From positions 1 through 42,091 of the IMG/VR virus record IMGVR_UViG_3300017917_001582: DNA of 42,091 nt, one strand, 5' to 3'. Of this stretch, positions 1-42,091 are shown in pieces. The DNA is from a virus. Under the pieces are notes generated by a model. The model was not told the origin of the DNA, did no database searches, and saw only the letters and a list, made by a program, of their open reading frames with translations. How positions within the stretch are numbered: the first letter of the stretch is position 1; every line of letters starts with the position of its first letter. Made by a program: the position numbers and the translations under genes.

Positions 1-3
1 ATA

Positions 4-489
4 CTACTTTTCTTTAACTTTTTTCAAATAATCTTCGTAAAGTTTGTCGTCTGATTTGCCGTTCCAATTACGCCAACCAGCCCCATACACGGGACCTAAT
101 TCACCCCACTTCTTAGCAAACTCATCATCGGTTTTGATTTTGTTGATGAACTCTTCTTTTGTATATGGTCTAAAACCTAGTGTTTTAGAATGCTCAAACA
201 TATTCTGTTTTAAATAATTCTTATACGCATCACCATCCCAAATATGACAATCATTATCAACAAGGTATTTAATGTTTGTATCACCACGAAGGAACCATAG
301 TAATTCGGTTACTATACCTTTGAAGTACATTTTTTTAGTTGTGAGTAATGGAAATCCCTCACTCATTTTATGACGTATTTGTCTTCCGAATACTGATATT
401 GTACCTGTACCTGTTCTATCTTGTTTTGTTACTCCATTATCAAGTATGTCTTGAAGTAAGGTCGTGTATTGTTTATCTATATTATTCAT
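4..489 (-). CDS. Thymidylate synthase, N-terminal half only
   Basis: Thymidylate synthase makes dTMP from dUMP with methylene-tetrahydrofolate. The first 142 residues match the family: DRTGTGT at 24-30 (dUMP phosphate loop), FPLLTTKK at 46-53, the [12 protein letters not shown] block at 62-73 and [11 protein letters not shown] at 132-142. The protein then stops at 161 residues with a TAG at bases 6-4. Usual length is about 260-290 residues, so the second half, with the catalytic Cys (PCH motif) and the QRSxD segment, is absent here. Residues 88-128 form an insert before GPVYG of the sort seen in longer versions. The rest may lie beyond base 1 as a second exon or split gene, or the gene may be broken. 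It is the last visible gene of the minus-strand operon, 4 bases after the lipoprotein gene. Family certain; integrity unknown. Confidence 0.85.
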
Positions 490-493
490 CTTT

Positions 494-733
494 TTATTTC
501 TTTAAAACCCATCTGTAATCAATTAAAGTATCTATGGTAAATTTATCACACACCTTTCGTTCTGCTTTCCTACTCGCAGTCCATGTTTGTTTATTTACCA
601 TCAGTCCATTAGTCATATATTCTTCATAATGCCATTCAACACACCTGTGTCGTGTATATTCATAGTATTCTTTTTCGCAACTAGAAAACATAATTACACA
701 TAGTGTGGTACATATAACAAGTATATTATTCAT
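494..733 (-). CDS. Small predicted lipoprotein
   Basis: The 79-residue product begins with a short hydrophobic signal (residues 3-16) followed by MFSSC-EKE, a lipobox-like site with the Cys at residue 19. An acidic or basic stretch straight after the Cys is typical of Bacteroidetes lipoproteins, so the mature protein is probably a lipid-anchored 61-residue peptide in the cell envelope. The mature part is rich in Tyr, Arg and Lys, with two further Cys. Its start ATG shares one base with the stop of the HAD gene upstream (TAATG), suggesting translational coupling. Function unknown; phage lipoproteins are sometimes superinfection-exclusion factors, but nothing here proves that. Confidence 0.7.
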
Positions 734-1095
734 TATTCAAATGTTTGTATTTTAGCATCAACCTCTTTTAATTCAGACCACGTTCCTAGGTATGTGATTG
801 CTCTGACTTTTCGGTTATCAATCCACACATATTCTTGTCCGTCTTTAATTCGTGGTTTATCCATAACCAGTCCATGGTATTTAAAACCTTTTTCCTTTAA
901 CCACATTTCAGTTACTTCCCTGTCCTTACCTTCTCTTGCGGTAAAGAATGTGATTATGTTACCCTCATCGTACCACTTATTGATTATGTCTAATGCGTTT
1001 GGAAAATGATTAGCATCAGGGTAAAGATGACTATCTTCATTTTTGATGTCATCACATATTGTTCCATCAATATCAATTAAAAAAACTTTATTCAT
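733..1095 (-). CDS. HAD-family phosphatase
   Basis: A 120-residue haloacid-dehalogenase-fold phosphohydrolase. Motif I is FLIDIDGTICDD with the nucleophile Asp8 and acid/base Asp10. Motif II is the Thr in ITFFTAREG (about residues 48-56), followed by a conserved Lys in MDKPRIKDG (about 78-86), and the acidic motif is VWIDNRKV (about 90-97). The size and motif spacing match small phage HAD proteins related to the 3'-phosphatase domain of polynucleotide kinase or to 5'-nucleotidases; there is no kinase P-loop. It lies in an operon with glutamine synthetase and thymidylate synthase, so a nucleotide or sugar phosphate substrate is plausible but not shown. Confidence 0.8.
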   Translation of the reverse strand: MNKVFLIDIDGTICDDIKNEDSHLYPDANHFPNALDIINKWYDEGNIITFFTAREGKDREVTEMWLKEKGFKYHGLVMDKPRIKDGQEYVWIDNRKVRAITYLGTWSELKEVDAKIQTFE

Positions 1096-1100
1096 CTTAT

Positions 1101-1730
1101 CTATTCGTTATTATCTATGTTGTAATAAAAACTATCATCACCACCACTTATCCATCTATCTGATTTAGACTCCGGATTAAATAATGTTGTGTCAACATAT
1201 ATCGGTTCTTTAGGAAAATCCTCAGTAACAAAAGACATGTCTTTCCATTTAATTCTATTGTTCGGTTGTATTGCAACATGACCAGTGTCCAAAAATATCA
1301 TGTGACCACATTTGTATTGTGATGGTTCGTTTGAGAATCCATTGTCCCACCAATCAAATGTTCCGACATATGTTCCCCATTCAACACTTTTATCTTTTAA
1401 TAACACCTGACATCTTAATCCTTTAAGATATTCAAATTCCACATATGTTACCTTTTCACCAAAGGTTCCCCATAATTGTAAGTAATCATAGGGTATTTCT
1501 TTTGTTGGTTCTTTGTGAAATAAAGCATGTACAGGAATTCTTCCACGTAACATACCAAAGTTTGTCATTACATGAAACATGAGAACATATGGTGGTAATG
1601 ATTGAACAGCAAATGCAACAATCGGATAATATTTTCCTTTTAGTTCTTCATTATCCCAATCACCATGAATTGCCCTTGCATCTGCTAACAGATACTTGTG
1701 TTTAATATTAATGTTCAGATCCATCTTCAA
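1101..1730 (-). CDS. Conserved hypothetical protein
   Basis: A 209-residue soluble protein with many aromatic residues (W and Y) and no signal peptide, membrane segment or known motif that I recognise. The middle contains repeated short hydrophobic strands, suggesting a beta-rich fold, and the C-terminus is acidic. The start overlaps the end of the next upstream gene by 23 bases; a second ATG two codons in (base 1724) is equally possible. It sits 5 bases upstream of the HAD gene in the same operon. Function unknown. Confidence 0.65.
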   Translation of the reverse strand: MKMDLNINIKHKYLLADARAIHGDWDNEELKGKYYPIVAFAVQSLPPYVLMFHVMTNFGMLRGRIPVHALFHKEPTKEIPYDYLQLWGTFGEKVTYVEFEYLKGLRCQVLLKDKSVEWGTYVGTFDWWDNGFSNEPSQYKCGHMIFLDTGHVAIQPNNRIKWKDMSFVTEDFPKEPIYVDTTLFNPESKSDRWISGGDDSFYYNIDNNE

Positions 1731-1890
1731 ATACTACTTGTTGATCATTTATGAATATTTTTAAAACCTTTTCCGCTTCGGTTTTATTGTTATAATACCC
1801 AATAACCAAATCAAAATTTGTTGGATTAATTACTCCAAATTTTCCGTTTTCTTCAAAAACGAAAGTGTCGATTATTTCTTGTTTTATCAT
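1708..1890 (-). CDS. Small hypothetical protein
   Basis: A 60-residue acidic protein. The segment FEENGKFGVINPTNFDLVIGYYNNKTEAEKVLKIF looks like one small alpha/beta unit: two short strands, then a helix. No known family is recognised. It is packed in the operon, overlapping the next gene by 23 bases and starting 5 bases after the stop of the gene upstream, which supports it being real. Function unknown. Confidence 0.55.
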   Translation of the reverse strand: MIKQEIIDTFVFEENGKFGVINPTNFDLVIGYYNNKTEAEKVLKIFINDQQVVFEDGSEH

Positions 1891-1895
1891 ATTAT

Positions 1896-2099
1896 TTAAA
1901 AATTATCCCAATCTGTCAAATCAATTTCATCTCCTGTTATGTTGTCTTTGGCATGTATCATTAAACCAAGACCACTAGGTGTAAACATAAATGTCCATCT
2001 TTCACCCGCAGTAAATGTTGATGAATCTTTTTTTGTTTGTTTCTTTTTCCATTTCTCAAATTGTTTAATTTGATCTTTATCTAATTCAAACTTATACAT
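1896..2099 (-). CDS. Small hypothetical protein
   Basis: A 67-residue protein whose first 25 residues are a Lys-rich helix and whose remainder reads as beta strands (WTFMFTPSGLGLMIHAKD) with an acidic C-terminus, DLTDWDNF. No recognised domain. It is separated from both neighbours by 1-5 bases, consistent with operon membership. Function unknown. Confidence 0.55.
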   Translation of the reverse strand: MYKFELDKDQIKQFEKWKKKQTKKDSSTFTAGERWTFMFTPSGLGLMIHAKDNITGDEIDLTDWDNF

Positions 2100-2100
2100 T

Positions 2101-2340
2101 TTATGTTTTAGTTATTCTAATAGTTATTCCAGCACGACCCGATGAAATATCATAAGTATTAGACCTATTATCATGAATAAACCCATAATTTTTAAATCTA
2201 AAAATTATAACCTCTTTACCTTCAAACATCCCATGAATAGCGTTTGTTGCATAATCAATGTGTGGATGTTTTATGTACTCTTGTTTCCATGGTGTTCTAA
2301 ACTCTTCTTCAAGTTCTTCAGGTGTGATATGGATTATCAT
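2101..2340 (-). CDS. Small hypothetical protein
   Basis: A 79-residue protein with a short N-terminal helix (TPEELEEEF) and a strand-rich C-terminal half ending in AGITIRITKT. No catalytic motif or membrane segment. Its start lies 5 bases after the glutamine synthetase stop and its stop is next to the following gene, so it should be co-transcribed with glutamine synthetase. Function unknown. Confidence 0.55.
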   Translation of the reverse strand: MIIHITPEELEEEFRTPWKQEYIKHPHIDYATNAIHGMFEGKEVIIFRFKNYGFIHDNRSNTYDISSGRAGITIRITKT

Positions 2341-2345
2341 TATTC

Positions 2346-3461
2346 TTAGTCTTTTTTATACTCCGCCAATAGTTCATCACCTGACATCATTTGATATTTT
2401 TCGGGTGACACACTTTCAACATTCACATCTTTGTACATGTTGTTGAGAGTGCTGTTTAATTCTTCGGCCAACTTCAATGTGTCAGATATTACCTTAACGA
2501 TTCTATATGGGTCTGCATGTGATGCTGGTCTTCTATCTTCAAGATAACCTTTCCATGTTTCACCAACAACTTTTGGAACTCTTATTGATGCACCTCTATC
2601 AGATACTCCCCATGAGAATTTATCAATAGACTGAGTTTCGTATTTACCGGTTAATCTTAAATGATTATCTGAACCATACTCATCAATGTGTTCTTTCATT
2701 CTTGTTTCAAATGCTCTGAAAATTGCTTTGTAATATGTTTCACTACCCAACTCTCTCATTTTTTTGTTTGAGAAATTTGTATGTAAACCAGAACCATTCC
2801 ATTCACCGCTTTGTATTGGTTTTGGATGTAACTCTATTTGTGTTCCGTACCTTTCAGATATTCTATATAAAAAGAATCTTGACATCCATAAATCATCTGA
2901 TGTTGATATTTTACCCTTACCAAATATTTGGTATTCCCATTGTCCAAGTGCAACTTCTGCGTTTGTTCCTTCAATGTTGATTCCATATTTAAGACACATT
3001 GTTAAGTGTTCTTCAGAAATTGGTCTACCAACAATTTGTCCACCAACACCACAATAATATTTTCCTTGTGGGTCAATAATACCACCATTCTCAAATCCCA
3101 ATACTGGTTGATTATGTGCTGAACGAATAAAATATTCTTGTTCAAAACCAACCCAAAAATCTGAATCTTCTTCCCCCACTTTTGCTCTGTGATTTGATTC
3201 GTGAACTTCGTTGTTACCATCTAAAACTTCACAAAGTACATATAAAGTATCATTGATATCATTTGAACGATAAACCTTTACTGGTTTAAGGTAACAATCG
3301 GAAAAATTACCCTCTGCTTGTTTTGTTGAACTACCATCGAATCCCCAAGTAGGGATATCAGACGCAATTTCTGTGGTTAGGTCAAGTATTCTGACTTTAC
3401 TTCTGAGATTTGGTTCTGGTTTATAACCATCTAACCATACGTATTCTACTTTTCTTTTCAT
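2346..3461 (-). CDS. Glutamine synthetase, type II (eukaryotic-like)
   Basis: ATP-dependent ligation of ammonia to glutamate. The 371-residue length fits class II (GSII) rather than the ~450-470-residue GSI or ~700-residue GSIII. All hallmark blocks are present: beta-grasp WGFDGSST (39-46), GFEQEY metal/glutamate site (105-110), EGTNAEV..GQWEYQ (164-178), WNGSGLHTNFS (221-231), HLRLTG (267-272), RGASIRVP (289-296) and EDRRPASH.DPY (308-319). No key residue seems lost, so it is probably active. Its start overlaps the stop of the small gene upstream by 4 bases (ATGA). GSII is uncommon in phages as far as I know. It may supply glutamine for nucleotide synthesis, fitting the thymidylate synthase in the same operon; that is inference. 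Confidence 0.95.
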   Translation of the reverse strand: MKRKVEYVWLDGYKPEPNLRSKVRILDLTTEIASDIPTWGFDGSSTKQAEGNFSDCYLKPVKVYRSNDINDTLYVLCEVLDGNNEVHESNHRAKVGEEDSDFWVGFEQEYFIRSAHNQPVLGFENGGIIDPQGKYYCGVGGQIVGRPISEEHLTMCLKYGINIEGTNAEVALGQWEYQIFGKGKISTSDDLWMSRFFLYRISERYGTQIELHPKPIQSGEWNGSGLHTNFSNKKMRELGSETYYKAIFRAFETRMKEHIDEYGSDNHLRLTGKYETQSIDKFSWGVSDRGASIRVPKVVGETWKGYLEDRRPASHADPYRIVKVISDTLKLAEELNSTLNNMYKDVNVESVSPEKYQMMSGDELLAEYKKD

Positions 3462-3664
3462 TTTATATTTTGAGTTTTCTTTATTTTATCAAGACATTGG
3501 TGAACACAATACGACTCCAATAAATTAAATGCACCACTCTCATTTGCGTGGTCCAAAGATTGTTCAATTATTTTAATAGCATCTTCAATATCGACATTAT
3601 TAATGAATTCAATTAATTCATCTTTATTATCATATTCAAAATTTCCGTTGAAAAGAGTGTCCAT
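3458..3664 (-). CDS. Small helical protein, first gene of GS operon
   Basis: A 68-residue, mostly helical, acidic protein with two Cys near the C-terminus (SYCVHQCLDK). No recognised family. Its stop overlaps the glutamine synthetase start (ATGA), so the two are probably translationally coupled. The start codon lies 5 bases after a strong Bacteroidetes-type -7 promoter element, implying a leaderless or almost leaderless mRNA. A regulatory or partner role for glutamine synthetase is possible but unsupported. Confidence 0.6.
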   Translation of the reverse strand: MDTLFNGNFEYDNKDELIEFINNVDIEDAIKIIEQSLDHANESGAFNLLESYCVHQCLDKIKKTQNIK

Positions 3665-3669
3665 GTGTT

Positions 3670-3700
3670 CAAATGTAATAAAAAATATCTAAAATTCAAA
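3670..3700 (-). promoter_or_regulatory. Bacteroidetes-type promoter of the GS/TS operon
   Basis: Read on the minus strand there is TTTG (3700-3697), a 19-base spacer, then TACATTTG (3677-3670). This matches the Bacteroidetes primary-sigma consensus TTTG ... TAnnTTTG in both boxes and spacing. The -7 box ends only 5 bases before the ATG at 3664, so transcription would begin at or next to the start codon. Confidence 0.7.
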
Positions 3701-3713
3701 CTATTTATGAAAT

Positions 3714-4076
3714 ATGTCAGTATTAATTAATGGTAAACAATTTGACGCCGAATATCTAACCACACCAGAAGAACATGAGAGGGGTATGATGGGTAGAGAT
3801 AGTTTGGATGGGTGTATGGTTTTTAAGATGGGTAAAGGTCACCATTCCTTTTGGATGAAGAACTGTTTAGTTCCTCTTGATATTGTTTTCGTTTTGAAAA
3901 ACAGAATTAGTAAGATACATAGGGATTGTCAACCATCAGGAAATAAATTAAATCCACCAAGATATACAGGTATTGGGGACCACGTTATTGAATTCCCTGC
4001 GGGTACTTCTGACAATTGGAAAGTTGGGGATAGAGTTAATCTATACTTAGGGACTCAGTCAAATCCTGTGTTTTAA
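3714..4076 (+). CDS. DUF192 family protein
   Basis: A 120-residue protein matching the DUF192 family: ERGMMGRDSLDGCMVF (22-37), SFWMKNCLVPLDIVFV (45-60) and the C-terminal VIEFPAGTSDNWKVGDRV block. No signal peptide is present, unlike many bacterial members. The molecular role of the family is not known; members occur in phages. The gene is on the opposite strand to its neighbours, with a 49-base divergent gap upstream. Its last 41 bases overlap the 3' end of the convergent methyltransferase gene. Confidence 0.85.
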   Translation: MSVLINGKQFDAEYLTTPEEHERGMMGRDSLDGCMVFKMGKGHHSFWMKNCLVPLDIVFVLKNRISKIHRDCQPSGNKLNPPRYTGIGDHVIEFPAGTSDNWKVGDRVNLYLGTQSNPVF

Positions 4077-4719
4077 TAAAATCGTATTTAACTTTTGGTT
4101 TTGTTTTCTGAAGAACAATAAAGTAACTGTGGAATTTTCTGGCATGTTCTTGTTTATTCCATTTTCCACCGAAACTACTAAGTCTCATTTTTGCAACTAA
4201 AATAAACAAATCTTTTGGGTAAAAACCTATCTCTAAAGCCATGTTCATAACCATATTGTGTGTGAAGTGGTTTTTACCACCAGAAACAGTATCTTGACAT
4301 TTAAACACAACATATCCTTTATCCGAACAAACCCGATGTAATTCTTTTAATGTATTGTAGTAGTTTGTTGTTAATTTTTCGTAGGTTGTATATCCCTCGT
4401 ACCTCTTAGCGATTATTGAACTACCTTCTTTATTCTCTCTATACATCTTACCAGAGATAACAAATGGGGGATCGTACATGATACTTGACATGGAACCATC
4501 TTCAAATGGTAAATTCTCACTATTTGCCTGAATTATTGTATCATTCTTCGGTAATAAATCAGATTTAAACTTGGGTTCTGGTAAATTTTTCCAAAAATTA
4601 CCGGTTGAATAGGTACAATCTAAATCAAAACACTCAATATTATAGAGCTTCATAATGTTTTCAATTGCCTCCTGATTTGTGTAACAAACACTACTTATTG
4701 GTTTAATTTTATTTTCCAT
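4036..4719 (-). CDS. SAM-dependent DNA methyltransferase (DPPF type)
   Basis: A 227-residue class I methyltransferase. The catalytic motif IV is SSIMYDPPFVISG (about residues 79-91), characteristic of amino-methyltransferases acting on adenine N6 or cytosine N4. It is followed by the TLKELHRVCSDKGYVVFKCQD region (motif V/VI). The N-terminal CFDLDCTYSTGNFW block could be motif I/X. Near the C-terminus, KFHSYFIVLQK resembles the final strands of DNA modification methylases. No restriction enzyme is next to it, so it is probably an orphan methylase protecting or modifying phage DNA. The 3' end overlaps the DUF192 gene by 41 bases, tail to tail. Confidence 0.75.
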   Translation of the reverse strand: MENKIKPISSVCYTNQEAIENIMKLYNIECFDLDCTYSTGNFWKNLPEPKFKSDLLPKNDTIIQANSENLPFEDGSMSSIMYDPPFVISGKMYRENKEGSSIIAKRYEGYTTYEKLTTNYYNTLKELHRVCSDKGYVVFKCQDTVSGGKNHFTHNMVMNMALEIGFYPKDLFILVAKMRLSSFGGKWNKQEHARKFHSYFIVLQKTKPKVKYDFIKTQDLTESLSID

Positions 4720-4741
4720 TTATTTTGAGTTTCAAATTTCT

Positions 4742-4779
4742 TATGTTTAAACATACGAATAAAAAATCAATAAACCAAA
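4742..4779 (-). promoter_or_regulatory. Promoter for the methyltransferase gene, with palindrome
   Basis: On the minus strand TTTG (4779-4776), a 20-base spacer and TATGTTTA (4755-4748) form a one-mismatch version of the Bacteroidetes promoter. The -7 box is half of a perfect 14-base palindrome, TATGTTTAAACATA (4742-4755), which could be an operator or could place a -7-like box on both strands of this divergent gap. The ATG lies 28 bases downstream. Confidence 0.45.
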
Positions 4780-4804
4780 TATTTATATTTAAAAGTTTAA
4801 AATC

Positions 4805-4981
4805 ATGGGATGCGGATGTAAAAAAAAGAATCAAAGTGTTACGACTAACTCAAATGTAACAATTAAATTAAGTGAAAGTTCATCTAATTTACCACCACAA
4901 GAAGTTAACATTATGGAACAGCAAGTTAACGATTTGGTGAAAAAAATCGAAGAAATCAATAACGAACTCGACAAACAATAA
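4805..4981 (+). CDS. Tiny Cys-rich coiled-coil protein
   Basis: A 58-residue product starting MGCGCKKKNQ and ending in a short predicted coiled coil (residues 36-58, VNIMEQQVNDLVKKIEEINN). The N-terminal CxC-KKK head closely resembles the MACSSCKKKN head of the small protein at 16705-16866, suggesting a shared metal- or membrane-binding tag. The gene is followed 2 bases later by a hairpin terminator, which supports a real transcription unit. Function unknown. Confidence 0.6.
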   Translation: MGCGCKKKNQSVTTNSNVTIKLSESSSNLPPQEVNIMEQQVNDLVKKIEEINNELDKQ

Positions 4982-4983
4982 TC

Positions 4984-5022
4984 AAAATAACGGACATTTT
5001 AATAGATTGTCCGTTATTTTTT
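4984..5022. terminator. Rho-independent terminator
   Basis: A perfect 13-base inverted repeat (4984-4996 against 5008-5020, core AACGGACA/TGTCCGTT) with an 11-base loop, followed by a T run. The left flank is A-rich, so it can act in both directions. It separates the small gene at 4805 from the sugar module. Confidence 0.85.
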
Positions 5023-5030
5023 ATCCACAA

Positions 5031-5051
5031 TGTATATATTTATTATATACA
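5031..5051. promoter_or_regulatory. Palindromic operator upstream of the RHH gene
   Basis: TGTATATA-TTTAT-TATATACA is a perfect inverted repeat with 8-base arms and a 5-base spacer. It ends 21 bases before the start of the ribbon-helix-helix gene at 5073. Such dyads are normal targets for dimeric RHH repressors, so autoregulation is a reasonable inference. Confidence 0.5.
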
Positions 5052-5072
5052 AATATAAAATTTTAAAGGGTT

Positions 5073-5270
5073 ATGGAAAAAAATACCAAATTAACTAGTG
5101 TAAAGATAATTGATAGAAATTATCATGAGTTCAAAAAAGTGACATTAAGTACAGATTTAACATTACAAAAATTCGTTAACAGAGCAATAGATTTATTTTT
5201 GAGGGATACTGAATTCAAAAATAAAATAGAAAATCACGAGACAGGCGGAATCAAAAATTCGAAGTATTAA
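5073..5270 (+). CDS. Ribbon-helix-helix (CopG/Arc-like) regulator
   Basis: A 65-residue protein. KLTSVKIIDRNYHEFKK (6-22) reads as the DNA-contacting beta strand and first helix, and STDLTLQKFVNRAIDLFLRD (26-45) as turn plus second helix, the pattern of CopG/ParG-type dimeric regulators. The C-terminal 20 residues are charged and probably disordered. It is the first gene of the plus-strand sugar module, with a perfect palindrome just upstream and a promoter-like sequence just downstream (5273-5306). It probably regulates its own operon, the following genes, or both. Confidence 0.7.
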   Translation: MEKNTKLTSVKIIDRNYHEFKKVTLSTDLTLQKFVNRAIDLFLRDTEFKNKIENHETGGIKNSKY

Positions 5271-5272
5271 TG

Positions 5273-5306
5273 TTTGATAATTAGAAATTATTTTTGTATA
5301 TTTTTG
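5273..5306 (+). promoter_or_regulatory. Candidate promoter for the capsid-like/sugar genes
   Basis: TTTG (5273-5276), a 22-base spacer and TATTTTTG (5299-5306) resemble the Bacteroidetes TTTG/TAnnTTTG promoter, with a slightly long spacer. A second TATTTTTG lies at 5289-5296. The -7 box ends 2 bases before the ATG at 5309, the same close placement as at 3670 and 16694. Confidence 0.4.
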
Positions 5307-5308
5307 AT

Positions 5309-5683
5309 ATGAAATCGTTTAGATTACTGCAAGGATATACAAACATAACAACATTTGGTATCAACACTGTTGATATTAGGGTTGAAAGAAGAAGACTTAG
5401 AGCAAGATGGACACCAGAAATTGCACAAGACATTGCAACATATCACGGTATTGATATTGAATCTGAGTTGACGGCGGTATTATCACAGGAAATTGCAAGA
5501 GAGATTGATAGGGAAATAATGAACAGTATTGCCTTTCCAATGGTTCGAAGAGTATTTGCACAGACAGTTGCAAATAATATTGTCCCTGTCCAACCATTAA
5601 ACGGACCAACTGGTATCTTATATTACACAGATTTTAGGTATGATAAGTACCACTACATAAAAGATTTTAAATTATTAAAATAA
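5309..5683 (+). CDS. Mini capsid-like protein: rearranged gp23 segments
   Basis: A 124-residue protein. Residues 21-71 (VDIRVERRRLRARWTPEIAQ onward, then HGIDIESEL and EIAREIDREI) resemble the C-terminal part of T4 gp23-type major capsid proteins, where the pattern is R.L.A.WT.ELAQD...HG.D.E.EL..IL..EI..EI.RE. Residues 75-112 (FPMVRRVFAQTVANN, VPVQPLNGPTG) resemble the N-terminal part of gp23 (L.RR..P.LVA....VQPM.GPTG). So the two blocks are in reversed order and nearly all of the ~450-500-residue capsid protein between them is missing. I chose ATG at 5309; a TTG at 5294 is possible. Its TAA overlaps the ATG of the first glycosyltransferase (TAATG). It cannot be the normal capsid subunit; the role is unknown. 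Confidence 0.65.
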   Translation: MKSFRLLQGYTNITTFGINTVDIRVERRRLRARWTPEIAQDIATYHGIDIESELTAVLSQEIAREIDREIMNSIAFPMVRRVFAQTVANNIVPVQPLNGPTGILYYTDFRYDKYHYIKDFKLLK

Positions 5684-7107
5684 TGATAACAATAGGTTTC
5701 TCAACAAGGGAAGACAACCCGAAATACATTGAATATCTTCAAAAAACATCAATGTATAAAGAAGTACAAATAATCCAAAAAGTAAACAATGCTGAAAAAT
5801 CATTGGCACAAGTTTACAACGAAATAATTGACGAATCAAAATACGATATTGTTGTATTGGTTCATGATGACTTGGAGTTTGAGACAAAAAATTGGGGTGA
5901 TAAAATAATAAAACACTTCAAAAGGAATAAAGACTATGGTATACTTGGTTTAGCGGGCACAAAATATCTACCAAGTAGCGGAATGTGGTGGGAACTACCA
6001 TCAACAATGTATGGTATTGTAAACCATTCCGATGGGTCAAAAAAATGGACATCAACATATTCAAAAGATGGTGGTGCCATAATTGACGATGTCGTTATTG
6101 TTGATGGTTTATTTATAGCAATTGATAAAACACGTATCAAACATAAATTTGATGAGTCTTTTGATGGGTTCCATTTTTATGACCTATCATTTTGTCTACC
6201 AAACTATTTAGACAATGTTGATGTTGGTGTAATATATGATGTTAGAGTAACACACCTATCTGTTGGTCAGACAAACGAAAAATGGGAAGAAAATAGGGTT
6301 AAATTTGCTGAAAAATATTCTGAAGATTTACCTATCGACATTAATGATCAAGACAAATGTGAAACTTTTATTTTTATTCACGATCAAGATTTGATTCTCA
6401 CGTTTGAAAAGAAAAATAAATTCAAAAACCTATATTCATACAAATATGTTTTCTTAGGTAACAGACCAGTAGATAAATTATCTGGTTTAGATAATTTAAT
6501 CGTTGCTCGTGATTATGAAGATAACATGGAACAATATCCATTATTCACATCATATACTGGTTGGTATGTTTTATGGAAAAACAATCTTATTAAAACAAAG
6601 TATGTGAACCTACTTGAATACGACATTGTGTTGGATCCTAATTTTAGTATTCACCAATCAAAAATATTGTCAGAGGGTGTTCAAATGATTGGGTACGTAC
6701 CATTCCCAATGTCACACTTTCATTTCGTTTCAAATCCAGAATGGAATGAACATATATTACCCGCAATTAACAAAGTTTATAAATTCGATGTTTCATCATA
6801 TGTTAAAAGGTTATTATCGCAAAACCCAAAAGCATTTTGGTCATCAACATCAAACACAACATTTAGAAAAGATGTGTTTGATGAATACATGAGGTGGTTC
6901 CAACCAATATCAAGAATGATTAAAGAAACTAAAACTTGTGGACATGCACATGAAAGGTCTATCACATATTTTACATTCATTAAAAACAAAAGAATGATGT
7001 TAATAAACACATTATTAAAACACATTCAAATGGATTCACATAAAACACAAGGACACTTTGTTAATAAAGATGAACAATTAAACAGAATCATTAATAACGA
7101 ATTTTAA
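5683..7107 (+). CDS. Two-domain glycosyltransferase (GT-A type)
   Basis: A 474-residue soluble protein. Residues 1-225 look like a GT2-type GT-A domain: an N-terminal ITIGFSTRED strand, the DIVVLVHDDLEF metal/nucleotide motif (about 55-66), and a later VDGLFIAIDKTRI block with an acidic FDESFDGFHFYDLSFC acceptor-side motif. Residues 230-474 form a second domain (YVFLGNRP..., LLEYDIVLDP, HAHERSITYF) that may be a further transferase. No membrane segment is visible. It is translationally coupled to the mini capsid-like gene upstream and shares one base with the next gene (TAATG). Donor and acceptor sugars are unknown. Confidence 0.75.
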   Translation: MITIGFSTREDNPKYIEYLQKTSMYKEVQIIQKVNNAEKSLAQVYNEIIDESKYDIVVLVHDDLEFETKNWGDKIIKHFKRNKDYGILGLAGTKYLPSSGMWWELPSTMYGIVNHSDGSKKWTSTYSKDGGAIIDDVVIVDGLFIAIDKTRIKHKFDESFDGFHFYDLSFCLPNYLDNVDVGVIYDVRVTHLSVGQTNEKWEENRVKFAEKYSEDLPIDINDQDKCETFIFIHDQDLILTFEKKNKFKNLYSYKYVFLGNRPVDKLSGLDNLIVARDYEDNMEQYPLFTSYTGWYVLWKNNLIKTKYVNLLEYDIVLDPNFSIHQSKILSEGVQMIGYVPFPMSHFHFVSNPEWNEHILPAINKVYKFDVSSYVKRLLSQNPKAFWSSTSNTTFRKDVFDEYMRWFQPISRMIKETKTCGHAHERSITYFTFIKNKRMMLINTLLKHIQMDSHKTQGHFVNKDEQLNRIINNEF

Positions 7108-7769
7108 TGTCAAATTACCTAAGTTTCAGTTTATGGGGTGATAAACCAATTTACAACATCGGAGCAATAAAAAATGCCGAATTGTGGAAAGAGATATATC
7201 CAGAATGGAAAATGGTAGTTTATCACGACAACTCAACACCAATTGAAGTGGTGAATAAATTAAAGGAGTTAGATGTTACTGTTATTGATATGACAGGAGT
7301 TAACGTTTATGGTCCATTTTGGAGATTTTTCGCCGAATCAATACCTGATTGTGAATATTCAATCTTTAGAGATTGTGATTCTAGAATTAGTGTTAGAGAA
7401 AAATTGGCAGTAGATGAGTGGATTAATAGTGGCAAGAGTCTACACGTTATGAGAGACCATCCATACCACAGAATACCTTATGGTAATAACGGTTTGGGTA
7501 TTTTAGCGGGTATGTGGGGTATTAAATCAAAAATCATCCCAATAAAAGAAATGATATATGATTTCGTTAAAGACAAAAAATTTGAATATGGTATTGACCA
7601 AACCTTTTTAAAAAAAATTTATTTAATATTTGAGAATGATAGATGCACCCACGATGAGTTTTTTGAAAAAAAACCATTTCCAATCAAACGAACCCCCGGT
7701 GAGTTTATTGGTGGTAGAATTGATGAAAATGATAATCCAGTAGGTAATGATTACAAGTTAATAATATGA
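7107..7769 (+). CDS. Putative glycosyltransferase
   Basis: A 220-residue protein with SLWGDKPIYNIGAIKNAELW at the N-terminus, a YPEWKMVVYHD strand, the acidic metal-type motif FRDCDSR (about residues 87-93), and VMRDHPYHRIP plus AGMWGIKS later. The pattern is shared by a family of small glycosyltransferase-like proteins found in surface-glycan clusters. It overlaps both neighbours by 1-4 bases. No signal peptide or membrane helix. Specificity unknown. Confidence 0.65.
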   Translation: MSNYLSFSLWGDKPIYNIGAIKNAELWKEIYPEWKMVVYHDNSTPIEVVNKLKELDVTVIDMTGVNVYGPFWRFFAESIPDCEYSIFRDCDSRISVREKLAVDEWINSGKSLHVMRDHPYHRIPYGNNGLGILAGMWGIKSKIIPIKEMIYDFVKDKKFEYGIDQTFLKKIYLIFENDRCTHDEFFEKKPFPIKRTPGEFIGGRIDENDNPVGNDYKLII

Positions 7770-8488
7770 ATTTAGATTATGTTATTATGGGTTCGGACAC
7801 GAATCCAATGTATTTAGATTTTTGGCCAATAGTGTCAAAGGTATGGAAAGAAAAGTTCAATATTACACCCGTTCTTGGTTTGATTTGTGATGAAGATAGT
7901 GAATTATATTCTGACGAATATGGTTTAATTAAAAAATTTAAAAAAATAGATGGTATTGATTTAGGATTACAATCTCAAATTATTAGGTTGTATTTACCCA
8001 AATTCTTAAATGGTAAATGTTTAATATCGGACATTGATATGTTACCATTATCTGTTGAGTATTTTAAATATAATTCATCTGAATTAGGTGAGAATAATGT
8101 CATCGTTTACTCATCAGATAATCCGGAATGTCTTGGAGGTAAAATGTATCCGATGTGTTATATTTCCGCACACTCAAAATTATTTATAGACATGTTTTCA
8201 TTAAATGATGAGTGGGATGTTTTTTTGAGTAAAAATAACAACAGGAAAGAAGGGTGGTATACGGATCAAAAATTAATATTTGAGAGGATAAATGAACACC
8301 ATTCAAAAAACAACAACTGTATTTTTTTGAAGAGGGGTTGGAATGGACCAGCAGATAAAAGAATTGATAGAATAAAATGGGTTTACGATGACAATAAAGT
8401 GAGGGAAGGTTACTATGTTGATAGTCATTTATTAAGACCATATAATAAATATAAAAATGAAATTGATAAACTAGTAAATCTACTATGA
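7766..8488 (+). CDS. Putative glycosyltransferase
   Basis: A 240-residue GT-A-like protein. After an N-terminal strand (DYVIMGSDTNP) come SQIIRLYLPKFLNGKCLISDIDMLPL with a DxD motif (DID, about residues 88-90), an SSDNPECLGGKMYPMCYISAH acceptor region, and EGWYTDQKLIFERI, typical of transferases with a D-Q-K block. It starts inside the stop of the preceding gene (4-base overlap) and itself overlaps the FkbM gene by 4 bases. Substrate unknown. Confidence 0.65.
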   Translation: MNLDYVIMGSDTNPMYLDFWPIVSKVWKEKFNITPVLGLICDEDSELYSDEYGLIKKFKKIDGIDLGLQSQIIRLYLPKFLNGKCLISDIDMLPLSVEYFKYNSSELGENNVIVYSSDNPECLGGKMYPMCYISAHSKLFIDMFSLNDEWDVFLSKNNNRKEGWYTDQKLIFERINEHHSKNNNCIFLKRGWNGPADKRIDRIKWVYDDNKVREGYYVDSHLLRPYNKYKNEIDKLVNLL

Positions 8489-9123
8489 CAGAATACTATA
8501 AAATTTTAAATGAAAAAGCAAACATATCTCCTATAACAATTTTAGAAATTGGGTCAAGAGATGGTAATGATGCTGAGACTTTAAGATCAATGTTTAAAAT
8601 TGATCCTAAAAATGTTTGGGTTGTGGAACCAAACCCAATACAACAAAACAGTATCTTGGGGAGATACCCAAACGTTAATTTAATCAAGTCACCAATCTTT
8701 AATGAAGAAAAAACACTAACTTTTTATGGTGTGAATGTGTCAGACCAAACATTAAATGGGGTAAGTTCATTGATGGATAGAGTCGATGGTTTATACAATC
8801 AAATAAATACAGATAAAATTGAACTTCAAACGATGCTTGGTTCAACATTATTAGACATTATAGACAATGATATTGATTTATGTAAAATTGATGTTGAGGG
8901 TGCTTCATATGAAGTGTTAGAAAGTTTTGGTGATAAAATAAACAAAATAAAATCACTACATATTGAGTGTGAACATAGATCTGTATGGGTGAATCAAAAA
9001 TTGTATGATGATGTTAGTTTGTTTTTGACTAAAAATAACTTCACCCAAGTATATTTTAAACACTGTGCAGGGGACACATTACAATCCGACAGTATTTGGG
9101 TTCAAACTAATTTTTTAAAGTGA
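8485..9123 (+). CDS. FkbM-family methyltransferase
   Basis: A 212-residue SAM-dependent methyltransferase of the FkbM type. Motif I is ILEIGSRDGNDAE (about residues 19-31), the acidic residue of motif II is VVEPNP (about 48-53), and the family signature IDLCKIDVEGASYEVLESF lies at about 130-148, followed by LHIECEH. Family members O-methylate sugars and other small acceptors, so capping or decorating the glycan made by the neighbouring transferases is likely. Start and stop overlap neighbours by 4 bases. Confidence 0.85.
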   Translation: MTEYYKILNEKANISPITILEIGSRDGNDAETLRSMFKIDPKNVWVVEPNPIQQNSILGRYPNVNLIKSPIFNEEKTLTFYGVNVSDQTLNGVSSLMDRVDGLYNQINTDKIELQTMLGSTLLDIIDNDIDLCKIDVEGASYEVLESFGDKINKIKSLHIECEHRSVWVNQKLYDDVSLFLTKNNFTQVYFKHCAGDTLQSDSIWVQTNFLK

Positions 9124-9818
9124 AAAAAGTTTTAATTTTAGTAATGTCACACCACTCAAACGAGGAATCTTTTAAAACATATAAAAAAATATGGGATTTA
9201 AAGATCTCTAAAATAAAAGACAAATACCCTATTGATGTTTTGTTCTTATATTCTGATAAAAACATCAATGAAAAATATAAAATTGATGGTGATAATTTAA
9301 TTAGTAGGTGTGAGGAGAATTATTGGGGTTCGTTACTAACTAAGGTAATGAATGGGTTCGAGTACTTTCAAGAAAATGAATATGATTTGGTTTTTAAAAC
9401 AAACTTATCGACATTTATAAACGTGCCCGTTTTTTATGAATGTTGTAACAAACTTTCCGATGAAAGAGAATACATATATGATGGTGTTTTTGGTGATTAT
9501 GAGGGTTTTAGGTTTGTTTCAGGTGCTGGTATGTTATTAAATAAAAAATGTTGCCAAATTATTTTAAATAATCAAAACCTTATTACTGAAAAATGGACTG
9601 ATGATATTTTTTTCGGTCACGTGTTAAATAAACTAAACAAAATAGAACCAAATATAGGTAATTTAACCAGATATGATTTAGTAAAACCAGACATTTTTTT
9701 TGATCATTTATCGATAAAAAACTATTCACACATTAGAGTTAAAGTTAGGAAAGGTGAATGGGATTCTATTTATTTTAATAAGTTATACGATTTGTTATTT
9801 AACAACACACAATACTAA
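9120..9818 (+). CDS. Putative glycosyltransferase (galactosyltransferase-like)
   Basis: A 232-residue protein starting at GTG, inside the preceding stop (GTGA). It has a VLILVMSHHSNEESF N-terminal strand, an EYDLVFKTNLSTFINV block where a DxD would normally lie, and FVSGAGMLLNKKCCQII, which resembles the (S)GxGY/MLLS motif of GT31-like galactosyltransferases, then KWTDDIFFGHVL. The canonical DxD is not obvious (KTN in its place), so activity is less certain. No membrane segment. Substrate unknown. Confidence 0.55.
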   Translation: MKKVLILVMSHHSNEESFKTYKKIWDLKISKIKDKYPIDVLFLYSDKNINEKYKIDGDNLISRCEENYWGSLLTKVMNGFEYFQENEYDLVFKTNLSTFINVPVFYECCNKLSDEREYIYDGVFGDYEGFRFVSGAGMLLNKKCCQIILNNQNLITEKWTDDIFFGHVLNKLNKIEPNIGNLTRYDLVKPDIFFDHLSIKNYSHIRVKVRKGEWDSIYFNKLYDLLFNNTQY

Positions 9819-10810
9819 TGAAAATTGCAATTATAGGTGGTGGATGGGTCGGTTGTCACTTGGCACATACACTTAAAAAGGAACACGAAATTAAGTTATT
9901 TGAAAAGAATAAACTTCTTTTTCAAGAAACATCATATAATAACCAAAACAGATTACATCTAGGGTATCATTATGCCAGAAATTACAAAACCAGAGAAATG
10001 TGTCTTTATACTTTTGATAGATTTTTACATGACTACGGGTTTATAGTTAAGAAGGTAAATAAAAATTTATATTGTGTTCCAAATTCAACATCATTAATTG
10101 ACTACCAAACATATTTACAAATTTTTAAGGACTACGATTTTGATTTTTCGGATAATTTTTTTAACGGGGTTGAGGGTTGTATAAACACAAAAGAAATGTG
10201 TATTGATTTTACCAAAATTAGTGACTTCTTTAATCGGGAATTGATTGATGTTGTTATTAATAAGAAAGTGAACAACAGGGATCTTAAAAAAATGTTGTTG
10301 GATTATGATTTGGTGATTAATGCAACAAACAATCAATTACTAATTAACCATGATAAAAACTTCTTTTTTGAATTAACAATGTCACTTGTTTATACAAAAA
10401 AAAATAATACGTTTTTTGATGCGGTTACACTGGTTGATGGTGAGTTATTCTCAATATATCCATATAAAGATGATTTATATACGGTTACAGATGTTAAACA
10501 CACTCCGATAAAGAAATTCAAGACAATCGATTCGTTAAAATCATTTGAACGGAAAAATATAACTGATGAGTTAATAATGAAGAAGAGGGAACTGATTGAG
10601 TCGAGAATAAAAAAATATTACCCAAAATTCAATGATGATTTTACTTATCATTCATTTTTTATTTCAACTAAATCCAAAATGAATGATCAATCTGACAATA
10701 GATCTCCAATAATAACAAAAAAAGAAAACCTTATAAATTGTTTTACAGGTAAAATACAAGGCATTTACCTAATTGAGGATTACATTAAAACTATAATTCA
10801 TGGAAATTAA
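9818..10810 (+). CDS. FAD-dependent oxidoreductase (DAO-like)
   Basis: A 330-residue protein with an N-terminal Rossmann fold: IAIIGGGWVGCHLAHTL (3-19) is the FAD dinucleotide-binding GxGxxG motif, and LFEKNKLL (26-33) ends in the acidic ribose-binding position. NNQNRLHLGYHYARNYKT follows. The C-terminal part includes CFTGKIQGIYLIEDYI. Homologous oxidoreductases often occur in polysaccharide clusters, where they may act on sugar intermediates. It lies in the middle of the sugar operon, overlapping the next gene by 11 bases. Substrate unknown. Confidence 0.7.
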   Translation: MKIAIIGGGWVGCHLAHTLKKEHEIKLFEKNKLLFQETSYNNQNRLHLGYHYARNYKTREMCLYTFDRFLHDYGFIVKKVNKNLYCVPNSTSLIDYQTYLQIFKDYDFDFSDNFFNGVEGCINTKEMCIDFTKISDFFNRELIDVVINKKVNNRDLKKMLLDYDLVINATNNQLLINHDKNFFFELTMSLVYTKKNNTFFDAVTLVDGELFSIYPYKDDLYTVTDVKHTPIKKFKTIDSLKSFERKNITDELIMKKRELIESRIKKYYPKFNDDFTYHSFFISTKSKMNDQSDNRSPIITKKENLINCFTGKIQGIYLIEDYIKTIIHGN

Positions 10811-11849
10811 CGAATTAGAAGAAATTTTTAAGAAGTATTTGAATAGATCTCCAAGAAAAGAGGAGTATACTTGGCACGTGGGTAAAGAATATTTTTCATT
10901 AGTTAATGAAATTTTAGGTTGTAAAGAATATCAGAACATGAGTAAATTACCTTTATCACCAAAACACAAAATAGCGGTTTTAGTATCTGGACATATTAGA
11001 AATAATAATTTTCAAAAATCAATAAGCTTTTTAAGTGGTTTGGATTATGATGTTTTTGTCCACACGTGGGACAATATCGGCACAAAGGGTAAAGAAACTG
11101 ATTTAAATGATTTTACCAACTATGATTATATAGAAAAAATAATTAAAGATATTCCAAACATAAAAAAATACAAAATAGAAAATAATAAAGAATTTATTAA
11201 CGGTTTGGTTAAAAAAGATATTGAATATTTCAATTATTCATCACCAGAAAAATTTATAAAATCACAATTATATTCTATTAACCAATCCTACAAGATATTT
11301 GAGGAGTATCGTAATGAAAACTCAATTAAATATGATATGGTAATTAAAATAAGGTTTGATAATGAGTTTATAGATTTTAAAATAGACAATGGTTTAATAT
11401 TTGAATTGAACAAATACAAAATAATATTTACACCGAATATTGAATGTGATCATATACATCCGGATTCAAATTCAACCACCTGTCAAGCCTGTGAAAAAAT
11501 GTATTATCAACATAACTTTAAAAAGGTTCATAGTTTCATGCACACCCATGTTATTTGTGATATTTTTGCTTATGGTAGTGTTGAATCGATGAAACATTAT
11601 TGTTCGTTATACGATGAGTATGATTTTTTAAATAAATCATTTGAAGAAGATAATAAAAAAGTAATAAGTGAAAATATGATTCCTCATGAAAAAATAGACA
11701 ATGTTTATTTATTGGATAGAAATACTCAGGGTCATCTAGATTCTTTATATTATATTAACTGCTCATATCCTGAAAGATTACTTCAATACCATTTAAAAGA
11801 CTATATTTTACCAGCATCAAAAAAAATAAAAATTAAATTTAAGAGATAA
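10800..11849 (+). CDS. Putative glycosyltransferase
   Basis: A 349-residue protein. Residues 1-50 form a helical prefix (LEEIFKKYLNRSPRKEEY). The main domain starts at IAVLVSGHIRNNNFQKSISFL, continues with DYDVFVHTWDNIG, and includes SQLYSINQSYKIFEEYR and YDMVIKIRFDNEF, a pattern I associate with glycosyltransferase-like proteins of phages and large viruses. Several Cys and His near 218-245 (HPDSNSTTCQACEKMYYQH) could bind a metal. It overlaps the FAD gene by 11 bases. Function inferred from pattern and context only. Confidence 0.55.
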   Translation: MEINELEEIFKKYLNRSPRKEEYTWHVGKEYFSLVNEILGCKEYQNMSKLPLSPKHKIAVLVSGHIRNNNFQKSISFLSGLDYDVFVHTWDNIGTKGKETDLNDFTNYDYIEKIIKDIPNIKKYKIENNKEFINGLVKKDIEYFNYSSPEKFIKSQLYSINQSYKIFEEYRNENSIKYDMVIKIRFDNEFIDFKIDNGLIFELNKYKIIFTPNIECDHIHPDSNSTTCQACEKMYYQHNFKKVHSFMHTHVICDIFAYGSVESMKHYCSLYDEYDFLNKSFEEDNKKVISENMIPHEKIDNVYLLDRNTQGHLDSLYYINCSYPERLLQYHLKDYILPASKKIKIKFKR

Positions 11850-11852
11850 TTT

Positions 11853-12617
11853 ATGAAAATATTAATAGGTTCTACAGGTTTAATTGGTACTACATTAAAA
11901 GAAACACTTGATTTTGATTACGAATTTAATTCAAAAAATCTAAATGAGTTTTTAGATAATGATTATAAAGATGCAGAGTTATACCTCTCGTGTTTACCAG
12001 CAACAAAATGGTTGGTGAATCAAAATATACCCAACGACTTAAATAACATTAATAATATTATTAACATTATTTCACAAAAATCATACAAAAAAGTAATACT
12101 AATATCTACCATAGATGTTTATTGTGATTCACCACTTTTATCTGACGAATCATACAAACCTAATGTTGGTAAATTATCTTATGGGTCAAACAGATATCTA
12201 TTTGAAATGTTGGTTGAAAATTTTGTGAATACTGATGACCTAAAAATATTTAGATTACCAGCACTTTTTAATAAACACATTAAAAAAAATATTTTGTTTG
12301 ATTTAATTAACAACAACAACGTGGAACAAATCAATTCAAATTCTTTGTTTCAGTGGTACAATTTAGATTCACTATCAACTGACATATTACACTATTCAAT
12401 GGATTACCCAAATAGAAAAGTTTTTAATTTATTCACAGAACCATTAGAGACTTCGGAGATTATAAATTTATTTCCGAACCATGCAGATAAAGTGAAACAT
12501 CGCAAATTAAACGCATACGATTACAAAACAAACCTAACCGAAAGTGGTTACATATCTTCAAAAGAAGATGTGTTAGACGACATTAAAACATTTATTTATG
12601 AAATTGGCGTTAAGTAA
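11853..12617 (+). CDS. NAD-dependent epimerase/dehydratase (SDR)
   Basis: A 254-residue extended short-chain dehydrogenase. ILIGSTGLIGTTL (3-15) is the NAD-binding TGxxGxxG-like loop, VILISTIDVYCDS holds the catalytic Ser/Thr region, and SYGSNRYLFE provides the Tyr with Arg where Lys is normal (YxxxR instead of YxxxK), which may lower or change activity. It probably makes or modifies a nucleotide sugar for the glycosyltransferases around it. It overlaps the next gene by 20 bases. Confidence 0.75.
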   Translation: MKILIGSTGLIGTTLKETLDFDYEFNSKNLNEFLDNDYKDAELYLSCLPATKWLVNQNIPNDLNNINNIINIISQKSYKKVILISTIDVYCDSPLLSDESYKPNVGKLSYGSNRYLFEMLVENFVNTDDLKIFRLPALFNKHIKKNILFDLINNNNVEQINSNSLFQWYNLDSLSTDILHYSMDYPNRKVFNLFTEPLETSEIINLFPNHADKVKHRKLNAYDYKTNLTESGYISSKEDVLDDIKTFIYEIGVK

Positions 12618-13359
12618 TTTTGCGTGGGACCCGGATGAAAATGATTTAATTTTTGAAACATTAAACTCTATTGGGGTTACAAACATTGAAGGTGTTCTAA
12701 CAAAAATAAATGATTGGAGTAATCTATCTGAATTGGAGTTAATTAAACACCAAGAACAATTACAACAATATGGTATACGAATGGGGTCCATCCAATCAAT
12801 TTTTTATGGTGTTAGTTGTGACAATCTCTCCGATCCAAAAGTTATTGAACATTATAAAAAACTGATTGGGTATTGTAAACTACTAAATGTAAGTGTGATG
12901 GTTTTGGGTTCACCATCTTTAAGAAAATATGTTAATGGGTGGTATGATAACCTATCAAACATTCTACAAGATGTCGATAATATGTTATCTGGTACGGGTA
13001 TTGAATTATCGATTGAACCAAATACTAAAAGTTATGGTGGGAATTACTTTCATAACCTTAATGAAATTGTTGATTTTATCGTCCACAATGACTTTAAAAA
13101 CATAAAGACAATGGTAGACACCCATAATTTAAAATTAGAAGGTTTAAATCCCTCTAATGAGTTTAAAACACATATTAATTATATAAACCATATTCATGTG
13201 TCGGAACCCAAACTACATAAATTATCGGATATTGAATTTCACAAAAATTTTTCTCAAACACTAAAAGATTTAAATTATAGTGGTATTATAACGTATGAAG
13301 TCGTTAAGTGTGATGGTTTGATTGAGAGTGTAAAAGAATTTTATGAATTATATAAATAA
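12598..13359 (+). CDS. Sugar phosphate isomerase/epimerase (TIM barrel)
   Basis: A 253-residue protein of the xylose isomerase-like / AP-endonuclease-2 TIM-barrel family. Strand-end acidic and His residues are in place: NIEGVL (about 28), ELSIEPNTKSYGGN (about 138-150), MVDTHNL (about 177), HIHVSEP (about 198-204) and ITYEVVK near the C-terminus, giving the usual E-D/H-E metal set. It is the last gene of the sugar operon and is followed at once by the terminator. It probably supplies or interconverts a sugar precursor. Confidence 0.75.
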   Translation: MKLALSNFAWDPDENDLIFETLNSIGVTNIEGVLTKINDWSNLSELELIKHQEQLQQYGIRMGSIQSIFYGVSCDNLSDPKVIEHYKKLIGYCKLLNVSVMVLGSPSLRKYVNGWYDNLSNILQDVDNMLSGTGIELSIEPNTKSYGGNYFHNLNEIVDFIVHNDFKNIKTMVDTHNLKLEGLNPSNEFKTHINYINHIHVSEPKLHKLSDIEFHKNFSQTLKDLNYSGIITYEVVKCDGLIESVKEFYELYK

Positions 13360-13360
13360 A

Positions 13361-13395
13361 AAAAGGGGGTTTAATTACCCCCTTCTTCTTTTGTA
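13361..13395. terminator. Bidirectional terminator between convergent operons
   Basis: GGGGG (13365-13369) pairs with CCCCC (13378-13382) around an AT-rich loop. Downstream on the plus strand is a TTCTTCTTTT tract, and on the minus strand a TTTTTTTATTT tract. It ends both the sugar operon (stop at 13359) and the redox operon (stop at 13371, inside the hairpin). Confidence 0.8.
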
Positions 13396-13664
13396 ATGTA
13401 CTTTTTAACAATCTCAATTGCTTCGTCATTGTCTTTGAAATCTTTATCTGGACAAAATATTGGACCAGTGTCACTACCTTCGGTTTTAATAAAAAATGTT
13501 GGTAGAAACTCGTTTTTTGTTTGTTCAACAACTTGATTCCATAACTTTTGATTTTGAGTGACCTCAATTTCAGTAAATGGTATTGATTCGTTTCTCAGTT
13601 TTTCTTTCAAATCTTTACAATGACCACAAGTGGTTAATGTAAATAACAACAATTTCTGTGACAT
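13371..13664 (-). CDS. Glutaredoxin-like protein
   Basis: A 97-residue thioredoxin-fold protein. The redox site is TLTTCGHCKDL with CxxC at Cys13-Cys16, and the cis-Pro loop is EFLPTFFIKTE (about residues 52-62). The length and the N-terminal LLLFTLTTC strand fit glutaredoxins. CGHC is more like a disulfide isomerase site than the usual CPYC. It lies 3 bases downstream of thioredoxin, so the pair is probably co-expressed and could reduce ribonucleotide reductase. Confidence 0.8.
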   Translation of the reverse strand: MSQKLLLFTLTTCGHCKDLKEKLRNESIPFTEIEVTQNQKLWNQVVEQTKNEFLPTFFIKTEGSDTGPIFCPDKDFKDNDEAIEIVKKYITKEEGGN

Positions 13665-13666
13665 AA

Positions 13667-13972
13667 TTAAAGTGTATTTAAAATTCCTTTATAGAACATT
13701 GCGTTATTAAGACCCGCAGATGAGTTTACCGTCTCACTACCATTAAAAACCATAACAGTAGGTACAGATCTTATTCCAAGTTCCATTATGTAATCACGAT
13801 TCTGATCAACATCCATTTTTACAAATTTTACCGATGAGTATTCACTTTCAATCGATTCCAATAACGGCATTAATGATTTACATGGTCCACACCATGTGGC
13901 GTAGAAATCAACGAGCACTTTATCTCCATTTGATTTCATTTCTTCTAGTTCTTGACTTGTTACTAATTGCAT
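13667..13972 (-). CDS. Thioredoxin
   Basis: A 101-residue thioredoxin. VLVDFYATWCGPCKSLMP carries the canonical WCGPC site (Cys28/Cys31), FVKMDVDQN follows, and the cis-Pro motif is RSVPTVMVFNG (about 69-79). All key positions are intact, so it should be an active cytoplasmic disulfide reductant. It sits between the glutaredoxin-like gene and the AAA ATPase. In phages it may support ribonucleotide reduction or polymerase processivity; neither is shown here. Confidence 0.93.
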   Translation of the reverse strand: MQLVTSQELEEMKSNGDKVLVDFYATWCGPCKSLMPLLESIESEYSSVKFVKMDVDQNRDYIMELGIRSVPTVMVFNGSETVNSSAGLNNAMFYKGILNTL

Positions 13973-13983
13973 ATTTGTTTTAA

Positions 13984-15051
13984 TTAAAATCCTATTTTTT
14001 TATTGTTTTCTACTTTATATAATTCTTCTTCTATGTTATATATATCAGCCAAAACCATTGGTTCTTGAACTTTTACATCTTTATTTAAATGTTTTAATAA
14101 GGTGTTTGATTCATTCACATTCAGTTTACCGAATTTATGTTCGGCGATTAACCTGCCCTTACGAAGTAATGCTTGGTCAATTTTTTCTCTTTTCATGTTG
14201 AATGTTGCGATTATTTGAATGTTTAAACAATCACCTAATATACCATCGGTTAAGTTTAATAAGTTAGACACCGCAACCGATGAACCATTACCTATTTCTC
14301 TGTCGGCAATTACTCTTTCAGCATCTTCAATAATCAATACTGAGTTTTTATGATCCATCAAAAATGGAATTATCGATGGTTCCGCCATGGATTCTGCCAT
14401 TGATGGTGGTACAAACAAAATTTCTTTATTATCAATCAATCTTGTTAAATACTTCAAGTAAGACGTTTTACCGGTTCCTGGTTCACCATGAAACAAAATA
14501 ATACCCTTATCATATGGTTTATTTAATCTCCTAACAATTAAATCATGTACTTTAAGGAAATCCTTACCATAGTTCAATTCTAAATCAATATCAGGTACAC
14601 TTAAATCATATTCTTCAGTATCAAGATGACCCATCTCTGATTTAATTAAATTAATACCAGATTTTTTTAATACAACCTCGTATTTTGATATTTCTTCTTG
14701 ATTAAATTGTTTACTAAAATCGTTTTGTTTGGAGTCATAAAAAAAAGTAATCTCACAAACATCTTCACTTTTATCACTTGTTGATTTTAATAAAATACCC
14801 CTTTTTGTTGTTCGGTGTAATAAAAATATGTTATTATGTGGTTTTATTTGTCTTCTGGTTTCTGTTACCATTTCACATTCTTGTTCAAAACCATTACTAA
14901 TAAAATAGTCATATATTTTTGATGAATATTTTTTTATAGAAGAGTGTTTACTGGGTAAAGTGTCAAAAACATGGACATATATTTGTTCAACAGGAATGTC
15001 AGATCCGTAGGACGTTTCGTAAATAAAGTAATTTTTTGGTAGGTTGTTCAT
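13984..15051 (-). CDS. AAA+ ATPase
   Basis: A 355-residue protein. About 170 N-terminal residues are of unknown fold. The AAA+ core follows: Walker A HGEPGTGKTSYLKYL (about 190), Walker B SVLIIEDAERVI, sensor 1 IQIIATFNM and an arginine-finger-like ALLRKGRL. The order resembles BCS1/CDC48-type AAA proteins, which remodel or unfold proteins. The start overlaps the preceding gene by 4 bases (ATGA). A substrate-unfolding partner for the phage ClpP is possible, but I see no ClpX-type IGF loop, so that link is speculative. Confidence 0.8.
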   Translation of the reverse strand: MNNLPKNYFIYETSYGSDIPVEQIYVHVFDTLPSKHSSIKKYSSKIYDYFISNGFEQECEMVTETRRQIKPHNNIFLLHRTTKRGILLKSTSDKSEDVCEITFFYDSKQNDFSKQFNQEEISKYEVVLKKSGINLIKSEMGHLDTEEYDLSVPDIDLELNYGKDFLKVHDLIVRRLNKPYDKGIILFHGEPGTGKTSYLKYLTRLIDNKEILFVPPSMAESMAEPSIIPFLMDHKNSVLIIEDAERVIADREIGNGSSVAVSNLLNLTDGILGDCLNIQIIATFNMKREKIDQALLRKGRLIAEHKFGKLNVNESNTLLKHLNKDVKVQEPMVLADIYNIEEELYKVENNKKIGF

Positions 15052-15341
15052 TTTAGATAAAATTTTATGTCTTGTGTTATGTAATCGTATATTGTATTGT
15101 TTTTTTCACTATCGTCAACCTCTTTGAATATCATCATAGATATTCTAAGAAATTCAAATTGTTCTTTTGTTAATTGTGGGTCACCCGTTTTCTGAAAATT
15201 TATTTCAGAAATTTCTGCTAAGTTACTAAAAAATAACTCTTGGTCAACATTTTTTAAAAAATATTCTCCAGCATCTTTATTTGTTGAGAAATAATTTTTT
15301 ATTGTTTGAATGTATATGAGAACATCCGGTGAAAATTTCAT
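15048..15341 (-). CDS. Hypothetical protein upstream of AAA ATPase
   Basis: A 97-residue, mostly helical, acidic protein with no recognised motif. Its stop overlaps the AAA ATPase start (ATGA) and its start lies 1 base from the methylase stop, so it belongs to this operon. A helper to the ATPase is the simplest guess from coupling. Function unknown. Confidence 0.55.
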   Translation of the reverse strand: MKFSPDVLIYIQTIKNYFSTNKDAGEYFLKNVDQELFFSNLAEISEINFQKTGDPQLTKEQFEFLRISMMIFKEVDDSEKNNTIYDYITQDIKFYLK

Positions 15342-15342
15342 A

Positions 15343-16230
15343 TTAGTAATTGGTTATTAATAATTCTATTCCCTCGTTTTGTGTACCATCCTTTTTAGCT
15401 GCGGCAGCCTTTTTAAATGACTTTCTTATCCATTTGTAGTTTGAATTGAACATGGTGTATTGTCTATCTTCACCTAACGCAATTCCATCCTCAGGAAACC
15501 ACTCTTTTAATTGTGGGAACTCATAATAAGATAAACCAAATCTACCTTTTATGTTTTTTAAGGTAACTGCCAATCTTTCGTGTGTTTCCCTTGTGAAAAT
15601 ATGGTTTGAATAATAGTTCTCAGTTAAATAATATGGTGGGTCCATGTAAAAATATGTTGTTGGTGAATCGTATTTTTCAACAACGTCTTGGAAGTCCATA
15701 CTTTCAACAAATGTTATTCTATCCAAGTGTTCTCTATATTCAGGATGTTTTAACTTATCCATGAATATTAACACTTTACATCTGTACTTACCTTTATAAT
15801 CTGTGTAAGATGATGTTTCGGGTTTTGAACCTGAGAAAACTTGTGTTAAAACATAAACGTACTTTGCAGCAATGTCAAAATTAGGTTCATCACCAATAAC
15901 TAAGTTCTCATCAAAAACCTCTTTTTGGAATTTCTTAAACATTTCAGCATACTCTGGTGGGGTATCCACAACACCCAATTGTTGGCATGGGTATTTTGAC
16001 AACTCTTCCCACATTCTATCATAATGTCTTGAACATCTAAAAAGATTTGCGTTTAGTTTGTTGTAGTCGTTATAAACTACTGTTTTGAGATTTGGATAAT
16101 CTTTTAAATCCATGTTAAAAAACACCCAAAACATACCTGAAAAACCTTCAACGTATGTTTCGATATCTTTAGGGATTTGTGGTACAATCCATTTACCAAT
16201 TCTTGCTTTTCCTCCTATATATGAAATCAT
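15343..16230 (-). CDS. Dam-like D12-class adenine-N6 DNA methyltransferase
   Basis: A 295-residue methylase of the MT-D12 family. Motif X/I is MISYIGGKARIGKWIVPQIP with YVEGFSGMFWVFF (about residues 1-38). VVYNDYNKLNANLF follows (about 51-64), and catalytic motif IV is YFYMDPPYYLTE (about 194-205). All core motifs are present, so it should be active. The segment ETSSYTDYKGKYRCK is in the region that recognises DNA in this family. It is likely to protect phage DNA or mark strands; no partner nuclease is adjacent. Confidence 0.88.
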   Translation of the reverse strand: MISYIGGKARIGKWIVPQIPKDIETYVEGFSGMFWVFFNMDLKDYPNLKTVVYNDYNKLNANLFRCSRHYDRMWEELSKYPCQQLGVVDTPPEYAEMFKKFQKEVFDENLVIGDEPNFDIAAKYVYVLTQVFSGSKPETSSYTDYKGKYRCKVLIFMDKLKHPEYREHLDRITFVESMDFQDVVEKYDSPTTYFYMDPPYYLTENYYSNHIFTRETHERLAVTLKNIKGRFGLSYYEFPQLKEWFPEDGIALGEDRQYTMFNSNYKWIRKSFKKAAAAKKDGTQNEGIELLITNY

Positions 16231-16268
16231 GAAATAAAATATAGTAAAAAAAACCGAGAAAAAAAATA

Positions 16269-16664
16269 CTAGTTGTATTTACGTGTTTTAGTATCAAACT
16301 TTTCTTTGTATACCACGTTTTCAATATCCCATGGACCCTTGTTTTTCTTATCTAAAATATCTTTATAAGAATATGTCTTAGATTGTTCAGGGTTAACATT
16401 TCCAATACTATAATAAATAATTTTAGGGATTTTTACAACCCTGTTGTTTGAATTATCATAAACAAACTCTTCATCCTCACACCATGCGTGTGTAAAACGA
16501 TAACCCCTTAATTCACCTTGACCAGAAACAATACCATGAACCAACATTAAATCCGGGTTATTTATACCGTTTTTAATTATGAAGTCATATGCGGAATCAA
16601 AACAATCCCCACCACTTGGTAAGGGTTTTTTATTATCCTCAAATAGTATATCTAAAATTTTCAT
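16269..16664 (-). CDS. Papain-fold cysteine-peptidase-like protein
   Basis: A 131-residue protein. The sequence shows a plausible catalytic set: GGDCFDSAYDF (Cys21), FTHAWCEDEE (His59) and FVYDNSNN (Asp70), with VHGIVSGQGELRGY between. This C-H-D order and the short helix after the Cys fit the papain/NlpC-like fold, and a similar VHG...GHAW...D pattern occurs in many phage proteins. The first residues (MKILDILFED) look like a short prefix. Target is unknown: peptide processing, amidase or transglutaminase-like chemistry are all possible. Confidence 0.55.
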   Translation of the reverse strand: MKILDILFEDNKKPLPSGGDCFDSAYDFIIKNGINNPDLMLVHGIVSGQGELRGYRFTHAWCEDEEFVYDNSNNRVVKIPKIIYYSIGNVNPEQSKTYSYKDILDKKNKGPWDIENVVYKEKFDTKTRKYN

Positions 16665-16669
16665 ATGTT

Positions 16670-16701
16670 ATTGATAAATATCTTAATTATATTTATTTTT
16701 G
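16670..16701 (+). promoter_or_regulatory. Bacteroidetes-type promoter for the 16705 operon
   Basis: ATTG (16670-16673), a 20-base spacer and TATTTTTG (16694-16701) match the Bacteroidetes consensus, with a full TAnnTTTG -7 box and three of four bases in the -33 box. The box ends 3 bases before the ATG at 16705, again implying a leaderless start. Confidence 0.55.
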
Positions 16702-16704
16702 ATT

Positions 16705-16866
16705 ATGGCATGTTCAAGTTGTAAAAAGAAAAATAGTAAACCATTAACTCATGATGAGTTAAAAAAATATACCACTAAAGCGGAAACATACGTTGTTGGC
16801 TTTATAATTGTTTGGTCTCTTTTTGGAATTTATGGTTTATATCGTATTATCACTGATTTAATATGA
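16705..16866 (+). CDS. Small Cys-headed membrane protein
   Basis: A 53-residue protein starting MACSSCKKKN, then a charged linker, then one hydrophobic helix (about residues 29-49, YVVGFIIVWSLFGIYGLYRI). The CxxC-KKK head resembles that of the 4805-4981 product. Its stop overlaps the next gene's start (ATGA at 16863-16866) and a good promoter lies just upstream, which supports the call despite its size. Function unknown. Confidence 0.65.
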   Translation: MACSSCKKKNSKPLTHDELKKYTTKAETYVVGFIIVWSLFGIYGLYRIITDLI

Positions 16867-17501
16867 AAAATGGGAAATACTTCATTGTCCTCTTTTGTAA
16901 CAAAAAAAGAGTTAGAATACTATATAGATGTAAGAAATCTAGTAGTGTTTATGAAAAATGGAGAGAATTTAAAACTCAAAAGAAACCTAGATTTTTAAAG
17001 GTTCAAAATAGAAAAAGAAACAATGAAGTTGTTTATGAGTTAGCATTGATATTTCCCAAAACAAAATGGGTTACAAAAATTTTTGTAAAGGATAGTTTGG
17101 GTAGATCTGTCGAGGCTAAATTTGAGGATGATAATTTTAGGATAAAAGAAATAATACCTTATTGGAAAGAAGAGTTGATATACGATTACCAGAAAAAAAC
17201 AAGAGTTCGTTATCATGAATTTTTTGATGAGGTTATGGGGATTAGTGAGGTATCACAAATTTTCACACTGAACAATAAATTATTCGTTCAACACGATGAC
17301 AATATTAAATTGTATGGTAATAAGAATATAAACGATGCTGATAGGTTGTTTGACTTATTACGAGAAGATTTGTTAAGTAAGAAGAAAAAGAATTTCATCT
17401 TCGTTAAAGACGTTAGTACCGCACAAAGAAAATTATTATATACCCTTTTAGAATCAAAGGGATTTAAGAGGTCGGAGCTTTTCCGACATTATTCCTATTA
17501 A
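16863..17501 (+). CDS. Conserved hypothetical phage protein
   Basis: A 212-residue basic protein. The N-terminal third is Lys/Arg-rich with short strands (YFIVLFCNKKRVRILYRC, KPRFLKVQNRKR). The C-terminal part, DADRLFDLLREDLLSKKKKN then DVSTAQRKLLYTLLESKGF, is helical and looks conserved-domain-like. No catalytic motif recognised. It is coupled to the small membrane protein upstream and its last 38 bases overlap the convergent gene at 17464. Function unknown. Confidence 0.65.
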   Translation: MKNGKYFIVLFCNKKRVRILYRCKKSSSVYEKWREFKTQKKPRFLKVQNRKRNNEVVYELALIFPKTKWVTKIFVKDSLGRSVEAKFEDDNFRIKEIIPYWKEELIYDYQKKTRVRYHEFFDEVMGISEVSQIFTLNNKLFVQHDDNIKLYGNKNINDADRLFDLLREDLLSKKKKNFIFVKDVSTAQRKLLYTLLESKGFKRSELFRHYSY

Positions 17502-17721
17502 AATTAATATCAACACCACTAATATTAATTGTGAATGTTTTTCCGGGTACTGTTAATTTACTATTGTATTTTTTGTTAATGTAATTGAATGTTGAGATGT
17601 ACTCCTTTTCGGGCAAATCAAAAATTAACATTGAGGAGTTAGGGTTTAATTCTAATTTCTCAATAAAATCAACAATTGTTGCTAACTTGGGTAATAGTTC
17701 ATCTTTTTCTTCCATAACCAA
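17464..17721 (-). CDS. Hypothetical protein
   Basis: An 85-residue protein with an acidic helical N-terminus (KDELLPKLATIVDFIEKLEL) and a beta-rich C-terminus (KTFTINISGVDINF). No known motif. It overlaps the preceding minus-strand gene by 23 bases and runs 38 bases into the convergent plus-strand gene. Its low-complexity C-terminus lies wholly in that overlap, so the true functional end may be earlier. Function unknown. Confidence 0.5.
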   Translation of the reverse strand: MVMEEKDELLPKLATIVDFIEKLELNPNSSMLIFDLPEKEYISTFNYINKKYNSKLTVPGKTFTINISGVDINFNRNNVGKAPTS

Positions 17722-17902
17722 AAATTGTAAGTATCTTATTTATTATACTTTTTTTCTTTTTCTCAGGTTTAATAAACATTTTGGTTTTATCAACTTTTTT
17801 TAAATCCTGAATCATTTTGTTTTTATGATTGTCAATCTCCAATCGGTCCTTCTTCTGTTCCTTCTCCAACCATTCCAATGCTTGTGTTATCTTCTTGTCC
17901 AT
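17699..17902 (-). CDS. Small basic hypothetical protein
   Basis: A 67-residue, very Lys-rich protein (about a third Lys/Arg) with a helical N-terminus (QALEWLEKEQKKDRLEIDN) and a basic amphipathic tail ending GYGRKR. It could bind nucleic acid or membrane. It overlaps the upstream gene by 71 bases, which is long for this genome, so one of the two reading frames may be shorter than listed. Function unknown. Confidence 0.4.
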   Translation of the reverse strand: MDKKITQALEWLEKEQKKDRLEIDNHKNKMIQDLKKVDKTKMFIKPEKKKKSIINKILTIFGYGRKR

Positions 17903-18260
17903 CTTTTATGAATGTTATTTGTTTGAGTTTATCCAGTGATTGGTGTTGGAATAAAATCTCGAGCTCTTTTATTTTAGACTCCAACAATCTTTGTTTTTCT
18001 TCCATTTCCTTGTTAACTATAATTACCTCTTTTACGCAAGAAAAAACAACTTCGTATCCTTCAAGGGTTGCACTGGAAATAAATGATACAAGGTTATATT
18101 TTTCATTTTTATCTTGCACCTTTACTTTGACACTTTTGTATACTGACACAATGTTTTCAAATTTCCATGTTACAGGTAATTTTATATCTAAACTAACATT
18201 GTTATCGATTTCTCTTAATGAGAAAAAATATGGTCTTAAAAATCTTATTGTTTCAAACAC
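17832..18260 (-). CDS. Hypothetical protein with C-terminal coiled coil
   Basis: A 142-residue protein: a beta-rich N-terminal part (residues 1-78, including TWKFENIVSVYKSVKVKV), then a predicted coiled coil (MEEKQRLLESKIKELEILF, about 86-105), then an acidic glycine-rich tail. No known domain. It starts 2 bases after the membrane-protein stop at 18263. Function unknown. Confidence 0.55.
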   Translation of the reverse strand: MFETIRFLRPYFFSLREIDNNVSLDIKLPVTWKFENIVSVYKSVKVKVQDKNEKYNLVSFISSATLEGYEVVFSCVKEVIIVNKEMEEKQRLLESKIKELEILFQHQSLDKLKQITFIKDGQEDNTSIGMVGEGTEEGPIGD

Positions 18261-18262
18261 GA

Positions 18263-18442
18263 TTATATAATTAAAAATGTGACAATATACGATATCGCTA
18301 AGTAAATAAAGATAGTATCGTACTTGGTTATGTTTATTGGATCTGGTTCATCTTGGAAAAATTTTATGATAAATTCCAAAACAAATTTTGAAGTAAAAAT
18401 TATACTTAATACAAGTAAAAATATCTTAATTTCCTGAACCAT
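18263..18442 (-). CDS. Small two-helix membrane protein
   Basis: A 59-residue product with two hydrophobic helices (about residues 5-29 and 43-59), separated by a short polar loop, QDEPDPINITKYD. Its start ATG lies inside the 3' end of the histone-like gene (17-base overlap) and its stop is 2 bases before the next start, filling an otherwise empty gap. Two-helix hairpins of this size include holin-like proteins, but no lysis neighbour is adjacent. Function unknown. Confidence 0.6.
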   Translation of the reverse strand: MVQEIKIFLLVLSIIFTSKFVLEFIIKFFQDEPDPINITKYDTIFIYLAISYIVTFLII

Positions 18443-18620
18443 TTTCTTGACGTTTAATTTCGTTTAAAATTTCTTTTCTAAAATGAGGTATTACCTCTTT
18501 AATTTCTTGAGCATACTTTCTAGCACGGATAGATGCACTCCTATTTCCTTTTTGGTACACTTTGGTTGTATCAACAGACATCTTCTCAACCAACTCTTTA
18601 ATTTTGTTTAATGTGTCCAT
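18426..18620 (-). CDS. Histone H1-like (Hc1-type) DNA-binding protein
   Basis: A 64-residue protein matching the small Hc1/histone-H1-like family of Bacteroidetes and chlamydiae in its helical core: KIKELVEKM...VYQKGNRSASIRARKYAQEIK (residues 6-41), where the KGN-x-x-A/S-x-x-x-RARK block is the signature, then HFRKEILNEIKRQ. The Lys-rich C-terminal tail of chlamydial Hc1 is absent. It may compact phage DNA, alter host nucleoid structure or package into heads. Located among small genes next to likely virion proteins. Confidence 0.7.
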   Translation of the reverse strand: MDTLNKIKELVEKMSVDTTKVYQKGNRSASIRARKYAQEIKEVIPHFRKEILNEIKRQENGSGN

Positions 18621-18660
18621 AACTTTTTCTTGTTTTTTATATCAATATAGGGGAAAAAAC

Positions 18661-19116
18661 TCATTTTTTCAAGTTTACATCCAATAATTTATACACTTCG
18701 GTTAAAATAGCCAGCTCTGACCTTGTTTTTCTGTATCTAAAATCAAATAACTTGTATATGTATTCGTTAATCCTATTATCTTTTTCACTCATTTGACTTA
18801 AATAATATGCCTCAAAAAAGAAACTCCACATGTATTCATAGTGAGTTCCCCTATTTTTGAAATATATTTTTTCTTTTGAAAAGTTGTTAATGGTTTTATC
18901 CCAGCACCATGTAAAGTGATTTAGCTGATCGTTCTCATCATATAAAACATCAATACCTAAAAAGGTATTATCAATTAAATTATATAGAGAAGATAAAAAA
19001 TCATAGAAAAGTTCTATTTTTTCTCTATGAATATTGTAGGTTCGATACCAAACGTCTAATTGTTGTTTATATTTATCCGAGTCACTTGACTCAATAAAAA
19101 AATCCTTATATTCCAT
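18661..19116 (-). CDS. Conserved hypothetical protein
   Basis: A 151-residue, aromatic-rich helical protein (many W, Y, F; for example LNHFTWCWDKTINNF and YEYMWSFFFEAYYLSQM). The hydrophobic runs contain charged residues, so it is probably soluble rather than membrane-embedded. No family recognised. It is transcribed with the acidic proteins upstream. Function unknown. Confidence 0.55.
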   Translation of the reverse strand: MEYKDFFIESSDSDKYKQQLDVWYRTYNIHREKIELFYDFLSSLYNLIDNTFLGIDVLYDENDQLNHFTWCWDKTINNFSKEKIYFKNRGTHYEYMWSFFFEAYYLSQMSEKDNRINEYIYKLFDFRYRKTRSELAILTEVYKLLDVNLKK

Positions 19117-19158
19117 GTTTTGATGAAATATAAGGATTTAATAATTTAAAAAGAAGAA

Positions 19159-20778
19159 TTATTGTGTTTTTTTATCGTATCCCGCAATATTCTTCATTCT
19201 TTTTATTTCTTCTTCAAGAATGTTTTTAGTTTCTTTTTTAGATTCATTAACAGTTCTAACATCTTCAGGTGAAACCCAGCTATGACCCCAACTGATTTGT
19301 TTTTCTTTCTTGATGGCTTCTTTTTTCTTTTTTGCAACTTTTAAAGTGTTTTCACCGGTTTTAGATTTTATTACATTCGCAGCTTCTTGTGAATTACCCA
19401 TTTTAGGGTCTCCTTCTAAAGCCATTTTTAATCTTTCTTTGAATTGTTCAGATGGTTCATAATCGTAATTTAGGTCTTGCATTCCACCACCTCTGTTAAT
19501 GTCTATATCATCATTTTGTTCTTCGGTGTTTTGGATTGCCATTTTTTCACCCTTACCAATTTGTTTTGGGAATTCAGGGTTGTCATTACCATCAAAGGTT
19601 GAATAGTCTTTTAATTTCTTTTCAACGTCCTTCATGTGGTCATCATTTTCTTTTTTAGAACCTGATTGTGCTTTCTTAGTAACTTCTAATCCAGGTACCG
19701 ATTCTTTAATTGACTTTGTTTGTTTAACAATCTTCTCAACTAAACTAATCATTTGACTTTCGGTTAATCTTAATGTTTTTTTCTTTGATTCGTCTAATCC
19801 ACTAAAATCACCCTCATCATTACAATGTTTACCATAATAACCAATAACCTCATCACCACACTCATCTTTAACTAAATCAAACAACGAATCATAAACATCT
19901 GTATCTTCAATTTCGTTTGAATTCATGTAAAAATCAACACATTTTGCAATAATGTTATCAGCAAATTCAAACTCATCACTATAATCACCACAAGGATCTT
20001 TTTCATCCATCATTTTTTCTATAACCATTTTACAGATTTCACCAACCATTGAACTATTAACCTCTTCGTTCATTTCTTCTTCGGTTTCAATATCTTTTTT
20101 CAAGGTTACTTTATGCATTTTACCACTTCCTTTAGGGAATTCAAATTCTTCTTTACCAGCATCTCTAGCGGCGTCTGCCGCTAAAACAAATGCGTTTTCC
20201 TCCATGTCGGATTCTTCACCCATTTCTTTTTTAGAACTTCTTAGTTTCTTGAAATCATCAGCATCAATTTTTCCGTTTTTGTTTGCATCTATTTTTTTCT
20301 GGTTTCCAACTAATTCTTCTTCTTCCATTTTATATCCACATTCATCACAAACACCTTCAGCTTCCTCAAGTTCACTATACATTTCTTTAACGTCATATGA
20401 TTCGCCATTAACTTTTATTTTGTTAATACCCTTTTCATATGCATCCATGATAGCATCTGCTAGGTTTTTAGCTTTAAAATTTTTCATACTTTTCTTTTCT
20501 TTTGTTTCAAGGTTTTCACCCATTTGGTCCAATTTATCAATCATTTCAGACATTGAGGTGTTTTTTATTTTTTCTATAATAAACTCCTTTTCAGGATGTT
20601 TCTTCTTATAAATATCTAAATGTTTATTAGCATCTTCTTCGGTTTGAAAAACCTCAACAGGTTCGTTTTCACAAGTGATTTGATACATTTCTTTAGTTTC
20701 ACTTTCATTTATGATGGTTTTTCTAACCTCATCAAATAAAGTTTTGTCAATTATTTCTTGGATATTTAGTGTTTTCAT
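19159..20778 (-). CDS. Large acidic protein with EF-hand loop, probable virion/head-core protein
   Basis: A 539-residue, Glu/Lys-rich protein of low complexity. Residues 164-175 (DANKNGKIDADD) form a textbook EF-hand or dockerin-like calcium loop, and CDECGYK at 144-150 is a possible half zinc site. A LRLTESQMISLVEKIVKQ segment (about 335) and a final NILEEEIKRMKNIAGYD segment resemble short helical modules I associate with phage head-core proteins. Several I/L-x-E triplets (for example in NILEEE) would suit a T4-type prohead protease. No catalytic motif. Likely a structural or scaffold protein injected or packaged with DNA; inference only. Confidence 0.6.
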   Translation of the reverse strand: MKTLNIQEIIDKTLFDEVRKTIINESETKEMYQITCENEPVEVFQTEEDANKHLDIYKKKHPEKEFIIEKIKNTSMSEMIDKLDQMGENLETKEKKSMKNFKAKNLADAIMDAYEKGINKIKVNGESYDVKEMYSELEEAEGVCDECGYKMEEEELVGNQKKIDANKNGKIDADDFKKLRSSKKEMGEESDMEENAFVLAADAARDAGKEEFEFPKGSGKMHKVTLKKDIETEEEMNEEVNSSMVGEICKMVIEKMMDEKDPCGDYSDEFEFADNIIAKCVDFYMNSNEIEDTDVYDSLFDLVKDECGDEVIGYYGKHCNDEGDFSGLDESKKKTLRLTESQMISLVEKIVKQTKSIKESVPGLEVTKKAQSGSKKENDDHMKDVEKKLKDYSTFDGNDNPEFPKQIGKGEKMAIQNTEEQNDDIDINRGGGMQDLNYDYEPSEQFKERLKMALEGDPKMGNSQEAANVIKSKTGENTLKVAKKKKEAIKKEKQISWGHSWVSPEDVRTVNESKKETKNILEEEIKRMKNIAGYDKKTQ

Positions 20779-20779
20779 A

Positions 20780-21928
20780 TTACTTAATAAATATCTTGTT
20801 AATCTCGTTTAAGACTATTTTTTCCAATTCTGAGTACGGAATACCTTTTTCCTTTGAAACTTGTTTTATGGACTCTACAAGACCATCTACTTCATAGAAT
20901 TCAATCGCTCCGGTGTTTCCTTGGTTACAATAAGGGAATTTTTTACATTTTTCCTTAACTTTCACATAAACACCTTTTGGTCCACCCCATTTAGGGAAGT
21001 TTTTATCTTTTACCGCTCTGCTTTTCTTTATACTTTCAGGTCCATCTATTTTAAGTGGGTTTTTACCCCCACCACCAAAAGGGACATCGTATGATCCAGA
21101 TGAACTGGAATCAGTTACCTCATCAATCTCTTCTTGTTCATTCATGTTATGAATTTTAGTTATTGGTCTCTTGACTTGAGAACCAAATAAAGAACCTTCA
21201 TACGAACCAGATGAATCTGATGATGTTTCTTTAATATCATGTTTTACAATTTTTATATTTTGTTTAAAAGAGTCTTCAATTTCTTTTTTAGATGTGTTAT
21301 ATACTTTAGCATAAAATCTAAATAATTCAAATATTGCATTATCTTCTCGATGAGCTATATAACAACCTTTAAATCCTTTTGGACAAAACCTATAAACATG
21401 ATTTCTAACCTCAACTCTTGAGTTTAAATATTTTTCAGCATATTTAACAAATTTATCAAAGTCTTTAGATTCGTGTTTTTCTGTTAATATGGTTTTTGAT
21501 TCTGACAATTCAATCTTATTTAATTTGTCATAATACTTGGGATCCTCGTATAGATGGTCCATAACTATCTCTCTAGCAACATCTTCATCTTTTACATGTT
21601 CCATTTCAACCTTAAGACCCTTTCTTAGTTGTAATTTCAATTCTTTAAACATACCCATAATCTTCTCTTTGGAAGTTGAATCTGTTGAATCGTCATATGC
21701 ATGTTTTTTAGCAAGGTCCATGAGTGTCTTACCATCAGATAAACCACCTTTTAAAGTGTTTTTTTCAGATAATTCCGAATCCTCATCTTTTTCTGAAATG
21801 TAATCATCAATCCATTTTTGGATTTCATGAACACTAGGTGAATAATCCTTACCTTTTCTTCTGGTAATGTTCTTATGTGCCAGATTTATAAATTTGTTAA
21901 TTTCCTGTTGTGAATATTCCTTTTTCAT
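20780..21928 (-). CDS. Probable virion protein with DUF5661-like motif
   Basis: A 382-residue hydrophilic protein. Residues about 107-138 read VEMEHVKDEDVAREIVMDHL then EDPKYYDKL, matching the MEHTxD...A..IAxDHLxExPxYYxxL pattern of the DUF5661 family. A linker has two similar units, SSGSYEGSLFGSQVKRP and SSGSYDVPFGGGGKNP. A final domain contains four Cys (FCPKGFKGC, KCKKFPYC) and a helical end, LEKIVLNEINKIF. SESKTILTEKH contains an L-x-E site. It is separated by 1 base from the acidic protein downstream. Probably a structural protein; exact role unknown. Confidence 0.6.
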   Translation of the reverse strand: MKKEYSQQEINKFINLAHKNITRRKGKDYSPSVHEIQKWIDDYISEKDEDSELSEKNTLKGGLSDGKTLMDLAKKHAYDDSTDSTSKEKIMGMFKELKLQLRKGLKVEMEHVKDEDVAREIVMDHLYEDPKYYDKLNKIELSESKTILTEKHESKDFDKFVKYAEKYLNSRVEVRNHVYRFCPKGFKGCYIAHREDNAIFELFRFYAKVYNTSKKEIEDSFKQNIKIVKHDIKETSSDSSGSYEGSLFGSQVKRPITKIHNMNEQEEIDEVTDSSSSGSYDVPFGGGGKNPLKIDGPESIKKSRAVKDKNFPKWGGPKGVYVKVKEKCKKFPYCNQGNTGAIEFYEVDGLVESIKQVSKEKGIPYSELEKIVLNEINKIFIK

Positions 21929-21930
21929 AA

Positions 21931-22170
21931 TTATTTAACGTTTTTTAAGGAATTCTCCCAAAAAGATTTACGTTGCCATAGGGTTTTAAATAACTCTACA
22001 ACAACTTTGGTAGATAAATCGACAATCTTATCGTCAATGTTCTTTGCACCAATCTCTTTTTGAATAATTTTTATTACGATGTTATGTGCTTGAGTGGATT
22101 CCAAAAAGTCTTTTATCTCTTTTCTTGTTATCTTTTCAATCTCTTTTACATCACTATTAGTTAATGCCAT
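21931..22170 (-). CDS. Small helical phage protein
   Basis: A 79-residue helical protein (LTNSDVKEIEKITRKEIKDF ... KIVDLSTKVVVELFKTLW). It has no recognised domain but is placed 2 bases from both neighbours in the probable virion-protein operon. The amphipathic pattern suggests oligomerisation. Function unknown. Confidence 0.6.
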   Translation of the reverse strand: MALTNSDVKEIEKITRKEIKDFLESTQAHNIVIKIIQKEIGAKNIDDKIVDLSTKVVVELFKTLWQRKSFWENSLKNVK

Positions 22171-22171
22171 A

Positions 22172-22693
22172 TTATGAAACTTTTCTATCTCTAATTAATG
22201 GCTCCATCGCCGATGTAAATGTTTTATGGAACTTTGCAAGTTTTGTCATGAAATCTAAAACACCCTCATCCATGAGTGTCATGTCTGATGTTACATATAA
22301 ACCAGTTTGTTCACCCGCAACTAATACGAAATTAATATCTAAGTCACCAGCATTACCATCTAATCTGATTTGTCTTTCAGAAATGGTAAATCCGGGATCT
22401 AAATCAATTGTTTGTGAAACTTCTTGTCTGAATGAGTCTATAATTTGACTAATAGCAGTTTTTTCTTCGTCTTTTAATTCGGTGTCTTCTCTGTCTGGTG
22501 ACATAAGTTTAACCTCAACATCGTTAACCACTTCAATGTTGTCATATTCTTTTTCTGTTGGTTCGGATGTTTCATCGTTTTTTACCTCTGTTTGTTCAAG
22601 AATTGGTTTCTTGGAAGTACTTTCATTGAGGTTTCTCAAGGTATTTAACATACCTTTTATTTCGTCATATCCTGTTTTCTTTATATTGCTCAT
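22172..22693 (-). CDS. Conserved hypothetical, probable virion-associated protein
   Basis: About 173 residues. I start it at the ATG at 22693 (MSNIKKTGYDEIKG), preceded by an A-rich stretch. An upstream in-frame ATG at 22717 would add 8 residues and deepen the overlap with the amidase-like gene. Residues 15-75 are acidic and probably disordered, with NESTSKKPILEQ (an I-x-E type site). The C-terminal half is folded (FTISERQIRLDGNAGDLDIN, FVLVAGEQTGLYVTSDMTLM). No family recognised. Confidence 0.6.
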   Translation of the reverse strand: MSNIKKTGYDEIKGMLNTLRNLNESTSKKPILEQTEVKNDETSEPTEKEYDNIEVVNDVEVKLMSPDREDTELKDEEKTAISQIIDSFRQEVSQTIDLDPGFTISERQIRLDGNAGDLDINFVLVAGEQTGLYVTSDMTLMDEGVLDFMTKLAKFHKTFTSAMEPLIRDRKVS

Positions 22694-23288
22694 CTTTAAA
22701 AAATTGTTTAAAATCAAATGAAGGGTTTATATCTGTATAAATATTTGAAAAATTGGATTTACATACAATCCCCCTAAATTTAACAACTTTTTCTAGATAT
22801 CCTTGTGATGGGACCACCTGCTTGGGTATTTCATGTTTTTCACATAAAAATTGACACAAATTAGATATTGATTCTATTTGTGTAGGTGTGTAGTTATCCC
22901 AAAAATAATGATTTCTCCATGAACTCTTGAATGGTTCTGACCTATATGGGTCCCCAATCCAATTATTAAGAAATCCCGTGATTGTGTTTTTTGTTAACCA
23001 TCCTAAATTTTCAATGGCTATTTTTATAAATTGTTTGTCAACAAGTGGGTCATCGAATGTATTTGAATAATAATTCGTGTCATATATTTGATATATTGTA
23101 CCTAACTTTGTAATTACAAAATGCGGTACTTCCGAATACTGCCCATTGTTTCTGTATTCTAATTTTGAAATAAAATCGTCAATCCTTCTACCCGTATCGT
23201 ATAATAAAATCTGTGTTTTTTTTGTTTTTCTACGATTGACGTTTAATTTTTTATTATCTAATCTTTCTACGGTGTGAATTTCCAACAT
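22665..23288 (-). CDS. Degenerate N-acetylmuramoyl-L-alanine amidase-like protein
   Basis: A 207-residue protein resembling the amidase_2/peptidoglycan-recognition fold: TQILLYDTGRRIDDFI where active enzymes have an IHHTA-type strand, SEVPHFVITKLGTIYQIYDT (the HF-I...G-IYQ block), IAIENLGWL, and FRGIVCKSNFSNIYTDINPSFDF where active enzymes have GHxxxxxxxxDPGxxFxW. Two usual zinc ligands (the His of the first strand and of GHS) appear replaced by Tyr and Cys/Lys. So it may be inactive, bind peptidoglycan, or use another metal site. A lysis or tail-associated role is possible. Confidence 0.55.
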   Translation of the reverse strand: MLEIHTVERLDNKKLNVNRRKTKKTQILLYDTGRRIDDFISKLEYRNNGQYSEVPHFVITKLGTIYQIYDTNYYSNTFDDPLVDKQFIKIAIENLGWLTKNTITGFLNNWIGDPYRSEPFKSSWRNHYFWDNYTPTQIESISNLCQFLCEKHEIPKQVVPSQGYLEKVVKFRGIVCKSNFSNIYTDINPSFDFKQFFKDEQYKENRI

Positions 23289-23439
23289 TTCGAGTTACAG
23301 TTTTCTTGAGTGTCGATGTATTATTGTTTTGTGACTCCGTTTTATTTGAGGAATAATCGTAATCAAGATGCTCCCCACCCTCCTCCAAACCATCGTTTTG
23401 AGAACTTATTACTTCTAATTGGTACTCTGTTTCTAATAA
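23254..23439 (-). other. Probable -1 frame extension of the membrane protein
   Basis: The gap between the amidase-like start and the membrane-protein stop is fully open in the -1 frame for 61 codons, beginning [13 protein letters not shown] and ending HRRKIR before TAA at 23256-23254. The frames join at a ten-A run (23449-23440, T on the plus strand), whose A-AAA-AAA core is a classical slippery sequence. There is no ATG in the extension. Either programmed frameshifting, polymerase slippage or an assembly indel would fuse it to the upstream gene. It overlaps the amidase-like start by 35 bases. Confidence 0.55.
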
Positions 23440-24557
23440 TTTTTTTTTTCTTCGTCATCATTTGACGAAGTTTCTACATTTTGTTGTTCCTCAATTACCA
23501 TTACCGGTTCAGGGGTTGGACTCGGTGTTGGGGTTAGTGTTGGTTCAGGGGTTAGTGTTGGTTCAGGGGTTAGTGTTGGTTCAGGTGTCGGAATTATTAT
23601 TGATTCAGACGATGAGGTGGGTGTTGGAGTTGGTGTTGGTTCAGGGGTTAATGTTGGTTCAGATGTCGGAGTAGATGTCGGAGTAGATGTCGGAGTAGAT
23701 GTTGGTTCTTCAACTATTTGAATCTCGTTTGGTTGTATTAAATCAATAATTGGAGACTCCTCACTCATTGGTGTAAGATTCTCAAGAGATTGATCGTTTT
23801 CCCATTTATTTACAATTTCATCCTCATTGTCGGTAAGGATTTCTTCAACCACGGGTTGTTGAGTCTCAGGTTCGGTTTCAATTAAAGTTTTTTTTTCAGG
23901 TTCTTCGTTAGTATCGAGTTCCTCAACCAATGGTTTTTCTTCTGATTTTTGTTTCGAGTTTAAGAACTTTTCCAATTTTTCAAGTTCTTCATCGTTTAAT
24001 CTAACCTTGGAAACCTCACCGATAATATCCTTCGCATCTATTACAGGTATGTCCACACCAACCGGTTCGTTAACTTTTGTGGTTTCACTTTTATTCTCTT
24101 GTGTGAACTTAACCAACATGTGTAAGAAAGTTAATGATATTATGGGTAACATACCTCCAGCAAAAAATGCTAAGAATCTTTTGTGTCCAACATAATCATT
24201 AACATCCACACCCATAAATTCAACCAATGGGGAAACTAATTCAACCCAAGATTTAAATTCCGTTGAATTTATATCAATATACGAGTATGCAAAATAAATG
24301 TTACCAATAAATTGAATAAGGGTAACAATACCAAACGGAAAATATACTTTTCTACCCATATTAGCCGAAATTGCCGCAAGTGCTGAAAGTGCGGCGATTT
24401 CAATACCAACAGAAAGATATATTGACCATGTTACTGGATTAGAAATACCATACCATTTTGTTACGTGTGATATAGATACCACCGCAACTGTTATGATTGG
24501 TATTAAAAACGATAAAATAATTATCGTTCTATAATTTTTGTTAAACCAATTTTTCAT
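23433..24557 (-). CDS. Four-helix membrane protein with Pro-Thr repeat tail
   Basis: A 374-residue protein as read. Residues 1-160 hold about four hydrophobic helices (around 12-30, 45-64, 76-95 and 129-148). The rest is an acidic cytoplasmic or periplasmic tail with a long Pro-Thr-rich repeat region (about 282-350, [21 protein letters not shown] units). The end as annotated (EEKKNY) is created by a stop just after a ten-A run; in the -1 frame it would continue 61 residues. The start overlaps the stop of the next upstream gene by 4 bases. A membrane-tethered extensible linker is the only clear property; function unknown. Confidence 0.65.
23505..23712 (-). repeat. Tandem repeats encoding Pro-Thr linker
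   Basis: Degenerate tandem repeats in the membrane-protein gene. Near 23527-23592 an 18-base unit (encoding TLTPEP) recurs about three times almost exactly, and near 23662-23703 a 12-base unit (GATGTCGGAGTA on the plus strand, encoding TSTP) recurs three times. Similar GT/GG-rich repeats occur in the adhesin genes at 38508-38718, 39019-39084, 41449-41513 and 42026-42091. Confidence 0.8.
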
Positions 24558-24841
24558 TTAATACTTTTTTCCAATGTACTTATTTCGTTATCAATTTGTG
24601 TTTGTCTTTGAACGTCTAATATTTTTCTATCAGTCGCTTGAATCATTCTTTTCTCAGATTTTAATCCCTCAATTTTAAGTCTGGTTTCCAATTCTGTTTT
24701 GGTGTAAGTAGAATCCTTTATCGTCTCGATTTCTTTTCTCATTTTAGACAATTCTCTACCATCCCCACAAGCCTTAAAGAATGATAATAATGTAATAACA
24801 AATACAATGATTACAAAGTTGTTTTCAATAAATTTTTTCAT
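24554..24841 (-). CDS. Membrane-anchored coiled-coil protein
   Basis: A 95-residue protein: one N-terminal hydrophobic helix (residues 8-23), then KACGDGRE, then a charged coiled coil (about 29-95). The layout (inner-membrane anchor plus periplasmic coiled coil) resembles i-spanins, and it lies two genes from the amidase-like protein, but lysis function is not proven. The helix-then-K/R-x-C-G pattern is shared with the 26162-26788 protein. Its stop overlaps the next gene by 4 bases. Confidence 0.55.
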
Positions 24842-24852
24842 AACTTTTTTTA

Positions 24853-25662
24853 CTATAAATAATTTAATAATCCGTAACTCTCGTTACGTAATTTTTTTAA
24901 TGCCTTGTCCCTAAGCTGTCTTACTCTTTCTTTAGTACATCCGAACTCTTCACCTAAGTCTTCCAAGTTCATTTCAACACCATTCAAACCATACGATTTT
25001 TCAATTATTATTTTTTCTCTATCATCCAAAACAGATAATATAATTGAAACCTTTTTACGAATCTCGTCCTTGGTATTTAAAATGTCTTCTGGGTTCTCGG
25101 CGTTTGGGTTAATAATGAAGTCGATTAGTTGATCTCCGTCTTCATTTATTTCTTCATGAAGATTAATACAATGTGGTAATACGATTTCAGAATCATTTCC
25201 TAACGTACCAACATAAAAGTTATCATCTGAATTAGATTCTTCCTTTCTTCTTTTTTGATTCTCCTGTATGATGTTGGTCGGTAGTCTTATTATTCTTGAA
25301 TTCTCATTAAGAGAAGACATTATAGATTGTTTTATCCACCAAACGGCATATGATATAAATTTGTTACCGCTGTTTGGGTCAAACTTTTCCGCCGCTTTGA
25401 TTAAACCAATATTACCTTCAGAAATTAAATCAATTAATTCCATCCCGTTATTCTGATAACCTTTAGCAACACTAATAACAAATCTTAAATTACCCAAAAT
25501 CAACTCATTTAAAAGTTCAAATCTTTTTTCCTTTGTTAGGTCCACACTATTCAACAATTTGAATATTTCATCTTGTCTTTCGTGGGTTATCACTTTAATT
25601 TTTCTTATGTCTTTAATATAAGATTGAATATCTTCGGATGTAATTAAAATTGATTTGTTCAT
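24853..25662 (-). CDS. RpoD-like RNA polymerase sigma factor
   Basis: A 269-residue sigma-70 factor. Residues 9-40 resemble region 1.2 (YIKDIRKIKVITHERQDEIF, as in the YLxEIGKVxLLTxEEE of Bacteroidetes RpoD). Region 2 runs NLRFVISVAKGYQNNGMELI, then LISEGNIGLIKAAEKFDP, then KFISYAVWWIKQSIM (about 54-112). RIIRLPTNI starts region 3. Region 4 has LDDREKIIIEKSYGLNG and EFGCTKERVRQLRDKALKKL. Much closer to a housekeeping sigma than to T4 gp55, and it probably directs host polymerase to phage promoters of Bacteroidetes type. It is upstream of the membrane-protein genes. Confidence 0.93.
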   Translation of the reverse strand: MNKSILITSEDIQSYIKDIRKIKVITHERQDEIFKLLNSVDLTKEKRFELLNELILGNLRFVISVAKGYQNNGMELIDLISEGNIGLIKAAEKFDPNSGNKFISYAVWWIKQSIMSSLNENSRIIRLPTNIIQENQKRRKEESNSDDNFYVGTLGNDSEIVLPHCINLHEEINEDGDQLIDFIINPNAENPEDILNTKDEIRKKVSIILSVLDDREKIIIEKSYGLNGVEMNLEDLGEEFGCTKERVRQLRDKALKKLRNESYGLLNYL

Positions 25663-25695
25663 AATTTCGTGTTTAATAAAGGTAGTAAAAAAAAA

Positions 25696-26157
25696 TTAAA
25701 TATTGAAGTTGTCTAAGAACTTTTTTTCAACAGATGTTAAACTTTCAACACCAAAATGTTTGATTTTTTCCAATATCACATCTAAATCAAGTTCTTTGTT
25801 TGTGGGTATCTTTTCAGGTTTTTTTTCATATTCAAGTAATAGTGATGTGTGTTCTTCAGCTATTTTGAACATGAAGTCTCTTAATTGTATTGGTAAATTT
25901 GCGGTATATATACTTTCTCTTTCAAATAAAAAGTAAAATTTAACTATTTCTGTTGGTATTGCATCCTTCAAATTGTTTGACAATTCTTTTCTCTCTATAT
26001 CGGATTCAAAAATCACGATTATGTTATTTGTGCTACCCTCAATAACATACCTAACCTTGTTAATACCTGTTGTATTTCCAAGAATATCAAGACAAAAAAA
26101 TTCAATATCTTCCCGATCAATAAAATCAGAATAGACAAATAGTAGAAATGTTTTCAT
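25696..26157 (-). CDS. Hypothetical protein with DUF6576-like C-terminal tail
   Basis: A 153-residue soluble protein. The body is alpha/beta (FLLFVYSDFIDREDIEFFCL, YVIEGSTNNIIVIFESD). The C-terminal 30 residues (DVILEKIKHFGVESLTSVEK then KFLDNF) match the LDxILDKIxxxGxxSLTxxEKxFL motif common at the C-termini of Bacteroidetes proteins such as rhomboid-like proteins, which I know as DUF6576. That supports gene exchange with a Bacteroidetes host. Function unknown. Confidence 0.55.
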   Translation of the reverse strand: MKTFLLFVYSDFIDREDIEFFCLDILGNTTGINKVRYVIEGSTNNIIVIFESDIERKELSNNLKDAIPTEIVKFYFLFERESIYTANLPIQLRDFMFKIAEEHTSLLLEYEKKPEKIPTNKELDLDVILEKIKHFGVESLTSVEKKFLDNFNI

Positions 26158-26161
26158 TCGT

Positions 26162-26788
26162 TTACTTTTTTAGTCTAATTTTCCATTGTAAACCACCCCC
26201 AACATATGGGGAAGTTCCATTGGTTGTGCTCATTAAACCAATATTAAAATTGTACATTTTATCGGTTTTTGTTTTTAATGTTGTTGCTAATCCAACCGAT
26301 CCTATAACATCAACTTTATTTATCTGTGTGTTAAAACCAATATATACTTGGTTTTTTGGTAATTCCTTAACAATTTTAGTGTCGGTTATTTTGATTTTGT
26401 TGATCTTACTTTCCCAAACCCTTGTACGTATTTTGTTCATTTGTAAAGTGTCGGAAACTACCACAAAACCAAGTGAATCGTCCAATTTTAAACTGTCTTT
26501 AAAAACATTCATTGCTAAATAATTTCTTACCATTTCCATAGTGTCAAATGACATCGGTAAAGGTACGTAAATTGTTGTGTCGTGATAAATATCTTTACCT
26601 TTTTTTGTCACAATTTTTTCCACAGGAACATATTCTGTATCTACTTCATGTTTTAATAGTTCGTAATCTTTACCATTCACATTTATAATATCACCAGGTT
26701 TGTCACCACCAGAACACATACGGGTCAATAATAATGTTACACCCAACACAATTATTAACAATGTTTTTAAATCAAATTTCATGAGCAT
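26162..26788 (-). CDS. Membrane-anchored periplasmic protein
   Basis: A 208-residue protein with one N-terminal hydrophobic helix (about residues 8-22), followed by RMCSGGDKPGD. The middle is helical or extended with many Lys/Asp, and the last ~60 residues (QVYIGFNTQINKVDVIGSVG ... PYVGGGLQWKIRLKK) read as amphipathic beta strands, like a small barrel or a fibre domain. Start could be the ATG two codons in. The Cys after the helix could be lipidated but has no proper lipobox. Possibly an envelope or lysis protein; unknown. Confidence 0.5.
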   Translation of the reverse strand: MLMKFDLKTLLIIVLGVTLLLTRMCSGGDKPGDIINVNGKDYELLKHEVDTEYVPVEKIVTKKGKDIYHDTTIYVPLPMSFDTMEMVRNYLAMNVFKDSLKLDDSLGFVVVSDTLQMNKIRTRVWESKINKIKITDTKIVKELPKNQVYIGFNTQINKVDVIGSVGLATTLKTKTDKMYNFNIGLMSTTNGTSPYVGGGLQWKIRLKK

Positions 26789-26818
26789 CTATTTTCTAGA
26801 TAAATACTCATGAAATTG

Positions 26819-27493
26819 TTATTTTCTTTTTGATATGATCTCATCAATTATACCATAGTCAAGTGCTTCTTGTGAAGATAACCACAAATCTCTTGAAGCG
26901 TCTTTCATTACTGTTTTAGCGGGTTTATTACAATATCCACCAAGTAATTCAAATAGAGTTTCGTTTAATTTCTTCCATTCTTTCATTGAAATTTCCGCAT
27001 CTTGTATGTTACCTTCAAAACCACCAGAAGACTGGTGTAACATGGTTCTTGAAAATCTTAATGAACACCTTTTACCCTTTGTACCTGCACCCAATAGAAT
27101 TGAACCCATTGATGCCGCCATACCGGTGTTCACTGTTCTAATGTCTGAATTTATATAATCCATAACATCAACCATGGATAATCCTGATTTAACAGAACCA
27201 CCAGGACTATCAATGTGCATGGTTATATCGTTATTATCTATACTATCCAAAAACATTAATTGGGCTTGTACCATTGTTGACATGTGGTCGTTTACAACAC
27301 CAGCAACCCAAATGATTCTTTCCATCATTAATCTTGAAAATACGTCAATTTGAGTTACGTTAAGTTGTCTTTCTTCCAAAACGTAAGGTGTTAAACTATC
27401 TTCAATTCTTTGTTTGTGGTAATGTAGTTGTAATCCACTGATACCTTTGTCTTTGGCGTATAAACCAAAATCCTTTAACTCTTTAGAATTCAT
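26819..27493 (-). CDS. ClpP-like serine protease
   Basis: A 224-residue S14-family peptidase. The catalytic triad is intact: Ser128 in GMAASMGSILL, His153 in SRTMLHQSSGG and Asp202 in ASRDLWLSSQEALDYGIID. HIDSPGGSV (93-101) is the substrate-binding strand. It is longer at the N-terminus (about 45 extra residues) than host ClpP (~195), so it may lack the usual N-terminal loops that contact ClpX. No prohead protease of T4 gp21 type is in the window, so it could be the head maturation protease or could alter host proteolysis. Confidence 0.9.
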   Translation of the reverse strand: MNSKELKDFGLYAKDKGISGLQLHYHKQRIEDSLTPYVLEERQLNVTQIDVFSRLMMERIIWVAGVVNDHMSTMVQAQLMFLDSIDNNDITMHIDSPGGSVKSGLSMVDVMDYINSDIRTVNTGMAASMGSILLGAGTKGKRCSLRFSRTMLHQSSGGFEGNIQDAEISMKEWKKLNETLFELLGGYCNKPAKTVMKDASRDLWLSSQEALDYGIIDEIISKRK

Positions 27494-27538
27494 AATTGTA
27501 TTGTTTTATTTTAAAAATTATAGTAAAAAAAATTGTGT

Positions 27539-29878
27539 CTAAGAAATTTTTGGTGTGATAAAATCGATTGAACTAACGTTTTCTTCTTTCTTAACCATCA
27601 CAATATTGTCTGACCAATTTCTAATCAGAGGGTTATGTGAAATTACGAATATGTGATCAAAATATGTTTTAATCTTTTTGAAAAATTCTCCAACCATTTC
27701 TAAGTTTTCATCTGCTATTTTACCAAAAACCTCGTCCATCACAACAATGTTGGGTTTAGGTAACGATGAGATTTTAGTTAACACACTTCTCAATGCGAGT
27801 GATGATATTGTTCTTTCGTATCCGGATCCAGAATTCAATGGTTTAACAACTCGGGTTTCTGTATCTATCATTAAAAACTCAACCTCATTTTTCTCGTTGA
27901 TGTTTAATTCCAATATGAAGTAACAACTATCAACCAATAAACGATACAACTCTTGATTAATTAATGGAATCATGTTCTTCAAAATAACCTTTGATATTCC
28001 GTTTTTACCATAAATCGTCAAGTATATTTTGAATATGTTTAACGTATCGTTTTCAATTTTTATTTTCTTAATCAATTCATTGTTTATCCTGATCTTATCT
28101 TTTATTGAAAGGATTTCGTTTCGTTTTCTCTCAATCAAAATATTGTTTTGTGATATTGTACCTTTTAAAGATTCAATTCTACTTTTTAACGTAATTAACT
28201 CCGCATCTATTTTTATGTTCTCATCAAGCTTTTGTTTGTTACGTTCATACAAATCAAGTTTTAACTTTTTAGAGTCAATCTCAAGTTGTTTTTGTTCAAT
28301 CTCAAGTTCGTACTTAGTTTTTCTTAATTTGTTTCTTTCGTAATTATCGTATTCCGATTTTAATTCATTAAACTTTGTTTCTTTTTTCTGTAACTCATCA
28401 AGTTTTTTACTGTTCTCTTCTTGTATCTTTTTTAAAGACTCGATTAGTTCTTTTATTTTGTTAATTTCATCGGTATGGTCAACGTCATCAAGAGCTCTTT
28501 TACATGTTGGACATATTTCACCCTCTTCTAATTGTTTAACCAACTTCTCATTTCTACCAATAGCATCAAAATTAACTTTACCCTCAACCAAAAGACCATT
28601 TATTTCGTCTTTTAACAACTTATGTTCGTCTTCAAGGTAATATTCTGAAGGTTCCTTAACTATAACCGAGTTTGAGTTTGTTTGTGCTGCGGTTTTTAGT
28701 TTATTTAGGTTATCAATATCGGCGTTTATTTGGGATACGTTTGTTTTTATCAGTTCGGGGTCAATGTCGTTGTTTCTCTTTGATAAAACATTATCCTTTT
28801 CTTCTTCTAACTTTAATAAGTTTTTTGTTGCTTGGTCAAGTTCAAGTGTTAGTGTTTGTATTTTACCATCAATCTCGTCAATTTGTTCCGCAAACCCTTC
28901 AATTTGTGTTTCTAAATCAACAATATTGTGCTCATTTGATACTAACTTTTTACCCCAATTACTTTGTATGGTTTTACATATTTCTTCCTTTTGTTTTAGA
29001 ATATCTAAACCCAAAAACTTAGTCAATATTTGTCCTCTTGCTGTTGGTTTTGATTCAATCAACTCTTCAAGGTTATAACCAGTTGTTAAAATAGTTGATA
29101 AGAAGTCTTCTTCGGTACCGATAGCGTTTGTTATAAATGTTTCAGTCTCTCTTCTCTGTTCACCAGATAAGTTTTCTATCTCACCTTTTGAGTTTATTTT
29201 ATAAAACTCTAATTTGTTAGTTACATTATAATCACCTGATTTAGATTTTTTCCGGGTACTATTTCTTTCAATAATATAATCATCACCATCAATAGTAACA
29301 TGTCCTTTAACAAATACTTCGTCATCGTTTGTGAATCTATTGAATATCTCAATGTTTGTTTTGGTTTTCGTTGTCTTATTAAAGAAAAGAAACATCAATA
29401 AGTCCACTGTTGCAGTTGATTTTCCACCAAAGTTTTTAGGTGTTGATTCAACAACAGTTATACCGGGTAAATCGGTAAACTCAATAGTGTTATTTTGTCC
29501 ATACGATAAGAAATTTGAAAACTCTACTTTCTTTATGTACCACTTATTGTATTTAACTTTATTACCATTTTGATTTAATAGTTCCTCATTTACTTTGTTA
29601 TCTAAACTATTAATCCTGTCCCATACAACATCAATTTTGTTTTCATCAATGAAATCTTTCATCAATGTTTTTTGATATTCTGCGTCTGTGATGTTCTCCG
29701 AAAAGTCTAAAGATTTTAACTTAGTCTGCTCGGTGTTAGAAATTGTTTTGGTAATAATTTGAACATGTTTTGTGTTATATTTTTTTTGGAAGTAAGCCTT
29801 AACCCTGTTTATTTTTTCTTGTGTGAAATTTTCAGGAGTATCTTGCCAACTAACTTTTATGTGCGGATTATTATACAT
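27539..29878 (-). CDS. SbcC/Rad50-like recombination nuclease subunit (T4 gp46 type)
   Basis: A 779-residue SMC-like ATPase. An extra N-terminal segment (1-115) precedes the core. The core starts at FSNFLSYGQNNTIEFTDLPG, with a P-loop-like STPKNFGGKSTATVDLL. Long coiled coils flank a zinc hook, EICPTCKRAL (about residue 450). The signature motif is NSGSGYERTISSLALRS, Walker B is NIVVMDEVFGKI and the switch is HIFVISHNPL. The first Gly of the usual GxNGxGKS loop is Pro here, a deviation from the canonical P-loop. With gp47-like protein it would form the exonuclease for recombination-dependent replication. Confidence 0.9.
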   Translation of the reverse strand: MYNNPHIKVSWQDTPENFTQEKINRVKAYFQKKYNTKHVQIITKTISNTEQTKLKSLDFSENITDAEYQKTLMKDFIDENKIDVVWDRINSLDNKVNEELLNQNGNKVKYNKWYIKKVEFSNFLSYGQNNTIEFTDLPGITVVESTPKNFGGKSTATVDLLMFLFFNKTTKTKTNIEIFNRFTNDDEVFVKGHVTIDGDDYIIERNSTRKKSKSGDYNVTNKLEFYKINSKGEIENLSGEQRRETETFITNAIGTEEDFLSTILTTGYNLEELIESKPTARGQILTKFLGLDILKQKEEICKTIQSNWGKKLVSNEHNIVDLETQIEGFAEQIDEIDGKIQTLTLELDQATKNLLKLEEEKDNVLSKRNNDIDPELIKTNVSQINADIDNLNKLKTAAQTNSNSVIVKEPSEYYLEDEHKLLKDEINGLLVEGKVNFDAIGRNEKLVKQLEEGEICPTCKRALDDVDHTDEINKIKELIESLKKIQEENSKKLDELQKKETKFNELKSEYDNYERNKLRKTKYELEIEQKQLEIDSKKLKLDLYERNKQKLDENIKIDAELITLKSRIESLKGTISQNNILIERKRNEILSIKDKIRINNELIKKIKIENDTLNIFKIYLTIYGKNGISKVILKNMIPLINQELYRLLVDSCYFILELNINEKNEVEFLMIDTETRVVKPLNSGSGYERTISSLALRSVLTKISSLPKPNIVVMDEVFGKIADENLEMVGEFFKKIKTYFDHIFVISHNPLIRNWSDNIVMVKKEENVSSIDFITPKIS

Positions 29879-30557
29879 TGTTATTTATATTATTTTGTTT
29901 TGCAAATATGATTTCATTCACTCTTCGTCTTGCGTATTCATTTTCCATATCCGATAATTCTTTTTGTGTGGGTCCACAATATGGTCCATTTTCCAACCAC
30001 TCTCCGTTTAGTTGTCTGTTAAATGTTCGGACATGTTCTTTTGGAACACATATCCAATCTTCGGGATTATCACTATTACTAACCTTTTTATCAAAAACGT
30101 ATTTAACTTTTTTTTCGTCTCTTATGACTGAAGCATCCACTAAACAAATTTGATCCATCTGAGCATTTACTCTAAAATAAATGTTCTTTTCGAATCCTGT
30201 GTGTGTTTCCTTATATTTACCATAGTTTTTTATGGACCATTCCCCCAATCCAAAGTAATGCCATTTCCAATTTTGTATGTTAAGTGTGGAAAACCCAAGA
30301 TTAAAAATGTCTTGTTGAGGTCCTACCCATCTATCCCCATTCCATGATGCGTTTTCACCTTCAGCACCCCATGTTGGGTCGTTTTCACAAATTAAATCAA
30401 TACCGAATTCAACACCACCAACAAACTTTAAACCTAGTGTATTTAATTTTTCAGCGAACTCAATAAAAAGTTTTCTCATTTCCTCATCATCAAATGGGTC
30501 TCGAATTACTTCACCGTTTATTCTTACATATCTAAAATTTCTTTTTTGTTTTGACAT
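29871..30557 (-). CDS. Conserved hypothetical protein in recombination operon
   Basis: About 228 residues from the ATG at 30557 (MSKQKRNFRYVRI), 1 base after the preceding stop; an upstream in-frame ATG adds 8 residues. Trp- and Gly-rich middle (WGAEGENASWNGDRWVGPQ, NWKWHYFGLGEWSIKNYG), probably beta-rich. No nuclease or ATPase motif recognised. Its last codons overlap the gp46-like start by 8 bases, so it is probably translated together with the recombination nuclease. Function unknown. Confidence 0.6.
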   Translation of the reverse strand: MSKQKRNFRYVRINGEVIRDPFDDEEMRKLFIEFAEKLNTLGLKFVGGVEFGIDLICENDPTWGAEGENASWNGDRWVGPQQDIFNLGFSTLNIQNWKWHYFGLGEWSIKNYGKYKETHTGFEKNIYFRVNAQMDQICLVDASVIRDEKKVKYVFDKKVSNSDNPEDWICVPKEHVRTFNRQLNGEWLENGPYCGPTQKELSDMENEYARRRVNEIIFAKQNNINNNV

Positions 30558-30558
30558 G

Positions 30559-30900
30559 TTATTTAATCCTACTTTCTTCAAAAAACTCGATTATGGCATT
30601 GATTGCCCATACCGCCCCTGCGGTAAACATTCCATCGAAAAAGATCGTAAACACCGGGTTTATCCCAAAAGTTGTTGACATACCACCCAAACAAACTGAG
30701 AAGAAAAATCCCACCCATGTTGATGTACACAACATACAACTTATTAAACCAGAAATGAATTTACCTAAACCATTAAAGGGAATATATTCATTTGAGCCCC
30801 AAGAATGGATTTTGTTTCTTAAACTTTCAAAGATTGATCCGTATACTAATATGGTACTCATACCATATGCAGCAATAATCCAAATTATTATTTTTTCCAT
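30559..30900 (-). CDS. DUF1360-like membrane protein
   Basis: A 113-residue protein with about three or four hydrophobic helices. The segment LGKFISGLISCMLCTSTWVGFFFS (about residues 46-69) with C-x-x-C-x-x-x-W is the hallmark of DUF1360-type membrane proteins (L.C..C...W.G). The N-terminus has GMSTILVYGSIFESLR. No enzymatic residue known for this family. It has its own promoter-like sequence upstream and is followed by the recombination genes. Confidence 0.6.
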   Translation of the reverse strand: MEKIIIWIIAAYGMSTILVYGSIFESLRNKIHSWGSNEYIPFNGLGKFISGLISCMLCTSTWVGFFFSVCLGGMSTTFGINPVFTIFFDGMFTAGAVWAINAIIEFFEESRIK

Positions 30901-30915
30901 ATGTGTTAATTTTAT

Positions 30916-30947
30916 AAAAAATACAAAATTTTTTTCAATTAAACAAA
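30916..30947 (-). promoter_or_regulatory. Candidate promoter for the 30900 operon
   Basis: On the minus strand TTTG (30947-30944), a 20-base spacer and TATTTTTT (30923-30916) match the Bacteroidetes promoter with one mismatch in the -7 box. It fills the 47-base intergenic gap and ends 15 bases before the ATG at 30900. Confidence 0.4.
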
Positions 30948-31331
30948 TTATTCGTCATATAGAGACGATAGATTACTATCTTTCATGTAAGATCCTTTTC
31001 TACCCATGTTTTCTAATGATTGTGTAATTGTCTCCAAATCTTTTTTAAGTTTATTATTTTCTTCAATCAATTTATTTAAGTCTTCATTGTTTGTTGTTTC
31101 TATTATCTTTTCGACAATAACTTCTTTTTCAACGATAACTTCCTTTTCAACAACCACCTCTTTTTCAACAATCTTTTCGTTCACAAAACCAACTGGTGTT
31201 TCACCATACTTCACTATTGAAAATCCTCTTTGAAAAACTTTTTCAGCAAATTTTACAGGATCTTCAATCTTATTGATGACACAGTACCTCAAAAATTCAT
31301 TATCTAACGTTAACGAGTTCTTCTGATTCAT
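30948..31331 (-). CDS. Coiled-coil protein with hexapeptide repeat
   Basis: A 127-residue protein. The N-terminal 50 residues look folded (FLRYCVINKIEDPVKFAEKV, GFSIVKYGETPVGF). Residues 55-78 are four copies of a VEKEVI-type hexapeptide, and residues 82-113 are a coiled coil (LNKLIEENNKLKKDLETI). The C-terminus is a short polar tail. It overlaps the gp47-like gene by 32 bases. No function recognised; a scaffold or adaptor is the structural impression. Confidence 0.55.
   Translation of the reverse strand: MNQKNSLTLDNEFLRYCVINKIEDPVKFAEKVFQRGFSIVKYGETPVGFVNEKIVEKEVVVEKEVIVEKEVIVEKIIETTNNEDLNKLIEENNKLKKDLETITQSLENMGRKGSYMKDSNLSSLYDE
31098..31169 (-). repeat. 18-base tandem repeats (VEKEVI units)
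   Basis: Four near-identical 18-base units in the coiled-coil gene, encoding VEKEVV, VEKEVI, VEKEVI and VEKIIE. The copies differ mainly at silent positions, suggesting repeat expansion some time ago and selection on the protein. Confidence 0.8.
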
Positions 31332-32103
31332 TTTCTATGTCTGATATATCTGAAATTGTGAAATGCAAAAATGGTTGATCATTTTTCAAATCAATAGTTA
31401 TGTATTCATTGTTTTCCACATCATATACACCATAACCATGGTAATTGATTGTTTCTCCAAAATTTTGTTGTATTAATGATCCTATCATAATTGCCTGACC
31501 ACCACTTGGTAATGAGAACATTTGTCTTTTATGTATATCACCACACAATAATAAATCCAAATCAACAAAATTCAATGGTGAATATGCATTATTGAACTCA
31601 TACCCCAAATCTGTTGATAACCCTTGTATTGGTCCATGAAATAACCCAACATAAAAACCATCTTCTTTTTTATATTCAGGTCTTTTATTGTGTTGATATA
31701 AAGAATATACCACCCATTTTATGTTATCATCCTCATAAACACCATTATCCTTATAGTAAGAAATGTTGTCATTGTTAATCAATTCAACAACCGGGGTGAT
31801 ACTATCGAGCCTTTGTATGTTATTCTCCAAGAAATCGTGATTACCCGGAATAATTATAACTTTACCAATGTTTTCAACAATTTCCTTGATGAACCAAGAG
31901 GTTAACATTAGTTGTTCATTTGATATATTAATTTTTTGATGGGCAATATCACCAGTAATAACCACACGAATTTCATCGTGTCTATAACCCTGAATTTGTT
32001 CTTTTGCACTCTCAAGAAATAACTTAAACTGTCTCTTGTACATATCATGTAATTGATATGTTCTGATATGTAAATCAGATAGATGTATTATTTTCTTTAT
32101 CAT
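31300..32103 (-). CDS. SbcD/Mre11-like nuclease subunit (T4 gp47 type)
   Basis: A 267-residue calcineurin-like phosphoesterase. The metal motifs are in order: HLSDLHI (7-13), VVITGDIAHQ (about 47-56), IIPGNHDF (about 86-93), GLFHGPI (about 152) and LLCGDIHKRQMF (about 185). The missing C-terminal capping region of larger SbcD fits the short phage form. It pairs with the gp46-like protein, although four genes separate them here (the two are adjacent in T4). The start overlaps the stop of the nuclease upstream (4 bases). Confidence 0.9.
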   Translation of the reverse strand: MIKKIIHLSDLHIRTYQLHDMYKRQFKLFLESAKEQIQGYRHDEIRVVITGDIAHQKINISNEQLMLTSWFIKEIVENIGKVIIIPGNHDFLENNIQRLDSITPVVELINNDNISYYKDNGVYEDDNIKWVVYSLYQHNKRPEYKKEDGFYVGLFHGPIQGLSTDLGYEFNNAYSPLNFVDLDLLLCGDIHKRQMFSLPSGGQAIMIGSLIQQNFGETINYHGYGVYDVENNEYITIDLKNDQPFLHFTISDISDIENESEELVNVR

Positions 32104-32957
32104 TTTTTTAAATATTGTTTTCTTTTCATGTCTAAGATTGTTTGTGATATTTCTGGTGGTACTCTAAATTCCTCAAAGGTTCCGTCATCTTTTAATAAGA
32201 CAACAACACAACCCAGCAATTTTACGTTATTAAATTTAGAATATTCTAACATTTTTATCAACAATTTACCATAAAGGGGTAGTTGTATGTAGTAATGTGA
32301 CAACGCAGTATCGTAGAAATTTTGAAAAGGGTGTAACATTTTTCCCGTATATGGTTGAATTTTAAAGTTTTTAGGTTGATTTGTTTTCCAATCGGTTATT
32401 ACAAATCCAAAACCATTCTTTTCTTTGTTATTCATCAACCAAATTTTATCTGGTTGGCCAGTATAACCCAATTCAGGATCCCCCAACACCATCTCGGTAT
32501 CTAATAACACGGCACCTCTTTCGTGCATCAAGTCTAAGAAGTTTTTACCCGCCAAAATCATGTTATCACTTCTTTGAAGTTGTTGTTCGTCACATTGAAA
32601 TATGGGTTCCCTTACTGTTTTAAAATCTTTATATTGTTTTATTAATTCATTTTCCAACACATAATGTACCCTACTACCCATATTGGTAGAATAGTCACCA
32701 GCAGCTTTCCACTCATTCAATAATTGTTGTTGTTTAACAACATCACCATTAGCCATTTGTAATGACTTTGATTCCGCATCGAACGGTATGTAAAAATTTT
32801 TAATAACCTTGGACACTGATGGAAAATTTGATTTAATTTTACCACTTATGTCTTTCATGTAGTAAACATGGTCTTCTTCAACGAATGTTAACTCCAATTC
32901 TTGTCTTCTTTTTTCAACACTCTCTCTTATTTCGTGTGCTATTTCATGTAAATTCAT
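32100..32957 (-). CDS. PD-(D/E)XK (Cas4/RecB-like) nuclease
   Basis: A 285-residue protein with the RecB-type nuclease motif set: SRVHYVLENEL (His near residue 99), TGQPDKIWLM (the PD Asp, about 167), FVITDWKTNQPK (D-x-K, about 186-197) and HYYIQLPLYGKLL (Q-x-x-x-Y motif). No helicase domain and no obvious four-Cys cluster, so it is a stand-alone exonuclease. It is encoded between primase and gp47-like protein with 1-4 base overlaps, so it belongs to the replication and recombination set. Confidence 0.85.
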   Translation of the reverse strand: MNLHEIAHEIRESVEKRRQELELTFVEEDHVYYMKDISGKIKSNFPSVSKVIKNFYIPFDAESKSLQMANGDVVKQQQLLNEWKAAGDYSTNMGSRVHYVLENELIKQYKDFKTVREPIFQCDEQQLQRSDNMILAGKNFLDLMHERGAVLLDTEMVLGDPELGYTGQPDKIWLMNNKEKNGFGFVITDWKTNQPKNFKIQPYTGKMLHPFQNFYDTALSHYYIQLPLYGKLLIKMLEYSKFNNVKLLGCVVVLLKDDGTFEEFRVPPEISQTILDMKRKQYLKK

Positions 32958-33895
32958 TAGTCTAATTTAAATTCTTTGTGTTGTGTTAAATCACCCTTTA
33001 AATCCGCGATGTCTTTATCAATAGGTAATTTAACTATGTTTATTTTTCCCATAAGTTTTCCACAATTCAACTTATGGTAAAGTTTTTCGGAGTCTGCCCA
33101 AGCATCTCCATCTAAAATTATTGTTATCTCACTTCTTAGATTATATAATTTCTCGTATAGTAAATCACTTATGTATTTACCTAACATTGGAATTGCGTTG
33201 TCCAAGAATATTGAGTCAAAAACACCCTCAACCAAATATACTTTTTTACTCCAATCAATTAAACTTTCATTGAAGATCATTAATTCTTTTGGTGTTTCTG
33301 GGTTTTTATATTTTAACTTTGTCTTTGTTAGAAAAGAACGAGCAATAAAGTAATTAATTTTTCTATGTCCATCATACGATGGTATGATAATCCTATTCGC
33401 AAATGGACCATCATAACAAAAACCAATATTGAATTTCCGTATTATTTTTTCATCAATGTTTCTCTTCTTTAGATAGTTAATTGCCAATCTATAATGATGT
33501 GTTAATTTTATACCATCACTCACGTTGTTTAATGGTATAAATTCTTTTGGTAAATTAACTTCTTTTTTAGTAGGTGCCGCTAACTCGACTGATTCGGGTT
33601 TTAAGATTTCATATCTTTTTAATTGTTTGGGTGTTCCGTATTTTTTTATTAGTTTTAAAAGTGAACCATGTGTGTCGTTTACTTCACCACAAGCCCAACA
33701 TTTATACACCTCACGTACATAATTAACCTCTAAATTACCCTTACCATCCCCATGTTCCAATCCTTTTATATCATATGAACAAACAGGACAATCAAAAGAT
33801 ATTTGTCCCTTATTATCATTGTGCATACGATGTTCACCAAGAATATCTTCTAGTATCTCTATTATTGGATCATATTCTGTTGAAATGCGTGACAT
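32957..33895 (-). CDS. DNA primase (DnaG/TOPRIM type)
   Basis: A 312-residue primase. An N-terminal zinc finger is formed by SFDCPVC (about residue 35) and YKCWACGEV (about 67). The catalytic core follows with NIGFCYDGPFANRIIIPSYD. The TOPRIM domain has KVYLVEGVFDSIFL (Glu) and TIILDGDAWADSE (DxD). At 312 residues it is short, near T4 gp61 (342), and lacks a helicase domain. It would make the lagging-strand RNA primers. First gene of the replication operon, starting 38 bases after the minus-strand terminator. Confidence 0.9.
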   Translation of the reverse strand: MSRISTEYDPIIEILEDILGEHRMHNDNKGQISFDCPVCSYDIKGLEHGDGKGNLEVNYVREVYKCWACGEVNDTHGSLLKLIKKYGTPKQLKRYEILKPESVELAAPTKKEVNLPKEFIPLNNVSDGIKLTHHYRLAINYLKKRNIDEKIIRKFNIGFCYDGPFANRIIIPSYDGHRKINYFIARSFLTKTKLKYKNPETPKELMIFNESLIDWSKKVYLVEGVFDSIFLDNAIPMLGKYISDLLYEKLYNLRSEITIILDGDAWADSEKLYHKLNCGKLMGKINIVKLPIDKDIADLKGDLTQHKEFKLD

Positions 33896-33935
33896 GACTA
33901 AATTATAAGAAAAAAAAGTAATAAAAACAAATAAA

Positions 33936-33976
33936 TAAAAAAAGGTGGGGGGTTACACCAAAACCTCCCACCTTAT
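33936..33976 (-). terminator. Rho-independent terminator (minus strand)
   Basis: AAGGTGGG..GGTT (33943-33955) pairs with AACC..CCCACCTT (33963-33975), a 13-base stem with one imperfect pair. On the minus strand it is followed by TTTTTTTATTTATT. It separates the structural genes (above 34063) from the primase operon. Confidence 0.85.
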
Positions 33977-34012
33977 GTCAAAATACTAATGCTATTCTGA
34001 CATGTTTTTTAT
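33976..34012 (+). terminator. Second hairpin with plus-strand T tract
   Basis: ATGTCA (33976-33981) pairs with TGACAT (33999-34004), extended after one mismatch by AATA/TATT, and is followed on the plus strand by GTTTTTT. No plus-strand gene lies just upstream, so either it stops antisense transcription or it is a structured part of the minus-strand mRNA. Confidence 0.45.
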
Positions 34013-34062
34013 ATTAATTCAAACTTCATATAAAATATAGACAAAAAAATTTGAAAAAAAAA

Positions 34063-34533
34063 TTAAAAGTTTAATACTGCGTTAGAAACTGAAATTGTTA
34101 TTTTAATTTCTGATGGTGAATCATCACCATAATCTAACACACCATAATCAATTGATGACACCATTCCCCAAATTGACCATTCTGACACAACAACACCAGT
34201 CGGGTCCAACATTTGTATTAAAAATGTCATTGGTTGTGTTATCAAATTTGAATCGATTAGTTGATATATGTTTTGTGACATCGATGGGCTAATCGGATCA
34301 TATAGAGTCATTTCAATATCATTCCATTCATAATGACCATGTGGTCCGATTGTCATTGAGGGTCTGTTTGTCTGTCTAACAAAGTATGGTGATATATTAA
34401 AAGAGCCCGGAAATGTTACTAAAAACCTATTAGTCCTCATTGGTTCGTATTGAATGGGTATTGATAATCCATCCTCATTTTGATTCCTTTGAGGTCTTTT
34501 ATTAAATCCTGATAATAGTTTAAAACCTTTCAT
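34063..34533 (-). CDS. Tail tube protein-like (T4 gp19 family)
   Basis: A 156-residue protein. After a polar prefix (1-30) the core resembles the T4 gp19/gp54 tail-tube fold: TNRFLVTFPGSFNISPYFVRQ, HYEWNDIEMTLYDPISPS, NIYQLI and a strand-rich C-terminus ending ITISVSNAVLNF. Length is near gp19 (163). It could be the main tube subunit or a baseplate tube paralogue. It is followed by a terminator, and it sits downstream of a RuvC-like nuclease and large structural genes. Confidence 0.7.
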   Translation of the reverse strand: MKGFKLLSGFNKRPQRNQNEDGLSIPIQYEPMRTNRFLVTFPGSFNISPYFVRQTNRPSMTIGPHGHYEWNDIEMTLYDPISPSMSQNIYQLIDSNLITQPMTFLIQMLDPTGVVVSEWSIWGMVSSIDYGVLDYGDDSPSEIKITISVSNAVLNF

Positions 34534-34547
34534 TACAAATTTTAAAA

Positions 34548-34799
34548 TTAAGACGATTTTACAAACTCACCAGTATCAATTTCAATGGTTCCCTCACCAT
34601 ATTTATTCTGTAAAAATATTGCAATCTTGTTTTCTTCTTGTTTTAATTCGTTATATGAATTAATTAAATTTTCTTTTTGTTTGTTTAGTGTTTGTTGAGA
34701 TACTTCAAGTTCACCAAACGCAGATATTATTGAGTTATTTTTTTCTTGTAACTCTTTTAATTGATCTAATTCTTCTTTTGCTAGATATATTTTTTCCAT
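34548..34799 (-). CDS. Small coiled-coil phage protein
   Basis: An 83-residue protein, almost entirely coiled coil (EELDQLKELQEKNNSIISAF ... LNKQKENLINSYNELKQEEN), ending with the short folded segment KYGEGTIEIDTGEF. Similar short proteins with a C-terminal YGxGxIxxxTGEF motif occur in phages as far as I recall. It sits between the tail tube and RuvC-like genes with 3-14 base gaps. Function unknown, possibly a structural or assembly factor. Confidence 0.6.
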   Translation of the reverse strand: MEKIYLAKEELDQLKELQEKNNSIISAFGELEVSQQTLNKQKENLINSYNELKQEENKIAIFLQNKYGEGTIEIDTGEFVKSS

Positions 34800-34802
34800 A
34801 AT

Positions 34803-35402
34803 TTAATTTTGTTTTTGCATATTTACAAATCCGATTACCGCAGTTGCAGCATCACTCATATCATAGTTTTCTTTTTTAAGATTTCCGTTTTTACCATATA
34901 ACCACTTAACTTCGGGACAAACAGCATTTACGTGTTCCCATATGATATGTTTTTTATCAATATCTTTAGGTAATCCACCGAACAAAACTTTCTTACCCTT
35001 ATCATTCATACTCACTAAATCAGGAAATGCAAATTTTCTTGCATTGTATGTTGAAATAAAAGTTGGTACAATACCTAAAACATCGTAACATGATTTTAGA
35101 ATCATACTATTATATCTTAATAAGGTACCGACAGTATATATGTTATTAGAGTTAAGTAATGGTTCTTCAATAACAACTCTTGTTATACCAACATTACTAT
35201 AATCTTCCAAGTGTTTTCTAAAAGCCTCGGCTTTCTTTAACAACTCTTCAATCTTATCTTCTGGTTGTGGTTTAATTTTTGGAGAAAAGTGTGTTAACTC
35301 CAAAAGTTTAGAAGATGTGACATCAAATAATGCCCATCCTATTGTTTTTGTACTAATATCTAATCCTAATATTTTTGGATTATTTTTTAATTTTATACTC
35401 AT
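34803..35402 (-). CDS. RuvC-like Holliday junction resolvase
   Basis: A 199-residue RNase-H-fold nuclease. The acidic active-site set is visible: ILGLDISTKTIGWAL (Asp15), VVIEEPLLN (Glu, about residue 79) and NYDMSDAATAVIGF (Asp, about 183), the RuvC pattern. T4 itself uses the unrelated gp49 endonuclease VII, so this phage seems to have a different resolvase for trimming branched DNA before packaging. Length is near cellular RuvC (~170-180). Confidence 0.75.
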   Translation of the reverse strand: MSIKLKNNPKILGLDISTKTIGWALFDVTSSKLLELTHFSPKIKPQPEDKIEELLKKAEAFRKHLEDYSNVGITRVVIEEPLLNSNNIYTVGTLLRYNSMILKSCYDVLGIVPTFISTYNARKFAFPDLVSMNDKGKKVLFGGLPKDIDKKHIIWEHVNAVCPEVKWLYGKNGNLKKENYDMSDAATAVIGFVNMQKQN

Positions 35403-35440
35403 ATAAACAATATATAGGTATTAAAATAAAATGTAAAGTA

Positions 35441-37585
35441 TTAGAAATCTAATTTTATAGAGAAAACCTGTGTTCCAACTCTTTTTACTGGATTTGAGGT
35501 CTTGGCAATAATTAAAACTTCTTTATTATCATTCATCAACGCAATCTCAGTTATTCTTTTATCTTGACCTGTTGTATATGTTGGGTTTTGACTAACATTA
35601 AATTGTGTTGAAGGTAAATTTACTTTATAATCCATTCTCTCAATGTCGGTTGATCTAACCAATCTAATACTACCCGGAAAAGGTTGTTCATCACCAAATT
35701 GAGGTAGGGTTGATGGTTCGTTAGGTACATTACCAATAAAAGACTCTAAATCAAAAATAGATGCGTTATCATACATGTCATTGTCTATCACAAATGAATA
35801 TTCCACAAGGTTTGCTGGATTTATTAAATTACCAATCGTGTGGTTCGGTATTTCTGATGTCATATCAATCAACTTCCAAGCGTCAGGTGTTGGTAAATTA
35901 CCTAAATCTGTTTTTTGTACTAAGATATAAAACTTATTTGCAATAAACCCACTTGCAAAATCACAAGTGTTTCCTGTTAACATATTTGTAAAATAACCAT
36001 CACCAAACTTTACATATAGTTGTGACGGTATTTGATAAAAAGTACTACCAGTTGATGATTCAAATTTAGTATAATAATTACATGGTAAAGAGTTTAATGC
36101 GGCGTCACTGGTATAACTAAACATATATGTAACCCAACTAGTTTCTTCGGTTGATCCAGAATAATATGATTGTGATGCGAGTGTATCGCTTGGTATGTAA
36201 TTTATTTTTGGTGAAGGTAATGTATATTTTCTATTTGATTTGTAATCCAAAACCGCAACCAATTCTTGGTCGTCAAAAACAATTACTTTATTGTTAACAA
36301 AAATCTTACCAACTTTATATCCATTAGAATCTAACAAATATCTAAATTTAATTTGTTGTGTGGGATTAATTTTTGACTTTACGTAATAATCAGTCGTATC
36401 CATGGTAAATAAAGAACCTATGGTGTTACCTGTTTCTCTATGATATTGTATAAATGGTATGTAAACTTCAAAATATTCTAAGTCTGTTATTGTGTCACCA
36501 ATTTCATCTTCAAGTAATGCTTCACCTTCAACGTTGTTTGTTGATATGTAATCATCATATTTGAAAAATCTTTCAGGGTCATTCTTTAAATCACCCAATT
36601 CTGAATAGTGTAAAACGGCAATACATCTTTGTTCTTCGGGTGTTACATTAACCTGTTCTTCATAAGAGTTATAATATGAAGTTGGGTATTGTATTGTTGC
36701 ACCTGTTAAATTTGTGAATGTTTGTCCACTTGATGTTGTATACCCTAAAAATTGTTTTGTTGATACATGTTTGTTTGATGTAAAACCGGTTAGGTTTTCA
36801 TCTAAACCATTCACATCAAATCCTATTGGTTTTTTATCCCAAACAACATTCATGGTCCAAGAGTTTAACTGTTGTGTTGAATCAATTTCAGCTGGTCTAC
36901 AATTTGGGTTAAATTCAACTTCAACAGGATATTCGTTTTCACATGAATTACAAATTACTTGAGCCAAACCTGTACAACCTGAAAAATTTGGTAGATTTCT
37001 ATCTACTGTAATTGTGTTTCCACTTACCGCAGTTATTTTATAAACTAAACTATTTGAACTACCTGTCAATACAGGATAGTTTGGATCCGTACCACAGAAA
37101 TTAGCAAACACCACAGTGATGTATTCACAACCATTAAAGCTACTTCCACTTGGTACAATAAGTTGTGTTGTACCAGTTATTCCTGATAAATAAATTCCTT
37201 GAGTTTCACATTGTATAGAAGTTCCTGTACAATCTTCTTCATTATATTCAATGTAATTACTAACAAAACCAGCAGGGCCCATAACATTTCTCAATGTTTC
37301 TGTTATTGATGTTTGAACTGGAACCCCATATATTGTTGCAGTGTCCGATGAATCCAATTTGTATGGATATTTTATCCCACCTTCTTTTTCCATTGGTGAG
37401 AACACCGATTGGTGAGGTGCTGGTTTTAATCCTGTAAAATTATTAAAGGGTGATGTGTAATCAAATTCTGAATCACCTACTTGGAAATAGGATATATTAA
37501 AATTACCTCGAGCAATAGAGTTTCTACCCTTTTGGGTTATTCTTATTGAAAGAAACTCTGAATTATTGTTACTTAAAAAACTCAT
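35441..37585 (-). CDS. Large structural (tail/baseplate) protein
   Basis: A 714-residue protein. The N-terminus, SIRITQKGRNSIARGNFNIS then YFQVGDSEFDY, is a module I have seen at the start of phage tail and baseplate proteins. The rest is Ser/Thr/Asn-rich and beta-strand-like, with Cys scattered around residues 117-220 and an LVQKTDLGNLPTPDAWKLID segment. No enzymatic motif. It is 12 bases downstream of the propeller adhesin gene and upstream of RuvC. Probably part of the tail tip or baseplate. Confidence 0.65.
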   Translation of the reverse strand: MSFLSNNNSEFLSIRITQKGRNSIARGNFNISYFQVGDSEFDYTSPFNNFTGLKPAPHQSVFSPMEKEGGIKYPYKLDSSDTATIYGVPVQTSITETLRNVMGPAGFVSNYIEYNEEDCTGTSIQCETQGIYLSGITGTTQLIVPSGSSFNGCEYITVVFANFCGTDPNYPVLTGSSNSLVYKITAVSGNTITVDRNLPNFSGCTGLAQVICNSCENEYPVEVEFNPNCRPAEIDSTQQLNSWTMNVVWDKKPIGFDVNGLDENLTGFTSNKHVSTKQFLGYTTSSGQTFTNLTGATIQYPTSYYNSYEEQVNVTPEEQRCIAVLHYSELGDLKNDPERFFKYDDYISTNNVEGEALLEDEIGDTITDLEYFEVYIPFIQYHRETGNTIGSLFTMDTTDYYVKSKINPTQQIKFRYLLDSNGYKVGKIFVNNKVIVFDDQELVAVLDYKSNRKYTLPSPKINYIPSDTLASQSYYSGSTEETSWVTYMFSYTSDAALNSLPCNYYTKFESSTGSTFYQIPSQLYVKFGDGYFTNMLTGNTCDFASGFIANKFYILVQKTDLGNLPTPDAWKLIDMTSEIPNHTIGNLINPANLVEYSFVIDNDMYDNASIFDLESFIGNVPNEPSTLPQFGDEQPFPGSIRLVRSTDIERMDYKVNLPSTQFNVSQNPTYTTGQDKRITEIALMNDNKEVLIIAKTSNPVKRVGTQVFSIKLDF

Positions 37586-37597
37586 ATTTTTTTATGT

Positions 37598-40063
37598 TTA
37601 TGTTGAACAGCATATCACTATCGTTCCATTTCCTGCGTTTTGTGGAACATATAGTCTATTATTATTTGTATTATGTGCCGACCACCAGAATTTATATAAT
37701 CCACTATTTGTTTTAATAACCGACCCGGTACTTGCGTCCATAACAACTTGTAAGTAGTTAGAACCAACCGTAAAGTTATTACCAACATATATGTTATCAT
37801 TTATCGGATTATAGGTGATAGACCAAGGTGTACTAAACGATGCCGATGAATATGATGTGGTCACTGTATTTGTTGAACAATTAATAACCGCAACTGTATT
37901 ACTAGATGTACAAGTCACAAAAATACTATTATTTGATTGTTTGTATGCAATACCTAAAGGTCCTGTGAACACATTAATTGTTGCAACCAAATTTAATGAA
38001 TTTGCAATATCAAAAGCTCTAATTTTTGATTCTGGTGTTTCAACAACGTAAAGATAATTATTTGTTGGATTAACAAAGACATCACCTTCAGAACTTGCAA
38101 TACCTGCCAATGTTGTGTATGTTACTGAATATGTTGTGTTATCAATTTTTGCAATTTGATTTATTGATCCACCACTATTTGTTTGACAATAAACACTATT
38201 AGTTAGTGTACTATATGACATTCTACCACCCGTAGATTGTAATGTTATTGTTGATAATGTAGAACCATTTGTGACATCAATAACTTTAACTGATGTTCCT
38301 GTTCTTGAGTATAATTTATTTCCAACCAATAATAAAAGACCATTACTACCTTCACTTGAAAGTGATGTGATTGCATTAGTTGTTGGGTTAATTTTCATAA
38401 CACCATAAATTGATGTTGACACGTAAATAAAATCATTTGACGAGTCATAAACTGATGATATTCCACCACCAGTATTCAGTGTTGTTAATATGTTATCATT
38501 ACCACAAGGTGGTGTTGAGGTTGGAGTTGGGGTTTTAGTTAGTGTTGGGGTAGGTGTGACAGTTTTAGTGACAGTATTTGTTGGTGTATTTGTTGTTGTG
38601 GTTGTTGGTGTTGCTATTAACGTACTTGTTGGTGTGGCGGTAGTCGTTGGAGTATTTGTTGGTGTGTTTGTAGGTGTTTTGGTTGGGGTTAATGTCGGTG
38701 TAGGTGTTGGTGTAGGTTCATCAACACAACATTCTTCAAGAGGATTACAACATTCATCCAAATTAATTCTAAATATTTGTTCACAACACCCTTCACACAC
38801 CGTTTTAACATAAACCTCAAGCAAATTTGCGTCTAAACCATCTAAACTACAAACATTACCATATGTCATTCCAGTACATGATGTTAAACCAGTAACTGAT
38901 GTTGGTGTTAAACCAGTATACACGTCACAATTTGTGTGTATTGAACCAGAATTAAAACTTATTGAAACACCTTTTGGTGTTACTGTATCTCTAACACATC
39001 CAGTTGCTGATGGTGATATGGTTGGTGTTAACGTTGGAGTATTTGTCGGAGTTCTTGTTAACGTGACTGTTGGTGTTGGTGTCGAACCTGTACACTCCGG
39101 ACACTCACCATTTTCACAACCATTTGGCACATCTAAACCAGAACCTAATGAAGCATCATTTAAGGATGGTGGAGATGATGGTAATGGTGAAGGTGTTTGA
39201 ATTACGGTGTAACATTGATTATTCACATAATCAGGAACAACCCTACCCACATTTCTATATGTGTTGCTCTGTGAAATATATATTATAGAATCACAACATC
39301 CTTGTAAATAAATTGAAACTTCAGGTGTTGGTGTAGGTGTGGGTTGACACTCAGAAGCCGAACAACTATCACCATCGGGTACACTAAATGAGGCTTCAGG
39401 AATATCGGTTTCATCACCTAATACAAGTGGTGTCCAACAATATCCCGAATAAATTACATATGATGCGCCAGCTTCAAAAGTTTTATTACTCGTTATCTCA
39501 AAATATTTTGTAGTTGCTGGTGAATCACATCTTTGAAATAGATAAATCCCTGATGATAAATAACACGTGGTATTATTATCTAAAAGACAATCATTACAAC
39601 CAGCGTAATATTCACCTATTAAAGTTGTTCCAGTTAAGGTTGTTGTTGATGCACTTAATATGGCCTCATAACATTGTGTTAATCCTGTTGGAGCACCCTC
39701 TTCGTTCGCTGTTAAATTGATAATATGTCCAACAGGTAAACCACTAACACTTAATAATGCGTTTATATTTGTAAAATTATAAACAGTACTATTATTATCA
39801 CAACAATTTTTTAAATTATCAGAAAATAAACATCCAGTATATCCTGAAATTGATGTGTAATCCCAAGCACCAGAATTAACCCCATCCGAATAATATCCAG
39901 AATTGGCTAAAATCGTACACCCTGAATCAGAATATATTTGTGTTGAATCTGATAAATCATTTACATCAACATAAAATAAAAAATAATCATTTATATACGC
40001 TTTAATACACGCATCTTGTGCTGAAGTATTTGAAAAAGCTAAATTTATTGGGTTACATGCCAT
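37598..40063 (-). CDS. Adhesin-like structural protein with Pro-Thr linkers and beta-propeller
   Basis: An 821-residue extracellular-type protein without a signal peptide, as expected of a virion fibre. Residues 1-240 are several small Cys-rich beta domains (CNPINLAFSNTSAQDACIKA). Pro-Thr linkers (TPTPTPE, TPTPTVTLTRTPTNTPTLTP and a long one about 452-515) separate Cys-rich modules (CEGCCEQIF, ECCNPLEECC). The last ~300 residues are a YVTN/NHL-type beta-propeller: repeats such as IYVGNNF, LYVVETPESKI and IAYKQSNNSIFVTCTS. Likely a tail fibre or receptor-binding protein. The propeller resembles that of the protein at 40491. Confidence 0.75.
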   Translation of the reverse strand: MACNPINLAFSNTSAQDACIKAYINDYFLFYVDVNDLSDSTQIYSDSGCTILANSGYYSDGVNSGAWDYTSISGYTGCLFSDNLKNCCDNNSTVYNFTNINALLSVSGLPVGHIINLTANEEGAPTGLTQCYEAILSASTTTLTGTTLIGEYYAGCNDCLLDNNTTCYLSSGIYLFQRCDSPATTKYFEITSNKTFEAGASYVIYSGYCWTPLVLGDETDIPEASFSVPDGDSCSASECQPTPTPTPEVSIYLQGCCDSIIYISQSNTYRNVGRVVPDYVNNQCYTVIQTPSPLPSSPPSLNDASLGSGLDVPNGCENGECPECTGSTPTPTVTLTRTPTNTPTLTPTISPSATGCVRDTVTPKGVSISFNSGSIHTNCDVYTGLTPTSVTGLTSCTGMTYGNVCSLDGLDANLLEVYVKTVCEGCCEQIFRINLDECCNPLEECCVDEPTPTPTPTLTPTKTPTNTPTNTPTTTATPTSTLIATPTTTTTNTPTNTVTKTVTPTPTLTKTPTPTSTPPCGNDNILTTLNTGGGISSVYDSSNDFIYVSTSIYGVMKINPTTNAITSLSSEGSNGLLLLVGNKLYSRTGTSVKVIDVTNGSTLSTITLQSTGGRMSYSTLTNSVYCQTNSGGSINQIAKIDNTTYSVTYTTLAGIASSEGDVFVNPTNNYLYVVETPESKIRAFDIANSLNLVATINVFTGPLGIAYKQSNNSIFVTCTSSNTVAVINCSTNTVTTSYSSASFSTPWSITYNPINDNIYVGNNFTVGSNYLQVVMDASTGSVIKTNSGLYKFWWSAHNTNNNRLYVPQNAGNGTIVICCST
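38508..38718 (-). repeat. Pro-Thr linker repeats in adhesin gene
   Basis: GT- and GG-rich imperfect repeats of 6-24 bases encoding TPTPT-type linkers. A shorter block of the same type lies at 39019-39084 and another at 39316-39352. They are similar in sequence to repeats in the 23433 and 40491 genes, giving scope for recombination. Confidence 0.75.
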
Positions 40064-40135
40064 TTTTTTAGTTATCTATATAATATATTTGATAAATACC
40101 AGAAAGTAAATTATCCTTCATTGTAAGATAAAAAT

Positions 40136-40474
40136 TTAAGGCGACAAAACCTCAACGGTCACATCGAACACACAATTACCTCTGAAACAATCCGTACACC
40201 TTAGATCTGCAATTGATACTTGGTAACCACCTTGTAGATTTTGACTTACATCATAACCATCACAATGTATTATAAAGACATATAGAAAACTATATTCTGT
40301 ACCAATTTCAATATTAAAGGTGTACCCACTACTTATTGGAATTAAACTTGGTGAACCGTTTATCGGTAACGATTGTGAAATATCGTGTGTTATACCAGTA
40401 TAGATATAATATCCAGAACATGGTGTCTGAAAATTAAAATTTGTTATTGTTATTTTATATTCTTTAGTTAACAT
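40136..40474 (-). CDS. Small structural protein
   Basis: A 112-residue protein rich in Tyr, Ser and Thr, with Cys at FQTPCSGYYIY and near the C-terminus (LRCTDCFRGNCVFDV). The style matches the Cys-rich modules of the two adhesins flanking it, so it is probably a virion surface component. No signal peptide or enzymatic motif. It lies 16 bases downstream of the partial adhesin gene, with a 72-base gap to the next. Function unknown. Confidence 0.6.
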   Translation of the reverse strand: MLTKEYKITITNFNFQTPCSGYYIYTGITHDISQSLPINGSPSLIPISSGYTFNIEIGTEYSFLYVFIIHCDGYDVSQNLQGGYQVSIADLRCTDCFRGNCVFDVTVEVLSP

Positions 40475-40490
40475 TTACTTTTTTATAAAA

Positions 40491-42091
40491 TTAAACCGAA
40501 CCACATATTTTTATTACTTGACCTGAAGACCCGTTTGGATTTGCAACAAATACACTATTGTCAGGTGTGAAAGTAATTCCACCTAAACGTAGAACCCCAA
40601 CTGAAGGTAATGAAATTGTTTTAGTCAATATACCTGTAGTTGCATTAACCACAAGAACATTTCCATATGCTGGTGTTAAACCAACAGCATCAACATAATT
40701 TGTTATATATAACCTATTATTTATTGTGTTATATGTAATTGAGTTGGCGTAATCACCAATCGAAGGAATGGTCCAAGTTGTTGTAATCGTATTTGTTGTA
40801 CAATTAACAACATCAATAAATCCAGAACGAACAACAAATAATTGGTTGGTTGATTGTTTGTACGATAACGAAAGTGGTGCCGAGCTTATTGAAATACTGC
40901 CAGATATTGTGTTGGTTCCCGTGTTAAATATTTTTACAGTATTGCCTTGACCCATAATGTATAGGTCTGTACTTATTGGATTATAAACAATACCATTTTG
41001 AGAAAGTGGTTTAATTGGTAATCCATTTATAAATGTTTGGAAACCAAAACCATCAATAATTAGTAATTCACCAGTGGTTCCTCCACTAAATGAACTGGCG
41101 TAAACCGTGTTGTTTGAGCTGTTATATGCTAATCCACCTAAATTGAAATATGAAGATCTTCCTGTTATTGTTTGAATTAAGGTATTGCTGCTTGTACTGT
41201 AAACCTTTAACCCATTATTAACATTTAAATATAATTTATTATCGGTTGTGTTAACCGTCATAAAACTTGGTGTATCTAATGTACTATCAATTGATTGTGC
41301 TATTAAATTACTTGAATCAACATAATAAAGACCACGAGATGATGGTGAACTAGCATATCCACTAACAAATACACGATTTAGTGTAGGGTGTTTTTGAACC
41401 CCATAAGCATTAAAAATTGTAGATGAATAACCACTAATATCATCAGAACATGGTGTTGGGGTTGGGGTTGGGGTTGGTGTCTTTGTTGGGGTTACTGTTG
41501 GGGTTGGGGTTATTGTATCGTCACAAGTTCCCCATACGTATTCTGTATAACCAATTGGTGTAGAACCAGTAGTGCTTGGGGTTAACGTTATTGATGAAAA
41601 TGTTCCATTAAATCTTATAGAGCCAAAACCATTAGATGCTGTGAATGATGTATTTGAATTGTAAGTAACACCACTTCCAGAACATATAACATCATAAGGT
41701 GTTGATGTTGTTATTGTAAGTGTTGACCCACTGGCCAAATTATAAAATGTATAAACAGGATTATTTATCGAAGGTGAAAAATAATAAGTTTTTGATGCGA
41801 GTGTTGTTCCCGTCTTCCAAGTTGTGGCCAAAACATAGTTATCATTTGAGCTTTTAGTACCACAAACCAAGGTGTTATAGTTTCTTATCCCACTTCCATA
41901 ACCATTTGCTAATGGTGAAAAATCATTTAATGCTCTTGTTAATGATATTGTTGAACTTGGTGTTGTTATTGATGATGACGTAGATATACCATCATAATCA
42001 ACAACCGTCCAATAACAACTTGAACTCGATGATGGAGTTGGGGTTGGTGTCTTTGTTGGGGTTACTGTTGGGGATGGGGTTGGTGTCTTTG
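40491..42091 (-). CDS. Adhesin-like protein with beta-propeller, 5' end cut by window
   Basis: The frame is open to the right edge: 73 more codons upstream of the TTG at 41870, reading KTPTPSPTVTPTKTPTPTPS then a Cys-containing Ser/Thr-rich module. So the true start lies beyond 42091. Within the window are two Pro-Thr linkers (42091-42026 and 41513-41449), a Ser/Thr beta module and a C-terminal propeller (repeats such as VFVSGYAS, LYLNVNNG, VYASSFSGG, LFVVRSGF, LYITNYVD). The SLSYKQSTNQLFVV and VVNCTTNTITT segments closely resemble the propeller of the 37598 protein, so the two are paralogues. Probably a tail fibre or receptor-binding protein. Confidence 0.75.
   Translation of the reverse strand, partial: KTPTPSPTVTPTKTPTPTPSSSSSCYWTVVDYDGISTSSSITTPSSTISLTRALNDFSPLANGYGSGIRNYNTLVCGTKSSNDNYVLATTWKTGTTLASKTYYFSPSINNPVYTFYNLASGSTLTITTSTPYDVICSGSGVTYNSNTSFTASNGFGSIRFNGTFSSITLTPSTTGSTPIGYTEYVWGTCDDTITPTPTVTPTKTPTPTPTPTPCSDDISGYSSTIFNAYGVQKHPTLNRVFVSGYASSPSSRGLYYVDSSNLIAQSIDSTLDTPSFMTVNTTDNKLYLNVNNGLKVYSTSSNTLIQTITGRSSYFNLGGLAYNSSNNTVYASSFSGGTTGELLIIDGFGFQTFINGLPIKPLSQNGIVYNPISTDLYIMGQGNTVKIFNTGTNTISGSISISSAPLSLSYKQSTNQLFVVRSGFIDVVNCTTNTITTTWTIPSIGDYANSITYNTINNRLYITNYVDAVGLTPAYGNVLVVNATTGILTKTISLPSVGVLRLGGITFTPDNSVFVANPNGSSGQVIKICGSV

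Follow-up and report, generated by a model that had tools for sequence, protein, structure and literature searches.

The gene at positions 5309–5683 of the window, the whole 42,091-nucleotide (42-kb) stretch of viral DNA analysed here, encodes a 124-residue protein, hereafter the mini-capsid, which by its sequence consists of two segments of the T4-type capsid protein gp23, the spine helix and then the N-arm, behind a short leader peptide. The mini-capsid is one of a scattered set of gp23-piece proteins encoded beside one normal capsid gene in several giant phages. We tentatively regard these proteins as virion-protein mimics, whose most likely role would be as decoys for host sensors. The observation is rated as new in kind: no description of dispersed, permuted capsid-piece proteins beside an intact capsid gene was found in the literature searched, which covers the field in part.

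A permuted mini-capsid gene

The mini-capsid reading frame is intact, running without interruption from the ATG at 5309 to the stop TAA at 5681–5683, and the last A of that stop is also the first letter of the glycosyltransferase ATG at 5683. The features of this locus, together with one more distant gene taken up below, are:

5073–5270, plus strand: small upstream gene, 65 aa, kept upstream of the mini-capsid in contigs L019 and L022
5309–5683, plus strand: permuted mini-capsid gene, 124 aa (reading frame, Pfam match, orthologues and dN/dS)
5309–5335, plus strand: N-terminal leader MKSFRLLQG, of the type of the MxxFKFF/FKLLxG array ORFs in relatives (array listing, codon usage)
5348–5530, plus strand: gp23 E-loop return strand and spine helix piece, residues 14–74 (Pfam profile 134–194; T4 gp23 251–312)
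5531–5644, plus strand: gp23 N-arm piece, residues 75–112 (second Pfam stretch; T4 gp23 95–127)
5564–5596, plus strand: hallmark TVANNIVPVQP, pattern T[IV]xx[DN][LI]VPVQP (IMG/VR-wide scan, 19 matches)
5657–5680, plus strand: leader-like motif occurring again at the C-terminus, IKDFKLLK (orthologue alignment and motif scan)
5681–5685, plus strand: TAATG, stop/start overlap of the mini-capsid with the glycosyltransferase gene (sequence)
5683–7107, plus strand: glycosyltransferase (Pfam Glyco_tranf_2_5), which starts a glycan cluster reaching about 13.36 kb
34063–34533, minus strand: shortened tail-tube look-alike with the leader MKGFKLLSG (PHROG tail tube, 1.8e-8), among replication genes

Gp23 (PF07068) is the sole Pfam family that matches the product, in two stretches with an E-value of 5.2e-27 and 95.7 bits, exceeding the curated cut-off of 24.4 bits; the PHROG major head protein matches at 1.3e-24. 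In alignment with the solved T4 gp23 (data from NC_000866.4 and a PDB search), residues 15–76 fall on T4 residues 251–312 and residues 75–107 on 95–127, and the pieces therefore stand in swapped order. The profile search and T4 alignment, which the initial annotation had suggested as a check, thus bear out its claim of a swap, with clear gp23 similarity and the two halves out of native order. The intact gene and the TAATG common to mini-capsid and glycosyltransferase were also read correctly there, as was the N-terminal origin of the second piece; the first piece, which had been assigned to the C-terminal part, comes instead from the middle of gp23.

Both halves are clear homologues of T4-type gp23, from which the mini-capsid differs in its length of 124 residues, its swapped order and its location outside any head gene cluster. 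It also lacks the whole A-domain/C-terminal half of gp23 and the E-loop insertion, and so does not present the full HK97 fold order of N-arm, E-loop, spine helix and A-domain. Block profiles made from capsid proteins (delta domain, N-arm, spine and two A-domain blocks) were searched against about 30,000 ORFs, where the two mini-capsid pieces scored i-E values of 1.4e-24 and 4.3e-19, as against best values of 0.8 and 0.017 for the two pieces in a null of reversed sequences. No further gp23 piece was found in the window, and the phage's own capsid gene does not lie within it; relatives encode a separate full capsid gene. AlphaFold models of the mini-capsid reached a pLDDT of 39.5 with 5 rows and 56 with 55 rows (pTM 0.25), and a Foldseek search gave no match.

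Orthologues with both pieces swapped occur in independent IMG/VR phages (contigs L002, L003, L004, which is the same as L012, L013/L022, L019 and L052) at 41–53% identity, answering the earlier suggestion to look for the same gene beside glycosyltransferases in relatives. The coupling is kept as well: in L002–L004 and L019 the same glycosyltransferase gene begins before the ORF has ended, and in L022 another small gene sits between the two. The end of one more copy is found in L133, and genome G016 has a mini-capsid end. Pairwise dN/dS values of distant pairs, for which dS is near saturation, are about 0.15–0.29, so the mini-capsid is under purifying selection. In all complete orthologues both termini carry a similar FKLLRG-like motif. 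No permuted mini-capsid was found among 50,697 named phage records, and none lies upstream of the closest relatives of the glycosyltransferase (L020, L021, L023, L024 and L025). A swap of the capsid protein itself was ruled out, as the capsid genes found are in normal order, and a candidate permuted gene in LR756508 proved to be a single-piece match to a normal capsid N-terminus.

Capsid pieces in giant phage genomes

By the block profiles, the whole records G004, G005, G019 and G025, and likewise the 390 kb read of G023, each contain a single normal capsid gene along with two or more small gp23-piece ORFs:

G004: delta, 81 aa; N-arm, 159 aa; spine and C-terminal, 189 aa; weak spine, 96 aa
G005: N-arm; spine
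G019: N-arm; spine
G025: N-arm; A-domain
G023: N-arm; spine; weak A-domain

The pieces largely differ within each genome, each is joined to unrelated sequence, and the set varies between genomes. The isolate XacN1 carries two pieces, one from the N-arm in ORF261 and one from the spine in ORF451, and the huge-phage records LR745206 and LR756511 hold further gp23 pieces. With the same profiles, T4 returned just two matches, gp23 and one that would suit gp24; the capsid gene alone matched in P-SSM4, immuto, Mel-JY01 and LR756508, and G013 gave no gp23 piece. Searches of the same records for portal, sheath and terminase mostly returned a single gene for each, additional matches being few and either weak or partial, so the breaking-up into pieces seems, as far as tested, to be specific to the capsid protein. 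Two further candidates were set aside: a terminase–capsid fusion in XacN1 ORF261, whose terminase part is weak (0.07) and without similarity to the terminase of XacN1, and a match to a tail-tube fragment close to a capsid piece in LR756511, too weak at an E-value of 0.02.

An N-arm ORF with a fused domain is kept in five contigs (L014–L017 and L142), and in the L014–L017 family these ORFs follow a phage gene for translation initiation factor IF-3, which lies directly upstream at about 5.6–8.2 kb in L014, L015, L016 and L017; L015 has an RNase R-like gene nearby. At L140:313–774 and L145:1157–1540 the capsid N-terminus forms a separate ORF of 128–154 aa with an insertion after VQPM, and in G023, to which L145 belongs, the full capsid gene is separate from this ORF. 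L358:2461–5162 holds tandem capsid-like genes, the second of which, possibly a vertex-protein paralogue, has the N-arm AKTIAPNIVSFQPMPAP, similar in sequence to the hallmark of the pieces.

The N-arm pieces have that hallmark, T[IV]xx[DN][LI]VPVQP, in common. Of the 19 stretches matched in the IMG/VR scan, two are the mini-capsids of L003 and L012 and 17 are new loci; at 16 of these the motif lies inside an ORF of 48–278 aa (the other, L144, yielded none), and no match falls in a full-length capsid ORF. A scan of the genome contigs gave nine matches, all apparently due to chance. VPVQP is found in 0 of 150 sampled IMG/VR capsid N-arms, but two capsids from giant phages contain LDLVPVVPM (W14) and FDIVPVIPM (G025). 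When 23 capsids are ranked by likeness to the N-arm pieces, the phage's own capsid comes 3rd to 22nd, in rankings that rest on 20–57 residues and are noisy. For the window, whose own capsid is absent, the G019 capsid served as proxy: the N-arm piece is closest to LR756511 (22/38, as against 16/34 for the lineage proxy), and the spine piece is closest to the capsid of its own lineage. These comparisons are suggestive of N-arm pieces that are usually nearer to the capsids of other phages than to their own.

Leader peptides and a tail-tube look-alike

Positions 13–37 kb of the window are syntenic with 201–226 kb of G019, most genes being 40–79% identical. In G019 each of the two gp23 pieces has an ORF of its own, and the record coordinates of the two differ by about 290 kb: the spine piece lies inside a glycosyltransferase cluster (302928–303221), and the N-arm piece inside a tandem array of small ORFs with MKPFKFF-like leaders. 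This array of small variable ORFs, most without known relatives, spans G019:C1:3765–17490 (L177), and L137 and L147 hold leader-ORF arrays of the same kind. A few array ORFs have virion similarity, and most have none that is recognisable. Another leader ORF, L192:10672–10899 on the minus strand (G019:303172–303399), has a body that matches a portion of a 268-aa G013 protein (L129:16203–17006) at 38% identity. Leaders and bodies use codons in similar proportions (Phe TTC 0.22 versus 0.24; Lys AAG 0.17 versus 0.26), so it seems to be the peptide that is conserved rather than the DNA, and a DNA-level signal behind the leader was set aside on this basis.

Only one other gene in the window starts with a leader of the mini-capsid type, the tail-tube look-alike at 34063–34533, which has RuvC, primase and exonuclease genes as neighbours. 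It is 31% identical to the full tail tube of G019, with two stretches missing, and its orthologue in G016 (L440:1495–1965, leader MGEFKFLRG) is 73% identical.

The arrays in relatives, with variable small proteins behind a common N-terminal peptide, resemble the T4 internal head proteins IPI, IPII and IPIII, and the hydrophobic residues three apart in the leaders resemble the capsid-targeting peptide of those proteins. Residues 4 and 7 are critical in the capsid-targeting sequences of T4 (PMC9026906); the leaders MKSFRLLQG and MKPFKFF have F4 and L7 or F7, a lead toward a possible targeting function. The leader-protein set described here differs from the T4 internal head proteins in that it includes putative virion-protein mimics, and no conserved protease site was seen behind the leaders when these were read by eye.

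Candidate roles of the capsid pieces

Of the ideas in the initial annotation for the mini-capsid, which had coupled decoy with decoration protein, a decoy-type mimic is our best guess, on a mechanism inferred from sequence, because selected mimics of both trigger types, capsid and tail tube, appear under one leader. Both kinds of protein are well known to set off bacterial immunity: capsid protein triggers CapRel (PMC9712102), staphylococcal Thoeris (PMC11312562) and, with EF-Tu, Lit (PMC3014915), and tail-tube protein triggers DSR2 (PMC11087589). The mimics of both proteins carried here as extra genes are a likeness to the triggers of CapRel, Thoeris and DSR2. The capsid-piece proteins would occupy putative host proteins that recognise newly made capsid protein; a piece that shows the surface seen by such a sensor, but lacks the remainder of the capsid fold, might bind the sensor with no triggering. 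The leader-bearing tail-tube look-alike could have the same role toward tube sensors such as DSR2. As a further guess, the leader may act like the capsid-targeting sequences of T4 and bring the protein inside the phage head. DSAD1 is a phage countermeasure to immunity triggered by virion proteins; the literature searched, itself a partial coverage, yielded no countermeasure built from capsid pieces, whether permuted or dispersed.

A decoy role is consistent with the retention of swapped order, termini and locus in orthologues as divergent as those above, with the small gp23-piece ORFs beside one normal capsid gene in the four whole records and the 390 kb of G023, and the two in XacN1, with the near absence of extra portal, sheath and terminase pieces from the same records, and with a second leader protein in the window whose G016 orthologue retains its leader. 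Likeness to the phage's own capsid would be expected of decoys, yet the N-arm pieces are usually nearer to other lineages; the pieces jointly span many parts of gp23, beyond the need of one sensor epitope, most leader-array ORFs have no recognisable virion similarity, folding confidence is low, and the tube look-alike could be a genuine tail part. The main rival to decoys, itself rather improbable, is a weapon: the pieces would be built into the growing shell of another gp23-type phage in the same cell and stop its assembly, the phage's own capsid being spared by divergence. Such poisoning of rival capsids accounts better than a decoy for the N-arm pieces that are unlike the own capsid, and it agrees with the absence of VPVQP from sampled capsid N-arms and with the nature of the N-arm and spine as shell contact regions, the spine being a contact region of the HK97-fold shell. 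The spine pieces of the window lineage, however, resemble their own capsid and would harm its assembly, and the noise in the short rankings weighs on their use here. It is likewise rather improbable that the piece is incorporated in the prohead or capsid lattice of its own phage, where it would serve as a minor component or as an anchor for cargo, or that it brings the glycosyltransferase to capsids. The conserved gene overlap points this way, as do the E-loop strand, spine and N-arm, all lattice elements, and the spacing of aromatic and hydrophobic residues in the leader; against it, many pieces do not track their own capsid, their genes are remote from the head genes and in most cases from glycosyltransferases too, and the closest relatives of the window's glycosyltransferase have no mini-capsid upstream. 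As like pieces elsewhere adjoin IF-3 or lie in leader arrays, the glycosyltransferase is probably adjacent to the mini-capsid without being central to its role.

The N-arm piece, aligned to T4 95–127, probably falls in the Gol part of gp23; the likeness to Gol/Lit exclusion is in this shared region, and the difference is that the N-arm here is on a free-standing phage protein. Gol, a stretch of 29 residues in gp23, binds EF-Tu, and no other part of gp23 is as conserved (PMC3014915). Such a piece might bind or modulate EF-Tu or block Lit-type proteases, and the N-arm ORFs that come after phage IF-3 genes would suit an effect on translation; we consider this unlikely, the spine, A-domain and C-terminal pieces being left unexplained. 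Least probable, and already disfavoured, are capsid-gene shards from co-infecting phages that were inserted in small ORFs and kept by chance. Shuffled, mosaic pieces fused to unrelated sequence in sets that differ per genome look like such recombination debris, but open frames and the same architecture persist under low dN/dS, five contigs retain the N-arm ORF together with its fused domain, and piece formation is nearly gp23-specific. A particular origin proposed earlier, a fusion of the end of one tandem capsid copy with the beginning of the following one, is at odds with the internal position of the first piece in gp23, with the likeness of the two pieces to different capsid lineages and with the distant ORFs that carry them in G019.

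Taken across the giant phages, scattered leader-tagged mimics of virion proteins, capsid segments and a trimmed tail tube, may thus be kept as sensor decoys or as poisons of rival capsids, a reading we hold tentatively. XacN1, an isolated phage with two such ORFs, makes the idea testable. If they are decoys or capsid poisons, these proteins would constitute a new class of phage conflict protein that can be detected from sequence alone, and the pieces would mark the capsid surfaces that sensors or rivals rely on.
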